From an uncultured Mycoplasmatota bacterium (GTDB taxonomy: Bacteria; Bacillota_I; Bacilli_A; RF39; UBA660): 40,626 bases of DNA. Below, piece after piece: positions 1 through 40,626 of this stretch. The stretch is taken from assembly GCA_948466395.1 (NCBI GenBank), contig CAOKAG010000009.1, positions 1 to 40,626 on the forward strand, read 5' to 3'. Position 1 is the stretch's first letter. Each line of letters opens with the position of its first letter. Under the pieces are notes generated by a model. It had not been told where the DNA came from. It saw nothing but the letters and a program-made list of their open reading frames with translations, and did no database searches. The translations under genes were made by a program, and so were the position numbers.

Positions 1-63
1 TCGTATTGAATGGAACTTTGATTTATAAAATATAACCTATAATTTTAGCAAAAGATGTAATTT

Positions 64-316
64 TTGGGGAATTCAGTTTCAAGCCATGGGGGAACTGATC
101 CTGGAACTATTGCGAATGGAATAACTGAAAAAGATTATACTTTAAAAATAAGTCAATATATGCATGAAAGATTAAATGATTTAGGAATTGAAAATAGTAT
201 GACAAGAACTAGTGATGAAACCTTATCTCCAAGTGTAAGACCTGATAGAGCTCAAAGTTTTTATGGAAAAGGAAATGACGTAATATTAGTATCTAATCAC
301 ATAAATGCAGGAGGTG
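64..316 (+). pseudogene. N-acetylmuramoyl-L-alanine amidase, 5' fragment (split by the element)
   Basis: This is the N-terminal half of an Amidase_3-type cell-wall amidase. The first zinc-ligand region survives as SHGGTDPGT, then NGITEKD with the second ligand Glu, and SNHINAGG with the third ligand His. At 316 the frame runs into element DNA and stops after ten foreign residues at 345. The rest of the gene is at 22336-23261, and joining the two gives one frame. The 5' edge is also damaged: the usual D-P-G before H-G-G is replaced by V-S-S. In-frame stops lie directly upstream, and the only start is a TTG at 64 without a ribosome binding site. The gene may therefore have been broken before or besides the insertion. 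Confidence 0.85.
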
Positions 317-331
317 CGGAGGTATCCTTGC
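297..331 (+). other. attL, left attachment junction
   Basis: The core AGGTG is at 312-316. To its left is amidase sequence (AATGCAGG). To its right is the element arm GCGGAGGTATCCTTG (316-330), which is the inverted copy, 14 of 15 bases, of the arm at the right end. Confidence 0.88.
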
Positions 332-466
332 ATATGTTAAATTAGAAAACTTGTAAATATGGGGAAAATAGATTATAATTCATATCGCCTATATAGATAA
401 TTTTTTTTGATTTCACTAGCAAATACTCTGTTATGATATTGGATAGTGAAAATAAGGAGGGAATAG

Positions 467-745
467 ATGAAGAAGCATACGGTTAAATGTATGTCAGTTG
501 AAGAAATATCCGATGAATACCTTAAAAAACTTAATATACATTCAAGAGATGGATATGAGATATCAAATAAGATGTTTAGTCAACAAGTATCTTGGGGTGA
601 GCATGTTTATTGTCCTGAATGTAATAGTGTGAATATTCTTGTATTAAAAGGTGATGGATTTCAGATTAAAGGTTTAGATTTTATAGGCATCATATGTAAC
701 GATTGCAAGAAGATTTATTATTTCTATGATGTTAATTTTAGATAG
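467..745 (+). CDS. small zinc-ribbon protein, unknown function
   Basis: This is a 92-residue protein with a strong ribosome binding site (AAGGAGGG) seven bases before the ATG. Its second half has a CPEC...CNDC arrangement (two C-x2-C pairs about 27 residues apart), typical of a zinc ribbon. There is no signal peptide or membrane segment, so it is probably cytoplasmic. It is the first gene inside the element and is followed by its own terminator, so it is a single-gene unit. I do not recognise the family. A nucleic-acid or protein-binding role is only an inference from the zinc ribbon. Confidence 0.75.
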   Translation: MKKHTVKCMSVEEISDEYLKKLNIHSRDGYEISNKMFSQQVSWGEHVYCPECNSVNILVLKGDGFQIKGLDFIGIICNDCKKIYYFYDVNFR

Positions 746-752
746 CAAATTT

Positions 753-781
753 GAGGAGAAAATAACTCCTCTTATTTTTTT
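753..781 (+). terminator. rho-independent terminator
   Basis: GAGGAG (753-758) pairs with CTCCTC (766-771) across a seven-base loop and is followed by TTATTTTTTT. It ends the zinc-ribbon gene and insulates it from the switch genes. Confidence 0.85.
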
Positions 782-782
782 G

Positions 783-820
783 CAAGTTAACTTGGCAAAA
801 TAGCAAGTTAATGATATTAT
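783..820 (+). promoter_or_regulatory. promoter and operator of the repressor/protease switch
   Basis: A -35 TTGGCA (792-797) and a -10 TATTAT (815-820) are 17 bp apart. The perfect 12-bp palindrome CAAGTTAACTTG (783-794) overlaps the -35. A second half-site, GCAAGTTAA (803-811), lies in the spacer. This layout fits an autoregulated XRE repressor, whose gene starts at 849. Binding itself is inferred. Confidence 0.75.
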
Positions 821-848
821 TAGTTTGTAAGAAGAAAGGTGTTTAATT

Positions 849-1154
849 ATGGAGATAGGTAAAAAAATTGAAAAATTGTTAGAAAGTAAGAATATGACCC
901 AACGTGAGTTGGCTAATAGAATAGGTACAGATGAAACAATTATATCAAGGATTATTAAAGGAGATAGAACACCCAAATCGGATGTATTAGCTAATATTGC
1001 AACAGCATTACATACAACCTCTGATTATTTATTAGGAATAGAAAATGATGAGTTCGATAGCGCTAAAGTTATTACTTTGATTGCTAGGAACTCTTCTAAG
1101 ATGAGTGATTCAGAGAAAAAAGAATTAATAAATGCTCTATTTGAGGGGGAATAA
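849..1154 (+). CDS. XRE-family repressor (ImmR-like)
   Basis: This is a 101-residue protein with an N-terminal HTH_XRE domain: MTQRELANRIG, then the recognition helix DETIISRIIKGDRTP and ALHTTSDYLLG. The size and domain match the short repressors of integrative elements such as ImmR of ICEBs1. The next gene, an ImmA-type metallopeptidase, starts one base after the stop, which supports a repressor/anti-repressor-protease pair. The operator at 783-811 suggests it represses its own promoter and perhaps others. The RBS AGAAAGGTG precedes the ATG. In known systems, cleavage of such a repressor by its partner protease de-represses excision genes; here that is inference. Confidence 0.88.
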   Translation: MEIGKKIEKLLESKNMTQRELANRIGTDETIISRIIKGDRTPKSDVLANIATALHTTSDYLLGIENDEFDSAKVITLIARNSSKMSDSEKKELINALFEGE

Positions 1155-1155
1155 T

Positions 1156-1722
1156 ATGGCAATAGTTTTATCAGATGATAGATGTGAGGAGATTAAGCAA
1201 GAGGTAGTAAACTTATTTGAAAGATACAATGTTAACTCTGTTCCTATAATTGGCTTTGAAATTGCAAGTAAGATGGGTATTAAGGTAATTCCTTATTCGT
1301 CTAAAAGTGAGAAAGCAAGAGAATTATGTATGAAAGAGAGTGAAGATGGTTTTTCAATTAGAAAAGGAAATCAATGGTATATTTTTTACAATGAGGAGAA
1401 AGGATTTGGTAGGATTAATAATACCATGCTTCATGAAATAGGCCACATTGTACTAGATCATACGGAGGATAGTGAATTAGCAGAAAAAGAGGTTAAATTT
1501 TTTGCTAAGTATGCGCTTGTTCCACCTGTTCTAGTTCATAAGCTAAAATTGAGCACACCTGAAGAAATTTCCGAAACATTTGATGTTAGTTATGAAGCAG
1601 CGTATTATGCATTAGTTTATTATAATAAATGGTTGAATTATAGTGGTAGGTTTTATAAACCATATGAAAAACAACTATTAGCATTGTTTAGTAAGAATTC
1701 ATTAAAATTAGACTTAGATTAA
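1156..1722 (+). CDS. ImmA/IrrE-family metallopeptidase
   Basis: This is a 188-residue zinc metallopeptidase with the HExxH motif HEIGH at about residues 93-97. The family cleaves the cognate XRE repressor to switch on the mobile element. The start chosen is the ATG at 1156 (MAIVLSDD), because GAGGGGGAA lies just upstream and overlaps the end of the repressor gene. A longer frame from 1132 would read through that RBS. The gene is co-transcribed and probably translationally coupled with the repressor. The C-terminal part (ISETFDVSYEAAYYAL) matches the usual helical tail of the family. Confidence 0.9.
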   Translation: MAIVLSDDRCEEIKQEVVNLFERYNVNSVPIIGFEIASKMGIKVIPYSSKSEKARELCMKESEDGFSIRKGNQWYIFYNEEKGFGRINNTMLHEIGHIVLDHTEDSELAEKEVKFFAKYALVPPVLVHKLKLSTPEEISETFDVSYEAAYYALVYYNKWLNYSGRFYKPYEKQLLALFSKNSLKLDLD

Positions 1723-1763
1723 TAAGTATTGGCAGTTTGGTTAACGTAAGTCCAAATAAAAAG

Positions 1764-1853
1764 AGGCGTTTGCAACACCCCATAAACAAATACAATATTT
1801 GCCTGACAACATTATTGTATCATAAGTTTTAAAAAGTTGCAAAAGAAATGCCT
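1764..1853 (+). other. nested inverted repeats in a leader region
   Basis: Three inverted pairs are nested within 90 bases: AGGC (1764-1767) with GCCT (1850-1853), TTGCAAC (1770-1776) with GTTGCAA (1836-1842), and ATACAATA (1790-1797) with TATTGTAT (1813-1820). As RNA it would fold into one long interrupted hairpin directly before the gene at 1872. It may be a structured leader or a set of protein sites; which one cannot be told from sequence. No T-tract follows, so it is not a simple terminator. Confidence 0.5.
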
Positions 1854-1871
1854 CAGAAAGAGGTGAAATAA

Positions 1872-2093
1872 ATGACAAATTATTATTTGAATTTAAATGC
1901 TCAATCGAATGGTGATCATGAAGTTCATAAAGAATCTTGTTATTATTACTATATGTATAAGAATGGTTTCAATTTTGAATTGTTAGGTGCATTTAGTAAT
2001 GAAAAAGAAGCAGTTAAGTATGCAAAGCAAAAACATCCAAATTTTAGAATTGACGGTTGTTCATATTGTTGCCCAAATGCTCATAGAAGTTAG
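1872..2093 (+). CDS. small Cys-rich protein, unknown function
   Basis: This 73-residue protein opens MTNYYLNLNAQSNGDHEVH and ends with CSYCC. The opening motif and C-terminal cysteines resemble a short conserved hypothetical protein found in many bacteria, but I know no function. A good RBS (AGAGGTG) precedes the ATG. The cysteines, with the His at residue 18, could form a small zinc site. It has no signal peptide. It is followed closely by a membrane-protein gene and may be co-transcribed with it. Confidence 0.7.
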   Translation: MTNYYLNLNAQSNGDHEVHKESCYYYYMYKNGFNFELLGAFSNEKEAVKYAKQKHPNFRIDGCSYCCPNAHRS

Positions 2094-2124
2094 TCTTATA
2101 TAGTTAATGGAAGGGGGAGAAAAA

Positions 2125-2460
2125 ATGAAAAAGATGCTCTTTGAGCTATTGATTTCTCCTTTAACTATATCAGACAATTACTATTTGAATTCTATTATTA
2201 TATCATTAATAGGCCTTATTGCTTTTAAAGTAGCATTCAAAGTAGTTGGTGATATTGGTGCAAGAGGAGGAATTGGTTCTTTATTACATTGGACAATTAG
2301 ATTTATAGTTTTTATCTTTCTATGGAGTGTTTGTTGTATTGCTGTAATTGCAACGAAATTTGTTATTAGTCATATAGTCTTAATATCTATCTTAGTGATT
2401 GGATTGGTATTAATTGTGCTTTTATCAAAATATATTTATCATCGAGTAATTTGTAATTAA
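2125..2460 (+). CDS. small membrane protein, unknown function
   Basis: This 111-residue hydrophobic protein has three likely membrane segments (around IIISLIGLIAFKVAF, FIVFIFLWSVCCIAVIA and HIVLISILVIGLVLIVLL). The start at 2125 is chosen because AAGGGGGAG lies directly upstream; a longer frame from 2107 would place this RBS inside the coding region. A clear terminator follows. No family is recognised. Confidence 0.65.
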   Translation: MKKMLFELLISPLTISDNYYLNSIIISLIGLIAFKVAFKVVGDIGARGGIGSLLHWTIRFIVFIFLWSVCCIAVIATKFVISHIVLISILVIGLVLIVLLSKYIYHRVICN

Positions 2461-2490
2461 GTTGTTTTTATTTCTATTTGTTATAAAAGT

Positions 2491-2524
2491 AGTAGATAGT
2501 GTTTAAATTTATCTACTCTTTTTT
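2491..2524 (+). terminator. rho-independent terminator
   Basis: AGTAGATA (2491-2498) pairs perfectly with TATCTACT (2510-2517), followed by CTTTTTT. It closes the unit ending with the small membrane protein. The next 165 bases are very A+T-rich and I see no gene in them. Confidence 0.85.
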
Positions 2525-2743
2525 GTTTATTGTAAAATAATAGCTCTTTTGTTATTTTTCGTATATTTATATGATATTTTATTGTACAATTATAGTTACT
2601 TTTTATTTTGAATTTGTTTGTTTTGCAGAAATGTTTTAAAATGGCTCGAATTATATTTATATGAGCATTTATATTAATTAGAATAGAAAGTGGCTTACAA
2701 TGGCAAAAAATGCGTAAATAAGTGGTTATTTGAAAGGATATGT

Positions 2744-3181
2744 ATGAATAAATGTGAGAATTGGTTAATTATGCTTTTAAAAGAGATAGATGATGGAATT
2801 TATACTCTTACAATATGTGAAGATGGGTATGTATTTGATAACAAGAAGCATAAATTGTTTGTTTTGAAGAAAGCAACTGTAGAAACTCTCAACAAACTAA
2901 TGAACGAGTATAAAAATCTTCATTTAAGTGGTGTTTTTGAGTCAAAATATATGATTAAATTCAATGGAGATACTAAATTTACTAGTAACGATCAGGACTT
3001 ATTTTTTAAAGTCATAGAACTGGTATATAAAGGAGATAATATTAAGCATCCATCTAAGTTGTTAGATCCTGTAATAGCATTAATTGAAGAGTTGCGTGTA
3101 ACTGGAGAGCTAGATGCAATGATTCAAGCTGATGGCATAGATGATACAGTAGATAAATTAATATCAAGTGTTGATATATAA
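2744..3181 (+). CDS. hypothetical protein
   Basis: This is a mainly soluble protein of 145 residues (MNKCENWLIMLLKE...). The ATG at 2744 is preferred because AAAGGA lies five bases upstream. A GTG at 2690 would add 18 residues but has a poor RBS. The C-terminal third is acidic and helical (VIALIEELRVTGELDAMIQADG). I recognise no family. It lies just left of the restriction-modification block in convergent orientation. Confidence 0.6.
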   Translation: MNKCENWLIMLLKEIDDGIYTLTICEDGYVFDNKKHKLFVLKKATVETLNKLMNEYKNLHLSGVFESKYMIKFNGDTKFTSNDQDLFFKVIELVYKGDNIKHPSKLLDPVIALIEELRVTGELDAMIQADGIDDTVDKLISSVDI

Positions 3182-3196
3182 ATTTATGGTATAAAA

Positions 3197-3221
3197 AAGG
3201 ATCTATGTTTTATAGATCCTT
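3197..3221 (-). terminator. bidirectional terminator between convergent genes
   Basis: AAGGATCTAT (3197-3206) pairs with ATAGATCCTT (3212-3221). On the minus strand it is followed by TTTTTTATA, so it ends the methyltransferase transcript, whose stop codon lies at its edge. It also sits just after the plus-strand gene ending at 3181. Confidence 0.85.
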
Positions 3222-4329
3222 AATCTAATATTTTTAGTATTTCTGTTGCCAACATAGTAATCATATCTACTGATACTGCATTTCCTGCTTGTTTATATAA
3301 ATGTGCATTGCTATATTTTTTTCCTTTATATTCGCTAGGTAATTTATATCCGTTACCAACAGGGAAGCCTTGAAGCTTAAATGTTTCTGCTGGAGTTAAT
3401 TTTCTTATTCCATCTTCTGCTAATATTAGTGGAACATTGTGACCGCCTGTACCCATGTTAGCAGTTAATGTTGGGCACACATTACTTTTGTTTTTTCTGA
3501 CGTATAATCCCCTTCTACATTGATAGAATTGATTTTTTTCAGTTATTTCTTTCTTAAGATTAACCCCTTCTTCTTTAAAGTAGTGAGGATATTTTTCTTT
3601 AGTGTAATAATATTCTGGATTATTCTTAAATGCTATTTCTGTATCTAATATTTTTTTTACATCTTCTTCGCGTTGTTTTGCTGTTTTCTTAACTTTTTTA
3701 TCTTCTATATGTTCATATAGATCAAACTTATTTGCATCTTCTTTGTTTAAGAAGCCTATAATGTATATTCTTTCTCTATTTTGTGGTAGATTTGTATAAT
3801 CCATAGTGTTTAATACTTTTTCTTTTATAATATAGCCAGCTTCTTCTAGTTTATTTTTGATAACTTTGTATGTTCTTTCTTTATCATGTGCTAGAAGATT
3901 TTTTACATTTTCTAAGAATAGTATTCTTGGCTTTGATGAATGTTTCTCCATTTGATTAATTAACTCGATTATTGATAGGAAGAGGTTTCCTCTTTCATCT
4001 TCAAAACCTTTACGTTCTCCTGCAATACTAAATGCTTGGCAAGGGAATCCACCATTTAATACATCAATTTTATTATCAAATAAGTAATGTCTTTGCGATT
4101 CATAATATTCTTTTTCTTCTTCATTATTACATAAGTTTGGATCTAGTAGTTTATTTATATCGCCTTCTATTAATGTGTGTTTAAAATTGGTTCTATATGT
4201 TTCACAGGCATATTCGTCTATTTCGTTGGCGAAGCATAAGTTATATGATTTATCTTTATAGTGAGCATTTTGAAATCCTAAACAAATTCCACCAACGCCT
4301 GCAAACAAACTTGCTACATTGTATTTCAT
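3220..4329 (-). CDS. DNA (cytosine-5) methyltransferase
   Basis: This 369-residue C5 methyltransferase of a type II system has motif I SLFAGVGGI near the N-terminus (AdoMet binding). Motif IV is GGFPCQAFS with catalytic Cys97, motif VI is LENVKN (140-144), and the late motifs are RKLTPAETFKLQGFP and QAGNAVSV. It transfers a methyl group from AdoMet to cytosine in the recognition site and protects host DNA. It lies downstream of the two nuclease genes on the same strand. If the Bsp6I-like neighbour keeps the known specificity, the target would be GCNGC, which is inferred from family only. Confidence 0.95.
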   Translation of the reverse strand: MKYNVASLFAGVGGICLGFQNAHYKDKSYNLCFANEIDEYACETYRTNFKHTLIEGDINKLLDPNLCNNEEEKEYYESQRHYLFDNKIDVLNGGFPCQAFSIAGERKGFEDERGNLFLSIIELINQMEKHSSKPRILFLENVKNLLAHDKERTYKVIKNKLEEAGYIIKEKVLNTMDYTNLPQNRERIYIIGFLNKEDANKFDLYEHIEDKKVKKTAKQREEDVKKILDTEIAFKNNPEYYYTKEKYPHYFKEEGVNLKKEITEKNQFYQCRRGLYVRKNKSNVCPTLTANMGTGGHNVPLILAEDGIRKLTPAETFKLQGFPVGNGYKLPSEYKGKKYSNAHLYKQAGNAVSVDMITMLATEILKILD

Positions 4330-4371
4330 ATTTTCTCCTTTCTATCAAAGCGAATAATACTACATAAAGTA

Positions 4372-5499
4372 TTAATTATCAACTGAACCGATTACATTTT
4401 CTAAATCTTGTATAAGTTTATCTTCTAATCCATTAAGATAGACAGCACATTGTTTTTGGATAAAGTATTCGCTACCACCATTTCCAGATCTATCTAATGT
4501 TTCAAATGAAACTGTATACTGTTTTCCTAATTCTAGTGCTGTACCATTAAAACTGCATCCTTCTTCTAAAGCAGTTATAACAATACTGCTTACATTATAC
4601 TGACATATTTCAATTTTATCTAACTTGTCTGCAGAAAAGTCTAATAGAGCAGTATTCTTTCCTACATTTGTTTTTTTCTTCCATTTTTCATTGAATTCAT
4701 ATAATTTTTTTATACGTGGGCTTGGGTTAGCATATGTATTTAACTTATCATGTAATAAACCTTTTACAACCTTAGTTTTTCTAACATTTATTTCTTTCAT
4801 TCTACGCACACTTATATTACCCTTACATAAAGTGGTTTGTTTCATAAAATCTGTAGCGTTAGTGATAGAAATTAATTTTAAAGTTCCGATAGTATTGGAT
4901 GAATAATCTATTGGAGTTACCCTTGTTATTTTAGAGTCTTTATCTTCTATGATAAAAACAGAATCATCCATTTCCATTTTTTGGATTAAAGCATTATTTA
5001 AAATAGTTGCATCTAAAAATGGTACTAAGTAATCTATTCTTAAATTTAAGTCTATAAGAACTAAGTATTCATCATCATAATCTTGATTTCTTAAACTAAT
5101 CATTTGATCTTTAGCTTTGAACGTTTTTACTTCGATTTGAGGCATTCCTTTAACAGCTTCCCATTTATTATTAAATCTTGTAAAAGGAATTTGTTTTCCA
5201 TCTACAATAATTCCAAAAATATCTGGTGCTATTCCTGCTATATTTTTTGATGGTTTGTAATAATAATAATCACTTACTACATGAACTTCCTTATCTGTAT
5301 TAAGTTTTGGAATAATGATTTTTTCAAAAACTAGCGAATCAGATATAGTATTGATGAACCTATCAAATATACCACCCATTGAATCGCTTTTTGATGTTAA
5401 TGCTCCTTGCATTGTGGTTCCTTTTTGATTTTGTACTAATTTTGTAATGAAGTAAATTCTTTCAAGAATATCTTCTTTATTAAAACTGATTTCATTCAT
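4372..5499 (-). CDS. putative PD-(D/E)XK restriction endonuclease
   Basis: This 375-residue protein lies between the methyltransferase and the Bsp6I-like gene. A nuclease-like signature is visible: APDIFG (Asp93), then IEVKTFK about 30 residues later (Glu123, Lys125), which matches the PD...ExK pattern. The flanking GGIFDRFINTISDSL is helical, as in many type II enzymes. Its ATG sits three bases after the upstream stop, so it is co-transcribed. I cannot name the family. It may be a second restriction enzyme using the same methyltransferase, or an accessory subunit. Confidence 0.65.
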   Translation of the reverse strand: MNEISFNKEDILERIYFITKLVQNQKGTTMQGALTSKSDSMGGIFDRFINTISDSLVFEKIIIPKLNTDKEVHVVSDYYYYKPSKNIAGIAPDIFGIIVDGKQIPFTRFNNKWEAVKGMPQIEVKTFKAKDQMISLRNQDYDDEYLVLIDLNLRIDYLVPFLDATILNNALIQKMEMDDSVFIIEDKDSKITRVTPIDYSSNTIGTLKLISITNATDFMKQTTLCKGNISVRRMKEINVRKTKVVKGLLHDKLNTYANPSPRIKKLYEFNEKWKKKTNVGKNTALLDFSADKLDKIEICQYNVSSIVITALEEGCSFNGTALELGKQYTVSFETLDRSGNGGSEYFIQKQCAVYLNGLEDKLIQDLENVIGSVDN

Positions 5500-5501
5500 A
5501 G

Positions 5502-6074
5502 TTAAACCTCCACTAATTCAGGTATCGTTTCAGATAGTAAATCTATCTTTAATACTGGTTCAAGATGTTGAGCTTTTATTATAGAAGTTTTTATAGAAAA
5601 TCTAGGTCTTCTTCCTTGGTTTTGTTGATCTCTAAATGTTTCACCCTTTTTTGAATTTAATATTATGGAATAGATGTCACAATCAATTTTGTAAAACCAT
5701 ACCTTTCCATCAATAACCCCATTTGGAGCAAAATCGACAAAGTAAAGCTCATCCCATGTAGATGTAGGACCAAAAGATGTACAGTCATTATCAATAGAAC
5801 ATGATTTAACCTGAATTCCTGCTTGATTATTTAAGGATACACAATCATAAGAATGTGCAGTTCCATTAGTTCTTACTGCATTGAAAAATATACAAAATAG
5901 AGCTTCGCTGAATACATCAGGAACATTAAGGTTTCTACCACCAAGTGTTTTTAATTGAGTATTAATTTTTTGCCAATCAAAAAAGATTTTTTGTAATTTT
6001 CGATAATCATCGAAATCAAATTGATCTCCATAACATACTTTTCCGTCTCTTAATTTAACTGCAACAGATTTCAT
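5502..6074 (-). CDS. Bsp6I-family type II restriction endonuclease
   Basis: This 190-residue protein contains KTLGGRNLNVPDVFSEALFC and GIQVKSCSIDNDCTSFGPTS, which I recognise as the RE_Bsp6I pattern (Bsp6I cuts GC^NGC). Asp and Lys residues in these stretches are probable catalytic residues. The start at 6074 is chosen because AAGGAG lies upstream; a longer frame to 6146 would overlap the promoter region. It is the first gene of a minus-strand operon with the second nuclease and the C5 methyltransferase. Confidence 0.8.
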   Translation of the reverse strand: MKSVAVKLRDGKVCYGDQFDFDDYRKLQKIFFDWQKINTQLKTLGGRNLNVPDVFSEALFCIFFNAVRTNGTAHSYDCVSLNNQAGIQVKSCSIDNDCTSFGPTSTWDELYFVDFAPNGVIDGKVWFYKIDCDIYSIILNSKKGETFRDQQNQGRRPRFSIKTSIIKAQHLEPVLKIDLLSETIPELVEV

Positions 6075-6125
6075 AATACCACTCCTTACTACTTTAATTG
6101 CAAAGTAAACTTTTCTTTCTATACC

Positions 6126-6131
6126 ATTATA
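6126..6131 (-). promoter_or_regulatory. extended -10 promoter of the restriction operon
   Basis: On the minus strand the sequence reads TGTTATAATGG: TATAAT with the extended TGn. It lies about 52 bases before the Bsp6I-like ATG. No good -35 is visible. Confidence 0.55.
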
Positions 6132-6175
6132 ACATTTTTTCGACATTTTTAATATAGCGATGCATTAATTCATGA

Positions 6176-6181
6176 TATAAT
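6176..6181 (+). promoter_or_regulatory. extended -10 promoter of the ASCH gene
   Basis: TGATATAAT gives TATAAT at 6176-6181 with an extended TGn. The ATG at 6198 would follow a 5' UTR of only about ten bases. This promoter is divergent from the restriction-operon promoter, about 45 bp away. Confidence 0.55.
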
Positions 6182-6197
6182 TTGTATGGTGATATAA

Positions 6198-6581
6198 ATG
6201 AAAGTAATAACCTTAAAACAACCTTGGGCTTCATTAGTTGCTTATGGATATAAGAAGTATGAATTTAGAAGCTGGAAGTTAAATTATAGAGGGCCTATAC
6301 TAATCCATGCTGGTTTAGGTATTGATAAAGATGCAATGGAAAAAGTAGAAGATTTAGGACTTGATTTTCCATCAAAAAGAATTATAGCTATTGTTAATGT
6401 TGATGATTGTATTTCACTAGACGATACAATTAGTAAGGCTATAAATAAAGAAAATCCTTTAGTTTATGGTAATAAGGTTAGAACAGGATATGCATGGAAA
6501 TTATCAAATGCAAAATTAGTTAATATTCCTGAGACTATTTCAGGTAAACAGGGAATTTGGAATTATAATTTTGAAGAGTAA
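6198..6581 (+). CDS. ASCH-domain protein
   Basis: This 127-residue protein starts MKVITLKQPWASLVAYGYK, followed by YEFRSWKLNYRGPILIHAG, the standard opening of ASCH domains (a PUA-like RNA-binding fold). ASCH proteins are thought to bind RNA or modified nucleosides, and some have amidohydrolase activity. The exact substrate here is unknown. The gene is monocistronic, between the restriction block and a convergent DUF1848 gene. No frameshift or truncation is visible. Confidence 0.85.
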   Translation: MKVITLKQPWASLVAYGYKKYEFRSWKLNYRGPILIHAGLGIDKDAMEKVEDLGLDFPSKRIIAIVNVDDCISLDDTISKAINKENPLVYGNKVRTGYAWKLSNAKLVNIPETISGKQGIWNYNFEE

Positions 6582-6632
6582 TTTTTAAATAATCTTGTTT
6601 TAGTAGATAATAATATTTATTTGCATATTAAA

Positions 6633-6651
6633 AGCAGATTCTTAATCTGCT
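6633..6651 (-). terminator. terminator of the DUF1848 gene
   Basis: AGCAGATT (6633-6640) pairs with AATCTGCT (6644-6651) over a three-base loop. On the minus strand it is followed by TTTTAATA, so it ends the DUF1848 transcript; it may work weakly in both directions. Confidence 0.75.
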
Positions 6652-6658
6652 CATAACT

Positions 6659-7507
6659 TTAAATCAAAGTAAGTTGTTCAACTTTATCACTACAAATGAT
6701 AAAGCTAGTCTGATCTGCATTTTTAATAATATCATCTTGTCTTATTTTATCGATTAAGATTGGACTTTTAGGATTATGTAATTTATAATTTTTTATAATG
6801 TTTTCTGGCTTTTTGTTGGCATAACAATATTTGCAACCATTTGCTTTTTCTAGGATCTTGGTAGTTGTACATCCTGAAAGATTTATACCATATTTAGTGT
6901 AATCAATGTCTGTTCCACAAGTTTGAATTGGAATATTATATTTTTTTGCAATTTTTCCTATTTCTGTTGCTAATACAATTTTATCTTTTTCTGTGAAAGG
7001 AATAATTTCAGGCATGTTTACTTCTAATTTTTTATACATTTCGACAAAACTAAATATAGCAAGTGAAATATGCTTATGGATTTTGTTGGCAATATATTCA
7101 AATGTTTTAATTAGATGTTCTATATTATAGTTTTCTGTTATTAATAATGGATCATATCTCCATATTACTTTTTCTTTTCCTATTATATTTGATAATTTGA
7201 TTAAGGTTTCTATAGATTCATCAATGCTTGGTACTTTTGGTTCCACGTCTTTTCCATATGCTGTTATTGTGTAATGACATATTATTCTATATTTCGAATT
7301 TATTTCTTTCATATACTTAAGTATGGGGGTATAGTTTTTTGAACAAAACATCATACAGTCTATTTTTTGAGGATTTAAATCATATTTAGTTATTTGTTTA
7401 GGAAATAATGGATTTCTGGAATAGACAAAACCTTCATGGATTCTATTCATTAGCCATTCGCTATAATAATTCACTATATCTGTTCTACCACCTACATTTA
7501 ATATCAT
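6659..7507 (-). CDS. DUF1848-family protein
   Basis: This 282-residue protein has the DUF1848 hallmarks: GGRTDIVNYYSEWLMNRI near the start, GFVYSRNPLFPKQI, DCMMFCSKN, KVIWRYDPLL, and a cysteine cluster NGCKYCYAN near the C-terminus. The family is uncharacterised. The C-x2-C cluster suggests metal or Fe-S binding, and a TIM-barrel-like fold has been suggested by similarity to radical-SAM-like proteins, which I treat as inference. The ATG at 7507 is chosen because AAGGTGG lies just upstream. It converges on the ASCH gene. Confidence 0.82.
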   Translation of the reverse strand: MILNVGGRTDIVNYYSEWLMNRIHEGFVYSRNPLFPKQITKYDLNPQKIDCMMFCSKNYTPILKYMKEINSKYRIICHYTITAYGKDVEPKVPSIDESIETLIKLSNIIGKEKVIWRYDPLLITENYNIEHLIKTFEYIANKIHKHISLAIFSFVEMYKKLEVNMPEIIPFTEKDKIVLATEIGKIAKKYNIPIQTCGTDIDYTKYGINLSGCTTTKILEKANGCKYCYANKKPENIIKNYKLHNPKSPILIDKIRQDDIIKNADQTSFIICSDKVEQLTLI

Positions 7508-7649
7508 TTTTACCACCTTTAAGAACTAATTGATTGATACTTTTATTATATCATATTTTTTCACATATCTTTTAAATGGATTTTTTATTAATATTAAAGC
7601 TGTATAATTATTTTAAGCATGTTATTATACAAGCAGGATGGTGATTTAA

Positions 7650-7877
7650 TTGAAGAAGTTAGTGCTTAAATATCCTACTCTTGATATAATAAAGAAAGAA
7701 TTATCTAGTGGTTTTTCAGAGGAGATTGAGATAACATTCGAAAACAAAAAGGATAATATTAAAGAGTTTGAGATAATTGATTATTTAATAAATTTTGCAG
7801 GTTATTCTTTTGAAGAATTAAGGCCAATAGATAATTCACATACTGTATATATTGCATATTTTAAAAGGAAGAGTTAA
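7650..7877 (+). CDS. small acidic hypothetical protein
   Basis: This 75-residue protein starts at TTG with AGGATGGTGAT upstream. It is soluble and acidic in the middle (FENKKDNIKEFEIIDY). No family is recognised. Its stop codon overlaps, on the opposite strand, the stop codon of the convergent XRE-like gene, and both stops lie inside a terminator hairpin. Confidence 0.5.
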   Translation: MKKLVLKYPTLDIIKKELSSGFSEEIEITFENKKDNIKEFEIIDYLINFAGYSFEELRPIDNSHTVYIAYFKRKS

Positions 7878-7890
7878 TTCTCTTCCTTTT
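7863..7890 (+). terminator. bidirectional terminator carrying both stop codons
   Basis: AAAAGGAAGAG (7863-7873) pairs perfectly with CTCTTCCTTTT (7880-7890), with loop TTAATT. The stop of the plus gene (7875-7877) and that of the minus gene (7874-7876) overlap in the loop. The A- and T-rich flanks make it work in both directions. Confidence 0.85.
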
Positions 7891-8179
7891 CGTGTTCTAG
7901 TAATTTCTGATTATCTTCCCAGTCTGTCCAATAGAAGTCTGGATTCTGTTCATACAATTCAATTGCACCACATAACACTTCTAAAGATGGGCCTATTTTC
8001 GAACTTGGAGCCTCTATTCTTTTTAATGATTCTGGTTCTATGCCAAGTGCTGGTGCTGCATCTTTTACTTTTATTTTAGCAAGCTTTCGTGCAATACGCA
8101 TATTTTGGCATAAATTCTTTTTAACTTCTTGATAATCTATTATCTGTTCTTCTGTGTATGAATGATTATTTCTGCCCAT
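7874..8179 (-). CDS. XRE-like DNA-binding regulator
   Basis: This 101-residue protein has a helix-turn-helix pattern (MRIARKLAKIKVKDAAPALGIEPESLKRIEA), diverged from classic XRE domains, and an acidic C-terminal tail (WTDWEDNQKLLEHEKEEN). The RBS GGAGGTG precedes the ATG. It is divergent from the small membrane and zinc-ribbon genes to the right and may regulate them. Its target is unknown. Confidence 0.68.
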   Translation of the reverse strand: MGRNNHSYTEEQIIDYQEVKKNLCQNMRIARKLAKIKVKDAAPALGIEPESLKRIEAPSSKIGPSLEVLCGAIELYEQNPDFYWTDWEDNQKLLEHEKEEN

Positions 8180-8258
8180 ATTACACCTCCATCTTACATG
8201 ATATTATTTTCTCATGTATGTTTTAAAATGATGGTATCTTCAAACGCTACTTTTGTGA

Positions 8259-8264
8259 TATAAT
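8259..8264 (+). promoter_or_regulatory. extended -10 promoter
   Basis: TGATATAAT (TATAAT at 8259-8264) lies upstream of the small membrane peptide and zinc-ribbon genes. No convincing -35 is seen. Confidence 0.5.
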
Positions 8265-8326
8265 GGATGTGATAATACTTTTTTTAGAAGAAAAACTTAT
8301 CATTGAATAGAAAGGAGTTAAATTTT

Positions 8327-8500
8327 ATGTTTATAGGCTGTTTTGAAAATAGAACGCTAATAATATGTGAAAGTATATTAATTATTTGTTCATCCATTCT
8401 TTTTTCACCATATAATAGGGCTATTACATATACTATTTGCAAAGCTACTCAAATTCCATATGATTTGGCTTTATCAGTTACATCTGCTTGGGTTTGGTAA
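8327..8500 (+). CDS. small hydrophobic protein
   Basis: This 57-residue protein starts at an ATG with AAAGGAG upstream. It has one hydrophobic stretch (LIICESILIICSSILF) and several cysteines. No family is recognised. It could be a small membrane protein at the head of the 8.3-9.7 kb unit, or a toxin-like peptide; nothing in the sequence decides. Confidence 0.45.
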   Translation: MFIGCFENRTLIICESILIICSSILFSPYNRAITYTICKATQIPYDLALSVTSAWVW

Positions 8501-8507
8501 TAATATT

Positions 8508-8603
8508 ATGATATTGTTATTTACTTTGGAGATTGTATTAGTTGTTCTATTTATTGAAAGATTAGTTCCGACATGTATTGAAAAACTAGTTTGGAACAAT
8601 TAA
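8508..8603 (+). CDS. possible 31-residue hydrophobic peptide
   Basis: A short frame, MILLFTLEIVLVVLFIERL followed by VPTCIEKLVWNN, follows the previous gene by seven bases. It has one membrane-spanning stretch, but no clear ribosome binding site. It could be a coupled small membrane peptide or chance. Confidence 0.25.
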   Translation: MILLFTLEIVLVVLFIERLVPTCIEKLVWNN

Positions 8604-8656
8604 TTGGTAATGAATATTTTTATTGTTTTATAAAGAAAGGAAAAACTGGTGATTTT

Positions 8657-9184
8657 ATGGCATTAATTAAATGTGTTGAGTGCGGAAAAGATATTAGTGA
8701 TACAACTGACATATGCATTCATTGTGGTGCACCGACTTCTATTTCACTTCAAGGCAATGGCAATGTTAGCAACAGGTCGAAAAGACATAATAAGCATAGT
8801 ATCTTTATTCTTATTGTTCTGTTTGTATTCATTTTTGTAATTCTTGTTATTTCATTTTTAACTACTTCAGCACATAAAGGTACATTATCTTCTAGTACGT
8901 TAAATGCTGAATACTCGGCACCTAAGTATGAATATGCTTTTGGTGATGCAATGAGAGAAACTTTTAAATTTAATGATGATGGTAAAGTAGTTTATCAATT
9001 ATGTAATGTTAAAACTGATGCTTGTGCGGATCCTCGTGCATATACTTATGAGAGATATGGATCAGATGTAAAAATTTATAGTTATGGTAGTGTACAATAT
9101 AATTGTTTTTTAAAGGATTCAGATACAATTTTACGTTGTGATGATACTGGTGGTACGTATCAAGATTACGCAAAGATTAAGTAA
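8657..9184 (+). CDS. zinc-ribbon membrane protein (paralogue 1)
   Basis: This 175-residue protein has an N-terminal zinc ribbon (CVECGKDISD...CIHCGAP, residues 6-26), a linker, one membrane segment (ILIVLFVFIFVILVISFL, about 55-75), and an extracellular part of about 100 residues with CNVKTDAC and YNCFL...LRCDD. The start at 8657 (MALIKC) is chosen because it matches the start of the next gene's product. The outer domain has no family I can name. The cytoplasmic zinc ribbon and outer domain suggest a sensor or membrane stress protein, which is inference. Confidence 0.72.
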   Translation: MALIKCVECGKDISDTTDICIHCGAPTSISLQGNGNVSNRSKRHNKHSIFILIVLFVFIFVILVISFLTTSAHKGTLSSSTLNAEYSAPKYEYAFGDAMRETFKFNDDGKVVYQLCNVKTDACADPRAYTYERYGSDVKIYSYGSVQYNCFLKDSDTILRCDDTGGTYQDYAKIK

Positions 9185-9213
9185 TATAAAATTAAGAGGG
9201 AGGAAAGAAAAAT

Positions 9214-9690
9214 ATGGCTTTAATTAAATGTAAAAGTTGTGGAGAGAAAATTAGTGATAAATCAACAAAGTGTGTTCATTGTGGTTATGAAACTAAATTT
9301 TCAATTGTATATATTTGTCCAGAATGTAAGCAGAAATTTGATAACACTATATGTAAAAATTGTGGTTATAGAAAGGTTACTGAAATAGAGAAAGATGCAA
9401 AAACTAATATTGCTGAAGTTGGTGTGATTATAAGAGGTTTATTCCCTGGAATTTTTATGGGAGCAGTTCTTGGATTTATTGTTTATATGGTATCTTCTGA
9501 AATGACAGATGGACCACTTCCAATTATTTTGACAATTGTTGCAGGTATTTTTGGTTTCTTTTATGGAATAGCTATTGATAGAAATCCGGATGCACAAGAA
9601 ATCTTTGATGATTATGCTATGTTTAATGCAAGTCCCAAAGAAAGAGCAATGTATAATCAATTAAAGCGAAATGGTAAAAATAAAAAATAA
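9214..9690 (+). CDS. double zinc-ribbon membrane protein (paralogue 2)
   Basis: This 158-residue protein starts MALIKCKSCGEKISD, nearly the same opening as the upstream protein. A first ribbon (CKSCG...CVHCG) is followed by a second (CPECK...CKNCG). Two membrane segments come next (GIFMGAVLGFIVYMVSS and LPIILTIVAGIFGFFYGIA), then a charged tail. AGGGAGGAAAG gives a strong RBS. It is probably co-transcribed with paralogue 1. Function is unknown. Confidence 0.75.
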   Translation: MALIKCKSCGEKISDKSTKCVHCGYETKFSIVYICPECKQKFDNTICKNCGYRKVTEIEKDAKTNIAEVGVIIRGLFPGIFMGAVLGFIVYMVSSEMTDGPLPIILTIVAGIFGFFYGIAIDRNPDAQEIFDDYAMFNASPKERAMYNQLKRNGKNKK

Positions 9691-9761
9691 AGTGATATAA
9701 GTTTTATATTAGTTTTTCTCAAATCATGGTATATTAAAATATAGTTAAGGAGGTTATTATC

Positions 9762-10733
9762 ATGGCGAAGAAGATTGGTTTTAAGAAAATAGTAACTAAT
9801 ATTCCTTATGATTCGTTTATATCTCAGATTGATAGTCTTTTAGGAAAAGTTAAAAACGTTACTCTTGATGTTAGTATTGTATCTAAGAAGATTTATGAAG
9901 AAGAAGATTATATGTATGTTCTTCTAACTATATTTGATTCTAGTGGAGAGATGTCTGCTCTATTAGTTGGTAATAGAGATGTAGAATTTCAAACACTAGT
10001 ACAAGATATTAAGATTGGATTAAAATATAGAGTTGTTGGTAATGTTTCTATGGTAGATGATTCATTTGATGAGAAGTTACTTTTTGAAGATGAAATTAGC
10101 GGAGATAAATTGTTCTGTATCTATGCTATACAAAATTATAATCATACTACATTTGGTATAGATATGGATGAGTTTCATAGTAGTATGGATCTTGATGAAC
10201 AATATAATGTAATAACAAAATATACTGATTATCTTAAAAACATTCCTGTTGATATGGTTGAGGATATAGTAGTTTCTTGCTATCAAGAGGTAGTTATATT
10301 ATTAAAGGATGGTACTGCTTTTGTAAATGGTAAGAAGATACTTGATGATGTTAAATATATTACTCTTATTGATATCCGAACTATTTGTGCGATTGGTGCT
10401 GATAGGACTATTACTTGTTTAACGAAAAAAGGAAGGTGTGGGCATGACTTTATAAATGATAACAACTACCACTATAAGAAGATTGTTTTTACCGAGTTTG
10501 GTATTGCTGCTTTAACATATGAAAAGACAGTTAAGTATTATGGAGATTTTAATTTTGGTGCAATTGACTATTCACGTTTCATGGATGTTGACGATATAGG
10601 TTTAATTGGTGATTCTGATGATATTATCGTTGTTAAGGGTGATAAGGTTTATTCATTATTTTTGTATTCTCCTACTGTTAATGTTTCTGATATCAATGTA
10701 GAGGATTATTTACATGGACGTTGGATTATATAA
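9762..10733 (+). CDS. PolC-type OB-fold protein with repeat C-terminal domain
   Basis: This 323-residue protein has residues 33-110 (VTLDVSIVSKKIYEEEDYM..., LLTIFDSSGEMSALL, GLKYRVVGNVSMVDD, ..LLFEDEIS) that follow the pattern of the OB domain at the front of PolC: GEVF..RELR, LFKITDY.., KGMWVKVRG, and LVMIANDI. The C-terminal half is rich in beta strands with recurring V-x-LKDGTAF, CLTKKGRCGH and KTVKYYGD units, resembling an RCC1/propeller pattern. The RBS AAGGAGG is strong. Its pairing with the PolC-derived protein downstream suggests the two act together. Function is unknown. Confidence 0.6.
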   Translation: MAKKIGFKKIVTNIPYDSFISQIDSLLGKVKNVTLDVSIVSKKIYEEEDYMYVLLTIFDSSGEMSALLVGNRDVEFQTLVQDIKIGLKYRVVGNVSMVDDSFDEKLLFEDEISGDKLFCIYAIQNYNHTTFGIDMDEFHSSMDLDEQYNVITKYTDYLKNIPVDMVEDIVVSCYQEVVILLKDGTAFVNGKKILDDVKYITLIDIRTICAIGADRTITCLTKKGRCGHDFINDNNYHYKKIVFTEFGIAALTYEKTVKYYGDFNFGAIDYSRFMDVDDIGLIGDSDDIIVVKGDKVYSLFLYSPTVNVSDINVEDYLHGRWII

Positions 10734-10765
10734 GAGAAAAAAACAAAGACTAAGGAGGATAATGT

Positions 10766-11839
10766 ATGTTAGAGAAGTATGAGCATTTAAATATGAATGC
10801 AAAGATATATTTATTTGATGAACTTAAGGAAAAATTTTTTCTTAAATATAAGAATTTAGATTTATTTAGAAGATGTAATAAAGAACTTGATCTACTATAT
10901 GATAAGGGTTTGTTATTCCTTATTGAGATATTTTACAAATATAAGGAATATCACTCTCGCTTACCTATTTCTTATCACTTTAGGGGTACAATTAATAATT
11001 TGTTGTTATTGTATGTATTAGATATAACCGATGTAGATCCGATAAAATATAATTTACCTTATGAATTATTTAATGATTCTACTATTTGCGTGGATTTAAT
11101 TCATGCTATTCCACTTGATTTTTTATCATATGTTGGTCGAAATTATTATGATGAACTTAGATTTGTTTATGGTACACACGAAAAGGAAGATATAGAAGAG
11201 ATAAATGCTTTTGAAGATAACCATTATTTATTAATTCCATTTTTTGGGTATAAGGATAGTAAAGATTGTCCTATGCTTAAAGATATTTCACTTAGATTAA
11301 ATGAAGATTTAATACTCGAGACAGTTGATGATTATAGAAAGTATAAAGATGAATTTTTAACGATAAGAGTTGATGAAAAGCAACCTATAAGCGATTATGA
11401 AGAAAAGGGTTTGGGTAATGTACTTACTAATGATTTTGAAAAAGAAATTGCGGAGATATTGCAACCTAAGACCATAAGGGATTATATCAAAGTAAAAAGC
11501 ATAGGGCATGGTACTGATGTTTGGAACTATAATCAAGATGCATTAGTAGCTGAGGGAAAAATAACTCTTGAGAACCTGATAGCCACTCGTGAAGATATAC
11601 TGGAGTATCTGTTAGATCACTCTATTGATAGGGATATGGCTTTAGAGATGCTTAATTTTATTCGCAAAGGTCGAGCGAAGAAAGATCCTACGAAATGGGA
11701 TGAGTATGTAGGTATTATGAAAGAACATAATTGCGAGGATATGTTTATAGATATCTTCTCGAAGATTCTGTTCATATTTGGTAGAGGTCAAGCAGTTAGT
11801 GAGTGCTTATTTGTTGTAGATGAAAATAATTATATATAG
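10766..11839 (+). CDS. catalytically dead PolC-like protein
   Basis: This 357-residue protein is clearly derived from the polymerase III alpha subunit PolC. Residues 72-92 (FRGT...DITDVDP) match the PolC stretch RGSVGSS...ITEVNP. Residues 236-253 (TIRDYIKVKSIGHGTDVW) match the PolC motif with SGLSHGTDVW. Residues 268-303 (LENLIATREDILEYLL... and MLNFIRKGR) match SEVIGCRDDIMVYLI and IMESVRKGK. The catalytic PDID is reduced to CVDL (108-111). The bulk of the palm, including the G-T-I-G-T-V region, is missing. The PHP and exonuclease domains are also absent. It may mimic or bind polymerase partners. Confidence 0.8.
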   Translation: MLEKYEHLNMNAKIYLFDELKEKFFLKYKNLDLFRRCNKELDLLYDKGLLFLIEIFYKYKEYHSRLPISYHFRGTINNLLLLYVLDITDVDPIKYNLPYELFNDSTICVDLIHAIPLDFLSYVGRNYYDELRFVYGTHEKEDIEEINAFEDNHYLLIPFFGYKDSKDCPMLKDISLRLNEDLILETVDDYRKYKDEFLTIRVDEKQPISDYEEKGLGNVLTNDFEKEIAEILQPKTIRDYIKVKSIGHGTDVWNYNQDALVAEGKITLENLIATREDILEYLLDHSIDRDMALEMLNFIRKGRAKKDPTKWDEYVGIMKEHNCEDMFIDIFSKILFIFGRGQAVSECLFVVDENNYI

Positions 11840-11970
11840 GATTCAATTTGATATACGAGAAATGATAGAAATATGGATTTAGATTTTATTTGTACATTAT
11901 CCTAATGAAAACGATTGAGATGATGACTGATGGTGAATTTAACAGGTATTTAACTATTGAATAAAGAAAT

Positions 11971-12000
11971 AACGAGCAGGTGATATAAAATCTGCTCGTT
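11971..12000 (+). terminator. bidirectional terminator
   Basis: AACGAGCAG (11971-11979) pairs perfectly with CTGCTCGTT (11992-12000). It lies between the convergent PolC-like and HEPN-like genes. The preceding 130 bases hold nothing else I can identify. Confidence 0.8.
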
Positions 12001-12027
12001 AAATTTATAGTTGTTTTTTCCACATAA

Positions 12028-12942
12028 TTATTTTGTCTTTGAGTAAACCCAAAACAAAATACTATCTATCAGTCTTAATGAAAACAGTGCATCTTCCATG
12101 GTTGGTATTTCTTGTGTTGATTCATTTCTATGTGTTCCATAATCAGATAGCATACTGTAAATCATATATATAGTTTTTGTTTTGGTAAGTTTTCCCGATT
12201 TATTTTCATAAAAAAACTCCGCCAAATCCTCTTTCTTTAACTCTACCTTTAATGCATTTGATAAATCTTTTAATGAAGCTACTGCTGCATCTCCACTTAT
12301 ATTATAAATACCTCGCACCCATTGTGCAAATGCATCTGTACCCTGGTACTTTGAAAAAATACTAACTAAACATGTCCTGCAAGATTCAATGCATGCACCA
12401 GCATCGCCTTGAGTATAGGAGTTAATAGCTGACTCATATGCATCATATACCTCTTTATGATTTGCCTCTAACCAATATTCCACCGAAAATACGTCTTGTA
12501 CTCTTTGTAAGTTACTTTCCATACAAACACTAACTTTTATTTTGTCATATTCCAAATAAAGGCTTAAGCCAAGTAATTCATAAAGATTTGCAAGTTCATT
12601 AAATTCTTCTTCATAATGCTCTGCAATAAATGGTACATTAAATGCTTTTGTCAATTCTTTCAATAAACTAATTATTTCATTACTTTTATCTTCAGAATAC
12701 AAATCAGAAAAAATACTATCCATTCCTAAAAACACATCATATTCTACATTTTGATTCTCAAACTTCAAAGAATCTCCATCTTTGTAAAAATATGGTATAA
12801 GATATCGTTCATATTTGTCGAAATATTCTCCTAATCCAACACATTTTAATGACGCTTTTAACACAGAATTTTTCTTATATATAAAATTATTTAAATTCAG
12901 TGTTCTTGCAATCATTGATAAAATTATTTCTTTTCGATTCAC
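12028..12942 (-). CDS. HEPN-like / abortive-infection-type protein
   Basis: This 304-residue protein has a C-terminal half that looks like an Abi-type HEPN domain: an amphipathic helix AINSYTQGDAGACIESCRT, then the late motif DYGTHRNES and the helix ALFSLRLIDSILFWVY. HEPN proteins in defence systems are often RNases. The exact R-x4-6-H motif is not clear here, so activity is uncertain. The N-terminal half (to about 145) has no recognised fold. It is the last gene of a three-gene minus-strand set. The A+T codon use is like the neighbours. Confidence 0.62.
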   Translation of the reverse strand: MNRKEIILSMIARTLNLNNFIYKKNSVLKASLKCVGLGEYFDKYERYLIPYFYKDGDSLKFENQNVEYDVFLGMDSIFSDLYSEDKSNEIISLLKELTKAFNVPFIAEHYEEEFNELANLYELLGLSLYLEYDKIKVSVCMESNLQRVQDVFSVEYWLEANHKEVYDAYESAINSYTQGDAGACIESCRTCLVSIFSKYQGTDAFAQWVRGIYNISGDAAVASLKDLSNALKVELKKEDLAEFFYENKSGKLTKTKTIYMIYSMLSDYGTHRNESTQEIPTMEDALFSLRLIDSILFWVYSKTK

Positions 12943-12980
12943 GCACTAATCACTCCTAACTTGTAATTTGAATTATCTTT

Positions 12981-13472
12981 TTAATCTAATGAATAATAAT
13001 TATAATATTTTGTAATTATTTCATCAGCAAATTTTAGTTGTTCTTCTTCTTTCCATTCCTCCCAATAATCTGCTAAATCTGTGATTTTAGTTTTTGATGG
13101 TGCTTTCCCAATATCTGGCTGAAACTCCCACAAAAACTCATCATAATCTGTTGTTGCTCCTCTAACATCAATATATATTTCTTTCCCACTATACTCAGAG
13201 ATACAGCACCAGTGAACCATAGTACCAGACTGACTTCTCAGTTCTAAAATATCATAACCAAATTTTTGATGTAATACATATGCGAATATATGGCATATAC
13301 CATGTAAAAAATTATTTGCTTCATAATAAATACAATCCCCATTTTTAAATACTTTTGCTGGATTAATACTTCTAATTTTTTCTAATTGTGTTCTAATATT
13401 ATCTTTGCCATTTTCATAAAAACCTTTATGAAAATAGTTGTTATTTGTTTGTGAAGTCATTTTAAAAATCAT
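12981..13472 (-). CDS. papain/transglutaminase-like protein
   Basis: This 163-residue protein shows the order Cys60 (HGICHIFAYVL), His87 (MVHWCCIS) and Asp102 (IYIDVRG), which fits a papain- or transglutaminase-like Cys-His-Asp triad. Such folds occur in peptidases, peptide N-glycanases and toxins. The start overlaps the end of the upstream gene by 11 bases, so the two are coupled. No RBS is obvious, which supports coupling. I cannot name the family; peptidase or toxin activity is an inference. Confidence 0.6.
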   Translation of the reverse strand: MIFKMTSQTNNNYFHKGFYENGKDNIRTQLEKIRSINPAKVFKNGDCIYYEANNFLHGICHIFAYVLHQKFGYDILELRSQSGTMVHWCCISEYSGKEIYIDVRGATTDYDEFLWEFQPDIGKAPSKTKITDLADYWEEWKEEEQLKFADEIITKYYNYYSLD

Positions 13473-13806
13473 TAAAGTTTGTAGCTATGTATTCAGCTAA
13501 CTGTCCTTCTGTCATATTATTCATCATTTCAGTTTCTTGTTCAATTATTAAATCCTTTGGGCTTTTTGTTGTGTTTTCTTGCATTTCTTGATAATATTCT
13601 TCTAACTCTTTTCTTTCTAATAATGTGTATTCATCAAGCACACCACCAAGTTCCCAATCTCTTATATTTCGTTCATCTAAAAAAGCTTTATGTTTTAGAT
13701 CCCAATACTTCTTTTTTATTTCTTGTATTTTTGTATCTTTTATTTCAGAAATTTGACTTGAATTCATTTCACAATTATATTTATCTAGGAATTCTTCTTT
13801 TGTCAT
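13462..13806 (-). CDS. coiled-coil protein, first gene of the HEPN set
   Basis: This 114-residue charged, helical protein (EIKDTKIQEIKKKYWDLKHKA, LLERKELEEYYQEMQ) has no membrane segment or known motif. It heads the three-gene minus-strand set and overlaps the papain-like gene. Size and position would suit an antitoxin or adaptor, but that is only a guess from context. The RBS AAAGTGAGATG precedes the ATG. Confidence 0.58.
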   Translation of the reverse strand: MTKEEFLDKYNCEMNSSQISEIKDTKIQEIKKKYWDLKHKAFLDERNIRDWELGGVLDEYTLLERKELEEYYQEMQENTTKSPKDLIIEQETEMMNNMTEGQLAEYIATNFNDF

Positions 13807-14063
13807 AAAATCATCTCACTTTCAAATGTTTGTTAGTTCTATTATATCATAGTTTGGAGTGGTTCATATATGGGATTTCTTTTAATACTTAATTATAGTT
13901 ATAAAGTGTTGCAATAATTTCTTTATTAAGGTATTAAAACAATGTGTCAAGAAACATTTGTTAAGTGGGTACTCATTTTGTCACTATTTTTTATGGATTT
14001 TAGGCCTAATTTAGTGCTAAAATGTTCCATTTACTACAAATAGGTTTCTTGGGTCAGGAAGGA

Positions 14064-14672
14064 ATGGTTAATTTGGAATATTTATATGCACGTTGTAGTA
14101 CTAACGAGGAAAGGCAGAACCTACTTCGCCAAATTAAGTTTGGTGAAGCTCATGGTGTTAAACCGGAGAATATGTTTAAGGAGTATATCTCTGGTTCGAA
14201 AGATAAGAGACCTGAACTTGACAGATTGCTAAATATTGTTAAAGAGGGAGACACAATTTATTGTTCTTCTATCGATCGTCTTACTAGATCGCTTAAGCAC
14301 TTTATGTCACTAATTGAATTTGCTAAGGAGAAGAAGATTAAATTTGTTCTAGGTGATTTTGAAGTAGACTGTCGTGGTACGTTGTCAGCTTTGATGCAGG
14401 GACAATTATTGATGTTATCGATGGTGGCGGAAGTTATGAGATTGATGATAGTTGAAAGTGTTAATGATGGTTTGGCTGCTGCTCGATCTGAGGGACGCAT
14501 TGGTGGGCAACCTAAGTTAACTCGTGATAGAATTTACAAGAAGAACCCTGATGTTGCTAAATATTACATTGAGTATAATGAGAAGAGAATTAATTTTACA
14601 GAGTTCTGTAGGTTATGTCAGATTGGACGCAACACAGGGTATCGCTATTTAAAGGTTCTAAAGACATCATAA
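14064..14672 (+). CDS. small serine recombinase (resolvase/invertase)
   Basis: This 202-residue resolvase has YARCST with nucleophile Ser12, the arginine motif IDRLTRS (Arg72, Arg75), then the E helix and a C-terminal HTH (FTEFCRLCQIGRNTGYRYL). All catalytic positions are present, so it is probably active. It acts through Ser-DNA intermediates at res or inversion sites. The start at 14064 (MVNLEYLYAR) is preferred over 14022 on domain length. GAAGGA lies directly before it, a little close. The repeat region at 15841-16249 is a possible target. Confidence 0.9.
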   Translation: MVNLEYLYARCSTNEERQNLLRQIKFGEAHGVKPENMFKEYISGSKDKRPELDRLLNIVKEGDTIYCSSIDRLTRSLKHFMSLIEFAKEKKIKFVLGDFEVDCRGTLSALMQGQLLMLSMVAEVMRLMIVESVNDGLAAARSEGRIGGQPKLTRDRIYKKNPDVAKYYIEYNEKRINFTEFCRLCQIGRNTGYRYLKVLKTS

Positions 14673-14698
14673 TTTGTGGTTTAATGTTAAGTTAAATT

Positions 14699-14731
14699 AA
14701 AAGAAGTTACTTTGTATGGGTAGCTTCTTTT
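14699..14731 (+). terminator. bidirectional terminator
   Basis: AAAAGAAGTTAC (14699-14710) pairs with GTAGCTTCTTTT (14720-14731), one mismatch, with A- and T-rich flanks. It lies between the convergent resolvase and zinc-finger genes. Confidence 0.8.
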
Positions 14732-14743
14732 CCTATGGTAAAA

Positions 14744-15820
14744 TTATTTTTTACTAGATTGATAATTTCTTTGGTTGTCATAGCTTTTTGCTTCATCTTC
14801 TTTTTCTCCACCTGGTCTGTGTAGTATACATCGTTTGTATTGTTGCTCTTTTTCAAACTCATTTATACAATAAGGTACATTACACATTCTGCGTTCATAA
14901 CTAAATTCTGTAGCAGTAGAGTTCAAAAGTAGTTTATCATAAGCTATTCCCATTAATGAATTTGAAATTCTATAGACTCTATATTGTTCACTGCCTTCAT
15001 TAAATACTGGTTTTTGTTTTGTTAGTTGATATTGTTCTTTGTATCTACCATTAATATGATTTGTGATGTATAGCATTAGACTTCTTTGCAAGATAGTGAA
15101 GAATTTATCATTATAGTTGTTAATTGGTTCTTCTGTTCCTTTATCCATAGGACCATATTCTAGCACCTGAATTATTTCTAATTTATCAAACTTATCTAAT
15201 ATTTGTTTATTTTCGACTTCCATTACAATAGCAATTAGTTCTGGTTTTAGCATATTGTACAAAGTTATAAATTTAGGATCTATTGGCAACTCATATCCAT
15301 CTTTTAAATCTTGTTTTGTTTTAAAATTCCATTTTCTAACTTCATCAATTAAATATACCATTATACATTCGACTATGAATTCTTCATATTGTGGGTGTGG
15401 AATGTTATCCTCTAGTAAATATGGATACCCATACTTTTGAATGTACTCGTTGAAAATTTTTTTTAATGACTTGGATATATTAGGATCTATAAAGCAACTA
15501 TCGATTAAGTAGTTTAGTGATTTATCTTTCTGTTTTGATTTTATCAATTTAAATAGTTGTTTACCTGTCATGTAGATGGAGGTAAAAACGTCATTTCCAT
15601 TTCTTATAACATACTCTATTGTATCAAATCCATTATCGTTTTTAGCATTGTAACCACCATTACCATACCAATTGCAAGCTTGAATTATATCATCTTGTGG
15701 GTATTCTTTTAGTAAATAGTTCAATTTGATTAAGATTACGTCGTTTTTGTCAAATGTATCATCAGCAGTGTCATTATCATCTATAGTAATCAGTTCGTTT
15801 TTATCAATTAAATTTTCCAT
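14744..15820 (-). CDS. hypothetical protein with C-terminal zinc finger
   Basis: This 358-residue protein has an acidic N-terminus, a long helical middle, and a Cys/His cluster near the C-terminus: RRMCNVPYC followed about 13 residues later by RCILH, which resembles a CGNR-type treble-clef zinc finger. The gene starts right beside the three-module repeat region and is divergent from the pseudo-resolvase/RecA operon. That position would suit a replication-initiator or other repeat-binding protein, but no Rep motif is visible, so this is speculation. The tail is basic and polar. Confidence 0.6.
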   Translation of the reverse strand: MENLIDKNELITIDDNDTADDTFDKNDVILIKLNYLLKEYPQDDIIQACNWYGNGGYNAKNDNGFDTIEYVIRNGNDVFTSIYMTGKQLFKLIKSKQKDKSLNYLIDSCFIDPNISKSLKKIFNEYIQKYGYPYLLEDNIPHPQYEEFIVECIMVYLIDEVRKWNFKTKQDLKDGYELPIDPKFITLYNMLKPELIAIVMEVENKQILDKFDKLEIIQVLEYGPMDKGTEEPINNYNDKFFTILQRSLMLYITNHINGRYKEQYQLTKQKPVFNEGSEQYRVYRISNSLMGIAYDKLLLNSTATEFSYERRMCNVPYCINEFEKEQQYKRCILHRPGGEKEDEAKSYDNQRNYQSSKK

Positions 15821-15840
15821 GTTTTGTTCCTTTCATTGAG

Positions 15841-16249
15841 ATTCAGAATTTTTCAGATTTTTCGTATGTGTTTTTAAAATTTTACTTATGTTTTAATATT
15901 GTTGTACCCGAAAAATATCGAATATTTTTGGTCAAATAGTAACTATTATTCTAAACTTTTTATGAAATTTGTCAAGGTCATTTTGGAGATTTTCTACTAA
16001 TTAGGATAATTCAGAATTTTTCAGATTTTTCACTAATTTTAATTGAAGTTATTCTATGGGAAAATTTAACTGTGCCTGAAAAATATCAAAAGTTTTCAGT
16101 CGAATAATACTGTTATTTCGAATTATTTACCAGATTAGAGAAATTCAGAATTTTTCAGATTTTTCGACAATTTTATATTAGGTATTTATTAGGTATCATA
16201 TTTTTGTACCGGTGCAATAGTATCAAAAATTACTGCAGGTTTTTGATAC
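15841..16249 (+). repeat. three-module repeat region (iteron/res-like)
   Basis: A 23-bp direct repeat starting ATTCAGAATTTTTCAGA occurs identically at 15841-15863, 16009-16031 and 16143-16165. Each copy is followed, 62 or 63 bases from its start, by TGTACCCG (15904), TGTGCCTG (16071) or TGTACCGG (16205). In modules 1 and 2 the next ~49 bases are also alike. Each module holds its own inverted repeat: AAAAATAT/ATATTTTT at 15911-15929, CTGAAAA/TTTTCAG at 16076-16099, and GTATCAAAAA/TTTTTGATAC at 16220-16249. The region separates the zinc-finger gene from the RecA operon and could be an origin, res-like site or partition site. No gene is seen here. Confidence 0.85.
16220..16249 (+). promoter_or_regulatory. 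putative operator before the RecA operon
   Basis: GTATCAAAAA (16220-16229) and TTTTTGATAC (16240-16249) form a perfect 10-bp inverted repeat ending about 28 bases before the first ATG. It is the inverted repeat of module 3. A protein-binding role is inferred. Confidence 0.5.
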
Positions 16250-16277
16250 AAATTTAAAATGACAGGAGATGAATATT

Positions 16278-16763
16278 ATGTATGGTCTTGTAAATGATCA
16301 ATACAAAGTCGATGGTATAGACTTTAAAAAATTACCACTAAAGGTAGCATGTTATGCTAGAACAAGAAGTTATTATATTGAAGATGAGGGATTTGAAAAA
16401 ATAATTGCTTCTATGCAAGATTTTATTGAAAAGGAAACCTCATGGAAACTAGTTGATATCTATAGTGATTCCAGAGACGTGAGTGTATTTAACCAAAACG
16501 AATTTCAAGAATTGTTAGAAGAATCGGGTTATAAGTTTGATGTTATCGTTGTACCAGATTTTTTTCACATAACAGAAAGCAGAACACTAGCTGAATACAT
16601 TTTTTGGGAAACTGAACTTGCTGAAAATCATGTACCAATTTTCTCTATAGAAGATGGAATTATGATCAGTGGTCGTCCCAAATATACAAAAGAAAATTTA
16701 CTTGAGTGTGATTATAGAGTGGAAGTAGAGAAACAAGAGAATGAAGGAGGATCTTTATGTTAG
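16278..16763 (+). CDS. pseudo-serine-recombinase 1
   Basis: This 161-residue protein follows the serine recombinase N-terminal domain: LKVACYART (the YARxS strand), WKLVDIYSD, FQELLEESGYKFDVIVVPDFFHI, and VPIFSIEDG. The catalytic serine motif is altered to ARTRS, the SRL.R arginines are replaced by FFHITES, and there is no DNA-binding domain, so catalysis is unlikely. The second ATG (16278) is chosen because AGGAG is nine bases upstream. The next gene is a close paralogue (V-x-G-x-DFK-x-L start). It is the first gene of a seven-gene operon. Confidence 0.7.
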   Translation: MYGLVNDQYKVDGIDFKKLPLKVACYARTRSYYIEDEGFEKIIASMQDFIEKETSWKLVDIYSDSRDVSVFNQNEFQELLEESGYKFDVIVVPDFFHITESRTLAEYIFWETELAENHVPIFSIEDGIMISGRPKYTKENLLECDYRVEVEKQENEGGSLC

Positions 16764-17203
16764 AAGATAAATTTGTAGTCAATGGTAGTGACTTTAAAAA
16801 TTTACTGTTAAGAGCGGGATATTACGCTAGAACCTTAGGATTCGATCATGATGAAAGACTTGAGACAATAGTTCGTTGTATAAAGGATTTTGTTAGCAAA
16901 GAAACATCTTGGAATCTAGTTATTGGTTATGAGGATAACAATTGTTCTAGTAGATGTATGTGCGAGCAAGTAGAACTTAGAGAAATGTTAGAAGATGCTT
17001 ATGCACCTGATTCATTTGATATCATAGTTGTTACTAATTTTTCTCAAATTGCAAGAAATAAGGTAATTATTGATTACTTATTGGAAGATGGCACACTTAA
17101 AGTTCCGGTGTTTTGCATAGAGACAGGAACTCTAGTTACTAATGATCCTGACAATATAGCGGATAAACTTATTGAGAAGGAGTTGAATAATAGTGAAGAA
17201 TAA
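16757..17203 (+). CDS. pseudo-serine-recombinase 2
   Basis: This 148-residue paralogue of the preceding protein shares VNGSDFKNLLLRAGYYART, ETSWNLV, FDIIVVTNFSQIARN and VPVFCIETG. The SRL.R motif is partly kept as FSQIARN, but the nucleophile Ser is missing after YART. There is no C-terminal DNA-binding part. GAAGGAGG gives a strong RBS, and the ATG overlaps the end of gene 1 by seven bases. It is likely an inactive partner or DNA/protein-binding subunit, not a recombinase. Confidence 0.7.
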   Translation: MLEDKFVVNGSDFKNLLLRAGYYARTLGFDHDERLETIVRCIKDFVSKETSWNLVIGYEDNNCSSRCMCEQVELREMLEDAYAPDSFDIIVVTNFSQIARNKVIIDYLLEDGTLKVPVFCIETGTLVTNDPDNIADKLIEKELNNSEE

Positions 17204-18275
17204 CAAAAATATTAAAAGTAGTTTGAGAGAACTGGCTAGTTCTCTCCCTAATTACTTTGCTGATCCCGTTCAGACAGGTGTTTATCCAATTGATAAGTTA
17301 CTTAATGGTGGAATAGATCTTGGTACATTTGTGCAATTAATTGCTGAACCTGGGATTGGAAAGTCTACTATTGCACTTCAAGTTGCTAAGAATTTATGTA
17401 GTCAAGGATATAATGTTTTGTATGTTGATAGTGAGCATTCTGTTTCTAGAGAAACACTAACTTCTATTGGTCTTTTCAACTATAAGGACAAGTTTTTTCT
17501 AGTAAAAGAATCAGAGTTTGCTTCTGTGGAAAAGGTTTTAGATGATTTTATTCTTACTGAAGAGATAAATTTTGTTGTTATTGATTCGATGGCTTGTCTA
17601 ATAAACCCTTGTTTTACGAATATTGGCTCTAAGAAAGGATCTATCTCAGTTACTACCAATAATAGTAATTATATGAGTGGTCCAATGAATAAGTTTATGA
17701 GCAAATACAAATCTTTGGCTGCTAAATATAATATTGGGTTCATTGTAATAAATCAAAATCGTAATTCAGTGAACATGACAACAGGAACGATACTTAAAAT
17801 GTATGGTCCTAAAAATGTTGAGTATGATACGGATACAATTATTAGAATCAAACCTATTAAGGCAACTATTTTAAAAGATTTTAAAGAATTAACTAAGGAT
17901 GTTGTTGGAGGGAATGCTTTATCATTTGAGATTGTTAAGAGTAATAAAGCAGAACCTAATGCTGTCTGTCCTGGTTACCTAATGTATGGTAGAGGTATTT
18001 CTAATTTGTGGACTTATATTTACCAATTGAAAAAAAATGGGGTTATAGAACAAAAAAGCACTTTTTACACTCTAGATTATCATGGAGTTTCAATTAAAGG
18101 ACAAGGTATATTAAACTTTGCCAAAAGTTTAAAAGAAAATAATATATCTGAAGAAAATCTTAAAGAGCTAATAGACTCTATGGATGGAACAACTGATTGC
18201 ATAGAAGTTGATGTTAGCAGTGATGATTCAGATGATGATTTTGAGTTCGAATATGAGATTTCGAAGGTGGAATAA
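17193..18275 (+). CDS. RecA-like ATPase
   Basis: This 360-residue RecA-fold ATPase has Walker A AEPGIGKST (51-59), Walker B FVVIDS with Asp131, IGFIVINQNR (the L2/sensor strand), and GTILKMYG and a later VVGGNALSFEIVKSNKAEP, which matches the RecA GGNALKFYAS...R region. It begins with GTG and AAGGAG. It lacks the full RecA C-terminal domain and ends with an acidic DSDDDFEFEYE tail. It probably binds DNA or forms filaments; strand exchange is not certain. It is embedded among six pseudo-resolvases and overlaps both neighbours. Confidence 0.85.
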   Translation: MKNNKNIKSSLRELASSLPNYFADPVQTGVYPIDKLLNGGIDLGTFVQLIAEPGIGKSTIALQVAKNLCSQGYNVLYVDSEHSVSRETLTSIGLFNYKDKFFLVKESEFASVEKVLDDFILTEEINFVVIDSMACLINPCFTNIGSKKGSISVTTNNSNYMSGPMNKFMSKYKSLAAKYNIGFIVINQNRNSVNMTTGTILKMYGPKNVEYDTDTIIRIKPIKATILKDFKELTKDVVGGNALSFEIVKSNKAEPNAVCPGYLMYGRGISNLWTYIYQLKKNGVIEQKSTFYTLDYHGVSIKGQGILNFAKSLKENNISEENLKELIDSMDGTTDCIEVDVSSDDSDDDFEFEYEISKVE

Positions 18276-18724
18276 TGAAACGTTATGCATACTTTCGTTA
18301 TCCATACGATAGAAAATGGCATTATAACGATGAATATGAGTATCGTCGTACTGGATATGGGTTTTCATGTAATATGCCAGATAGAAGATGGTATAACAAG
18401 TTTTATGGGTTGCCATATATCACTAAGTTTTATTTTGATTATTCTTTGGAAAATAAAAGATTTTGTAAGTTGATCAATGAAATTATGGATTATGGTGATA
18501 TTTTATTCATTTCTGAAATTACTGAGTTAAGTTGTGGTAGAGAGTTTCTCATTGATTATTTAGTACAAATTAATTCTGCAGGTATTAACTTATTTGTTAT
18601 GAGAGATTGGGTTGATATTGATTCGACGATTGAAATGTTAAGTAACATGGAAGATGAGGAATTTGGGAACTTATCTATTTTAGAACCGAAGAAGTTATAT
18701 GTTATGGAGGAGGAAGAAAAATGA
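18275..18724 (+). CDS. pseudo-serine-recombinase 3
   Basis: This 149-residue protein starts at an ATG whose A is the last base of the RecA stop (TAATG), so it is coupled. MKRYAYFRYP stands at the YARVS strand. YGDILFISEITELSCGREFLID and AGINLFVMRDWVDID align with the active resolvase's GDTIYCSSIDRLTRS...KKIKFVLGDFEVDC. The catalytic Ser and the D-R-L-x-R motif are gone. It has no DNA-binding domain. It is rich in aromatic and basic residues near the start. Confidence 0.6.
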   Translation: MKRYAYFRYPYDRKWHYNDEYEYRRTGYGFSCNMPDRRWYNKFYGLPYITKFYFDYSLENKRFCKLINEIMDYGDILFISEITELSCGREFLIDYLVQINSAGINLFVMRDWVDIDSTIEMLSNMEDEEFGNLSILEPKKLYVMEEEEK

Positions 18725-19098
18725 AATATGAGTATTTTTTAACAACAATAATAGAACCAGAGTGTTCTAAGTTTAGGCCAATATTTACTTTGGATGATTT
18801 AAAGAAAAAGTCGGAGGCTAACATTATCTATTTTGATGATGTTGACAATAGATTTCAATTGAGAGTGTTATTAGGGAAGATAGAACCATGTTCTAGTCTG
18901 TATGTTTTATCATTACATGATTTAGGATGTACACCAAGAGAAATTATACAAATACTAAAAAGAGTATTTGAGTATCATATCAGTTTATTCATTTTGGGTG
19001 ACCAAGTGGATATTTACGCGACTATAGATGAATTGGAAGAAAAATATTCAGATAATCTTGATCAGCATATAGATGATGAAGATTATCTAATGATGTGA
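18721..19098 (+). CDS. pseudo-serine-recombinase 4
   Basis: This 125-residue protein overlaps the previous gene by ATGA. It has MKYEYFLTT at the first strand, SSLYVLSLHDLGCTPREI in the position of the SRL.R strand and helix, and HISLFILGDQVDIYATID after it. It is the same fold pattern as the neighbours and has lost all catalytic residues. It is acidic at the C-terminus. It is likely to have arisen by duplication within the operon, followed by fast divergence. Confidence 0.58.
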   Translation: MKYEYFLTTIIEPECSKFRPIFTLDDLKKKSEANIIYFDDVDNRFQLRVLLGKIEPCSSLYVLSLHDLGCTPREIIQILKRVFEYHISLFILGDQVDIYATIDELEEKYSDNLDQHIDDEDYLMM

Positions 19099-19106
19099 GG
19101 TGTATT

Positions 19107-19505
19107 ATGATATACGGTTACTTTACTAGGATTTTACCAAGACATTTAGAGGAATACGAGTTTCTACCACCTCTAGAAGATTACTTTGAGGTAATACATA
19201 GCATTACACCATTGGATAAAGTGGTTTATGACACCAATTCTAATAGGTTTCATCTAAAACAACTTGTTAATACTATATGCTGTGAAAATAAACCTTGTAA
19301 GATTCAGATGTTGAGTTTGTTTAACATAGGAAGACATGCCAAAGATATAACGTTGTTTCTTCTAAATTTACCAAAAAATGTCGAACTTTACCTTTTTGAT
19401 GATAAGGTTGATATTTATAGAACGATTGAGCATATTTGCACAAAGTATTGGTCTATCCATGATCTCATTACTTGTGATGATTATATAAAGGTAAAGACAT
19501 CCTAA
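19107..19505 (+). CDS. pseudo-serine-recombinase 5
   Basis: This 132-residue protein starts at an ATG with GAGGTG upstream; a GTG at 19095 is less likely because the paralogues start directly at the M-K-Y-G-Y-F-like strand. It has MIYGYFTR, then CKIQMLSLFNIGRHAKDI, then VELYLFDDKVDIYRTIEHI, matching gene 4 (VDIYATIDEL). No catalytic serine or arginine pair remains. Confidence 0.58.
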   Translation: MIYGYFTRILPRHLEEYEFLPPLEDYFEVIHSITPLDKVVYDTNSNRFHLKQLVNTICCENKPCKIQMLSLFNIGRHAKDITLFLLNLPKNVELYLFDDKVDIYRTIEHICTKYWSIHDLITCDDYIKVKTS

Positions 19506-19506
19506 T

Positions 19507-19890
19507 ATGAAGTATGGTTATTTTAACTCTGGTGGGGCTGTATGGAACGGATGGTTAGGAGTATCATATAATTTCTTGAAGAACGTTGGAGCTGATGTTA
19601 TCTATTATGATCATGGTAAAAACAAAAGTCTGTTTTGGAATAGTATGTTGAAGAAGTTAAAAGCAAATGATGTCTTGTATATACAACACCTATATGATTT
19701 GGATCCAAAGAAAAGAGATCGTGTTATAATTGACCGACTGAAGAAATTAAAGGAACTAAAGGTTATAGTTTTCATAAGTGATTACAGTGGTATTTTTCAA
19801 GAGATTGATATAGAAAAAGACAGTTTTCTTGAAATCAAGAAGAAACTTATTTATACTCCAAGGTTTAAGACTATTTGGTATAGTTGCTAA
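19507..19890 (+). CDS. pseudo-serine-recombinase 6
   Basis: This 127-residue protein starts one base after the previous stop. MKYGYFNSGG is the first strand; NDVLYIQHLYDLDPKKRDRV and LKVIVFISDYSGIFQEID match the middle part of the family. It is diverged and inactive by sequence. It is the last gene of the operon, followed by a structured noncoding region. Confidence 0.55.
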   Translation: MKYGYFNSGGAVWNGWLGVSYNFLKNVGADVIYYDHGKNKSLFWNSMLKKLKANDVLYIQHLYDLDPKKRDRVIIDRLKKLKELKVIVFISDYSGIFQEIDIEKDSFLEIKKKLIYTPRFKTIWYSC

Positions 19891-19891
19891 A

Positions 19892-20041
19892 GTGCTAGGC
19901 CATTTATATGGTCGGACCAGACAAGCAGTCCTTAGTAGCCATAAGTCTTGTAATAATAACAATAGTAATAGTAGTAACAATAAGAAGAATAATACTAAGA
20001 CTATTATTAAAAAGAGAAAAGACGGAGACAGATACATTTAG
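19892..20041 (+). other. Asn-codon-rich low-complexity stretch, possible small ORF
   Basis: A GTG-started frame of 49 residues covers a run of AAT/AAC/AGT codons (19953-20003) and ends KKRKDGDRYI. There is no ribosome binding site. The first part also holds two short hairpins (CCAT/ATGG and GGAC/GTCC). It may be a small coding gene, a decayed end of gene 6, or a structured RNA. I cannot decide. Confidence 0.25.
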
Positions 20042-20076
20042 TCTTTTCTAATAACTAATTTATTAGATTAGTCGTT

Positions 20077-20179
20077 GATGGATTTTCTAAAAACTTTGGA
20101 TTCTTTGCTGGTGGTACTGTAGACTGTGTGTTCTATGGATGCTAGTGGTGCTGTAGTTCAAAGTTTTTAGGAGACCATC
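20077..20179 (+). other. long-stem inverted repeat with internal direct repeats
   Basis: GATGG (20077-20081) and CTAAAAACTTTG (20087-20098) pair with CAAAGTTTTTAG (20159-20170) and CCATC (20175-20179). The 60-base loop holds two near-identical 16-mers, GCTGGTGGTACTGTAG (20107-20122) and GCTAGTGGTGCTGTAG (20141-20156). A smaller dyad TCTAATA/TATTAGA lies just before. This looks like a structured RNA or a recombination/transfer site. It is the main content of the 450-base gap before the small ORF and recombinase. Confidence 0.55.
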
Positions 20180-20337
20180 TAATGATTAGTGAATTCTATC
20201 AGATTTTTATGTTGGTGTGTACAGTTAATTGTGTTCACATATGATCCAGAAATATTAGCTAAAAGGTAGTAATTATTATTGATTGGATTCATTATAGGCT
20301 TGAGTAATGAATAAGATGTAAGGAAAGAGGTTTAAAA

Positions 20338-20430
20338 ATGAGTTCAGAAAATGTTGATAAATTAAAAGAAATAATACTTTCATACTTAATAGAGGAATTA
20401 AATAATATGAAAGGAGACAAATCTACTTAA
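20338..20430 (+). CDS. 30-residue peptide before the recombinase
   Basis: A short frame (MSSENVDKLKEIILSYLIEE...) has a good RBS (AGGAAAGAGG) and ends just before or within a terminator hairpin. It is predicted to form one amphipathic helix. Short ORFs in this place occur in some integrative elements and could regulate the recombinase or act as a directionality factor. This is inference from position. Confidence 0.5.
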   Translation: MSSENVDKLKEIILSYLIEELNNMKGDKST

Positions 20431-20449
20431 ATAGGTTTGTTAATTTTTT
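20417..20449 (+). terminator. terminator or attenuator before the recombinase
   Basis: ACAAATCT (20417-20424) pairs with AGGTTTGT (20433-20440) (one G-T pair), followed by TAATTTTTT. It overlaps the end of the 30-residue ORF and lies about 60 bases before the recombinase start. It could control read-through into it. Confidence 0.7.
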
Positions 20450-20506
20450 AATAAATGGTATTATTTAATAGTCTATATAGCGATATGTAATTGAGAAGGA
20501 GGAATA

Positions 20507-22198
20507 GTGTATAGCAATTACATGTTGGATATCCAATTTTATATTGGAATTTATATAAGACTATCTCAAGAAGACAAAGATAAAGATAAGAAGTATGAAA
20601 ACGAAAGTGAAAGTGTTATTAATCAAAGGGCCATAATCAACGAGTATATAGATAGAAATTATTTGAGTAAATTCACTAATTATGTAGTTGTTGATACATA
20701 TGTTGATGATGGATATTCAGGAACTGATTTTGATAGACCAGATTTCCAGCGATTGCTTGGCGATATTAAAAAGAAAAGAATCAATATGATAATCGTAAAA
20801 GATTTATCTAGATTAGGTAGAGACCATGTAATGACTGGATATTATATGGAAAATTTCTTTCCAGAAAATCAAATAAGATTTGTATCCATATTAGATGGAT
20901 ATGATAGTTTTATGAATCAAGCTAGTAATGATTCATCTACATTTATTGTAGCTTGTAATGATTATTATAGTAAGCAGAATTCTATTAAGATTAGAAATGT
21001 TTTAAATAACAAGAGAAGTAATGGCAAATTTATAGGTAGTGCACCTAGCTTTGGGTATATGAGAGATCCTGAAGACAAAGGACATCTTATTCCAAATCCA
21101 GAAACAGCCCCAATTGTTAAAGAAATATTTAAAATGGCTGAACGAGGAATTGGAGTGTCAGAAATTACAACAACTCTTAATGAAAAAGGATATGTGACAC
21201 CTAGTGGTTATAAACAAACTAAATATTCAACAAGACTTGTTTTTAGAGATGATTGGAATATTTCTTCTGTTAAGAAAATTCTTTCTAATAGAATATATAC
21301 TGGTGATATGGTTCAACATACTCAAGCTAAAGTAAGTTATAAATCAAAAAAGAAAATTACTTTAGATCAAAGTTTATGGGTTATTGTGGAAGATACACAT
21401 GAACCTCTTGTTTCTAAAGAAACCTTCGAATTAATCCAGAATAGAAAGCAAAATAATAATAGAATTTGTAAGACAACTACTGAACGACCTATTCGTTTAT
21501 TTGAAGGGTTACTATACTGTAAAGAATGTGGGAATAGGTTAACTGTTACTTATAGAAAAAACCATGATTATTGGACTGTTAATTGTAATAGATATTCCCG
21601 AGATCCAATAAGAGGAAGGTGCTCTTCTCATTTCTTTCCATATGATTATTTGGAGGAACAACTGAAGAAGCATGTTAATACCATTTTATCTAAATATTTA
21701 AAACAATTTGATGTTAATGATTTAAATAAAGAAATTATAAATAGAGAAAAAGCTATAAATAATGATGGAAATAACAAAATCAAATCTTTGGAGAGTAGGA
21801 AAGTTAAAATCGTTGATAAGATGAATCATTTATATGATGATAGGCTGAATGGGAACATTTCCATTGAGTCATATAAAGAAATGGTTAAACCTTATGAATC
21901 TGAATTAAGTAAAATTAATCAGGAGATTGAAGGCGTTAAGGCCAATGTTCAGGAAGAAAAGAAGAACTTAAGTATGATTCCAGATTATACACAACAGATA
22001 AAACAACTTTTAGATTTGAATAAACCAAAGAGAGAGCTTTTATTATCTTTGATAGATAGAATAGAGATAGATGAAAATAGATTGATTACAATCAAATTTA
22101 AGTATGGAATTATTCCTAATTCAGAGTTTTATTATGAAGAAACAACTGGTCCAAGGAATCCATATGGTAAGAAAGGTAAATCTAGTGTTAAAAAATAG
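20507..22198 (+). CDS. large serine recombinase (integrase)
   Basis: This 563-residue recombinase of the TnpX/TndX-like class has catalytic Ser20 in YIRLSQED, NQRAIINEY, DGYSGTDFDRPDF, and DLSRLGRD (99-106). Next come a Recombinase domain (about 190-300), a zinc ribbon (CKECG at 338-342, then Cys near 360 and 375), a coiled coil (about 395-490), and a C-terminal domain. It starts at GTG with AAGGAGG four bases before; an ATG at 20522 is a less likely alternative. It integrates and excises the element at the AGGTG core. Its full length and intact motifs suggest it is active. Confidence 0.95.
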   Translation: MYSNYMLDIQFYIGIYIRLSQEDKDKDKKYENESESVINQRAIINEYIDRNYLSKFTNYVVVDTYVDDGYSGTDFDRPDFQRLLGDIKKKRINMIIVKDLSRLGRDHVMTGYYMENFFPENQIRFVSILDGYDSFMNQASNDSSTFIVACNDYYSKQNSIKIRNVLNNKRSNGKFIGSAPSFGYMRDPEDKGHLIPNPETAPIVKEIFKMAERGIGVSEITTTLNEKGYVTPSGYKQTKYSTRLVFRDDWNISSVKKILSNRIYTGDMVQHTQAKVSYKSKKKITLDQSLWVIVEDTHEPLVSKETFELIQNRKQNNNRICKTTTERPIRLFEGLLYCKECGNRLTVTYRKNHDYWTVNCNRYSRDPIRGRCSSHFFPYDYLEEQLKKHVNTILSKYLKQFDVNDLNKEIINREKAINNDGNNKIKSLESRKVKIVDKMNHLYDDRLNGNISIESYKEMVKPYESELSKINQEIEGVKANVQEEKKNLSMIPDYTQQIKQLLDLNKPKRELLLSLIDRIEIDENRLITIKFKYGIIPNSEFYYEETTGPRNPYGKKGKSSVKK

Positions 22199-22246
22199 TA
22201 ATTACTCTTGTACCGCAGATTTGGAATATGTGAAACGACAGTAAAC

Positions 22247-22291
22247 TGCATTCCTGTTCAACTAATTATGATTGTGTAGAGCAGGAGTGCA
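22247..22291 (+). terminator. inverted repeat after the recombinase, probable terminator
   Basis: TGCATTCCTGTTC (22247-22259) pairs with GAGCAGGAGTGCA (22279-22291) with two G-T pairs; A- and T-rich sequence with TTTTTT follows. It may terminate the recombinase transcript. It also lies near attR, so a recombinase-related role is possible. Confidence 0.5.
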
Positions 22292-22314
22292 ATTAATATT
22301 ATTTTTTCATCACA

Positions 22315-22350
22315 ACAAGGATACTTCCGCAGGTGGCGATGGAGCTGAGG
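22315..22350 (+). other. attR, right attachment junction
   Basis: The core AGGTG is at 22331-22335. The left arm CAAGGATACTTCCGC (22316-22330) is the inverted copy of the arm at attL. The right side continues in amidase sequence (GCGATGGAGCTGAGG). Confidence 0.88.
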
Positions 22351-23261
22351 TTATTTATTCGTTACGTAATAGTGATCGACTATCAAGTATTATTAGCGAT
22401 AATATGAGTGCAGCTGGACAAAATGTACGAAAGTATTATCAAAGAAGATTACCAAGTAATCCAGATTTAGATTACTATTATATTCTTCGTGAAACTCCTA
22501 GTAATGAATCTATCATAGTGGAATATGGGTTTGCGGATAGTACAGGTGATGATGTTAATCAACTTAAAAATAATTGGCAAGATTTAACTGAAGCAGTGGT
22601 TAAATCGCTGGCTGAATATATGGGAGTGCCTTATAAACCGATTGTTAGCGCAGATTCTTATATTGTAAAATCAGGAGATACCTTATGGAGTATTGCTCGA
22701 AATAATGGTTTAACAGTGGATGAACTTAAACGCATCAATAATTTATCTAATAATGCTTTAAGTATCGGTCAAGTCTTGAAATTGAAATCTACTAGTGGTG
22801 GAGGCGAAACGTATACTGTTAAGTCAGGTGACACCCTTTATAATATTGCTAATCGATTTGGATTAAGCGTATCAGAATTAAAAAGTATGAATGATTTATC
22901 AACGAATAATTTAAGTATTGGTCAAGTTTTGAAAGTGAAAAAAAACACTTCTGCGCCAGAAGAAAATAATAAAGAATATTATATCGTAAAATCAGGAGAT
23001 AACTTATATAAAATTGCTAATATGTTTGATACCGATGTAAGTGAACTTAAAAGACTAAATAATTTAACCAATAATCTTTTAAGCATAGGTCAGAAGTTAA
23101 TTGTTCCATCAAGTAAAAATTATCAAGTATATACAGTAAAATCAGGAGATACACTTTATAGTATTGCTCGAGATTTTAATACTACTGTAAGTGGTATTCA
23201 AAATTTAAATAATTTAACTACTAGTAATTTATCAATTGGTCAAAAATTATTAATTCCATAA
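22336..23261 (+). pseudogene. N-acetylmuramoyl-L-alanine amidase, 3' fragment with four LysM domains
   Basis: The C-terminal half of the split amidase starts with the end of the zinc-binding domain (GDGAEVIYSLRNSD...), followed by the catalytic Glu region IVEYGFADS. Four LysM repeats of about 45 residues come next, each starting near VKSGD and ending SIGQ.L, which bind peptidoglycan. The coding part is intact to the stop and in frame with 64-316 when the element is removed. In the integrated state it has no start codon or RBS of its own that I can see. It would become part of a ~390-residue enzyme after excision. Confidence 0.88.
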
Positions 23262-23266
23262 AAATA

Positions 23267-23290
23267 AAATTGTATATTTTATACAATTTC
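23267..23290 (+). terminator. hairpin after the amidase
   Basis: AAATTGTATA (23267-23276) pairs perfectly with TATACAATTT (23280-23289). It has only a short T-tract. It is the likely end of the amidase transcript. Confidence 0.6.
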
Positions 23291-23807
23291 TAGATTACTG
23301 ACAAAGTGATATGTTCAAAAAGAATATATTGCTTTTTATTTGCTATTTGAAAAAAGTGATAATCTTTATGAATTTGTTAGTAAAACGGTTTGTTTAGGAT
23401 GACTTTTCCATCTCCAAATTACCATTTTCCTTAAATTTTTCACTTGATATTTTATGCCCAATTATTAATTATGAGGGAGGCTTATGACTATCTAAAATTA
23501 TGAATTTTAATTGGGATTAGTTTTACTTCATCAGCATATTTAGTGTGAAAGATATAAAATAAATTAATTATAATATAAACCTATAAGTGGATAGGTTGCT
23601 AGAGAGATAATATGAATAATAAATTAGAACAATATATTTTTTTGAGAGAGAGTAAAATAAACATAAAATCCTTAACAGTTAGCAATACAATTAGAAATAG
23701 CTCTACAGTACAAGCATGATATCGAAACAGGAAATAGATACCTTTTTCAAAACTATTAAAAAATAGAAGGTTATATAAAAGGAAAAGTCTATACAATGTA
23801 ACAAAAT
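23291..23807 (+). other. intergenic region with one possible short ORF
   Basis: These 500 bases between the amidase and SleB-like genes hold no convincing gene. A 35-residue frame (23612-23719, starting MNNKLEQYIFLRESKIN) has AGAGAGA upstream as a weak RBS and no family. It may be a remnant. Confidence 0.4.
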
Positions 23808-23828
23808 AAAAAAAGCTTTAAGCTTTTT
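23808..23828 (-). terminator. terminator of the SleB-like gene
   Basis: AAAAAGC pairs with GCTTTTT, followed on the minus strand by a T-run. It overlaps the stop of the SleB-like gene. Confidence 0.75.
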
Positions 23829-24249
23829 AATAAAGTTCTTCACAAGTTCCAGAATCAGGACGGTAAAAACAGTGATTTTTATATCTTCCAGCAAGTTGCT
23901 GATTATACCATGTACTTGTACAACTCGTATTTTTAGCTGGAGCATAAAACCATAACGAATGAGTTGCAGGGTAGTAGTATTCTCCTCGTAATGCTCTTTC
24001 AGCAAGATTCTTTTCAAGTGTCGTAGGACTTGCTTGAAATAAGGAACCATTAATTCCAGCGAATTGATTCTTTTGATAAACAGCATCCGTTATGGATCTT
24101 ACGTCTTTAAAAGTTAAACAATTTGCTATTGCTCTATTTACGACGACATTTCCTACCATTAACATTCCTAAATTTCCCTCCGCTAATGCTTCTGCACGCA
24201 TGATACGGGCAAGCAATTCTAATTCTTTTGTCGTATAATTTGTAAGCAT
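23827..24249 (-). CDS. SleB/CwlJ-type cell-wall hydrolase
   Basis: This 140-residue Hydrolase_2 domain protein has LLARIMRAEALAEGNLGML with the probable catalytic Glu, VGNVVVNRA, DAVYQKNQFAG and ALRGEYYYPATHSLWFYAP, typical of the SleB/CwlJ lytic-transglycosylase-like family that cuts peptidoglycan glycan strands. It has no signal peptide, so export is not explained by the sequence. The start at 24249 is chosen over a GTG at 24258 because AGGTGAT is upstream. It is divergent from the tRNA-Trp promoter. Confidence 0.85.
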   Translation of the reverse strand: MLTNYTTKELELLARIMRAEALAEGNLGMLMVGNVVVNRAIANCLTFKDVRSITDAVYQKNQFAGINGSLFQASPTTLEKNLAERALRGEYYYPATHSLWFYAPAKNTSCTSTWYNQQLAGRYKNHCFYRPDSGTCEELY

Positions 24250-24281
24250 TATGATCACCTAATAATATTGTATGAAAAAAC

Positions 24282-24310
24282 TTGCTAAAATGTTAATTCT
24301 TTGTTATGAT
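24282..24310 (+). promoter_or_regulatory. tRNA-Trp promoter
   Basis: TTGCTA (24282-24287), a 17-bp spacer, and TATGAT (24305-24310). The tRNA starts 15 bases later. Confidence 0.75.
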
Positions 24311-24325
24311 AAAATCAACTTACTT

Positions 24326-24399
24326 AGGGGATTAGTTAAATGGTATAATAGGAGTCTCCAAAACTTTAGTTGGGAGTTCGATTCTCTCATCCCCTGCCA
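24326..24399 (+). tRNA. tRNA-Trp (CCA)
   Basis: This is a 74-base cloverleaf with acceptor AGGGGAT/ATCCCCT, anticodon loop CTCCAAA giving anticodon CCA (reads UGG), T-arm GGGAG/CTCTC with TTCGATT, discriminator G and encoded CCA. It supports the standard code, not the UGA-Trp code of mycoplasmas. Confidence 0.95.
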
Positions 24400-24450
24400 T
24401 ATGAATGATTCGAACTATATTGTTCGTTAGTATATAAAGAAGTGAGACAT

Positions 24451-24717
24451 ATGTTCAATAAAGAGAAATGTTATTATTCTTCAATTAAGAATAAGTGTTG
24501 TAATGGTCGTCTTGTGTTTTGCGTTGATGAGAATAATAATTATTTTCTTCAATGTGATGATTGTTATACTGCTTATTATACTCCTGAAGATGTAATAAAT
24601 TACAATGTTATTAAAGAATTTTGTCATGATGATTTTGCAGGTAGGTTTGCAACATTAGAGGAAATTAAGGCTTTAGGTTGGGATAAATATCTCAAAAATA
24701 ATAAGAAAGATAAGTAA
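24451..24717 (+). CDS. small Cys-rich protein, unknown function
   Basis: This 88-residue protein has cysteines in CYYSS...CCNG, FCVDENN and CDDCYTAYY, which could form a zinc ribbon. The ATG at 24451 is chosen, with GAAGTGAG upstream. The second half is helical and charged (EEIKALGWDKYLK). No family is recognised. It lies just after tRNA-Trp. Confidence 0.62.
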   Translation: MFNKEKCYYSSIKNKCCNGRLVFCVDENNNYFLQCDDCYTAYYTPEDVINYNVIKEFCHDDFAGRFATLEEIKALGWDKYLKNNKKDK

Positions 24718-24809
24718 AACAAAAATTTGGGAAGCCCTTCTTACCACGTGCCATGTGAGTATTACTCCAAATTATTGGAGTTTAAATAAAATTTTAAGGA
24801 GCTAATGCT

Positions 24810-25023
24810 ATGACAAAAGTCGGAAAAAAAGAAAGTCAAATGTATAAAATGTGGAGCTGAAAGTGAGCAACTCATTGTTTATAGTGTAAATTTCTTATTA
24901 GGTACAAAAGAACATAATGAGGCATTAATGAAAAATCAACAAAAGTGTCCAAATTGTGGATATGAAGCAATGGATATTTCAAAATATTTTTCTAAAGAAG
25001 AAAAAAATAAGGAAGGTTTGTAA
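24810..25023 (+). pseudogene. frameshifted zinc-ribbon gene
   Basis: An ATG with AAGGAG starts MTKVGKK, but the frame stops after 15 codons. Shifting one base at the A7 run (24824-24830) gives a continuous frame: ...KVKCIKCGAESEQ...KCPNCGYEAMDISKYFS to the stop at 25021-25023. With one A fewer the gene would be a 70-residue zinc-ribbon protein. This is either a true frameshift, phase variation, programmed slippage, or a sequencing error. Confidence 0.7.
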
Positions 25024-25119
25024 AAGAAAAAGTTTTTTAATTTTTCTTATTGTGTTTTCAGTTTTAATATCTTGCCCTACTTATTAACATCTATCTACAT
25101 AAAAATTATACTTGTTGAA

Positions 25120-25449
25120 TTAGTAACAAATTCTTTTTCTTGTATCAACGTCTTTCACTATGTAGTCTTTTTTTTGTGCAATTTCAATATCCTTCTTCAT
25201 TATGTCTAATTCATGTTCTTCAGTTCTATTTTTTGGCTTTCTAATATTAAGACCTTTAATGTTACCTTTGCTTTTCCTAATATTATATATTAAATCATTT
25301 AATCTCTTTTCTTGATATTTTCTAGCCCATGAATATATTAATTTTCTTTCAACATTATGTTTATTAGCTAATTTAATTATAGTTTTACCATTAAGATATT
25401 TTTTTACTATGATTTCTTTTTTTTTAGGTGTTCTCATTTTGTTTTTCAT
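25120..25449 (-). CDS. IS3-family transposase OrfA, orphan
   Basis: This 109-residue protein has an N-terminal HTH (EIIVKKYLNGKTIIKLANKHN, ERKLIYSWARKYQE) and a short basic/charged tail ending IEIAQKKDYIVKDVDTRKR, as in IS3 OrfA. The OrfB integrase part is absent downstream on this strand, and no terminal inverted repeats are visible. It is a remnant or a domesticated DNA-binding gene. Confidence 0.75.
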   Translation of the reverse strand: MKNKMRTPKKKEIIVKKYLNGKTIIKLANKHNVERKLIYSWARKYQEKRLNDLIYNIRKSKGNIKGLNIRKPKNRTEEHELDIMKKDIEIAQKKDYIVKDVDTRKRICY

Positions 25450-25552
25450 AATAAAACATTCCTTTCTAATTTATTTATCAGTTCAATTTTTATTGAAAGT
25501 TTTGATTTTTCGTGTTATAGTACGCTTTAATTTTAAAAAGGGGTGTTTTAAA

Positions 25553-26479
25553 ATGAATTTGAAAGATGAGATTTTTTCATTTTTAGCTACAAAGCCAAAT
25601 TTTTCTATGTTAAGTAAAGTTCGTTATGTCTATTTAACTTTATGTCGCATTTTTTCTTATGATTATCGTTATTTATTTTGTCCGAAAAGTGAAAAAGATT
25701 ATTATTATAATAAAATTTTAAATGCGGATTGGATTACAGATTATGAAGTTGTCTGTTCTACTTGGTGCAAGATTGGAAAATCTATTTTTGATGAAATGGG
25801 GGGGGGGTTATCTTGTTTTATCGCTTATGATGTTTTACCTCATGTATTTTTGATTGTTGAATTTGATGATTATAAAATAAAAATGGATCCAATGAAATGT
25901 GGTTATGATTTAACAAGGGTTAAAGTTGGAATGAGTACTTATGGTTTTTTTGATTTAAATCAACCTAATTATTTAAAAGAAGAAATAAAAAAAATTGATC
26001 AAATTATAAGTGGTGTAGATAGTTTTGATTATACAGATGAATCTTTAAAAAGATTATGCTCTGATTTTCGAAAATTAAATTTATATAAAAATGTTCCTTA
26101 TGAAATAGATCAGTTTTCTAATGAGGCATTTAATACGAAAATGAATGAGATGATTAAACTTATTAATTATTCAAACGCAATAAAAAGATTTGATGATACA
26201 GATCGTTATTTTGATTTATTGAATCGTAAATTTATGACACAGTGGGAACAAAATAGATTGCATAAGTATCCTTTTTGGATGAGAAGAAATGAAAATTGGG
26301 AAGTATTGAATCTTATTTTGCTAGAACAAGAAAATGCTTTGCCAATTTGTTATAAAATGAGTGAACAAGATGGGAAATTTATAGTTTCACTTATAGATTA
26401 TTTTGAAATGAATAATTATTTAGAAAATTTTGAAGGAAAAGTAAAAGGGTTATATAGAGAATTAACTAGAAAAAAGTGA
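25553..26479 (+). CDS. transglutaminase-like protein with G10 tract
   Basis: This 308-residue protein has Cys68/Cys72 (VVCSTWCKIGK), His97 (LPHVFLIV) and Asp112 (IKMDPM), which fit a transglutaminase-like Cys-His-Asp triad. The rest is helical and unassigned. AAAAGGGGTG gives an RBS for the ATG at 25553. A run of ten G (25798-25807) encodes Gly83-85 in the middle of this domain. A one-base slip would stop the frame within about 20 codons, so expression could be phase variable. There is no signal peptide. Confidence 0.65.
   Translation: MNLKDEIFSFLATKPNFSMLSKVRYVYLTLCRIFSYDYRYLFCPKSEKDYYYNKILNADWITDYEVVCSTWCKIGKSIFDEMGGGLSCFIAYDVLPHVFLIVEFDDYKIKMDPMKCGYDLTRVKVGMSTYGFFDLNQPNYLKEEIKKIDQIISGVDSFDYTDESLKRLCSDFRKLNLYKNVPYEIDQFSNEAFNTKMNEMIKLINYSNAIKRFDDTDRYFDLLNRKFMTQWEQNRLHKYPFWMRRNENWEVLNLILLEQENALPICYKMSEQDGKFIVSLIDYFEMNNYLENFEGKVKGLYRELTRKK
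25798..25807 (+). repeat. G10 homopolymer tract
   Basis: Ten consecutive G within the coding region of the transglutaminase-like gene, in a ~70% A+T sequence. It is a candidate slipped-strand phase-variation site. Confidence 0.9.
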
Positions 26480-26535
26480 ACGTAAAATTAGTTAGGAATA
26501 TGAAAAAGCCTTTTGTTTAAGTTTTAAAGTGACGC

Positions 26536-26564
26536 TTGTATCTTTTATAAAATTAATATATAAT
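26536..26564 (+). promoter_or_regulatory. promoter of the Leu-type tRNA
   Basis: TTGTAT (26536-26541), a 17-bp spacer, and TATAAT (26559-26564). The tRNA-like gene starts 33 bases later, so it is probably transcribed. Confidence 0.75.
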
Positions 26565-26597
26565 ACTTTATAGCACTAGTTATTAGTGTAGCTTTAT

Positions 26598-26681
26598 GCC
26601 GGTATGGTGAAATTGGTAGACACAGCAGTTTGTCAAATTGCTACTGGTTGCAGTGTATGGGTTCAAGTCCCATTACCGAAA
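26598..26681 (+). tRNA. Leu-type class II tRNA-like gene with anticodon GUC
   Basis: The D-arm (GTG...TTGGTAGA..CAC), the long variable arm (ACTG/CAGT) and the T-arm ATGGG/CCCAT with TTCAAGT match tRNA-Leu. The anticodon stem GCAGT/ATTGC encloses the loop TTGTCAA, giving anticodon GUC, which reads Asp codons and not Leu. The acceptor GCCGGTA pairs only five of seven bases with TACCGAA, and no CCA directly follows the discriminator A. It is either a pseudo-tRNA, a tRNA-derived RNA, or an unusual mistranslating tRNA. Confidence 0.6.
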
Positions 26682-26776
26682 TTACCACTTTTTGTGTTGT
26701 ATATAAATAGTAAAAGTAACAATTTATTATTAGGATAGTTACTTTTTATTTTACTTCTTTGAAAGGAATGAATGAT

Positions 26777-27406
26777 ATGATTAAAGGAAATAGAATAGAA
26801 ATCGAAAGAATGATTTTTTTAGAAAAATGGATGCTTGCACATAAACTAGAAAAAGAAATCTCATTAGAAGAAAAAATCACTTTTTTAAAGTCTAATGGAT
26901 TTAAGGAAGAGGAAATCGATTATTTAATAAATGCTTATCTCATTCCCTATCCCATTATATTTTCTTATTGGATAAGTTTTAAAAATAGTGATATTAAAAT
27001 GGAGCCATTAAAATTTCACAATACATTACAAAGTACTTTTAAAGTGGATTTTGATAGAATAGAAAAAAGAATAGAAGCGGTTCAAGCTATCGATGCCTAT
27101 TTTTTAAAAAACGCTCAGGTTAATCCTTTTGTAAATTCAGACTATTATAATTATCTTTTACAAAATCATATTTTTAATGCTCCTTTATATAAGAGTGAGA
27201 TGACTCATTATAAAAATTGTGATGAATATTGGGCTTATTTAGTGGCTCAATTACAAGAAAAAATGAGTCGTTTACAGAATACTTTAGAAAAATCTGAAAG
27301 AAAAAAGATTATCGTAGAAATGGAGCCATTATTGAAAGAAATGTCTAAGATTAATAATGATGGTTTAAATGAGATTTTCTCTGAAAATAATAATAATAAA
27401 ATATAA
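26777..27406 (+). CDS. helical hypothetical protein before trpS
   Basis: This 209-residue helical protein (IEIERMIFLEKWMLAHKLEKE, LQEKMSRLQNTLEKSERKK) with aromatic stretches in the middle (LIPYPIIFSYWISF) has no recognised family. The ATG at 26777 is preferred because AAAGGA is about nine bases upstream. The gene is 32 bases before trpS and probably co-transcribed with it. Confidence 0.6.
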   Translation: MIKGNRIEIERMIFLEKWMLAHKLEKEISLEEKITFLKSNGFKEEEIDYLINAYLIPYPIIFSYWISFKNSDIKMEPLKFHNTLQSTFKVDFDRIEKRIEAVQAIDAYFLKNAQVNPFVNSDYYNYLLQNHIFNAPLYKSEMTHYKNCDEYWAYLVAQLQEKMSRLQNTLEKSERKKIIVEMEPLLKEMSKINNDGLNEIFSENNNNKI

Positions 27407-27438
27407 TATGAATTTTTTATTTGAAAGAGGGTTATGAT

Positions 27439-28524
27439 ATGAAAAATGTTATACTCACTGGAGATCGCCCGACAGGACGTTTACATATTGGGCATTATGT
27501 CGGGTCATTAAAGCAAAGAGTAGAACTTCAGAATACTGATTATGATAAATTTTTTATTATGATTGCTGATGCACAAGCTTTGACTGATAATTATGGCAAT
27601 CCTTCCAAAGTACGAAATCATATTATTGAAGTCATGCTTGATTATTTATCAGTAGGCTTAGATCCTAAAAAAGTTACGTTTTTTATTCAATCTGAAGTAC
27701 GAGCTTTACCTGAGATTACGGCTTATTATATGAATTTAGTTACTTTAAATCGACTACTTAGAAATCCAACCGTGAAATCAGAAATTCAGTTAAGAGGCTT
27801 TGATAATGACGATAAAGGTATCCCAGTAGGTTTCGCCAATTATCCAATTAGTCAGGCAGCGGATATTACGGCTTTTAAAGCTACCATTGTTCCAGTTGGA
27901 GAGGATCAACTTCCAATGCTTGAGCAAACACGTGAAATTGTAAGAAGTTTTAATCATATTTATGAAAAAGACGTTTTATGTATGCCAAAACCTCTTTTGT
28001 CAGAAAATGAAGTTTGTTTAAGATTACCTGGAATTGATGGTAATAATAAAATGAGTAAATCGTTAGGCAATTGCATCTATTTATCTGATGATTCTAAAAC
28101 TCTTGAAAGTAAAATTAAGAGCATGTATACGGATCCTACGCATATTAAAGTGGAAGATCCAGGTCATGTAGAGGGGAATATCGTATTTACTTATTTAGAT
28201 GCTTTTTCATCCGATGATGATTTTAAAAAATTCTTACCAGAATATAAAAATTTAGAAGAATTAAAAGACCATTATCGTAAAGGGGGACTTGGCGATATGA
28301 AAATAAAACAATTTCTGTATAAAATTATGGAAGAACTTTTAATGCCTATTCGTGAGAGAAGAAAGTATTATGAAGCACACCTTACTGAGGTATTGGAAAT
28401 GTTAAAAGAAGGAACGAATGTGGCAAACAACTATGCAGATGAAACTTTATTAGCAATTAAAGACGCAATGGGTATCAATTATAATGAATGTTTTTTTAAA
28501 GAACAAATACAAAAGTATGAGTAA
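27439..28524 (+). CDS. trpS: tryptophan-tRNA ligase
   Basis: This 361-residue class I aminoacyl-tRNA synthetase has the HIGH motif at 16-19 (LHIGHYVGS) and KMSKS at 204-208. DAQALTDN and PVGEDQLPMLEQTREI are typical of TrpRS. It charges tRNA-Trp, whose gene lies 3 kb upstream at 24326. The start at 27439 (MKNVILTGDRPTG) is chosen because AGAGGG precedes it. No T-box leader is visible upstream. It ends at a strong terminator. Confidence 0.97.
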   Translation: MKNVILTGDRPTGRLHIGHYVGSLKQRVELQNTDYDKFFIMIADAQALTDNYGNPSKVRNHIIEVMLDYLSVGLDPKKVTFFIQSEVRALPEITAYYMNLVTLNRLLRNPTVKSEIQLRGFDNDDKGIPVGFANYPISQAADITAFKATIVPVGEDQLPMLEQTREIVRSFNHIYEKDVLCMPKPLLSENEVCLRLPGIDGNNKMSKSLGNCIYLSDDSKTLESKIKSMYTDPTHIKVEDPGHVEGNIVFTYLDAFSSDDDFKKFLPEYKNLEELKDHYRKGGLGDMKIKQFLYKIMEELLMPIRERRKYYEAHLTEVLEMLKEGTNVANNYADETLLAIKDAMGINYNECFFKEQIQKYE

Positions 28525-28558
28525 AAAAATTCTGTTAAGGAATTTTTTTGTTTTTTTT
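28523..28558 (+). terminator. terminator after trpS
   Basis: AAAAAAATTC (28523-28532) pairs with GAATTTTTTT (28540-28549), followed by more T. Confidence 0.85.
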
Positions 28559-28565
28559 AAGAGTG

Positions 28566-28574
28566 TGTTATAAT
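28566..28574 (+). promoter_or_regulatory. extended -10 promoter of the phospholipid cluster
   Basis: TGTTATAAT with TATAAT at 28569-28574; a TTGTTT about 16 bases upstream is a possible -35. It serves the genes from the PAP2-family gene to psd. Confidence 0.6.
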
Positions 28575-28650
28575 AATTTTATAAAATATAAATTATAGTC
28601 ATTTGTGAGTCATGTCTATATGTTATATTGGATTAGGTGAAAGGGTTATT

Positions 28651-29274
28651 ATGAAAAAAATTTTTAAAGTAGTACCTAACTATGCTTGGCTTCCACTTTT
28701 TTTGGCAATTGTAGTTAATTGTTTGGTTTATAATGGTTCAAAAGTGATAACGGATCATTTGGAACATTATGATTTTTCTATTTTTCTTGATGGATGGCTT
28801 CCTTTTTTTAATGTTTTTATCGTTATTTATATTTTAGCTTATTTACAATGGGGAATTGGCTATATTGTTATTTCTAGAGAAAGTAAGGAGAAGTGTCATT
28901 TTATTGTTGTGGCAGATGTGCTTGCTAAAATGATTTGTTTATTCTTCTTTTTGGTTGTACCTACCTATATTGTTCGTCCCACTATTACTTCCAATGATTT
29001 TTTTTCTTTTTTAACTCAATTTATTTATAAAATGGATGACCCTGTTAATTTGTTTCCTTCCATTCATTGTTTAGAAAGTTATATGGTTTTTAGAGGATGC
29101 TTGAATTTGAATGTTTCTAAAAGGTATAAAATAGGAATGGGTCTTTTTACGGTGTTGGTTTGTCTCTCTACCGTTTTTGTAAAACAGCATGTAGTAGTCG
29201 ATATTATAGGTGGTATTTGTATTGCTGAATTTAGTTATCAAATCGTTAAAAGATTTAAGTGGTTTAAAAAGTAG
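28651..29274 (+). CDS. PAP2-family membrane phosphatase
   Basis: This 207-residue membrane protein has several hydrophobic segments. The PAP2 motifs are seen as FPSIHCLES and TVFVKQHVVVDIIGG (the PSxH and Hx3D blocks). The family removes phosphate from lipid phosphates such as phosphatidic acid or undecaprenyl pyrophosphate. The start at 28651 is chosen, with AAAGGG upstream. It heads a cluster with a flippase-like gene, pssA and psd, consistent with lipid metabolism. Confidence 0.85.
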   Translation: MKKIFKVVPNYAWLPLFLAIVVNCLVYNGSKVITDHLEHYDFSIFLDGWLPFFNVFIVIYILAYLQWGIGYIVISRESKEKCHFIVVADVLAKMICLFFFLVVPTYIVRPTITSNDFFSFLTQFIYKMDDPVNLFPSIHCLESYMVFRGCLNLNVSKRYKIGMGLFTVLVCLSTVFVKQHVVVDIIGGICIAEFSYQIVKRFKWFKK

Positions 29275-29294
29275 AATTTATTGAGGTTTTTGTT

Positions 29295-30356
29295 ATGAAT
29301 AATATGAGTCATTCTTTGCAAAAAGAAAATCGAAAAAAGATTTTTTTGGCTTTCTTTTTTATCTTATTGATGATAGGAAGCATTGGTTTAATTATAGGAT
29401 TTAATAAAGAATTTTCTTTAAAAATGTTTCTTTCTTTTTTAAAAGGAACGAATCTATGGTTTATTATTTTTTCAATATTAGTTATTGTATTTTATGTTTT
29501 GGCCGAAGGATGGAGCATAGTTACTGTTGCCAAAGCGTTTGGCTATACATTTAAAAAAAGTGATGCGCTTTATTATGCTGCTGCGGATATTTATTTTTCT
29601 GCTATTACACCTTCTGCCAGTGGTGGGCAACCAGCTAGTGCCTATTTTATGTTAAAAGATGGGGTTAGTGGGGCCGTTGTTACAGTCTCGCTACTTTATA
29701 CTTTATATATGTATTCCATTTCCATTATTCTTTTAAATGTAGTCGTGTTAATTCTTCATCCTAGTATTTTTATACATTTGGATTGGATGGCACAATTATT
29801 AGTTGTGATAGGTTTTATGGTTCAAAGTTTCTTTCTTTTTCTTTTTTATTGCTTACTTTATAAAGATAAATTTTTAAAAAAAATAAGTATATGGGGACTA
29901 AATTTGTTGGTTAAATTGCATTTGATCAAAAATCGAGAAGAAAAAATAAAACGCCTTGATGCTGCTATTGAAAAGTATCAAGCTTCGTCAAAAATGATTC
30001 ATGGAAAGAAAAATGTGTTAATTAAACTCTTTTTATTTAATTTATTACAAAGAATTTGTCAAATTGGTGTTATAATATTAGTATTCTTAGCAACAGGTGG
30101 TTCTTTTCGTGACGTATTTGATATTTTTGTTATTGAATGTCTCGTCATTATGGGAGCTTATTCTGTACCAATTCCTGGAGCAATGGGAGTAACGGATTAT
30201 TTGATGCTCAATGGTTTTCTTCGTTTGATGCCCATGGAACAAGCTGTGAATTTAGAGTTATTAAGTAGAGGAGTATCTTTTTATTTTTGTATCCTTAGTT
30301 GTGGTATTTTAGTAATCATTAGATATTTAAAAATTAAGAGGAGTAGTAAATTATGA
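29295..30356 (+). CDS. LPG-synthase-TM/flippase-like membrane protein
   Basis: This 353-residue polytopic protein has the LPG_synthase_TM (UPF0104) pattern: FKKSDALYYAAADIYFSAITPSASGGQP, and near the C-terminus YSVPIPGAMGVTDYLMLNGF. These motifs occur in the flippase half of MprF and in AglD-like lipid transporters. There are about eight membrane segments. It lacks the MprF synthase domain, so transport or flipping of a lipid is likely. It overlaps pssA by four bases. Confidence 0.85.
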   Translation: MNNMSHSLQKENRKKIFLAFFFILLMIGSIGLIIGFNKEFSLKMFLSFLKGTNLWFIIFSILVIVFYVLAEGWSIVTVAKAFGYTFKKSDALYYAAADIYFSAITPSASGGQPASAYFMLKDGVSGAVVTVSLLYTLYMYSISIILLNVVVLILHPSIFIHLDWMAQLLVVIGFMVQSFFLFLFYCLLYKDKFLKKISIWGLNLLVKLHLIKNREEKIKRLDAAIEKYQASSKMIHGKKNVLIKLFLFNLLQRICQIGVIILVFLATGGSFRDVFDIFVIECLVIMGAYSVPIPGAMGVTDYLMLNGFLRLMPMEQAVNLELLSRGVSFYFCILSCGILVIIRYLKIKRSSKL

Positions 30357-31048
30357 TAGGAGTATTTTCTTATACGGTTATTTTAACGTATTTATCTTTT
30401 ATATCCGCGTGTTTAGGTATTGCTTTTTCATTAAATCAGTCTGGTAATCCTTATATTGGTGTTTTCTTTTTACTTTTTTGTGGGTTATGCGATGGTTTTG
30501 ATGGCAAAGTGGCTAGCTCAAAAAAAAATCGAAGTGCTTTTGAAAAAAAGTTTGGTATTCAAGTTGATTCTTTAGCGGATTTAGTGGCTTTTGGTATTCT
30601 TCCAATGTGTATTGGAATAGCCGTTTATCGTTCTTCATTTTTTATTAATGATTTTATACTTTCTCATATGGATTCTTGGGGTGTATATTTCTTTCGCTTT
30701 TTTGTTTTTGGAATCTTTCTTTTTTATGCTTTAGCAGCCATGATTCGTTTAGCTTATTTTAATGTTACTGAGGAGGAAAGACAAAAAAAAGAATCCGGTG
30801 CACGTAAAACTTATACAGGACTACCTGTAACTTCAAGTACTTTAATTTTCCCTATTTTGCTACTTTTAAATTATCTTACGTCTTTAGATCTTTCTTTGCT
30901 TTATATTGGCGGACTTTTAATTACCGGTTTTTTGTTTTTGTTAAAATTTCAAATAAAAAAATTAGATACCAAAAGAATTATGATGTTAGTATGTCTAGGA
31001 ATAGTAGAATTTTTATTATTAATTTTTGTTGGGGGGGGGGTTAGATGA
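30353..31048 (+). CDS. pssA: CDP-diacylglycerol-serine O-phosphatidyltransferase
   Basis: This 231-residue CDP-alcohol phosphatidyltransferase has the family motif as Asp47-GF-Asp50-G...Asp72-SLA-Asp76. The usual Arg after VA is replaced by Ser, a small deviation. Six membrane segments are likely. It makes phosphatidylserine, which the next gene's product decarboxylates. The 3' end holds a G10 run (31031-31040), and the stop overlaps the psd start (ATGA), so slippage would change the C-terminus and coupling. Confidence 0.88.
   Translation: MIGVFSYTVILTYLSFISACLGIAFSLNQSGNPYIGVFFLLFCGLCDGFDGKVASSKKNRSAFEKKFGIQVDSLADLVAFGILPMCIGIAVYRSSFFINDFILSHMDSWGVYFFRFFVFGIFLFYALAAMIRLAYFNVTEEERQKKESGARKTYTGLPVTSSTLIFPILLLLNYLTSLDLSLLYIGGLLITGFLFLLKFQIKKLDTKRIMMLVCLGIVEFLLLIFVGGGVR
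31031..31040 (+). repeat. G10 homopolymer tract
   Basis: Ten consecutive G four codons before the stop of pssA and just before the psd start codon. It is the second such tract in the window. Confidence 0.9.
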
Positions 31049-31857
31049 AAAAAGAAAGTCTAACTTTAAGGTTTTTGTATAGCTCATTTATTGGGAGAGT
31101 TCTATTAAAAATAATAACTCTTCCAATTTTTTCTAAGTTCATTGGCTTTTTTTTATCTACAAGATTCTCTAAGCTGTTTATAAAACGATTTGTGTTAAAA
31201 AACAAGATTCTATTAGAAGAATATGAGGAAGTGAATTTTGAAAGTTTTAATGCTTTTTTTACAAGACAAATAAAAAAAGAGAAAAGAAAAATTTCTCAGA
31301 ATGTAGACAATTTTATTGCACCATGTGATGGTTTTTTAAAGGTTTATGAAATAAAAAAAGGATTGATTTTTCCCGTTAAGCAAAGTTATTACAGTGTCTC
31401 CTCTTTACTTCAAAATGAGGTTTTAGCAAAAAATTATCAAGAAGGGTATTGTTTGGTGTTTCGTTTATGTGTTAATCATTATCATCGCTATTGTTATTTA
31501 GATGAAGGTTATCATAAATCTCCAATTTTTATAAAGGGGCGTCTTCATACAGTAAGACCTATAGCTTTAGAAAATGTGGCTGTTTTTTCAGAAAATTCTC
31601 GTGAATATACCCTTTTAGAAACCAAACATTTTGGAGAAATTATCCAAATGGAAGTTGGAGCTTTGTGTGTGGGTAAAATTAAAAATTATCATAAAGAGTA
31701 TCATTTTAAAAAAGGCGAAGAAAAAGGGATGTTTTTGTTTGGAGGAAGTACTATTATTGTACTTGTAAAAAAAGATCAAGTAAAAATTTTAAATAAATTT
31801 TTAGAGGATAAAGAAATTCTTGTTAAAATGGGTGAAAAAATAGGAGAAAAAAGATAA
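31045..31857 (+). CDS. psd: phosphatidylserine decarboxylase
   Basis: This 270-residue decarboxylase has the pyruvoyl-forming motif GGST at 233-236 (usual LGST), with Ser235 as the self-cleavage residue. It also has FNAFFTRQIK, APCDGFLKVY and RLCVNHYHRYCYLDEG, which are typical of Psd. It converts phosphatidylserine to phosphatidylethanolamine at the membrane. It overlaps pssA by four bases, so the two are coupled. Confidence 0.93.
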   Translation: MKKESLTLRFLYSSFIGRVLLKIITLPIFSKFIGFFLSTRFSKLFIKRFVLKNKILLEEYEEVNFESFNAFFTRQIKKEKRKISQNVDNFIAPCDGFLKVYEIKKGLIFPVKQSYYSVSSLLQNEVLAKNYQEGYCLVFRLCVNHYHRYCYLDEGYHKSPIFIKGRLHTVRPIALENVAVFSENSREYTLLETKHFGEIIQMEVGALCVGKIKNYHKEYHFKKGEEKGMFLFGGSTIIVLVKKDQVKILNKFLEDKEILVKMGEKIGEKR

Positions 31858-31863
31858 ATTTTA

Positions 31864-31872
31864 TGTTATAAT
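31864..31872 (+). promoter_or_regulatory. extended -10 promoter of the ABC exporter
   Basis: TGTTATAAT with TATAAT at 31867-31872, 22 bases before the ATG; no clear -35. Confidence 0.55.
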
Positions 31873-31893
31873 TTTATTTTTAGTGAGGTAGTT

Positions 31894-33627
31894 ATGAAAA
31901 ATAGAGAGAATTTGAAAATTTTTTGGCATTATATTCGTGAAGATAAATTAAAATTGTTTTTATATATTTTCTTAGTTGCACTTTCTTATTTTCCTTCTTT
32001 AATCTCCGTTTATTTTTGGGGAATTGCTATTGAAGCTTTAACTGTTTTAAATTTTAATCGTTTTTTCTTTTTGTTAGTGCTCTATGAGAGCATTCATATT
32101 CTTGCTTATTCTTTTTTACAAATTCCAAGAGATGCCTTGTATACGTATTTAGAAATTAAATTTACAAAAAATGTAAGTAAAGATTTGTATCAAAAGATTG
32201 ATAAGCTACCAGCTATCGCTTTTGAAGAAATTGCTGTGGGTGAATTTATTAATCGTTTGTATACGGATCCTGATCGTATTATGGAACTTTTAAGTAAAAT
32301 GATTCGTTTGTTATGTAAGTCTGTAGTGGTTTTAATTGTTTTATTTATGGCTTTTAAAATTTCAATTGTACTGGGTTTAGAAGTGCTGCTTCTTGCGGTT
32401 TTTATGGGATTTATTTCAAAAAAGTTTTTTCCTAAAATTAAAAAAAGTCATGAGGAAATAAAGAAAGAAAGTGATGAATACGTTAAAGTAGCTACAGAAA
32501 ATATATCTGGAATAAGAGAAATTAAATCTTTAGGCATTAAGAGAAATATTGAAAAAAATGTTTATGGCATTTTGGATAAGCTCTATACTCATACTAATAA
32601 AGTAAGAACCTATGAAAGATGGTATTATGGCCTTAATAATTTAGCTTATTTTATTATTCAGTTTATTATTTTATATACTGCGGGAAAATTTTTTGTAGAG
32701 GGTGTAATTACCCTAAGTGTATTCATGATGCTTGAAAGCTATATTTGGCGTATTGATGAAGTCGTTGAAAGTATTAGCGATTTTGGTGTGAATTATAATA
32801 AAGTAATGGTCAGTTTAAAAAGAATTGGAGAAATTTTAAATAATAAGCTTTATCAAGATGAAGTTTTTGGAAGGGTTTCTTTAGATTCTATTCAAGGAAA
32901 GATTGAATTTAAAGAGGTTAAATTTAAATATAAAGAAGATGAAGATTATACTTTAAAGGGACTTAATTTAACTTTGGAACCTTATAAGAAAAATGCTATT
33001 ATTGGTCGAAGTGGAAATGGAAAAAGTACAATTTTTAATTTATTATTACGTTATTTTGATACAAGTGAAGGAAGTATTTTAATAGATGGTGTTGATATAA
33101 AAGATTTAACAGAAGAGAGTTTAAGAAAACATATTTCTGTTATTCGTCAATCTCCTTTTCTATTTAATTTAAGTATTTTTGATAATTTTAAATTGGTTAA
33201 TGAAACGGTAACTTTAGAGATGGTTCGAGAAGTTTGTAAAAAAGCCTATATTGATGAATATATTATGAGTTTGCCGAATGGCTATGATACCATTATAGGT
33301 GAAGGCGGAATTAATTTATCTGGAGGACAAAAACAAAGAATTAGTATTGCTCGTACGTTACTTTTAGATACAAAAATTATTTTATTTGATGAGGCGACAA
33401 GTGCTCTTGATAATGAGTCTCAAGAATATATTAAAAAGACAATTGATGACCTAGTTAAGGATCATACTGTAATTATTGTTGCTCATCGTTTGTCAACCAT
33501 TATTGATGCTGATGTGATTTGTGTGATCAACGAAGGAACATTAAATGGCATGGGAACTCATAAAAAATTGTTACAAAGTAATGAAGTTTATAAAAGCTTA
33601 TATCAAAATTCAGGCGAAGGTAATTAA
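31894..33627 (+). CDS. ABC-type exporter, permease-ATPase half-transporter
   Basis: This 577-residue protein has an N-terminal six-helix membrane domain (about 1-320) and a C-terminal ATPase. Walker A is GRSGNGKST (371-379), the Q-loop lies in VIRQSPFLF, the signature is LSGGQ (475-479), Walker B is IILFDEAT (Asp499, Glu500), and the H-loop is VAHRLST. It is a MsbA/LmrA-like half-transporter and would work as a homodimer unless a partner lies elsewhere. The substrate cannot be told. Confidence 0.93.
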   Translation: MKNRENLKIFWHYIREDKLKLFLYIFLVALSYFPSLISVYFWGIAIEALTVLNFNRFFFLLVLYESIHILAYSFLQIPRDALYTYLEIKFTKNVSKDLYQKIDKLPAIAFEEIAVGEFINRLYTDPDRIMELLSKMIRLLCKSVVVLIVLFMAFKISIVLGLEVLLLAVFMGFISKKFFPKIKKSHEEIKKESDEYVKVATENISGIREIKSLGIKRNIEKNVYGILDKLYTHTNKVRTYERWYYGLNNLAYFIIQFIILYTAGKFFVEGVITLSVFMMLESYIWRIDEVVESISDFGVNYNKVMVSLKRIGEILNNKLYQDEVFGRVSLDSIQGKIEFKEVKFKYKEDEDYTLKGLNLTLEPYKKNAIIGRSGNGKSTIFNLLLRYFDTSEGSILIDGVDIKDLTEESLRKHISVIRQSPFLFNLSIFDNFKLVNETVTLEMVREVCKKAYIDEYIMSLPNGYDTIIGEGGINLSGGQKQRISIARTLLLDTKIILFDEATSALDNESQEYIKKTIDDLVKDHTVIIVAHRLSTIIDADVICVINEGTLNGMGTHKKLLQSNEVYKSLYQNSGEGN

Positions 33628-33636
33628 ATGTCTAGT

Positions 33637-33663
33637 AAAAAGAAATATTATTTCTTTTTTTCT
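33637..33663 (+). terminator. terminator after the ABC exporter
   Basis: AAAAAGAAAT (33637-33646) pairs with ATTTCTTTTT (33650-33659) over a three-base loop, with T continuing after it. Confidence 0.82.
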
Positions 33664-33700
33664 TTTGTTATGTTAAACTGAGTTTAATCGTGGTGATTTT

Positions 33701-33958
33701 ATGTGGGTTTATATTCTTATAGGCATCGTTTCTTTTTTGATTTTTTATTTTCTTTTTTTAATTAACCTTTTTATTAAATGGAATAATAAGGTAAAAGAAG
33801 CTTTTTCAACAATGGATGTGTATTTTAAGAAAAGATGGGATCTTATTCCTAATTTAGTAGAAGTGATTCAAGTAGTTCTTCTTCCTCCTCTTCTTCTAGA
33901 AGTTCAGGAGGAGGATCTGGTGTGGGTGGCGGTTCTTCTTGGTAATGGTTGTTTTTAA
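33701..33958 (+). pseudogene. lemA: lemA 5' remnant fused to a DUF2207/TPM-type 3' end
   Basis: Residues 1-56 match the start of LemA: one membrane helix, then NNKVKEAFSTMDVYFKKRWDLIPNLVEVI. Just after this the sequence changes. In another frame, 33871-33945 encodes nine Ser, then RSSGGGSGVGGGSSW and a stop, which is the typical C-terminus of the DUF2207/TPM-type protein usually encoded next to lemA. A deletion has fused the two genes out of frame. The remaining frame ends in random-looking sequence. The product is probably non-functional. Confidence 0.8.
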
Positions 33959-33975
33959 AGGTATGTAAGGAGTAG

Positions 33976-35424
33976 ATGAATATGAAAAAAATAAAATATA
34001 TAGTATTAGTTACTATGATGATTGTAATAAGTGGTTGTGTTCGTTACGATAGCACTATGGATTTTAAAATAAATAAATCCATGAATCTTAGTATGATTAT
34101 GGCCTTTGATAAAACGATGATAAGCATGATGGGGAGTGAAGATCCTTTTGAAGAATTAGATAAAAGTGAAGCTGAAAAATATGGTTTTAAAGTAAGTTCT
34201 TTCGAAGAAAGTAATATGAAAGGAATTAAATTAGAAAAGAAAATAAAAAATATTGATCAAGTCAGTATAGGAGAAGAAAATATTTTTGATTTATCGAATT
34301 TAACTCAAAAAGATGAGAATTTTATTTTTCAGATTAAAAAAGGTTTTTTTAAAAATACTTATATTGCCAAAATTAAATTTGAAACGAATGGTATGATGAA
34401 TGAACTTCCTAATAATGATAGTTCTTTAAATGATTCAAGTTTTGATTTGGAGAATTCTCCTTTTGAAAATTTGGATTATGAAAGTATGATGGCGTCTATG
34501 GATTTAAAATTTAATGTTCATTTGCCTTTTGGGGCAATTAGCAATAATGCAACGAATGCATCGAATCACAATAAAGATTTGGTTTGGGATTTAACTCAAT
34601 TAAAGAATCAATATATTGAATTTGAATTTTCTTTATATAATTGGATTCCGCTTTTAGTTCTTGTGTTCGTTCTAATATTCTTTATTATGATGATGATTTT
34701 TATTATAAAAAAAAGTAATAAAAATAAAGAAAATAAGAAGAATAAGAATTTAGAGCCTCTTCCAGGGTTAGAGGTGGCACCTATTCCCATTCCTGAAAAT
34801 AATAATCAAGTGGTTAGTGAAAATCGTGTCATTCAACCATCAGTGAATGGTTCTATACAACCTAGTATTTTGGTTCAACCCAATGAAAATAATGTTATAA
34901 GTCGTACAACATCTAATACTATAGGCACTATTACCTCTCCATTAAATCCTAGTTTAGACGTTCAACCTTCTTTTCAACCCTCTACTTCTATTCAAAAAGA
35001 AGAGAGTGTCAACGTCCCTACAATCGAGACGATTTCTGGTTCCTCTAATCAAGACGTAAGTAATTTGAATGATGGGAATCATCAAGCTTTTTCCGATAAG
35101 AATGGTACACAAGTAAATGGTTTATATCAAGATATTGTTGGTTCGGAAAAAGTTCAGGATGTGCTAACTGTCAATCAGTCAATGAATAATAGTGAAAATG
35201 TTTCTGTCCCAAATTTAGAACAAAGTGATCAACCTCGCTTTGGTCCAACCCCTTTCAATTCAAATGAAATAAATTCAACGGCGTCAACGACAATTGAACA
35301 AAATTCAGATCTTGTAAATGGTCAGATTATGCAAGATTTAAAAGTAGAGGATGTCTTTAATGTGACACAAATTCAAGAAAATGAAAATGGACAAATTAAA
35401 AATCCAAATGATCATGGTATTTAA
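33976..35424 (+). CDS. LppM-like lipoprotein with cytoplasmic Asn/Gln-rich tail
   Basis: This 482-residue protein has a lipobox (VISGC, Cys21) and an outer domain (to about 210) with the pattern of LppM-type domains (VRYDSTMDFKINKSMNLSMIM). One membrane segment follows (about 217-243), then KKSNKNKENKKNKN and a long disordered tail rich in Asn, Gln, Ser and Pro. Lipid anchoring plus a second membrane segment is an unusual combination. AAGGAG lies upstream. It is next to the lemA remnant. Function is unknown. Confidence 0.75.
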   Translation: MNMKKIKYIVLVTMMIVISGCVRYDSTMDFKINKSMNLSMIMAFDKTMISMMGSEDPFEELDKSEAEKYGFKVSSFEESNMKGIKLEKKIKNIDQVSIGEENIFDLSNLTQKDENFIFQIKKGFFKNTYIAKIKFETNGMMNELPNNDSSLNDSSFDLENSPFENLDYESMMASMDLKFNVHLPFGAISNNATNASNHNKDLVWDLTQLKNQYIEFEFSLYNWIPLLVLVFVLIFFIMMMIFIIKKSNKNKENKKNKNLEPLPGLEVAPIPIPENNNQVVSENRVIQPSVNGSIQPSILVQPNENNVISRTTSNTIGTITSPLNPSLDVQPSFQPSTSIQKEESVNVPTIETISGSSNQDVSNLNDGNHQAFSDKNGTQVNGLYQDIVGSEKVQDVLTVNQSMNNSENVSVPNLEQSDQPRFGPTPFNSNEINSTASTTIEQNSDLVNGQIMQDLKVEDVFNVTQIQENENGQIKNPNDHGI

Positions 35425-35440
35425 CATTTGTCTTTTTTTA

Positions 35441-35469
35441 TTGCATTTATGAAAAGATGCTTATATAAT
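35441..35469 (+). promoter_or_regulatory. sigma-A promoter of the C39-like gene
   Basis: TTGCAT (35441-35446), a 17-bp spacer, and TATAAT (35464-35469). The ATG is at 35489. Confidence 0.8.
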
Positions 35470-35488
35470 ATTTTTCAATGAGGTTGTT

Positions 35489-36298
35489 ATGAAAAGAAGT
35501 AGTATCGTGGTTTATGTAGCGGTGTTTTTATTGATTTTTTCTAATATAGGCTGGTTTTTATTTTATAAAAGAGAGCAAAATAAACTTAAAAATATGGTGG
35601 TTCCTAGTTTAATGAATGATTATTACACAAAGCAATTGATATTAACGAATTATGCAAAAAGTATTGAAGAAACAAAAGAAAATGTAATAGGATTAAGAGG
35701 GTTGTTTGATGTTCCATTAGTGTCTCAGAATCCAGAGTATCCTAATGGCTGTGAAGCCGCTTCTGCGGTCATGTTGCTTAACTATTATGGAATCGATCTT
35801 TCATTAAAAACGTTTATTGAGGATTATTTACCTAAAAAAAATATTTATGAAGTTAATGGCGTTCGTTATGGACCTGATCCATCATTGTATTATGCTGGTG
35901 ATCCCTCTAGTGCCAATCGTGGATGGGGCTGTTTTAATACGGTAATAAAAGAAGCGCTTTCTCAAGTTTTAACGGATTACCATGTTGAGGATAAAACAGT
36001 TATTTTACAAACAAAGAAGTTATCTTTATCGGAATTAACCAAAGATCGACCGGTGATGATTTGGACAACTATTGATTATGAAATTGCTAATTATGTTTAT
36101 ACTTGGGTGGATCAAGACTCGCTGAATTTTAGTTATACGTATCCTATGAATAGCCATGTTGTTGTTATAACTGGATACGATGATGATTATTATTATATTA
36201 ATGATCCTTTAAAAAATGAGAAAAATATTCAAATAGAAAAGACTATTTTGGAAAAAAGTTTTGATTCTTTAGGACGTCAATTTATTTATTTTGATTAA
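35489..36298 (+). CDS. C39-like cysteine peptidase, membrane-anchored
   Basis: This 269-residue protein has an N-terminal membrane anchor (VVYVAVFLLIFSNIGWFLF) and a Peptidase_C39_2 domain: DVPLVSQNPEYPNGCEAAS with Cys88, SHVVVITGYDDDYYYINDP with His223 and Asp239. Such proteins are extracellular and often act on peptides or the cell wall. The substrate is unknown. It has its own consensus promoter. Confidence 0.87.
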   Translation: MKRSSIVVYVAVFLLIFSNIGWFLFYKREQNKLKNMVVPSLMNDYYTKQLILTNYAKSIEETKENVIGLRGLFDVPLVSQNPEYPNGCEAASAVMLLNYYGIDLSLKTFIEDYLPKKNIYEVNGVRYGPDPSLYYAGDPSSANRGWGCFNTVIKEALSQVLTDYHVEDKTVILQTKKLSLSELTKDRPVMIWTTIDYEIANYVYTWVDQDSLNFSYTYPMNSHVVVITGYDDDYYYINDPLKNEKNIQIEKTILEKSFDSLGRQFIYFD

Positions 36299-36356
36299 AT
36301 TTTTTTGTATATAAAGCCAAAAAAAGTAAAAAATATAAATAAGTGAGTGGTTTAAT

Positions 36357-37028
36357 ATGAATTTAGATAAGGGAAAAATATTTGCTCGTGGAATTCATTT
36401 TTATAAAGTATTTATTTTTTTTATTTTGGGGAGTGTTTTAGGCAGTTTTTATGAAGAAATTTTATTTTTTATTCAAACGAAAGAATGGACGGTTCGTCAT
36501 GATTTAATTTATGGGCCATTTAGTACCTTGTATGGGTTTGGTACGGCTTTATTTTTAATTTTATTAGGACCTAAAAATGAGCAAAGAGGATTTTTAAAAA
36601 CCTTTTTAATTGCTTCTTTTATAGGTGGTTTTACGGAATATCTTACAGGTTTTTTCTGTGAATTTTTTTTGAACATTAAATTTTGGGATTATAGCCAAGA
36701 TTTTTTGAATATAGGTGGGAAAACCACTCTTCCTTATGCTCTTATTTGGGGCTTGTTTGCTACTTTGTTTCTTAAATTTCTTTATCCTAAACTTTCTGAT
36801 TTAATTGAAAAAATTCCTGTATTAATAGGAAAGATTATTTGTTCTATTACTTTTATTTTAATGCTTTTAAATCTTTTTATTTCGTATACTGCTTTTTTTA
36901 GAATGATTGAAAGAAATAAAGGACATAAACCTATGACGTTTATAGGCTCGTTTTACGATAAAGTTTATAATGATGAATTTATGTATCAGGAATTTCCAAT
37001 ATTAAAAGGTAAAATAAACCACCATTGA
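36357..37028 (+). CDS. CmpB-like membrane protein (putative ABC transporter type IV)
   Basis: This 223-residue polytopic protein has the ABC_trans_CmpB pattern: GSVLGSFYEEILF, RHDLIYGPFSTLYGFG, GGFTEYLTGFFCEFFL, FWDYSQDFLNIGGK. The family is annotated as putative ABC-transporter permease, with little experimental support. Five to six membrane segments are likely. Its stop lies inside the terminator hairpin. Confidence 0.85.
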   Translation: MNLDKGKIFARGIHFYKVFIFFILGSVLGSFYEEILFFIQTKEWTVRHDLIYGPFSTLYGFGTALFLILLGPKNEQRGFLKTFLIASFIGGFTEYLTGFFCEFFLNIKFWDYSQDFLNIGGKTTLPYALIWGLFATLFLKFLYPKLSDLIEKIPVLIGKIICSITFILMLLNLFISYTAFFRMIERNKGHKPMTFIGSFYDKVYNDEFMYQEFPILKGKINHH

Positions 37029-37041
37029 TGGTTTTTTTTTA
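37017..37041 (+). terminator. terminator after the CmpB-like gene
   Basis: AACCA (37017-37021) pairs with TGGTT (37029-37033), followed by eight or more T. The stop codon is inside the loop. Confidence 0.78.
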
Positions 37042-37114
37042 TAAAAAATGACTCTTAAAAAAAGGAATTTACCATTTTAGAGGGTATATATACTTTTAGG
37101 AGAGTGATTTTATA

Positions 37115-39166
37115 ATGTATCGTTTTAAAAAAAATTTAGTTTTTTTGATTGTAGCTATTTTGTTAATCGGTAGTAAACGGGTCGAGGCTCAAACGGTTTT
37201 TGATCAATTTAAGGAAACGTTTATAGGAAAGTATAGTTTTGTAGATACTAAGGGGAAATGGGGGAATTTTGAATATTTTCAAAGAAAGAGCGATGGACAA
37301 ATTGCTTATTGTATAGAACCAGGTCTTCCAAAGTCTAATGAGTCTTATATGGGAAAATCTGATTTGAAACTCAATGAGCTTGCAGAATTTGTTCATTTAA
37401 CAGAAGAGCAACTTTATCAAGTTTCTTTAATTGCCTATTTTGGTTATGGGTATCAAGGAAATACTGGCAATGAATGGATTGTTGCTACACAAGCTTTAAT
37501 ATGGAAAGCATTGGGAAGAGATTTTCATTTTACTAGTCGTATTGATGCCACTCATCCTAGTCAATATATTATTGATACTCCTGAAGAAATCCAAAATAAA
37601 ATGAATGCTATTGAGGAAAAAATTGCGTGGTATTTGAGAAAGCCAGATTTTAATCAAAAGCTTCAAATCGCTTATAAAACGACGTATCAATATCAAAGTG
37701 AGTTCTTAGAGAATTTTCACCTAAAAGACACTTATAACGCTACGGCTAATTTTTCTAAGAATCATGAACTAGAGATTAGACCTAATTCGCTTGATGGAGG
37801 AAGGGTTGTGCTTCAAAAAGAAACAAAAGATTGGTTGCATTATTTTGTTGTCTATGCTAGTGATTTAGGTCAAAATATGTTTGTTCCAGGGAATCTTCCT
37901 CCTTTAGAAGTGTCTTTGGATTTTGAAGTTGTTCGCAATGTGATTCATTTAAAAAAATACGACGCCATAAGTCGTAAATGTGATGCACAATTAAATACTT
38001 CTTTAATGGGAAGTGTTTATGGATTGTATACTTATAATGGAACGCATATTCAAGATTTAGTTATTGATGTTCATTGCAGTGCTCATTTTTATGATTTGCC
38101 AAATGGAAAATATTATATTCAAGAAATTCAACCAGGACTTAATTATGCTTTAGATCCTAATCAGTATTATTTTGAATTTAAAGAAGGGCAATTTGAACAG
38201 GAAGTTATTTCTTATGAAGATATTCCCAAAGGACAAATACGTTTAAAGAAAATGGATAGTAAAAATAAATCTTGTTTGGCTCAAGGAAGCGCTACGCTTG
38301 AAGGAGCCATTTATGGTATTTATCAAAAAGATGGGCGTTTAGTTGAAGAACTCAAGGTTAAAAACTGTGAGGCTTTATCAAAAAAAGATTTACCCATTGG
38401 GGAGTATTATGTAAAAGAAATTAAAGCGCCACAAGGCTATATGAAGGATCCTAAACAGTATTCTTTTAAAATTACAGCTTTAAATGTCGATACTATTATT
38501 ACTATTTCAGTTTTAGAAAAAGTTTACGAAACCGAGTTGATTTTAAATAAATATTATTTAAAAAATAATCTTGCTTTTCAAGAAGAGGGGGCAGAATTTG
38601 AAATTTTTTTAGATAATCGTAGAATAAAGACGATTAAAACGAATGCGTTTGGCCAAGCTTCTATCGTTTTACCTTATGGTCATTATGTAATAAAACAAGT
38701 TAAGACATTAGAAGGGTATCATTTAGTGGCGTCTTTTTCTTTTCAAGTAAATGAAGATTCTCAAGAAAAGGAATCGATTACTTTATACAATAAGCCTTTT
38801 AAAGGGAGGGTCGAGTTGTTAAAATTGGATTATGTAACGGATGCTCCACTTTCACAAGCTAAATTTAAAATTTGTAAAGAAATGGGTGAATGTTTTGATG
38901 AATTAGAAACCGATAAAAATGGGCTAATCAATATCAATGATTTAGAATATGGCACGTATTATTTTCAAGAAATTAAAGCTCCAAAAGGGTATGCATTAAA
39001 TCAGAATAAAATTTATTTTAACATTTCTAAGGATGAAGATTTAGTTTTATTAAAGGCTTATAATGAACAAGAAGTTAACGTGCCAAATACTTTGAAAGAA
39101 GAGAATCGTCCCTTTCTTTTGTTTCTTTTAGTGGTGGGGGTGATTTTGTATAAAAAGAAATTTTAG
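37115..39166 (+). CDS. surface protein with thioester domain and Cna-B repeats
   Basis: This 683-residue protein has a signal peptide (to about residue 25) and an N-terminal thioester domain, with Cys66 (YCIEPG) and Gln126 (ATQALIW) expected to form the internal thioester bond used for host attachment. About four Cna-B/SpaA-like domains follow (units such as IRLKKMDS... and YYVKEIKAPQGY). The C-terminus is VPNT-LKEENRP, a membrane segment and KKKF. The sorting motif is VPNTL, not LPXTG. The next gene is a sortase. Confidence 0.9.
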   Translation: MYRFKKNLVFLIVAILLIGSKRVEAQTVFDQFKETFIGKYSFVDTKGKWGNFEYFQRKSDGQIAYCIEPGLPKSNESYMGKSDLKLNELAEFVHLTEEQLYQVSLIAYFGYGYQGNTGNEWIVATQALIWKALGRDFHFTSRIDATHPSQYIIDTPEEIQNKMNAIEEKIAWYLRKPDFNQKLQIAYKTTYQYQSEFLENFHLKDTYNATANFSKNHELEIRPNSLDGGRVVLQKETKDWLHYFVVYASDLGQNMFVPGNLPPLEVSLDFEVVRNVIHLKKYDAISRKCDAQLNTSLMGSVYGLYTYNGTHIQDLVIDVHCSAHFYDLPNGKYYIQEIQPGLNYALDPNQYYFEFKEGQFEQEVISYEDIPKGQIRLKKMDSKNKSCLAQGSATLEGAIYGIYQKDGRLVEELKVKNCEALSKKDLPIGEYYVKEIKAPQGYMKDPKQYSFKITALNVDTIITISVLEKVYETELILNKYYLKNNLAFQEEGAEFEIFLDNRRIKTIKTNAFGQASIVLPYGHYVIKQVKTLEGYHLVASFSFQVNEDSQEKESITLYNKPFKGRVELLKLDYVTDAPLSQAKFKICKEMGECFDELETDKNGLININDLEYGTYYFQEIKAPKGYALNQNKIYFNISKDEDLVLLKAYNEQEVNVPNTLKEENRPFLLFLLVVGVILYKKKF

Positions 39167-39200
39167 ATTTCTCTTTTTTCTTTTTATCGTTTTTGGTTTA

Positions 39201-39674
39201 TTGTCTTTGCCTAAGGTTGAAAAAAATCGGAAAATTCATGCCTTAACACTAGAAAAAAATACGGATACGGTTTTAAAAGTTCCTTTTTTTATGATTTTGG
39301 AAATTGATAAAATAAATTTAAGAAGAGAAATTTATCCATTAGATTCTCCTTTAAATACGGTATCAAAAAATATTCAGTTAATTGAAGGCTCTGTTTTACC
39401 TGGTCAGCTTTATAGTAATGTTATTTTGGCTAGTCATAGTGGTAATAGCCATATATCTTATTTTAAAAATTTAGAAAAATTAGAAATAGGGGATACCGCT
39501 TTTCTTTATTATCAATCTAATTACTATACCTATAAATTAGTAACTTGTTATCAAGAAATTAAAGATGGCTCTATTGTTATTCATCGAAAGAAAAAAAGAA
39601 ATCATTTGATTTTGATCACTTGCGATAAGCAAAACAAGCAATTACAAAATGTCTATGTTTTTGAAAAATGTTGA
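39201..39674 (+). CDS. sortase
   Basis: This sortase has His79 in LASHSGNSHISYF and Cys141 in LILITCDKQNK (numbering from 39201), with the family pattern LEIGDTAFLYY. The expected Arg after the Cys is not evident; NKQLQNVYV is present instead. The open frame extends upstream to about 39144 and encodes a membrane anchor (RFLFFLFIVFGLLSL), but has no ATG, GTG or TTG before TTG 39201. A non-standard ATA start at 39150, just after GGGGGTGAT, would give the anchor. It overlaps the end of the surface protein gene. Confidence 0.85.
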   Translation: MSLPKVEKNRKIHALTLEKNTDTVLKVPFFMILEIDKINLRREIYPLDSPLNTVSKNIQLIEGSVLPGQLYSNVILASHSGNSHISYFKNLEKLEIGDTAFLYYQSNYYTYKLVTCYQEIKDGSIVIHRKKKRNHLILITCDKQNKQLQNVYVFEKC

Positions 39675-39722
39675 TTTCTTTTTCTAATTCATTTATTATT
39701 AAAAATAATAGGAGTGTATGTT

Positions 39723-40538
39723 ATGAAAAAAATAATTTGTTTCTTCTTTATTTCGTTATTTTTGGTTTTAAATGTTCAAGCCTTAGAAAGCGATAAAAAT
39801 GAAGAGTCTAGCTTAAATGAAATTGAAGTTCGTCAAGATAATGATGTAGATGAAAAAATTAGAAAGATTAATGAAAATTTGATTAATCAATATAAAAAAT
39901 ATTTAGATTCTATCAATACATTTAATTATACCCTTACGCAAGATCTTAATGGTGCAACTTTTAAATATGGAAAAGATACGATTATGACTTTTGAATGTTC
40001 TAATGAAGAACTTTCTATTGTGGCTTCTGATTCTTCTAAAAATTTAACGCTTTCTTATAAATATGATGGCACAGATTTAATATATGAGTATAAAATAAAT
40101 AGTATTCCAGGGATTGAATACTGGATTTTCGATATGATTATGAATAAATTATTATTGAATGCTGTTGCAGAGTATAAAATGATTTCGATAGAAAATATTC
40201 ATTTTTTTGAGCCAGAAAATACTAAATTTGGTGATTATGAAAAAAATGGCTTTGAATTTCTTTTTAAAACTTATGAAGAAACGACTAATACTGGTGAGTT
40301 AAAGGTGGTCACTTATCCAGTGTTCATTAAGATAAATATTGATCGATTTAATATTAACGACTTAGGTCAAGGTGAGGAAGAAAAAAATGAGGATGTAGAA
40401 AATAAAGAGGAAAAAGAAGAGATCGAAAATCCTCAAACAGGTCAATTTGTTTCTACCCTTCTTTTAACAATAGGTTTATTTCTTGTTTTAGCGATCGCTG
40501 TAGTTGTTAAAAGACGCAATGTCTTATTTAAAATATAG
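39723..40538 (+). CDS. secreted protein with NPQTG sorting signal
   Basis: This 271-residue protein has a signal peptide (FFFISLFLVLNVQALES), a soluble outer part without known domain, an acidic Glu/Lys-rich linker, and the C-terminal sorting signal NPQTG, hydrophobic helix and KRRN tail. NPQTG resembles sortase B-type motifs. AGGAG lies upstream of the ATG at 39723. It is anchored either by the adjacent sortase or by another one. Confidence 0.85.
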   Translation: MKKIICFFFISLFLVLNVQALESDKNEESSLNEIEVRQDNDVDEKIRKINENLINQYKKYLDSINTFNYTLTQDLNGATFKYGKDTIMTFECSNEELSIVASDSSKNLTLSYKYDGTDLIYEYKINSIPGIEYWIFDMIMNKLLLNAVAEYKMISIENIHFFEPENTKFGDYEKNGFEFLFKTYEETTNTGELKVVTYPVFIKINIDRFNINDLGQGEEEKNEDVENKEEKEEIENPQTGQFVSTLLLTIGLFLVLAIAVVVKRRNVLFKI

Positions 40539-40553
40539 TATTAAAAATATTAG

Positions 40554-40582
40554 TTTACTTTTAGAATTTCTTTTGCTATAAT
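40554..40582 (+). promoter_or_regulatory. sigma-A promoter for a gene beyond the window
   Basis: TTTACT (40554-40559), a 17-bp spacer, and TATAAT (40577-40582). No gene start follows before the window ends. Confidence 0.65.
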
Positions 40583-40626
40583 CCTGACTTTGACAGTTTT
40601 AGAAAAGTAAAATCTCTCAAACCTAG

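Follow-up and report, generated by a model that had tools for sequence, protein, structure and literature searches.

Predicted catalytically dead serine-recombinase domains of two families alongside a RecA/UvsX-like ATPase gene in a mobile island of a Mycoplasmatota bacterium

The window analysed here, a stretch of 40,626 nucleotides from an uncultured Mycoplasmatota bacterium, contains at 16278-19890 a tight single operon of seven genes, the third encoding a RecA/UvsX-like ATPase and the other six being short. Judged by sequence, the six short proteins are catalytically dead, catalytic-domain-only paralogues of serine recombinases and belong to two separate families, genes 1 and 2 being apparently derived from large serine recombinases (LSRs) and genes 4-7 from small resolvases. 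The operon is a module located between the resolvase and the integrase of a 22-kb island, adjoining the latter, and the island is precisely inserted in an amidase gene of a small-genome, gut-type host. The genes of the operon are as follows.

Gene 1, 16278-16763, + strand: predicted pseudo-LSR catalytic domain, with Arg in place of the Ser and His in place of Arg68
Gene 2, 16757-17203, + strand: predicted pseudo-LSR catalytic domain, with Leu in place of the Ser and Gln in place of Arg68; Pfam match 5e-4; AF2 model
Gene 3, 17193-18275, + strand: RecA/UvsX-like ATPase; both Walker motifs (A and B), the catalytic Glu and a motif resembling loop 2 are present
Gene 4, 18275-18724, + strand: predicted pseudo-resolvase
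Gene 5, 18721-19098, + strand: predicted pseudo-resolvase; AF2 model
Gene 6, 19107-19505, + strand: predicted pseudo-resolvase
Gene 7, 19507-19890, + strand: predicted pseudo-resolvase; frameshifted in a second genome, G079

Adjacent genes share 1-11 nt or are separated by gaps of 1-8 nt, and a GGAG-type ribosome site precedes most of them. The order and strand described in an earlier note on this DNA, with the RecA-like gene third and all genes overlapping or nearly touching, are thus borne out, as is its start of gene 1 at 16278, which is preferred for its ATG and upstream AGGAG; gene 6 starts at 19107. Immediately upstream of the operon, 15838-16166 holds a 27-nt direct repeat present three times (at 15838, 16006 and 16140) and a 39-nt repeat present twice, which are candidates for an operator or iterons.

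Membership of the serine recombinase superfamily is indicated for genes 1, 2 and 4-7 by three independent routes covering catalytic-domain fold and sequence profile. The Pfam Resolvase profile matches gene 1 (E 0.0055), gene 2 (5e-4) and, weakly, gene 5 (0.057), and gives no individual match to genes 4, 6 and 7. In profile-profile comparison, genes 4-7 with their homologues match small resolvases with P 4e-10 (probability 96.7%), and still with P 1.6e-6 when gene 5 and the outside homologues are removed, the best P among 100 column-shuffled controls being 0.07; genes 1 and 2 with their homologues match the catalytic domains of LSRs with P 7e-8 (probability 94.6%), the best shuffled control reaching 0.023. 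Chance resemblance is ruled out by these shuffled controls together with reversed profiles. In PDB searches with sequence profiles the top hits of genes 4-7 are Sin, gamma-delta and Tn3 (best E 0.0017), and those of genes 1-2 are a pair of resolvase-family recombinases (7.6e-7). The AF2 models of genes 2 and 5, whose confidence is low to medium (pLDDT 65 and 51), point the same way: the gene 2 model reaches a VIA Z of 11.5 to 3guv, its top fold matches being catalytic domains of LSRs or resolvase-family proteins, and the top Foldseek and VIA matches of the gene 5 model are all serine recombinases, dominated by small ones. Since the two sets match different recombinase classes, a single common family for all six is rejected; the "six pseudo-serine-recombinases" of the earlier note therefore hold at the level of the superfamily, as two families of different origin and not as one.

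The active site appears to be lost in its essentials. The Ser10 nucleophile is absent from all six short genes, and is ambiguous only in the G079 homologue of gene 2, where R-I-S would reappear on insertion of a one-residue gap. Arg68 is lost throughout, being D, E or N in 7/7 pseudo-resolvases and H or Q in the pseudo-LSRs. Arg71 is retained in genes 2 and 6 (and only there) and Arg8 in genes 1 and 2, its presence in gene 4 depending on the register. All six ORFs end about where helix E begins, with nothing of the helix past that point, and so would lack both the dimerisation helix and the DNA-binding domain; no HTH or zinc domain was found in any of the six. The earlier note mentions neither this truncation nor the mobile island. 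With helix E, the dimer and tetramer interface, and the DNA-binding domain both gone, a synaptic complex formed by the pseudo-recombinases themselves, as had been suggested, is unlikely.

Gene 3 matches PF00154 (E 2.8e-13) and the UvsX-like PHROG 97 (2.9e-29), and its alignment contains the RecA core, including both Walker motifs, the catalytic Glu and a stretch resembling loop 2, on which basis it is classed as a probable RecA/UvsX recombinase. It is not the host RecA, which is encoded elsewhere and shares 26% identity with it. Among the viral contigs searched there are only generic phage RecA/UvsX relatives and no pseudo-recombinases; gene 5 has no match in phages, and a pseudo-resolvase from a related island (L128) matches, among plasmids, mainly resolvase-family recombinases of staphylococci and macrococci.

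The features of the surrounding island are as follows.

312-22335: mobile island, about 22.0 kb; attL core AGGTG at 312-316, attR core AGGTG at 22331-22335
64-311, + strand: attB half, the N-terminal part of the amidase-LysM gene split by the island
14022-14672 (start may be 14067), + strand: active small serine resolvase, PF00239 E 1.9e-27
14744-15820, - strand: divergent gene with a Cys cluster at the C-terminus and with homologues in related islands (L006 7937-8971, L017 7785-8873, L156 6943-7893), possibly a regulator
20507-22198, + strand: large serine recombinase, the island integrase; best NCBIfam match CcrB, E 3.5e-35
22272-23261, + strand: C-terminal part of the amidase-LysM gene, PF01520 and four LysM

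The island is an LSR-integrated mobile element, with an LSR at one end, att cores, an empty site that can be restored and a recent transfer. Joining its flanks gives NHINAGGGDGAEVIYS, identical to the intact amidases L168 and L169, and its circular junction is the inverted repeat GGATACTTCCGC-AGGT-GCGGAGGTATCC. Between two genera the LSR has a dS of 0, against 0.96 for the flanking amidase. A known phage or plasmid origin is rejected, no DNA match being present in phage or plasmid collections, as is a defence system, the PADLOC matches being weak and to generic motifs; Rfam matched no known RNA over 13000-22400. The active resolvase noted nearby is confirmed, with Ser, Arg8, Arg68, Arg71, DRLxR and the C-terminal part intact.

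Among the sequences compared, all from draft genomes, the complete operon recurs in G079 only, and members of both pseudo-recombinase families turn up in further mobile islands within this bacterial family. Neither of the outcomes that the earlier note had set against itself, unrelated folds or an operon conserved nowhere else, was thus found. Its arrangement of pseudo-recombinases around a RecA-like ATPase applies here and in G079; elsewhere the two occur apart, with a RecA-like gene beside an LSR and no pseudo-recombinases in three islands (L007, L017, L018), while another three (L128, L129, L131) have pseudo-recombinases and lack the RecA-like gene, so that they may be functionally independent. 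An LSR and an element-encoded RecA-like ATPase come together in five islands, which suggests that LSR islands other than staphylococcal cassette chromosome (SCC) elements also pass through a stage of replication or pairing, and in relatives the slot between resolvase and integrase holds Rep, DnaB-like or RecA-like genes. Candidate relatives in G114 and G130 were dropped, one lying among host housekeeping genes and the other being an LSR fragment. Islands of this family duplicate and reshuffle recombinases, and in L129 an 84-aa C-terminal resolvase piece adjoins the pseudo-resolvase.

The pseudo-resolvases, drawn from three separate islands, score higher against one another (gene 5 against L129, 5e-8) than against any local active resolvase, and the pseudo-LSRs likewise match one another (L131 against gene 2, 2e-12). 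Purifying selection is indicated by sequence comparison wherever measurable, gene 4 having a dN/dS of 0.17 and the ATPase one of 0.18. This selection, and the grouping of pseudo-resolvases together and not with local resolvases, argue against random decay.

The operon could, with a probability somewhat short of even, be a replication/recombination module in which the pseudo-recombinases regulate partner enzymes through protein contacts. The RecA-like ATPase would act on DNA in copying, pairing or circularisation of the island, and the pseudo-recombinases, as stand-alone protein modules that would themselves bind no DNA, would contact their active relatives (resolvase and integrase), the ATPase, or both. 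Such contacts may set the timing and direction of recombination, for example by holding enzymes inactive or biasing excision; with helix E, the canonical dimer interface, absent, contacts with the active enzymes would need other surfaces. Genes 1 and 2 resemble the LSR type of L129 and not the resident integrase, which weakens a partnership with the latter. That dead domains of both recombinase classes make up a single machine with a dedicated RecA-like ATPase, controlling synapsis, direction or replication of the island by protein contacts alone, is unlikely; if true, it would be a recombinase counterpart of pseudokinases, so far unknown in serine recombination. Serine recombinases are major genome-engineering tools for which direction control is a central question. 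Families of dead recombinase domains retained beside active enzymes are candidate natural regulators, of a type without description in the literature searched. Within that open-licence literature, no system of this make-up was found, as the earlier note had supposed, nor any description of inactive or pseudo serine recombinases or of a recombination directionality factor (RDF) built from a dead catalytic domain.

A more doubtful reading is that the pseudo-recombinases partner the RecA-like ATPase and not the recombinases, as small subunits that load, cap or recruit its filament in island replication or pairing. Consistent with this, they share its operon with overlapping genes on both of its flanks, the ATPase retains Walker A/B and the catalytic Glu, and the small protein MP of SCCmec binds and activates a polymerase (PMC7581432); the six islands that carry one component and lack the other argue against it. 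Distinctly improbable is fast-evolving operon cargo aimed at recombinases of the host or of rival elements or at defence proteins, as decoys or anti-defence factors: the high divergence, the one to six copies per island, the mostly acidic character (pI 4.1-4.8 for genes 1, 2, 4, 5 and the L128 copy) and the island's restriction-modification system would fit, whereas the recurrent position between resolvase and LSR, the basic gene 7 and L129 copy and the want of any PADLOC defence match worth keeping do not. Least probable are functionless leftovers of duplicated recombinases, to which the reshuffling, the L129 resolvase piece and the frameshifted gene 7 of G079 could point; against them speak the intactness of all six ORFs, which are mostly well spaced and have ribosome sites, families that span islands, the dN/dS of gene 4 and the consistent change of Arg68 to an acidic residue or Asn in all pseudo-resolvases.

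Compared with known systems, genes 4-7 have the fold of the catalytic domain, and the order of its motifs, in common with small serine resolvases/invertases (gamma-delta, Tn3, Sin), but lack their Ser nucleophile, Arg68, helix E and HTH. Genes 1-2 share the catalytic-domain fold of LSRs (TP901-1, PhiC31 and Bxb1 integrases), and the N-terminal LPLRV-Y region of the L129-type LSR, but lack the Ser nucleophile, Arg68 and the recombinase and zinc-ribbon domains of these integrases. Gene 3 has the RecA core, ATP motifs and loop-2-like stretch of phage UvsX/RecA recombinases, with about 25% identity to RecA; unlike these, it adjoins an LSR and pseudo-recombinases, in islands devoid of phage structural genes in the part read. 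RDFs of serine integrases are small element proteins, and the pseudo-recombinases might likewise control integrase direction; the phiC31 RDF gp3 binds the zinc domain of its LSR (PMC5814800). In SCCmec the LSR genes are directly preceded by a replication operon, and the helicase binding motifs lie just 5' of the helicase's own gene or operon (PMC7581432). The cch/ccr locus of SCC elements resembles the present one, an LSR-inserted element with an operon of ATPase and small accessory proteins directly upstream of the LSR (PMC7581432). The best NCBIfam match of the island LSR is CcrB, yet its 121.7 bits lie far below the family cut-off of 900. The SCC ATPase is the MCM-like Cch or Cch2 and that of the island RecA/UvsX-like, and the accessory proteins here appear to be dead recombinase domains, with an extra small resolvase present. 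SCC elements have a single insertion site, rlmH. The island, inserted in an amidase gene, is not an SCC element by site, by the ccr family cut-off or by a Cch/Cch2 helicase operon upstream of the LSR.

The operon consists of seven genes, in which a RecA/UvsX-like ATPase gene stands third among six short pseudo-recombinase genes; the coordinates, gene order and position of the RecA-like gene proposed in an earlier note agree with the ORF list:

16278-16763 (alternative start 16269), + strand: gene 1; a ribosome site backs 16278
16757-17203, + strand: gene 2
17193-18275, + strand: gene 3, RecA-like
18275-18724, + strand: gene 4
18721-19098, + strand: gene 5
19107-19505 (alternative start 19095), + strand: gene 6; a ribosome site backs 19107
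19507-19890, + strand: gene 7

Adjacent genes share 1-11 nt or have 1-8 nt between them. Between the operon and the downstream large serine recombinase (LSR) gene lies a strong imperfect hairpin of ~120 nt (window 20041-20240; z -3.6 for the folded stretch), which has no Rfam match and is found in G079, the other genome with a complete operon, and not in the related locus L131. Directly upstream of the LSR, a 30-aa ORF (window 20338-20430; MSSENVDKLKEIILSYLIEELNNMKGDKST), which is kept in L131, possibly encodes a small peptide.

The short proteins belong to the serine recombinase family and form two groups. Genes 1 and 2 are paralogous (35% identity, 2e-25 in the within-operon comparison), and genes 4-7 constitute the second group (5-6, 1e-7; 5-7, 2e-4; 4-5, 3e-4). 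In Pfam, single sequences gave E values of 0.0055 (gene 1), 5e-4 (gene 2) and 0.057 (gene 5), with no match for genes 4, 6 and 7. Profile-profile comparison related genes 1-2 to LSR catalytic domains (P 2e-6 and 7e-8) and weakly to small resolvases (P 0.005), and genes 4-7 to small resolvases (P 2e-7, or 4e-10 once homologues from other genomes were added), with no match to LSRs (P 0.24). The small-resolvase alignment comprised gamma-delta, a Hin-type sequence and three resolvases of these genomes. Omitting gene 5 and all outside homologues left the match of genes 4-7 at P 1.6e-6, and controls gave 0.14-0.58 (RecA profile), 0.3-0.45 (reversed profiles) and, as the best of 100 column-shuffled profiles, 0.07 and 0.023. 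Against PDB sequences, the genes 1-2 profile matched two resolvase-family recombinases (7.6e-7 and 8.8e-5), and the top matches of genes 4-7 were the Sin, gamma-delta and Tn3 resolvases (best E 0.0017).

The two AF2 models obtained, which are shallow, have predicted folds whose top matches are serine recombinases rather than unrelated proteins. For gene 2 (pLDDT 65, pTM 0.64), the top Foldseek match was the TP901-1 integrase, and a second fold search, in which rows 1-13 are all serine recombinases, gave Z 11.5 to 3guv. The poor gene 5 model (pLDDT 51), given a supporting role only, matched serine recombinases in its first 27 Foldseek matches, with Z 8.1 to Sin in the second search. Thus the recombinase kinship put forward for all six genes stands by profiles and folds, but the single resolvase pattern does not, since genes 1-2 are LSR-like and genes 4-7 small-resolvase-like.

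In gamma-delta numbering, the nucleophile Ser10 is missing from all six proteins, as the earlier note had read. Arg68 is replaced by D/E/N in 7/7 pseudo-resolvase sequences (genes 4-7 and homologues) and by H/Q in the pseudo-LSRs, genes 1 and 2 among them; the aspartate at position 36 is present in all pseudo-resolvases. Because the proteins stop about where helix E begins, the dimer/tetramer helix and the DNA-binding domain are absent, and a synaptic complex of their own on DNA, as had been suggested, therefore appears unlikely. The products of genes 1, 2, 4 and 5 are acidic (pI 4.4-4.8); that of gene 7 is basic (9.5).

Gene 3 matches PF00154 and PHROG 97 (UvsX-like, 2.9e-29). Its homologues retain both Walker motifs (A and B), the catalytic Glu and an NQNRN...TTGT stretch resembling loop 2, with one exception, the L018 protein, which lacks the catalytic Glu. 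The host RecA is a different protein, encoded on another contig and 26% identical to that of gene 3.

The operon is part of a mobile island. It splits an amidase gene, whose N-terminal part lies at the window start (64-311) and whose C-terminal part with LysM domains runs from 22336 onward; fusing the two at the AGGTG that they share (312-316, 22331-22335) gives NHINAGGGDGAEVIYS, exactly the sequence of intact relatives. When the island ends are brought together, they yield the inverted repeat GGATACTTCCGC-AGGT-GCGGAGGTATCC, the form that an LSR attP should have. Several genomes of the genus have the amidase-LysM ORF (window 22272-23261; relatives L159, L163, L166, L168, L169) cut short at about the same point, often with an LSR adjacent, and the site is therefore an insertion hotspot. 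The island also encodes a Cro-type HTH protein, an IrrE-type protease and a restriction-modification system (window 3220-6146: C5 methylase PF00145, Bsp6I-type endonuclease PF09504 and a 375-aa gene between). Elsewhere, related islands with a RecA-like gene and an LSR appear to lie in collagen-like (GPTG-repeat) genes (L018 4587-5367, L017 2431-3523).

In G079, of a different genus, an island at this amidase site carries a matching operon. Identity is complete for genes 5 and 6, 97% for gene 4 and 87% for the RecA-like protein; a single gene-2 homologue (43%) replaces genes 1-2, and gene 7 is frameshifted. Island transfer is recent, because the LSR DNA is identical and the flanking amidase has dS 0.96. 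Across window 17214-22635, the two islands grow more different in steps: the LSR and genes 5-6 are identical, gene 4 has dS 0.10, the RecA-like gene dS 0.37, and the genes upstream are at ~40% protein identity; the islands are therefore mosaics. Between the two genomes, dN/dS is 0.18 for the RecA-like gene, 0.17 for gene 4 (on 13 changes only) and ~0.5 for genes 1-2 against their homologue, where dS is near-saturated; genes 5, 6 and the LSR, being identical, are uninformative.

The search, covering ~193 genomes from the family and 385 from the order, all drafts, recovered the operon in G079, but elsewhere its components occur apart; so few finds mark it as rare. In three further islands (L007, L017, L018) the RecA-like gene adjoins an LSR without pseudo-recombinases, and in L128 (110 aa), L129 (126 aa) and L131 (231 aa, LSR type) pseudo-recombinases lie between resolvase and LSR without a RecA-like gene. 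Pseudo-resolvases match across islands (gene 5 to L129, 5e-8; gene 4 to L128, 5e-5) better than they match the local active resolvase, so they form a family and are not the product of repeated local decay; the pseudo-LSRs show the same pattern, and gene 2 has its closest active LSR in the L129 type instead of the resident enzyme. In L129, a C-terminal resolvase piece (8809-9063, 84 aa) immediately precedes the pseudo-resolvase, a hint at the origin of these proteins. Other islands carry Rep-like, DnaB-like or RecA-like proteins in the slot between resolvase and integrase, the latter an LSR or a tyrosine recombinase (the DnaB-like and tyrosine recombinase names come from sequence reading), and a replication/recombination role of the slot is therefore likely.

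The pseudo-recombinases may regulate active recombinases or the ATPase through protein contact. No description of such pseudo-recombinases was found in the open-licence literature searched, and the operon appears undescribed within open-access papers and the named databases. There is a precedent in SCCmec, where an operon for an ATPase and small accessory proteins lies directly upstream of LSR genes and has a replication role (PMC7581432). Three 27-nt repeats lie upstream of gene 1 in the window, and a repeat search found none at the equivalent position of two related loci, L006 and L017. The SCCmec helicase has binding motifs directly 5' of its own gene (PMC7581432); by analogy, the repeats could be a similar helicase-binding element, or an operator.
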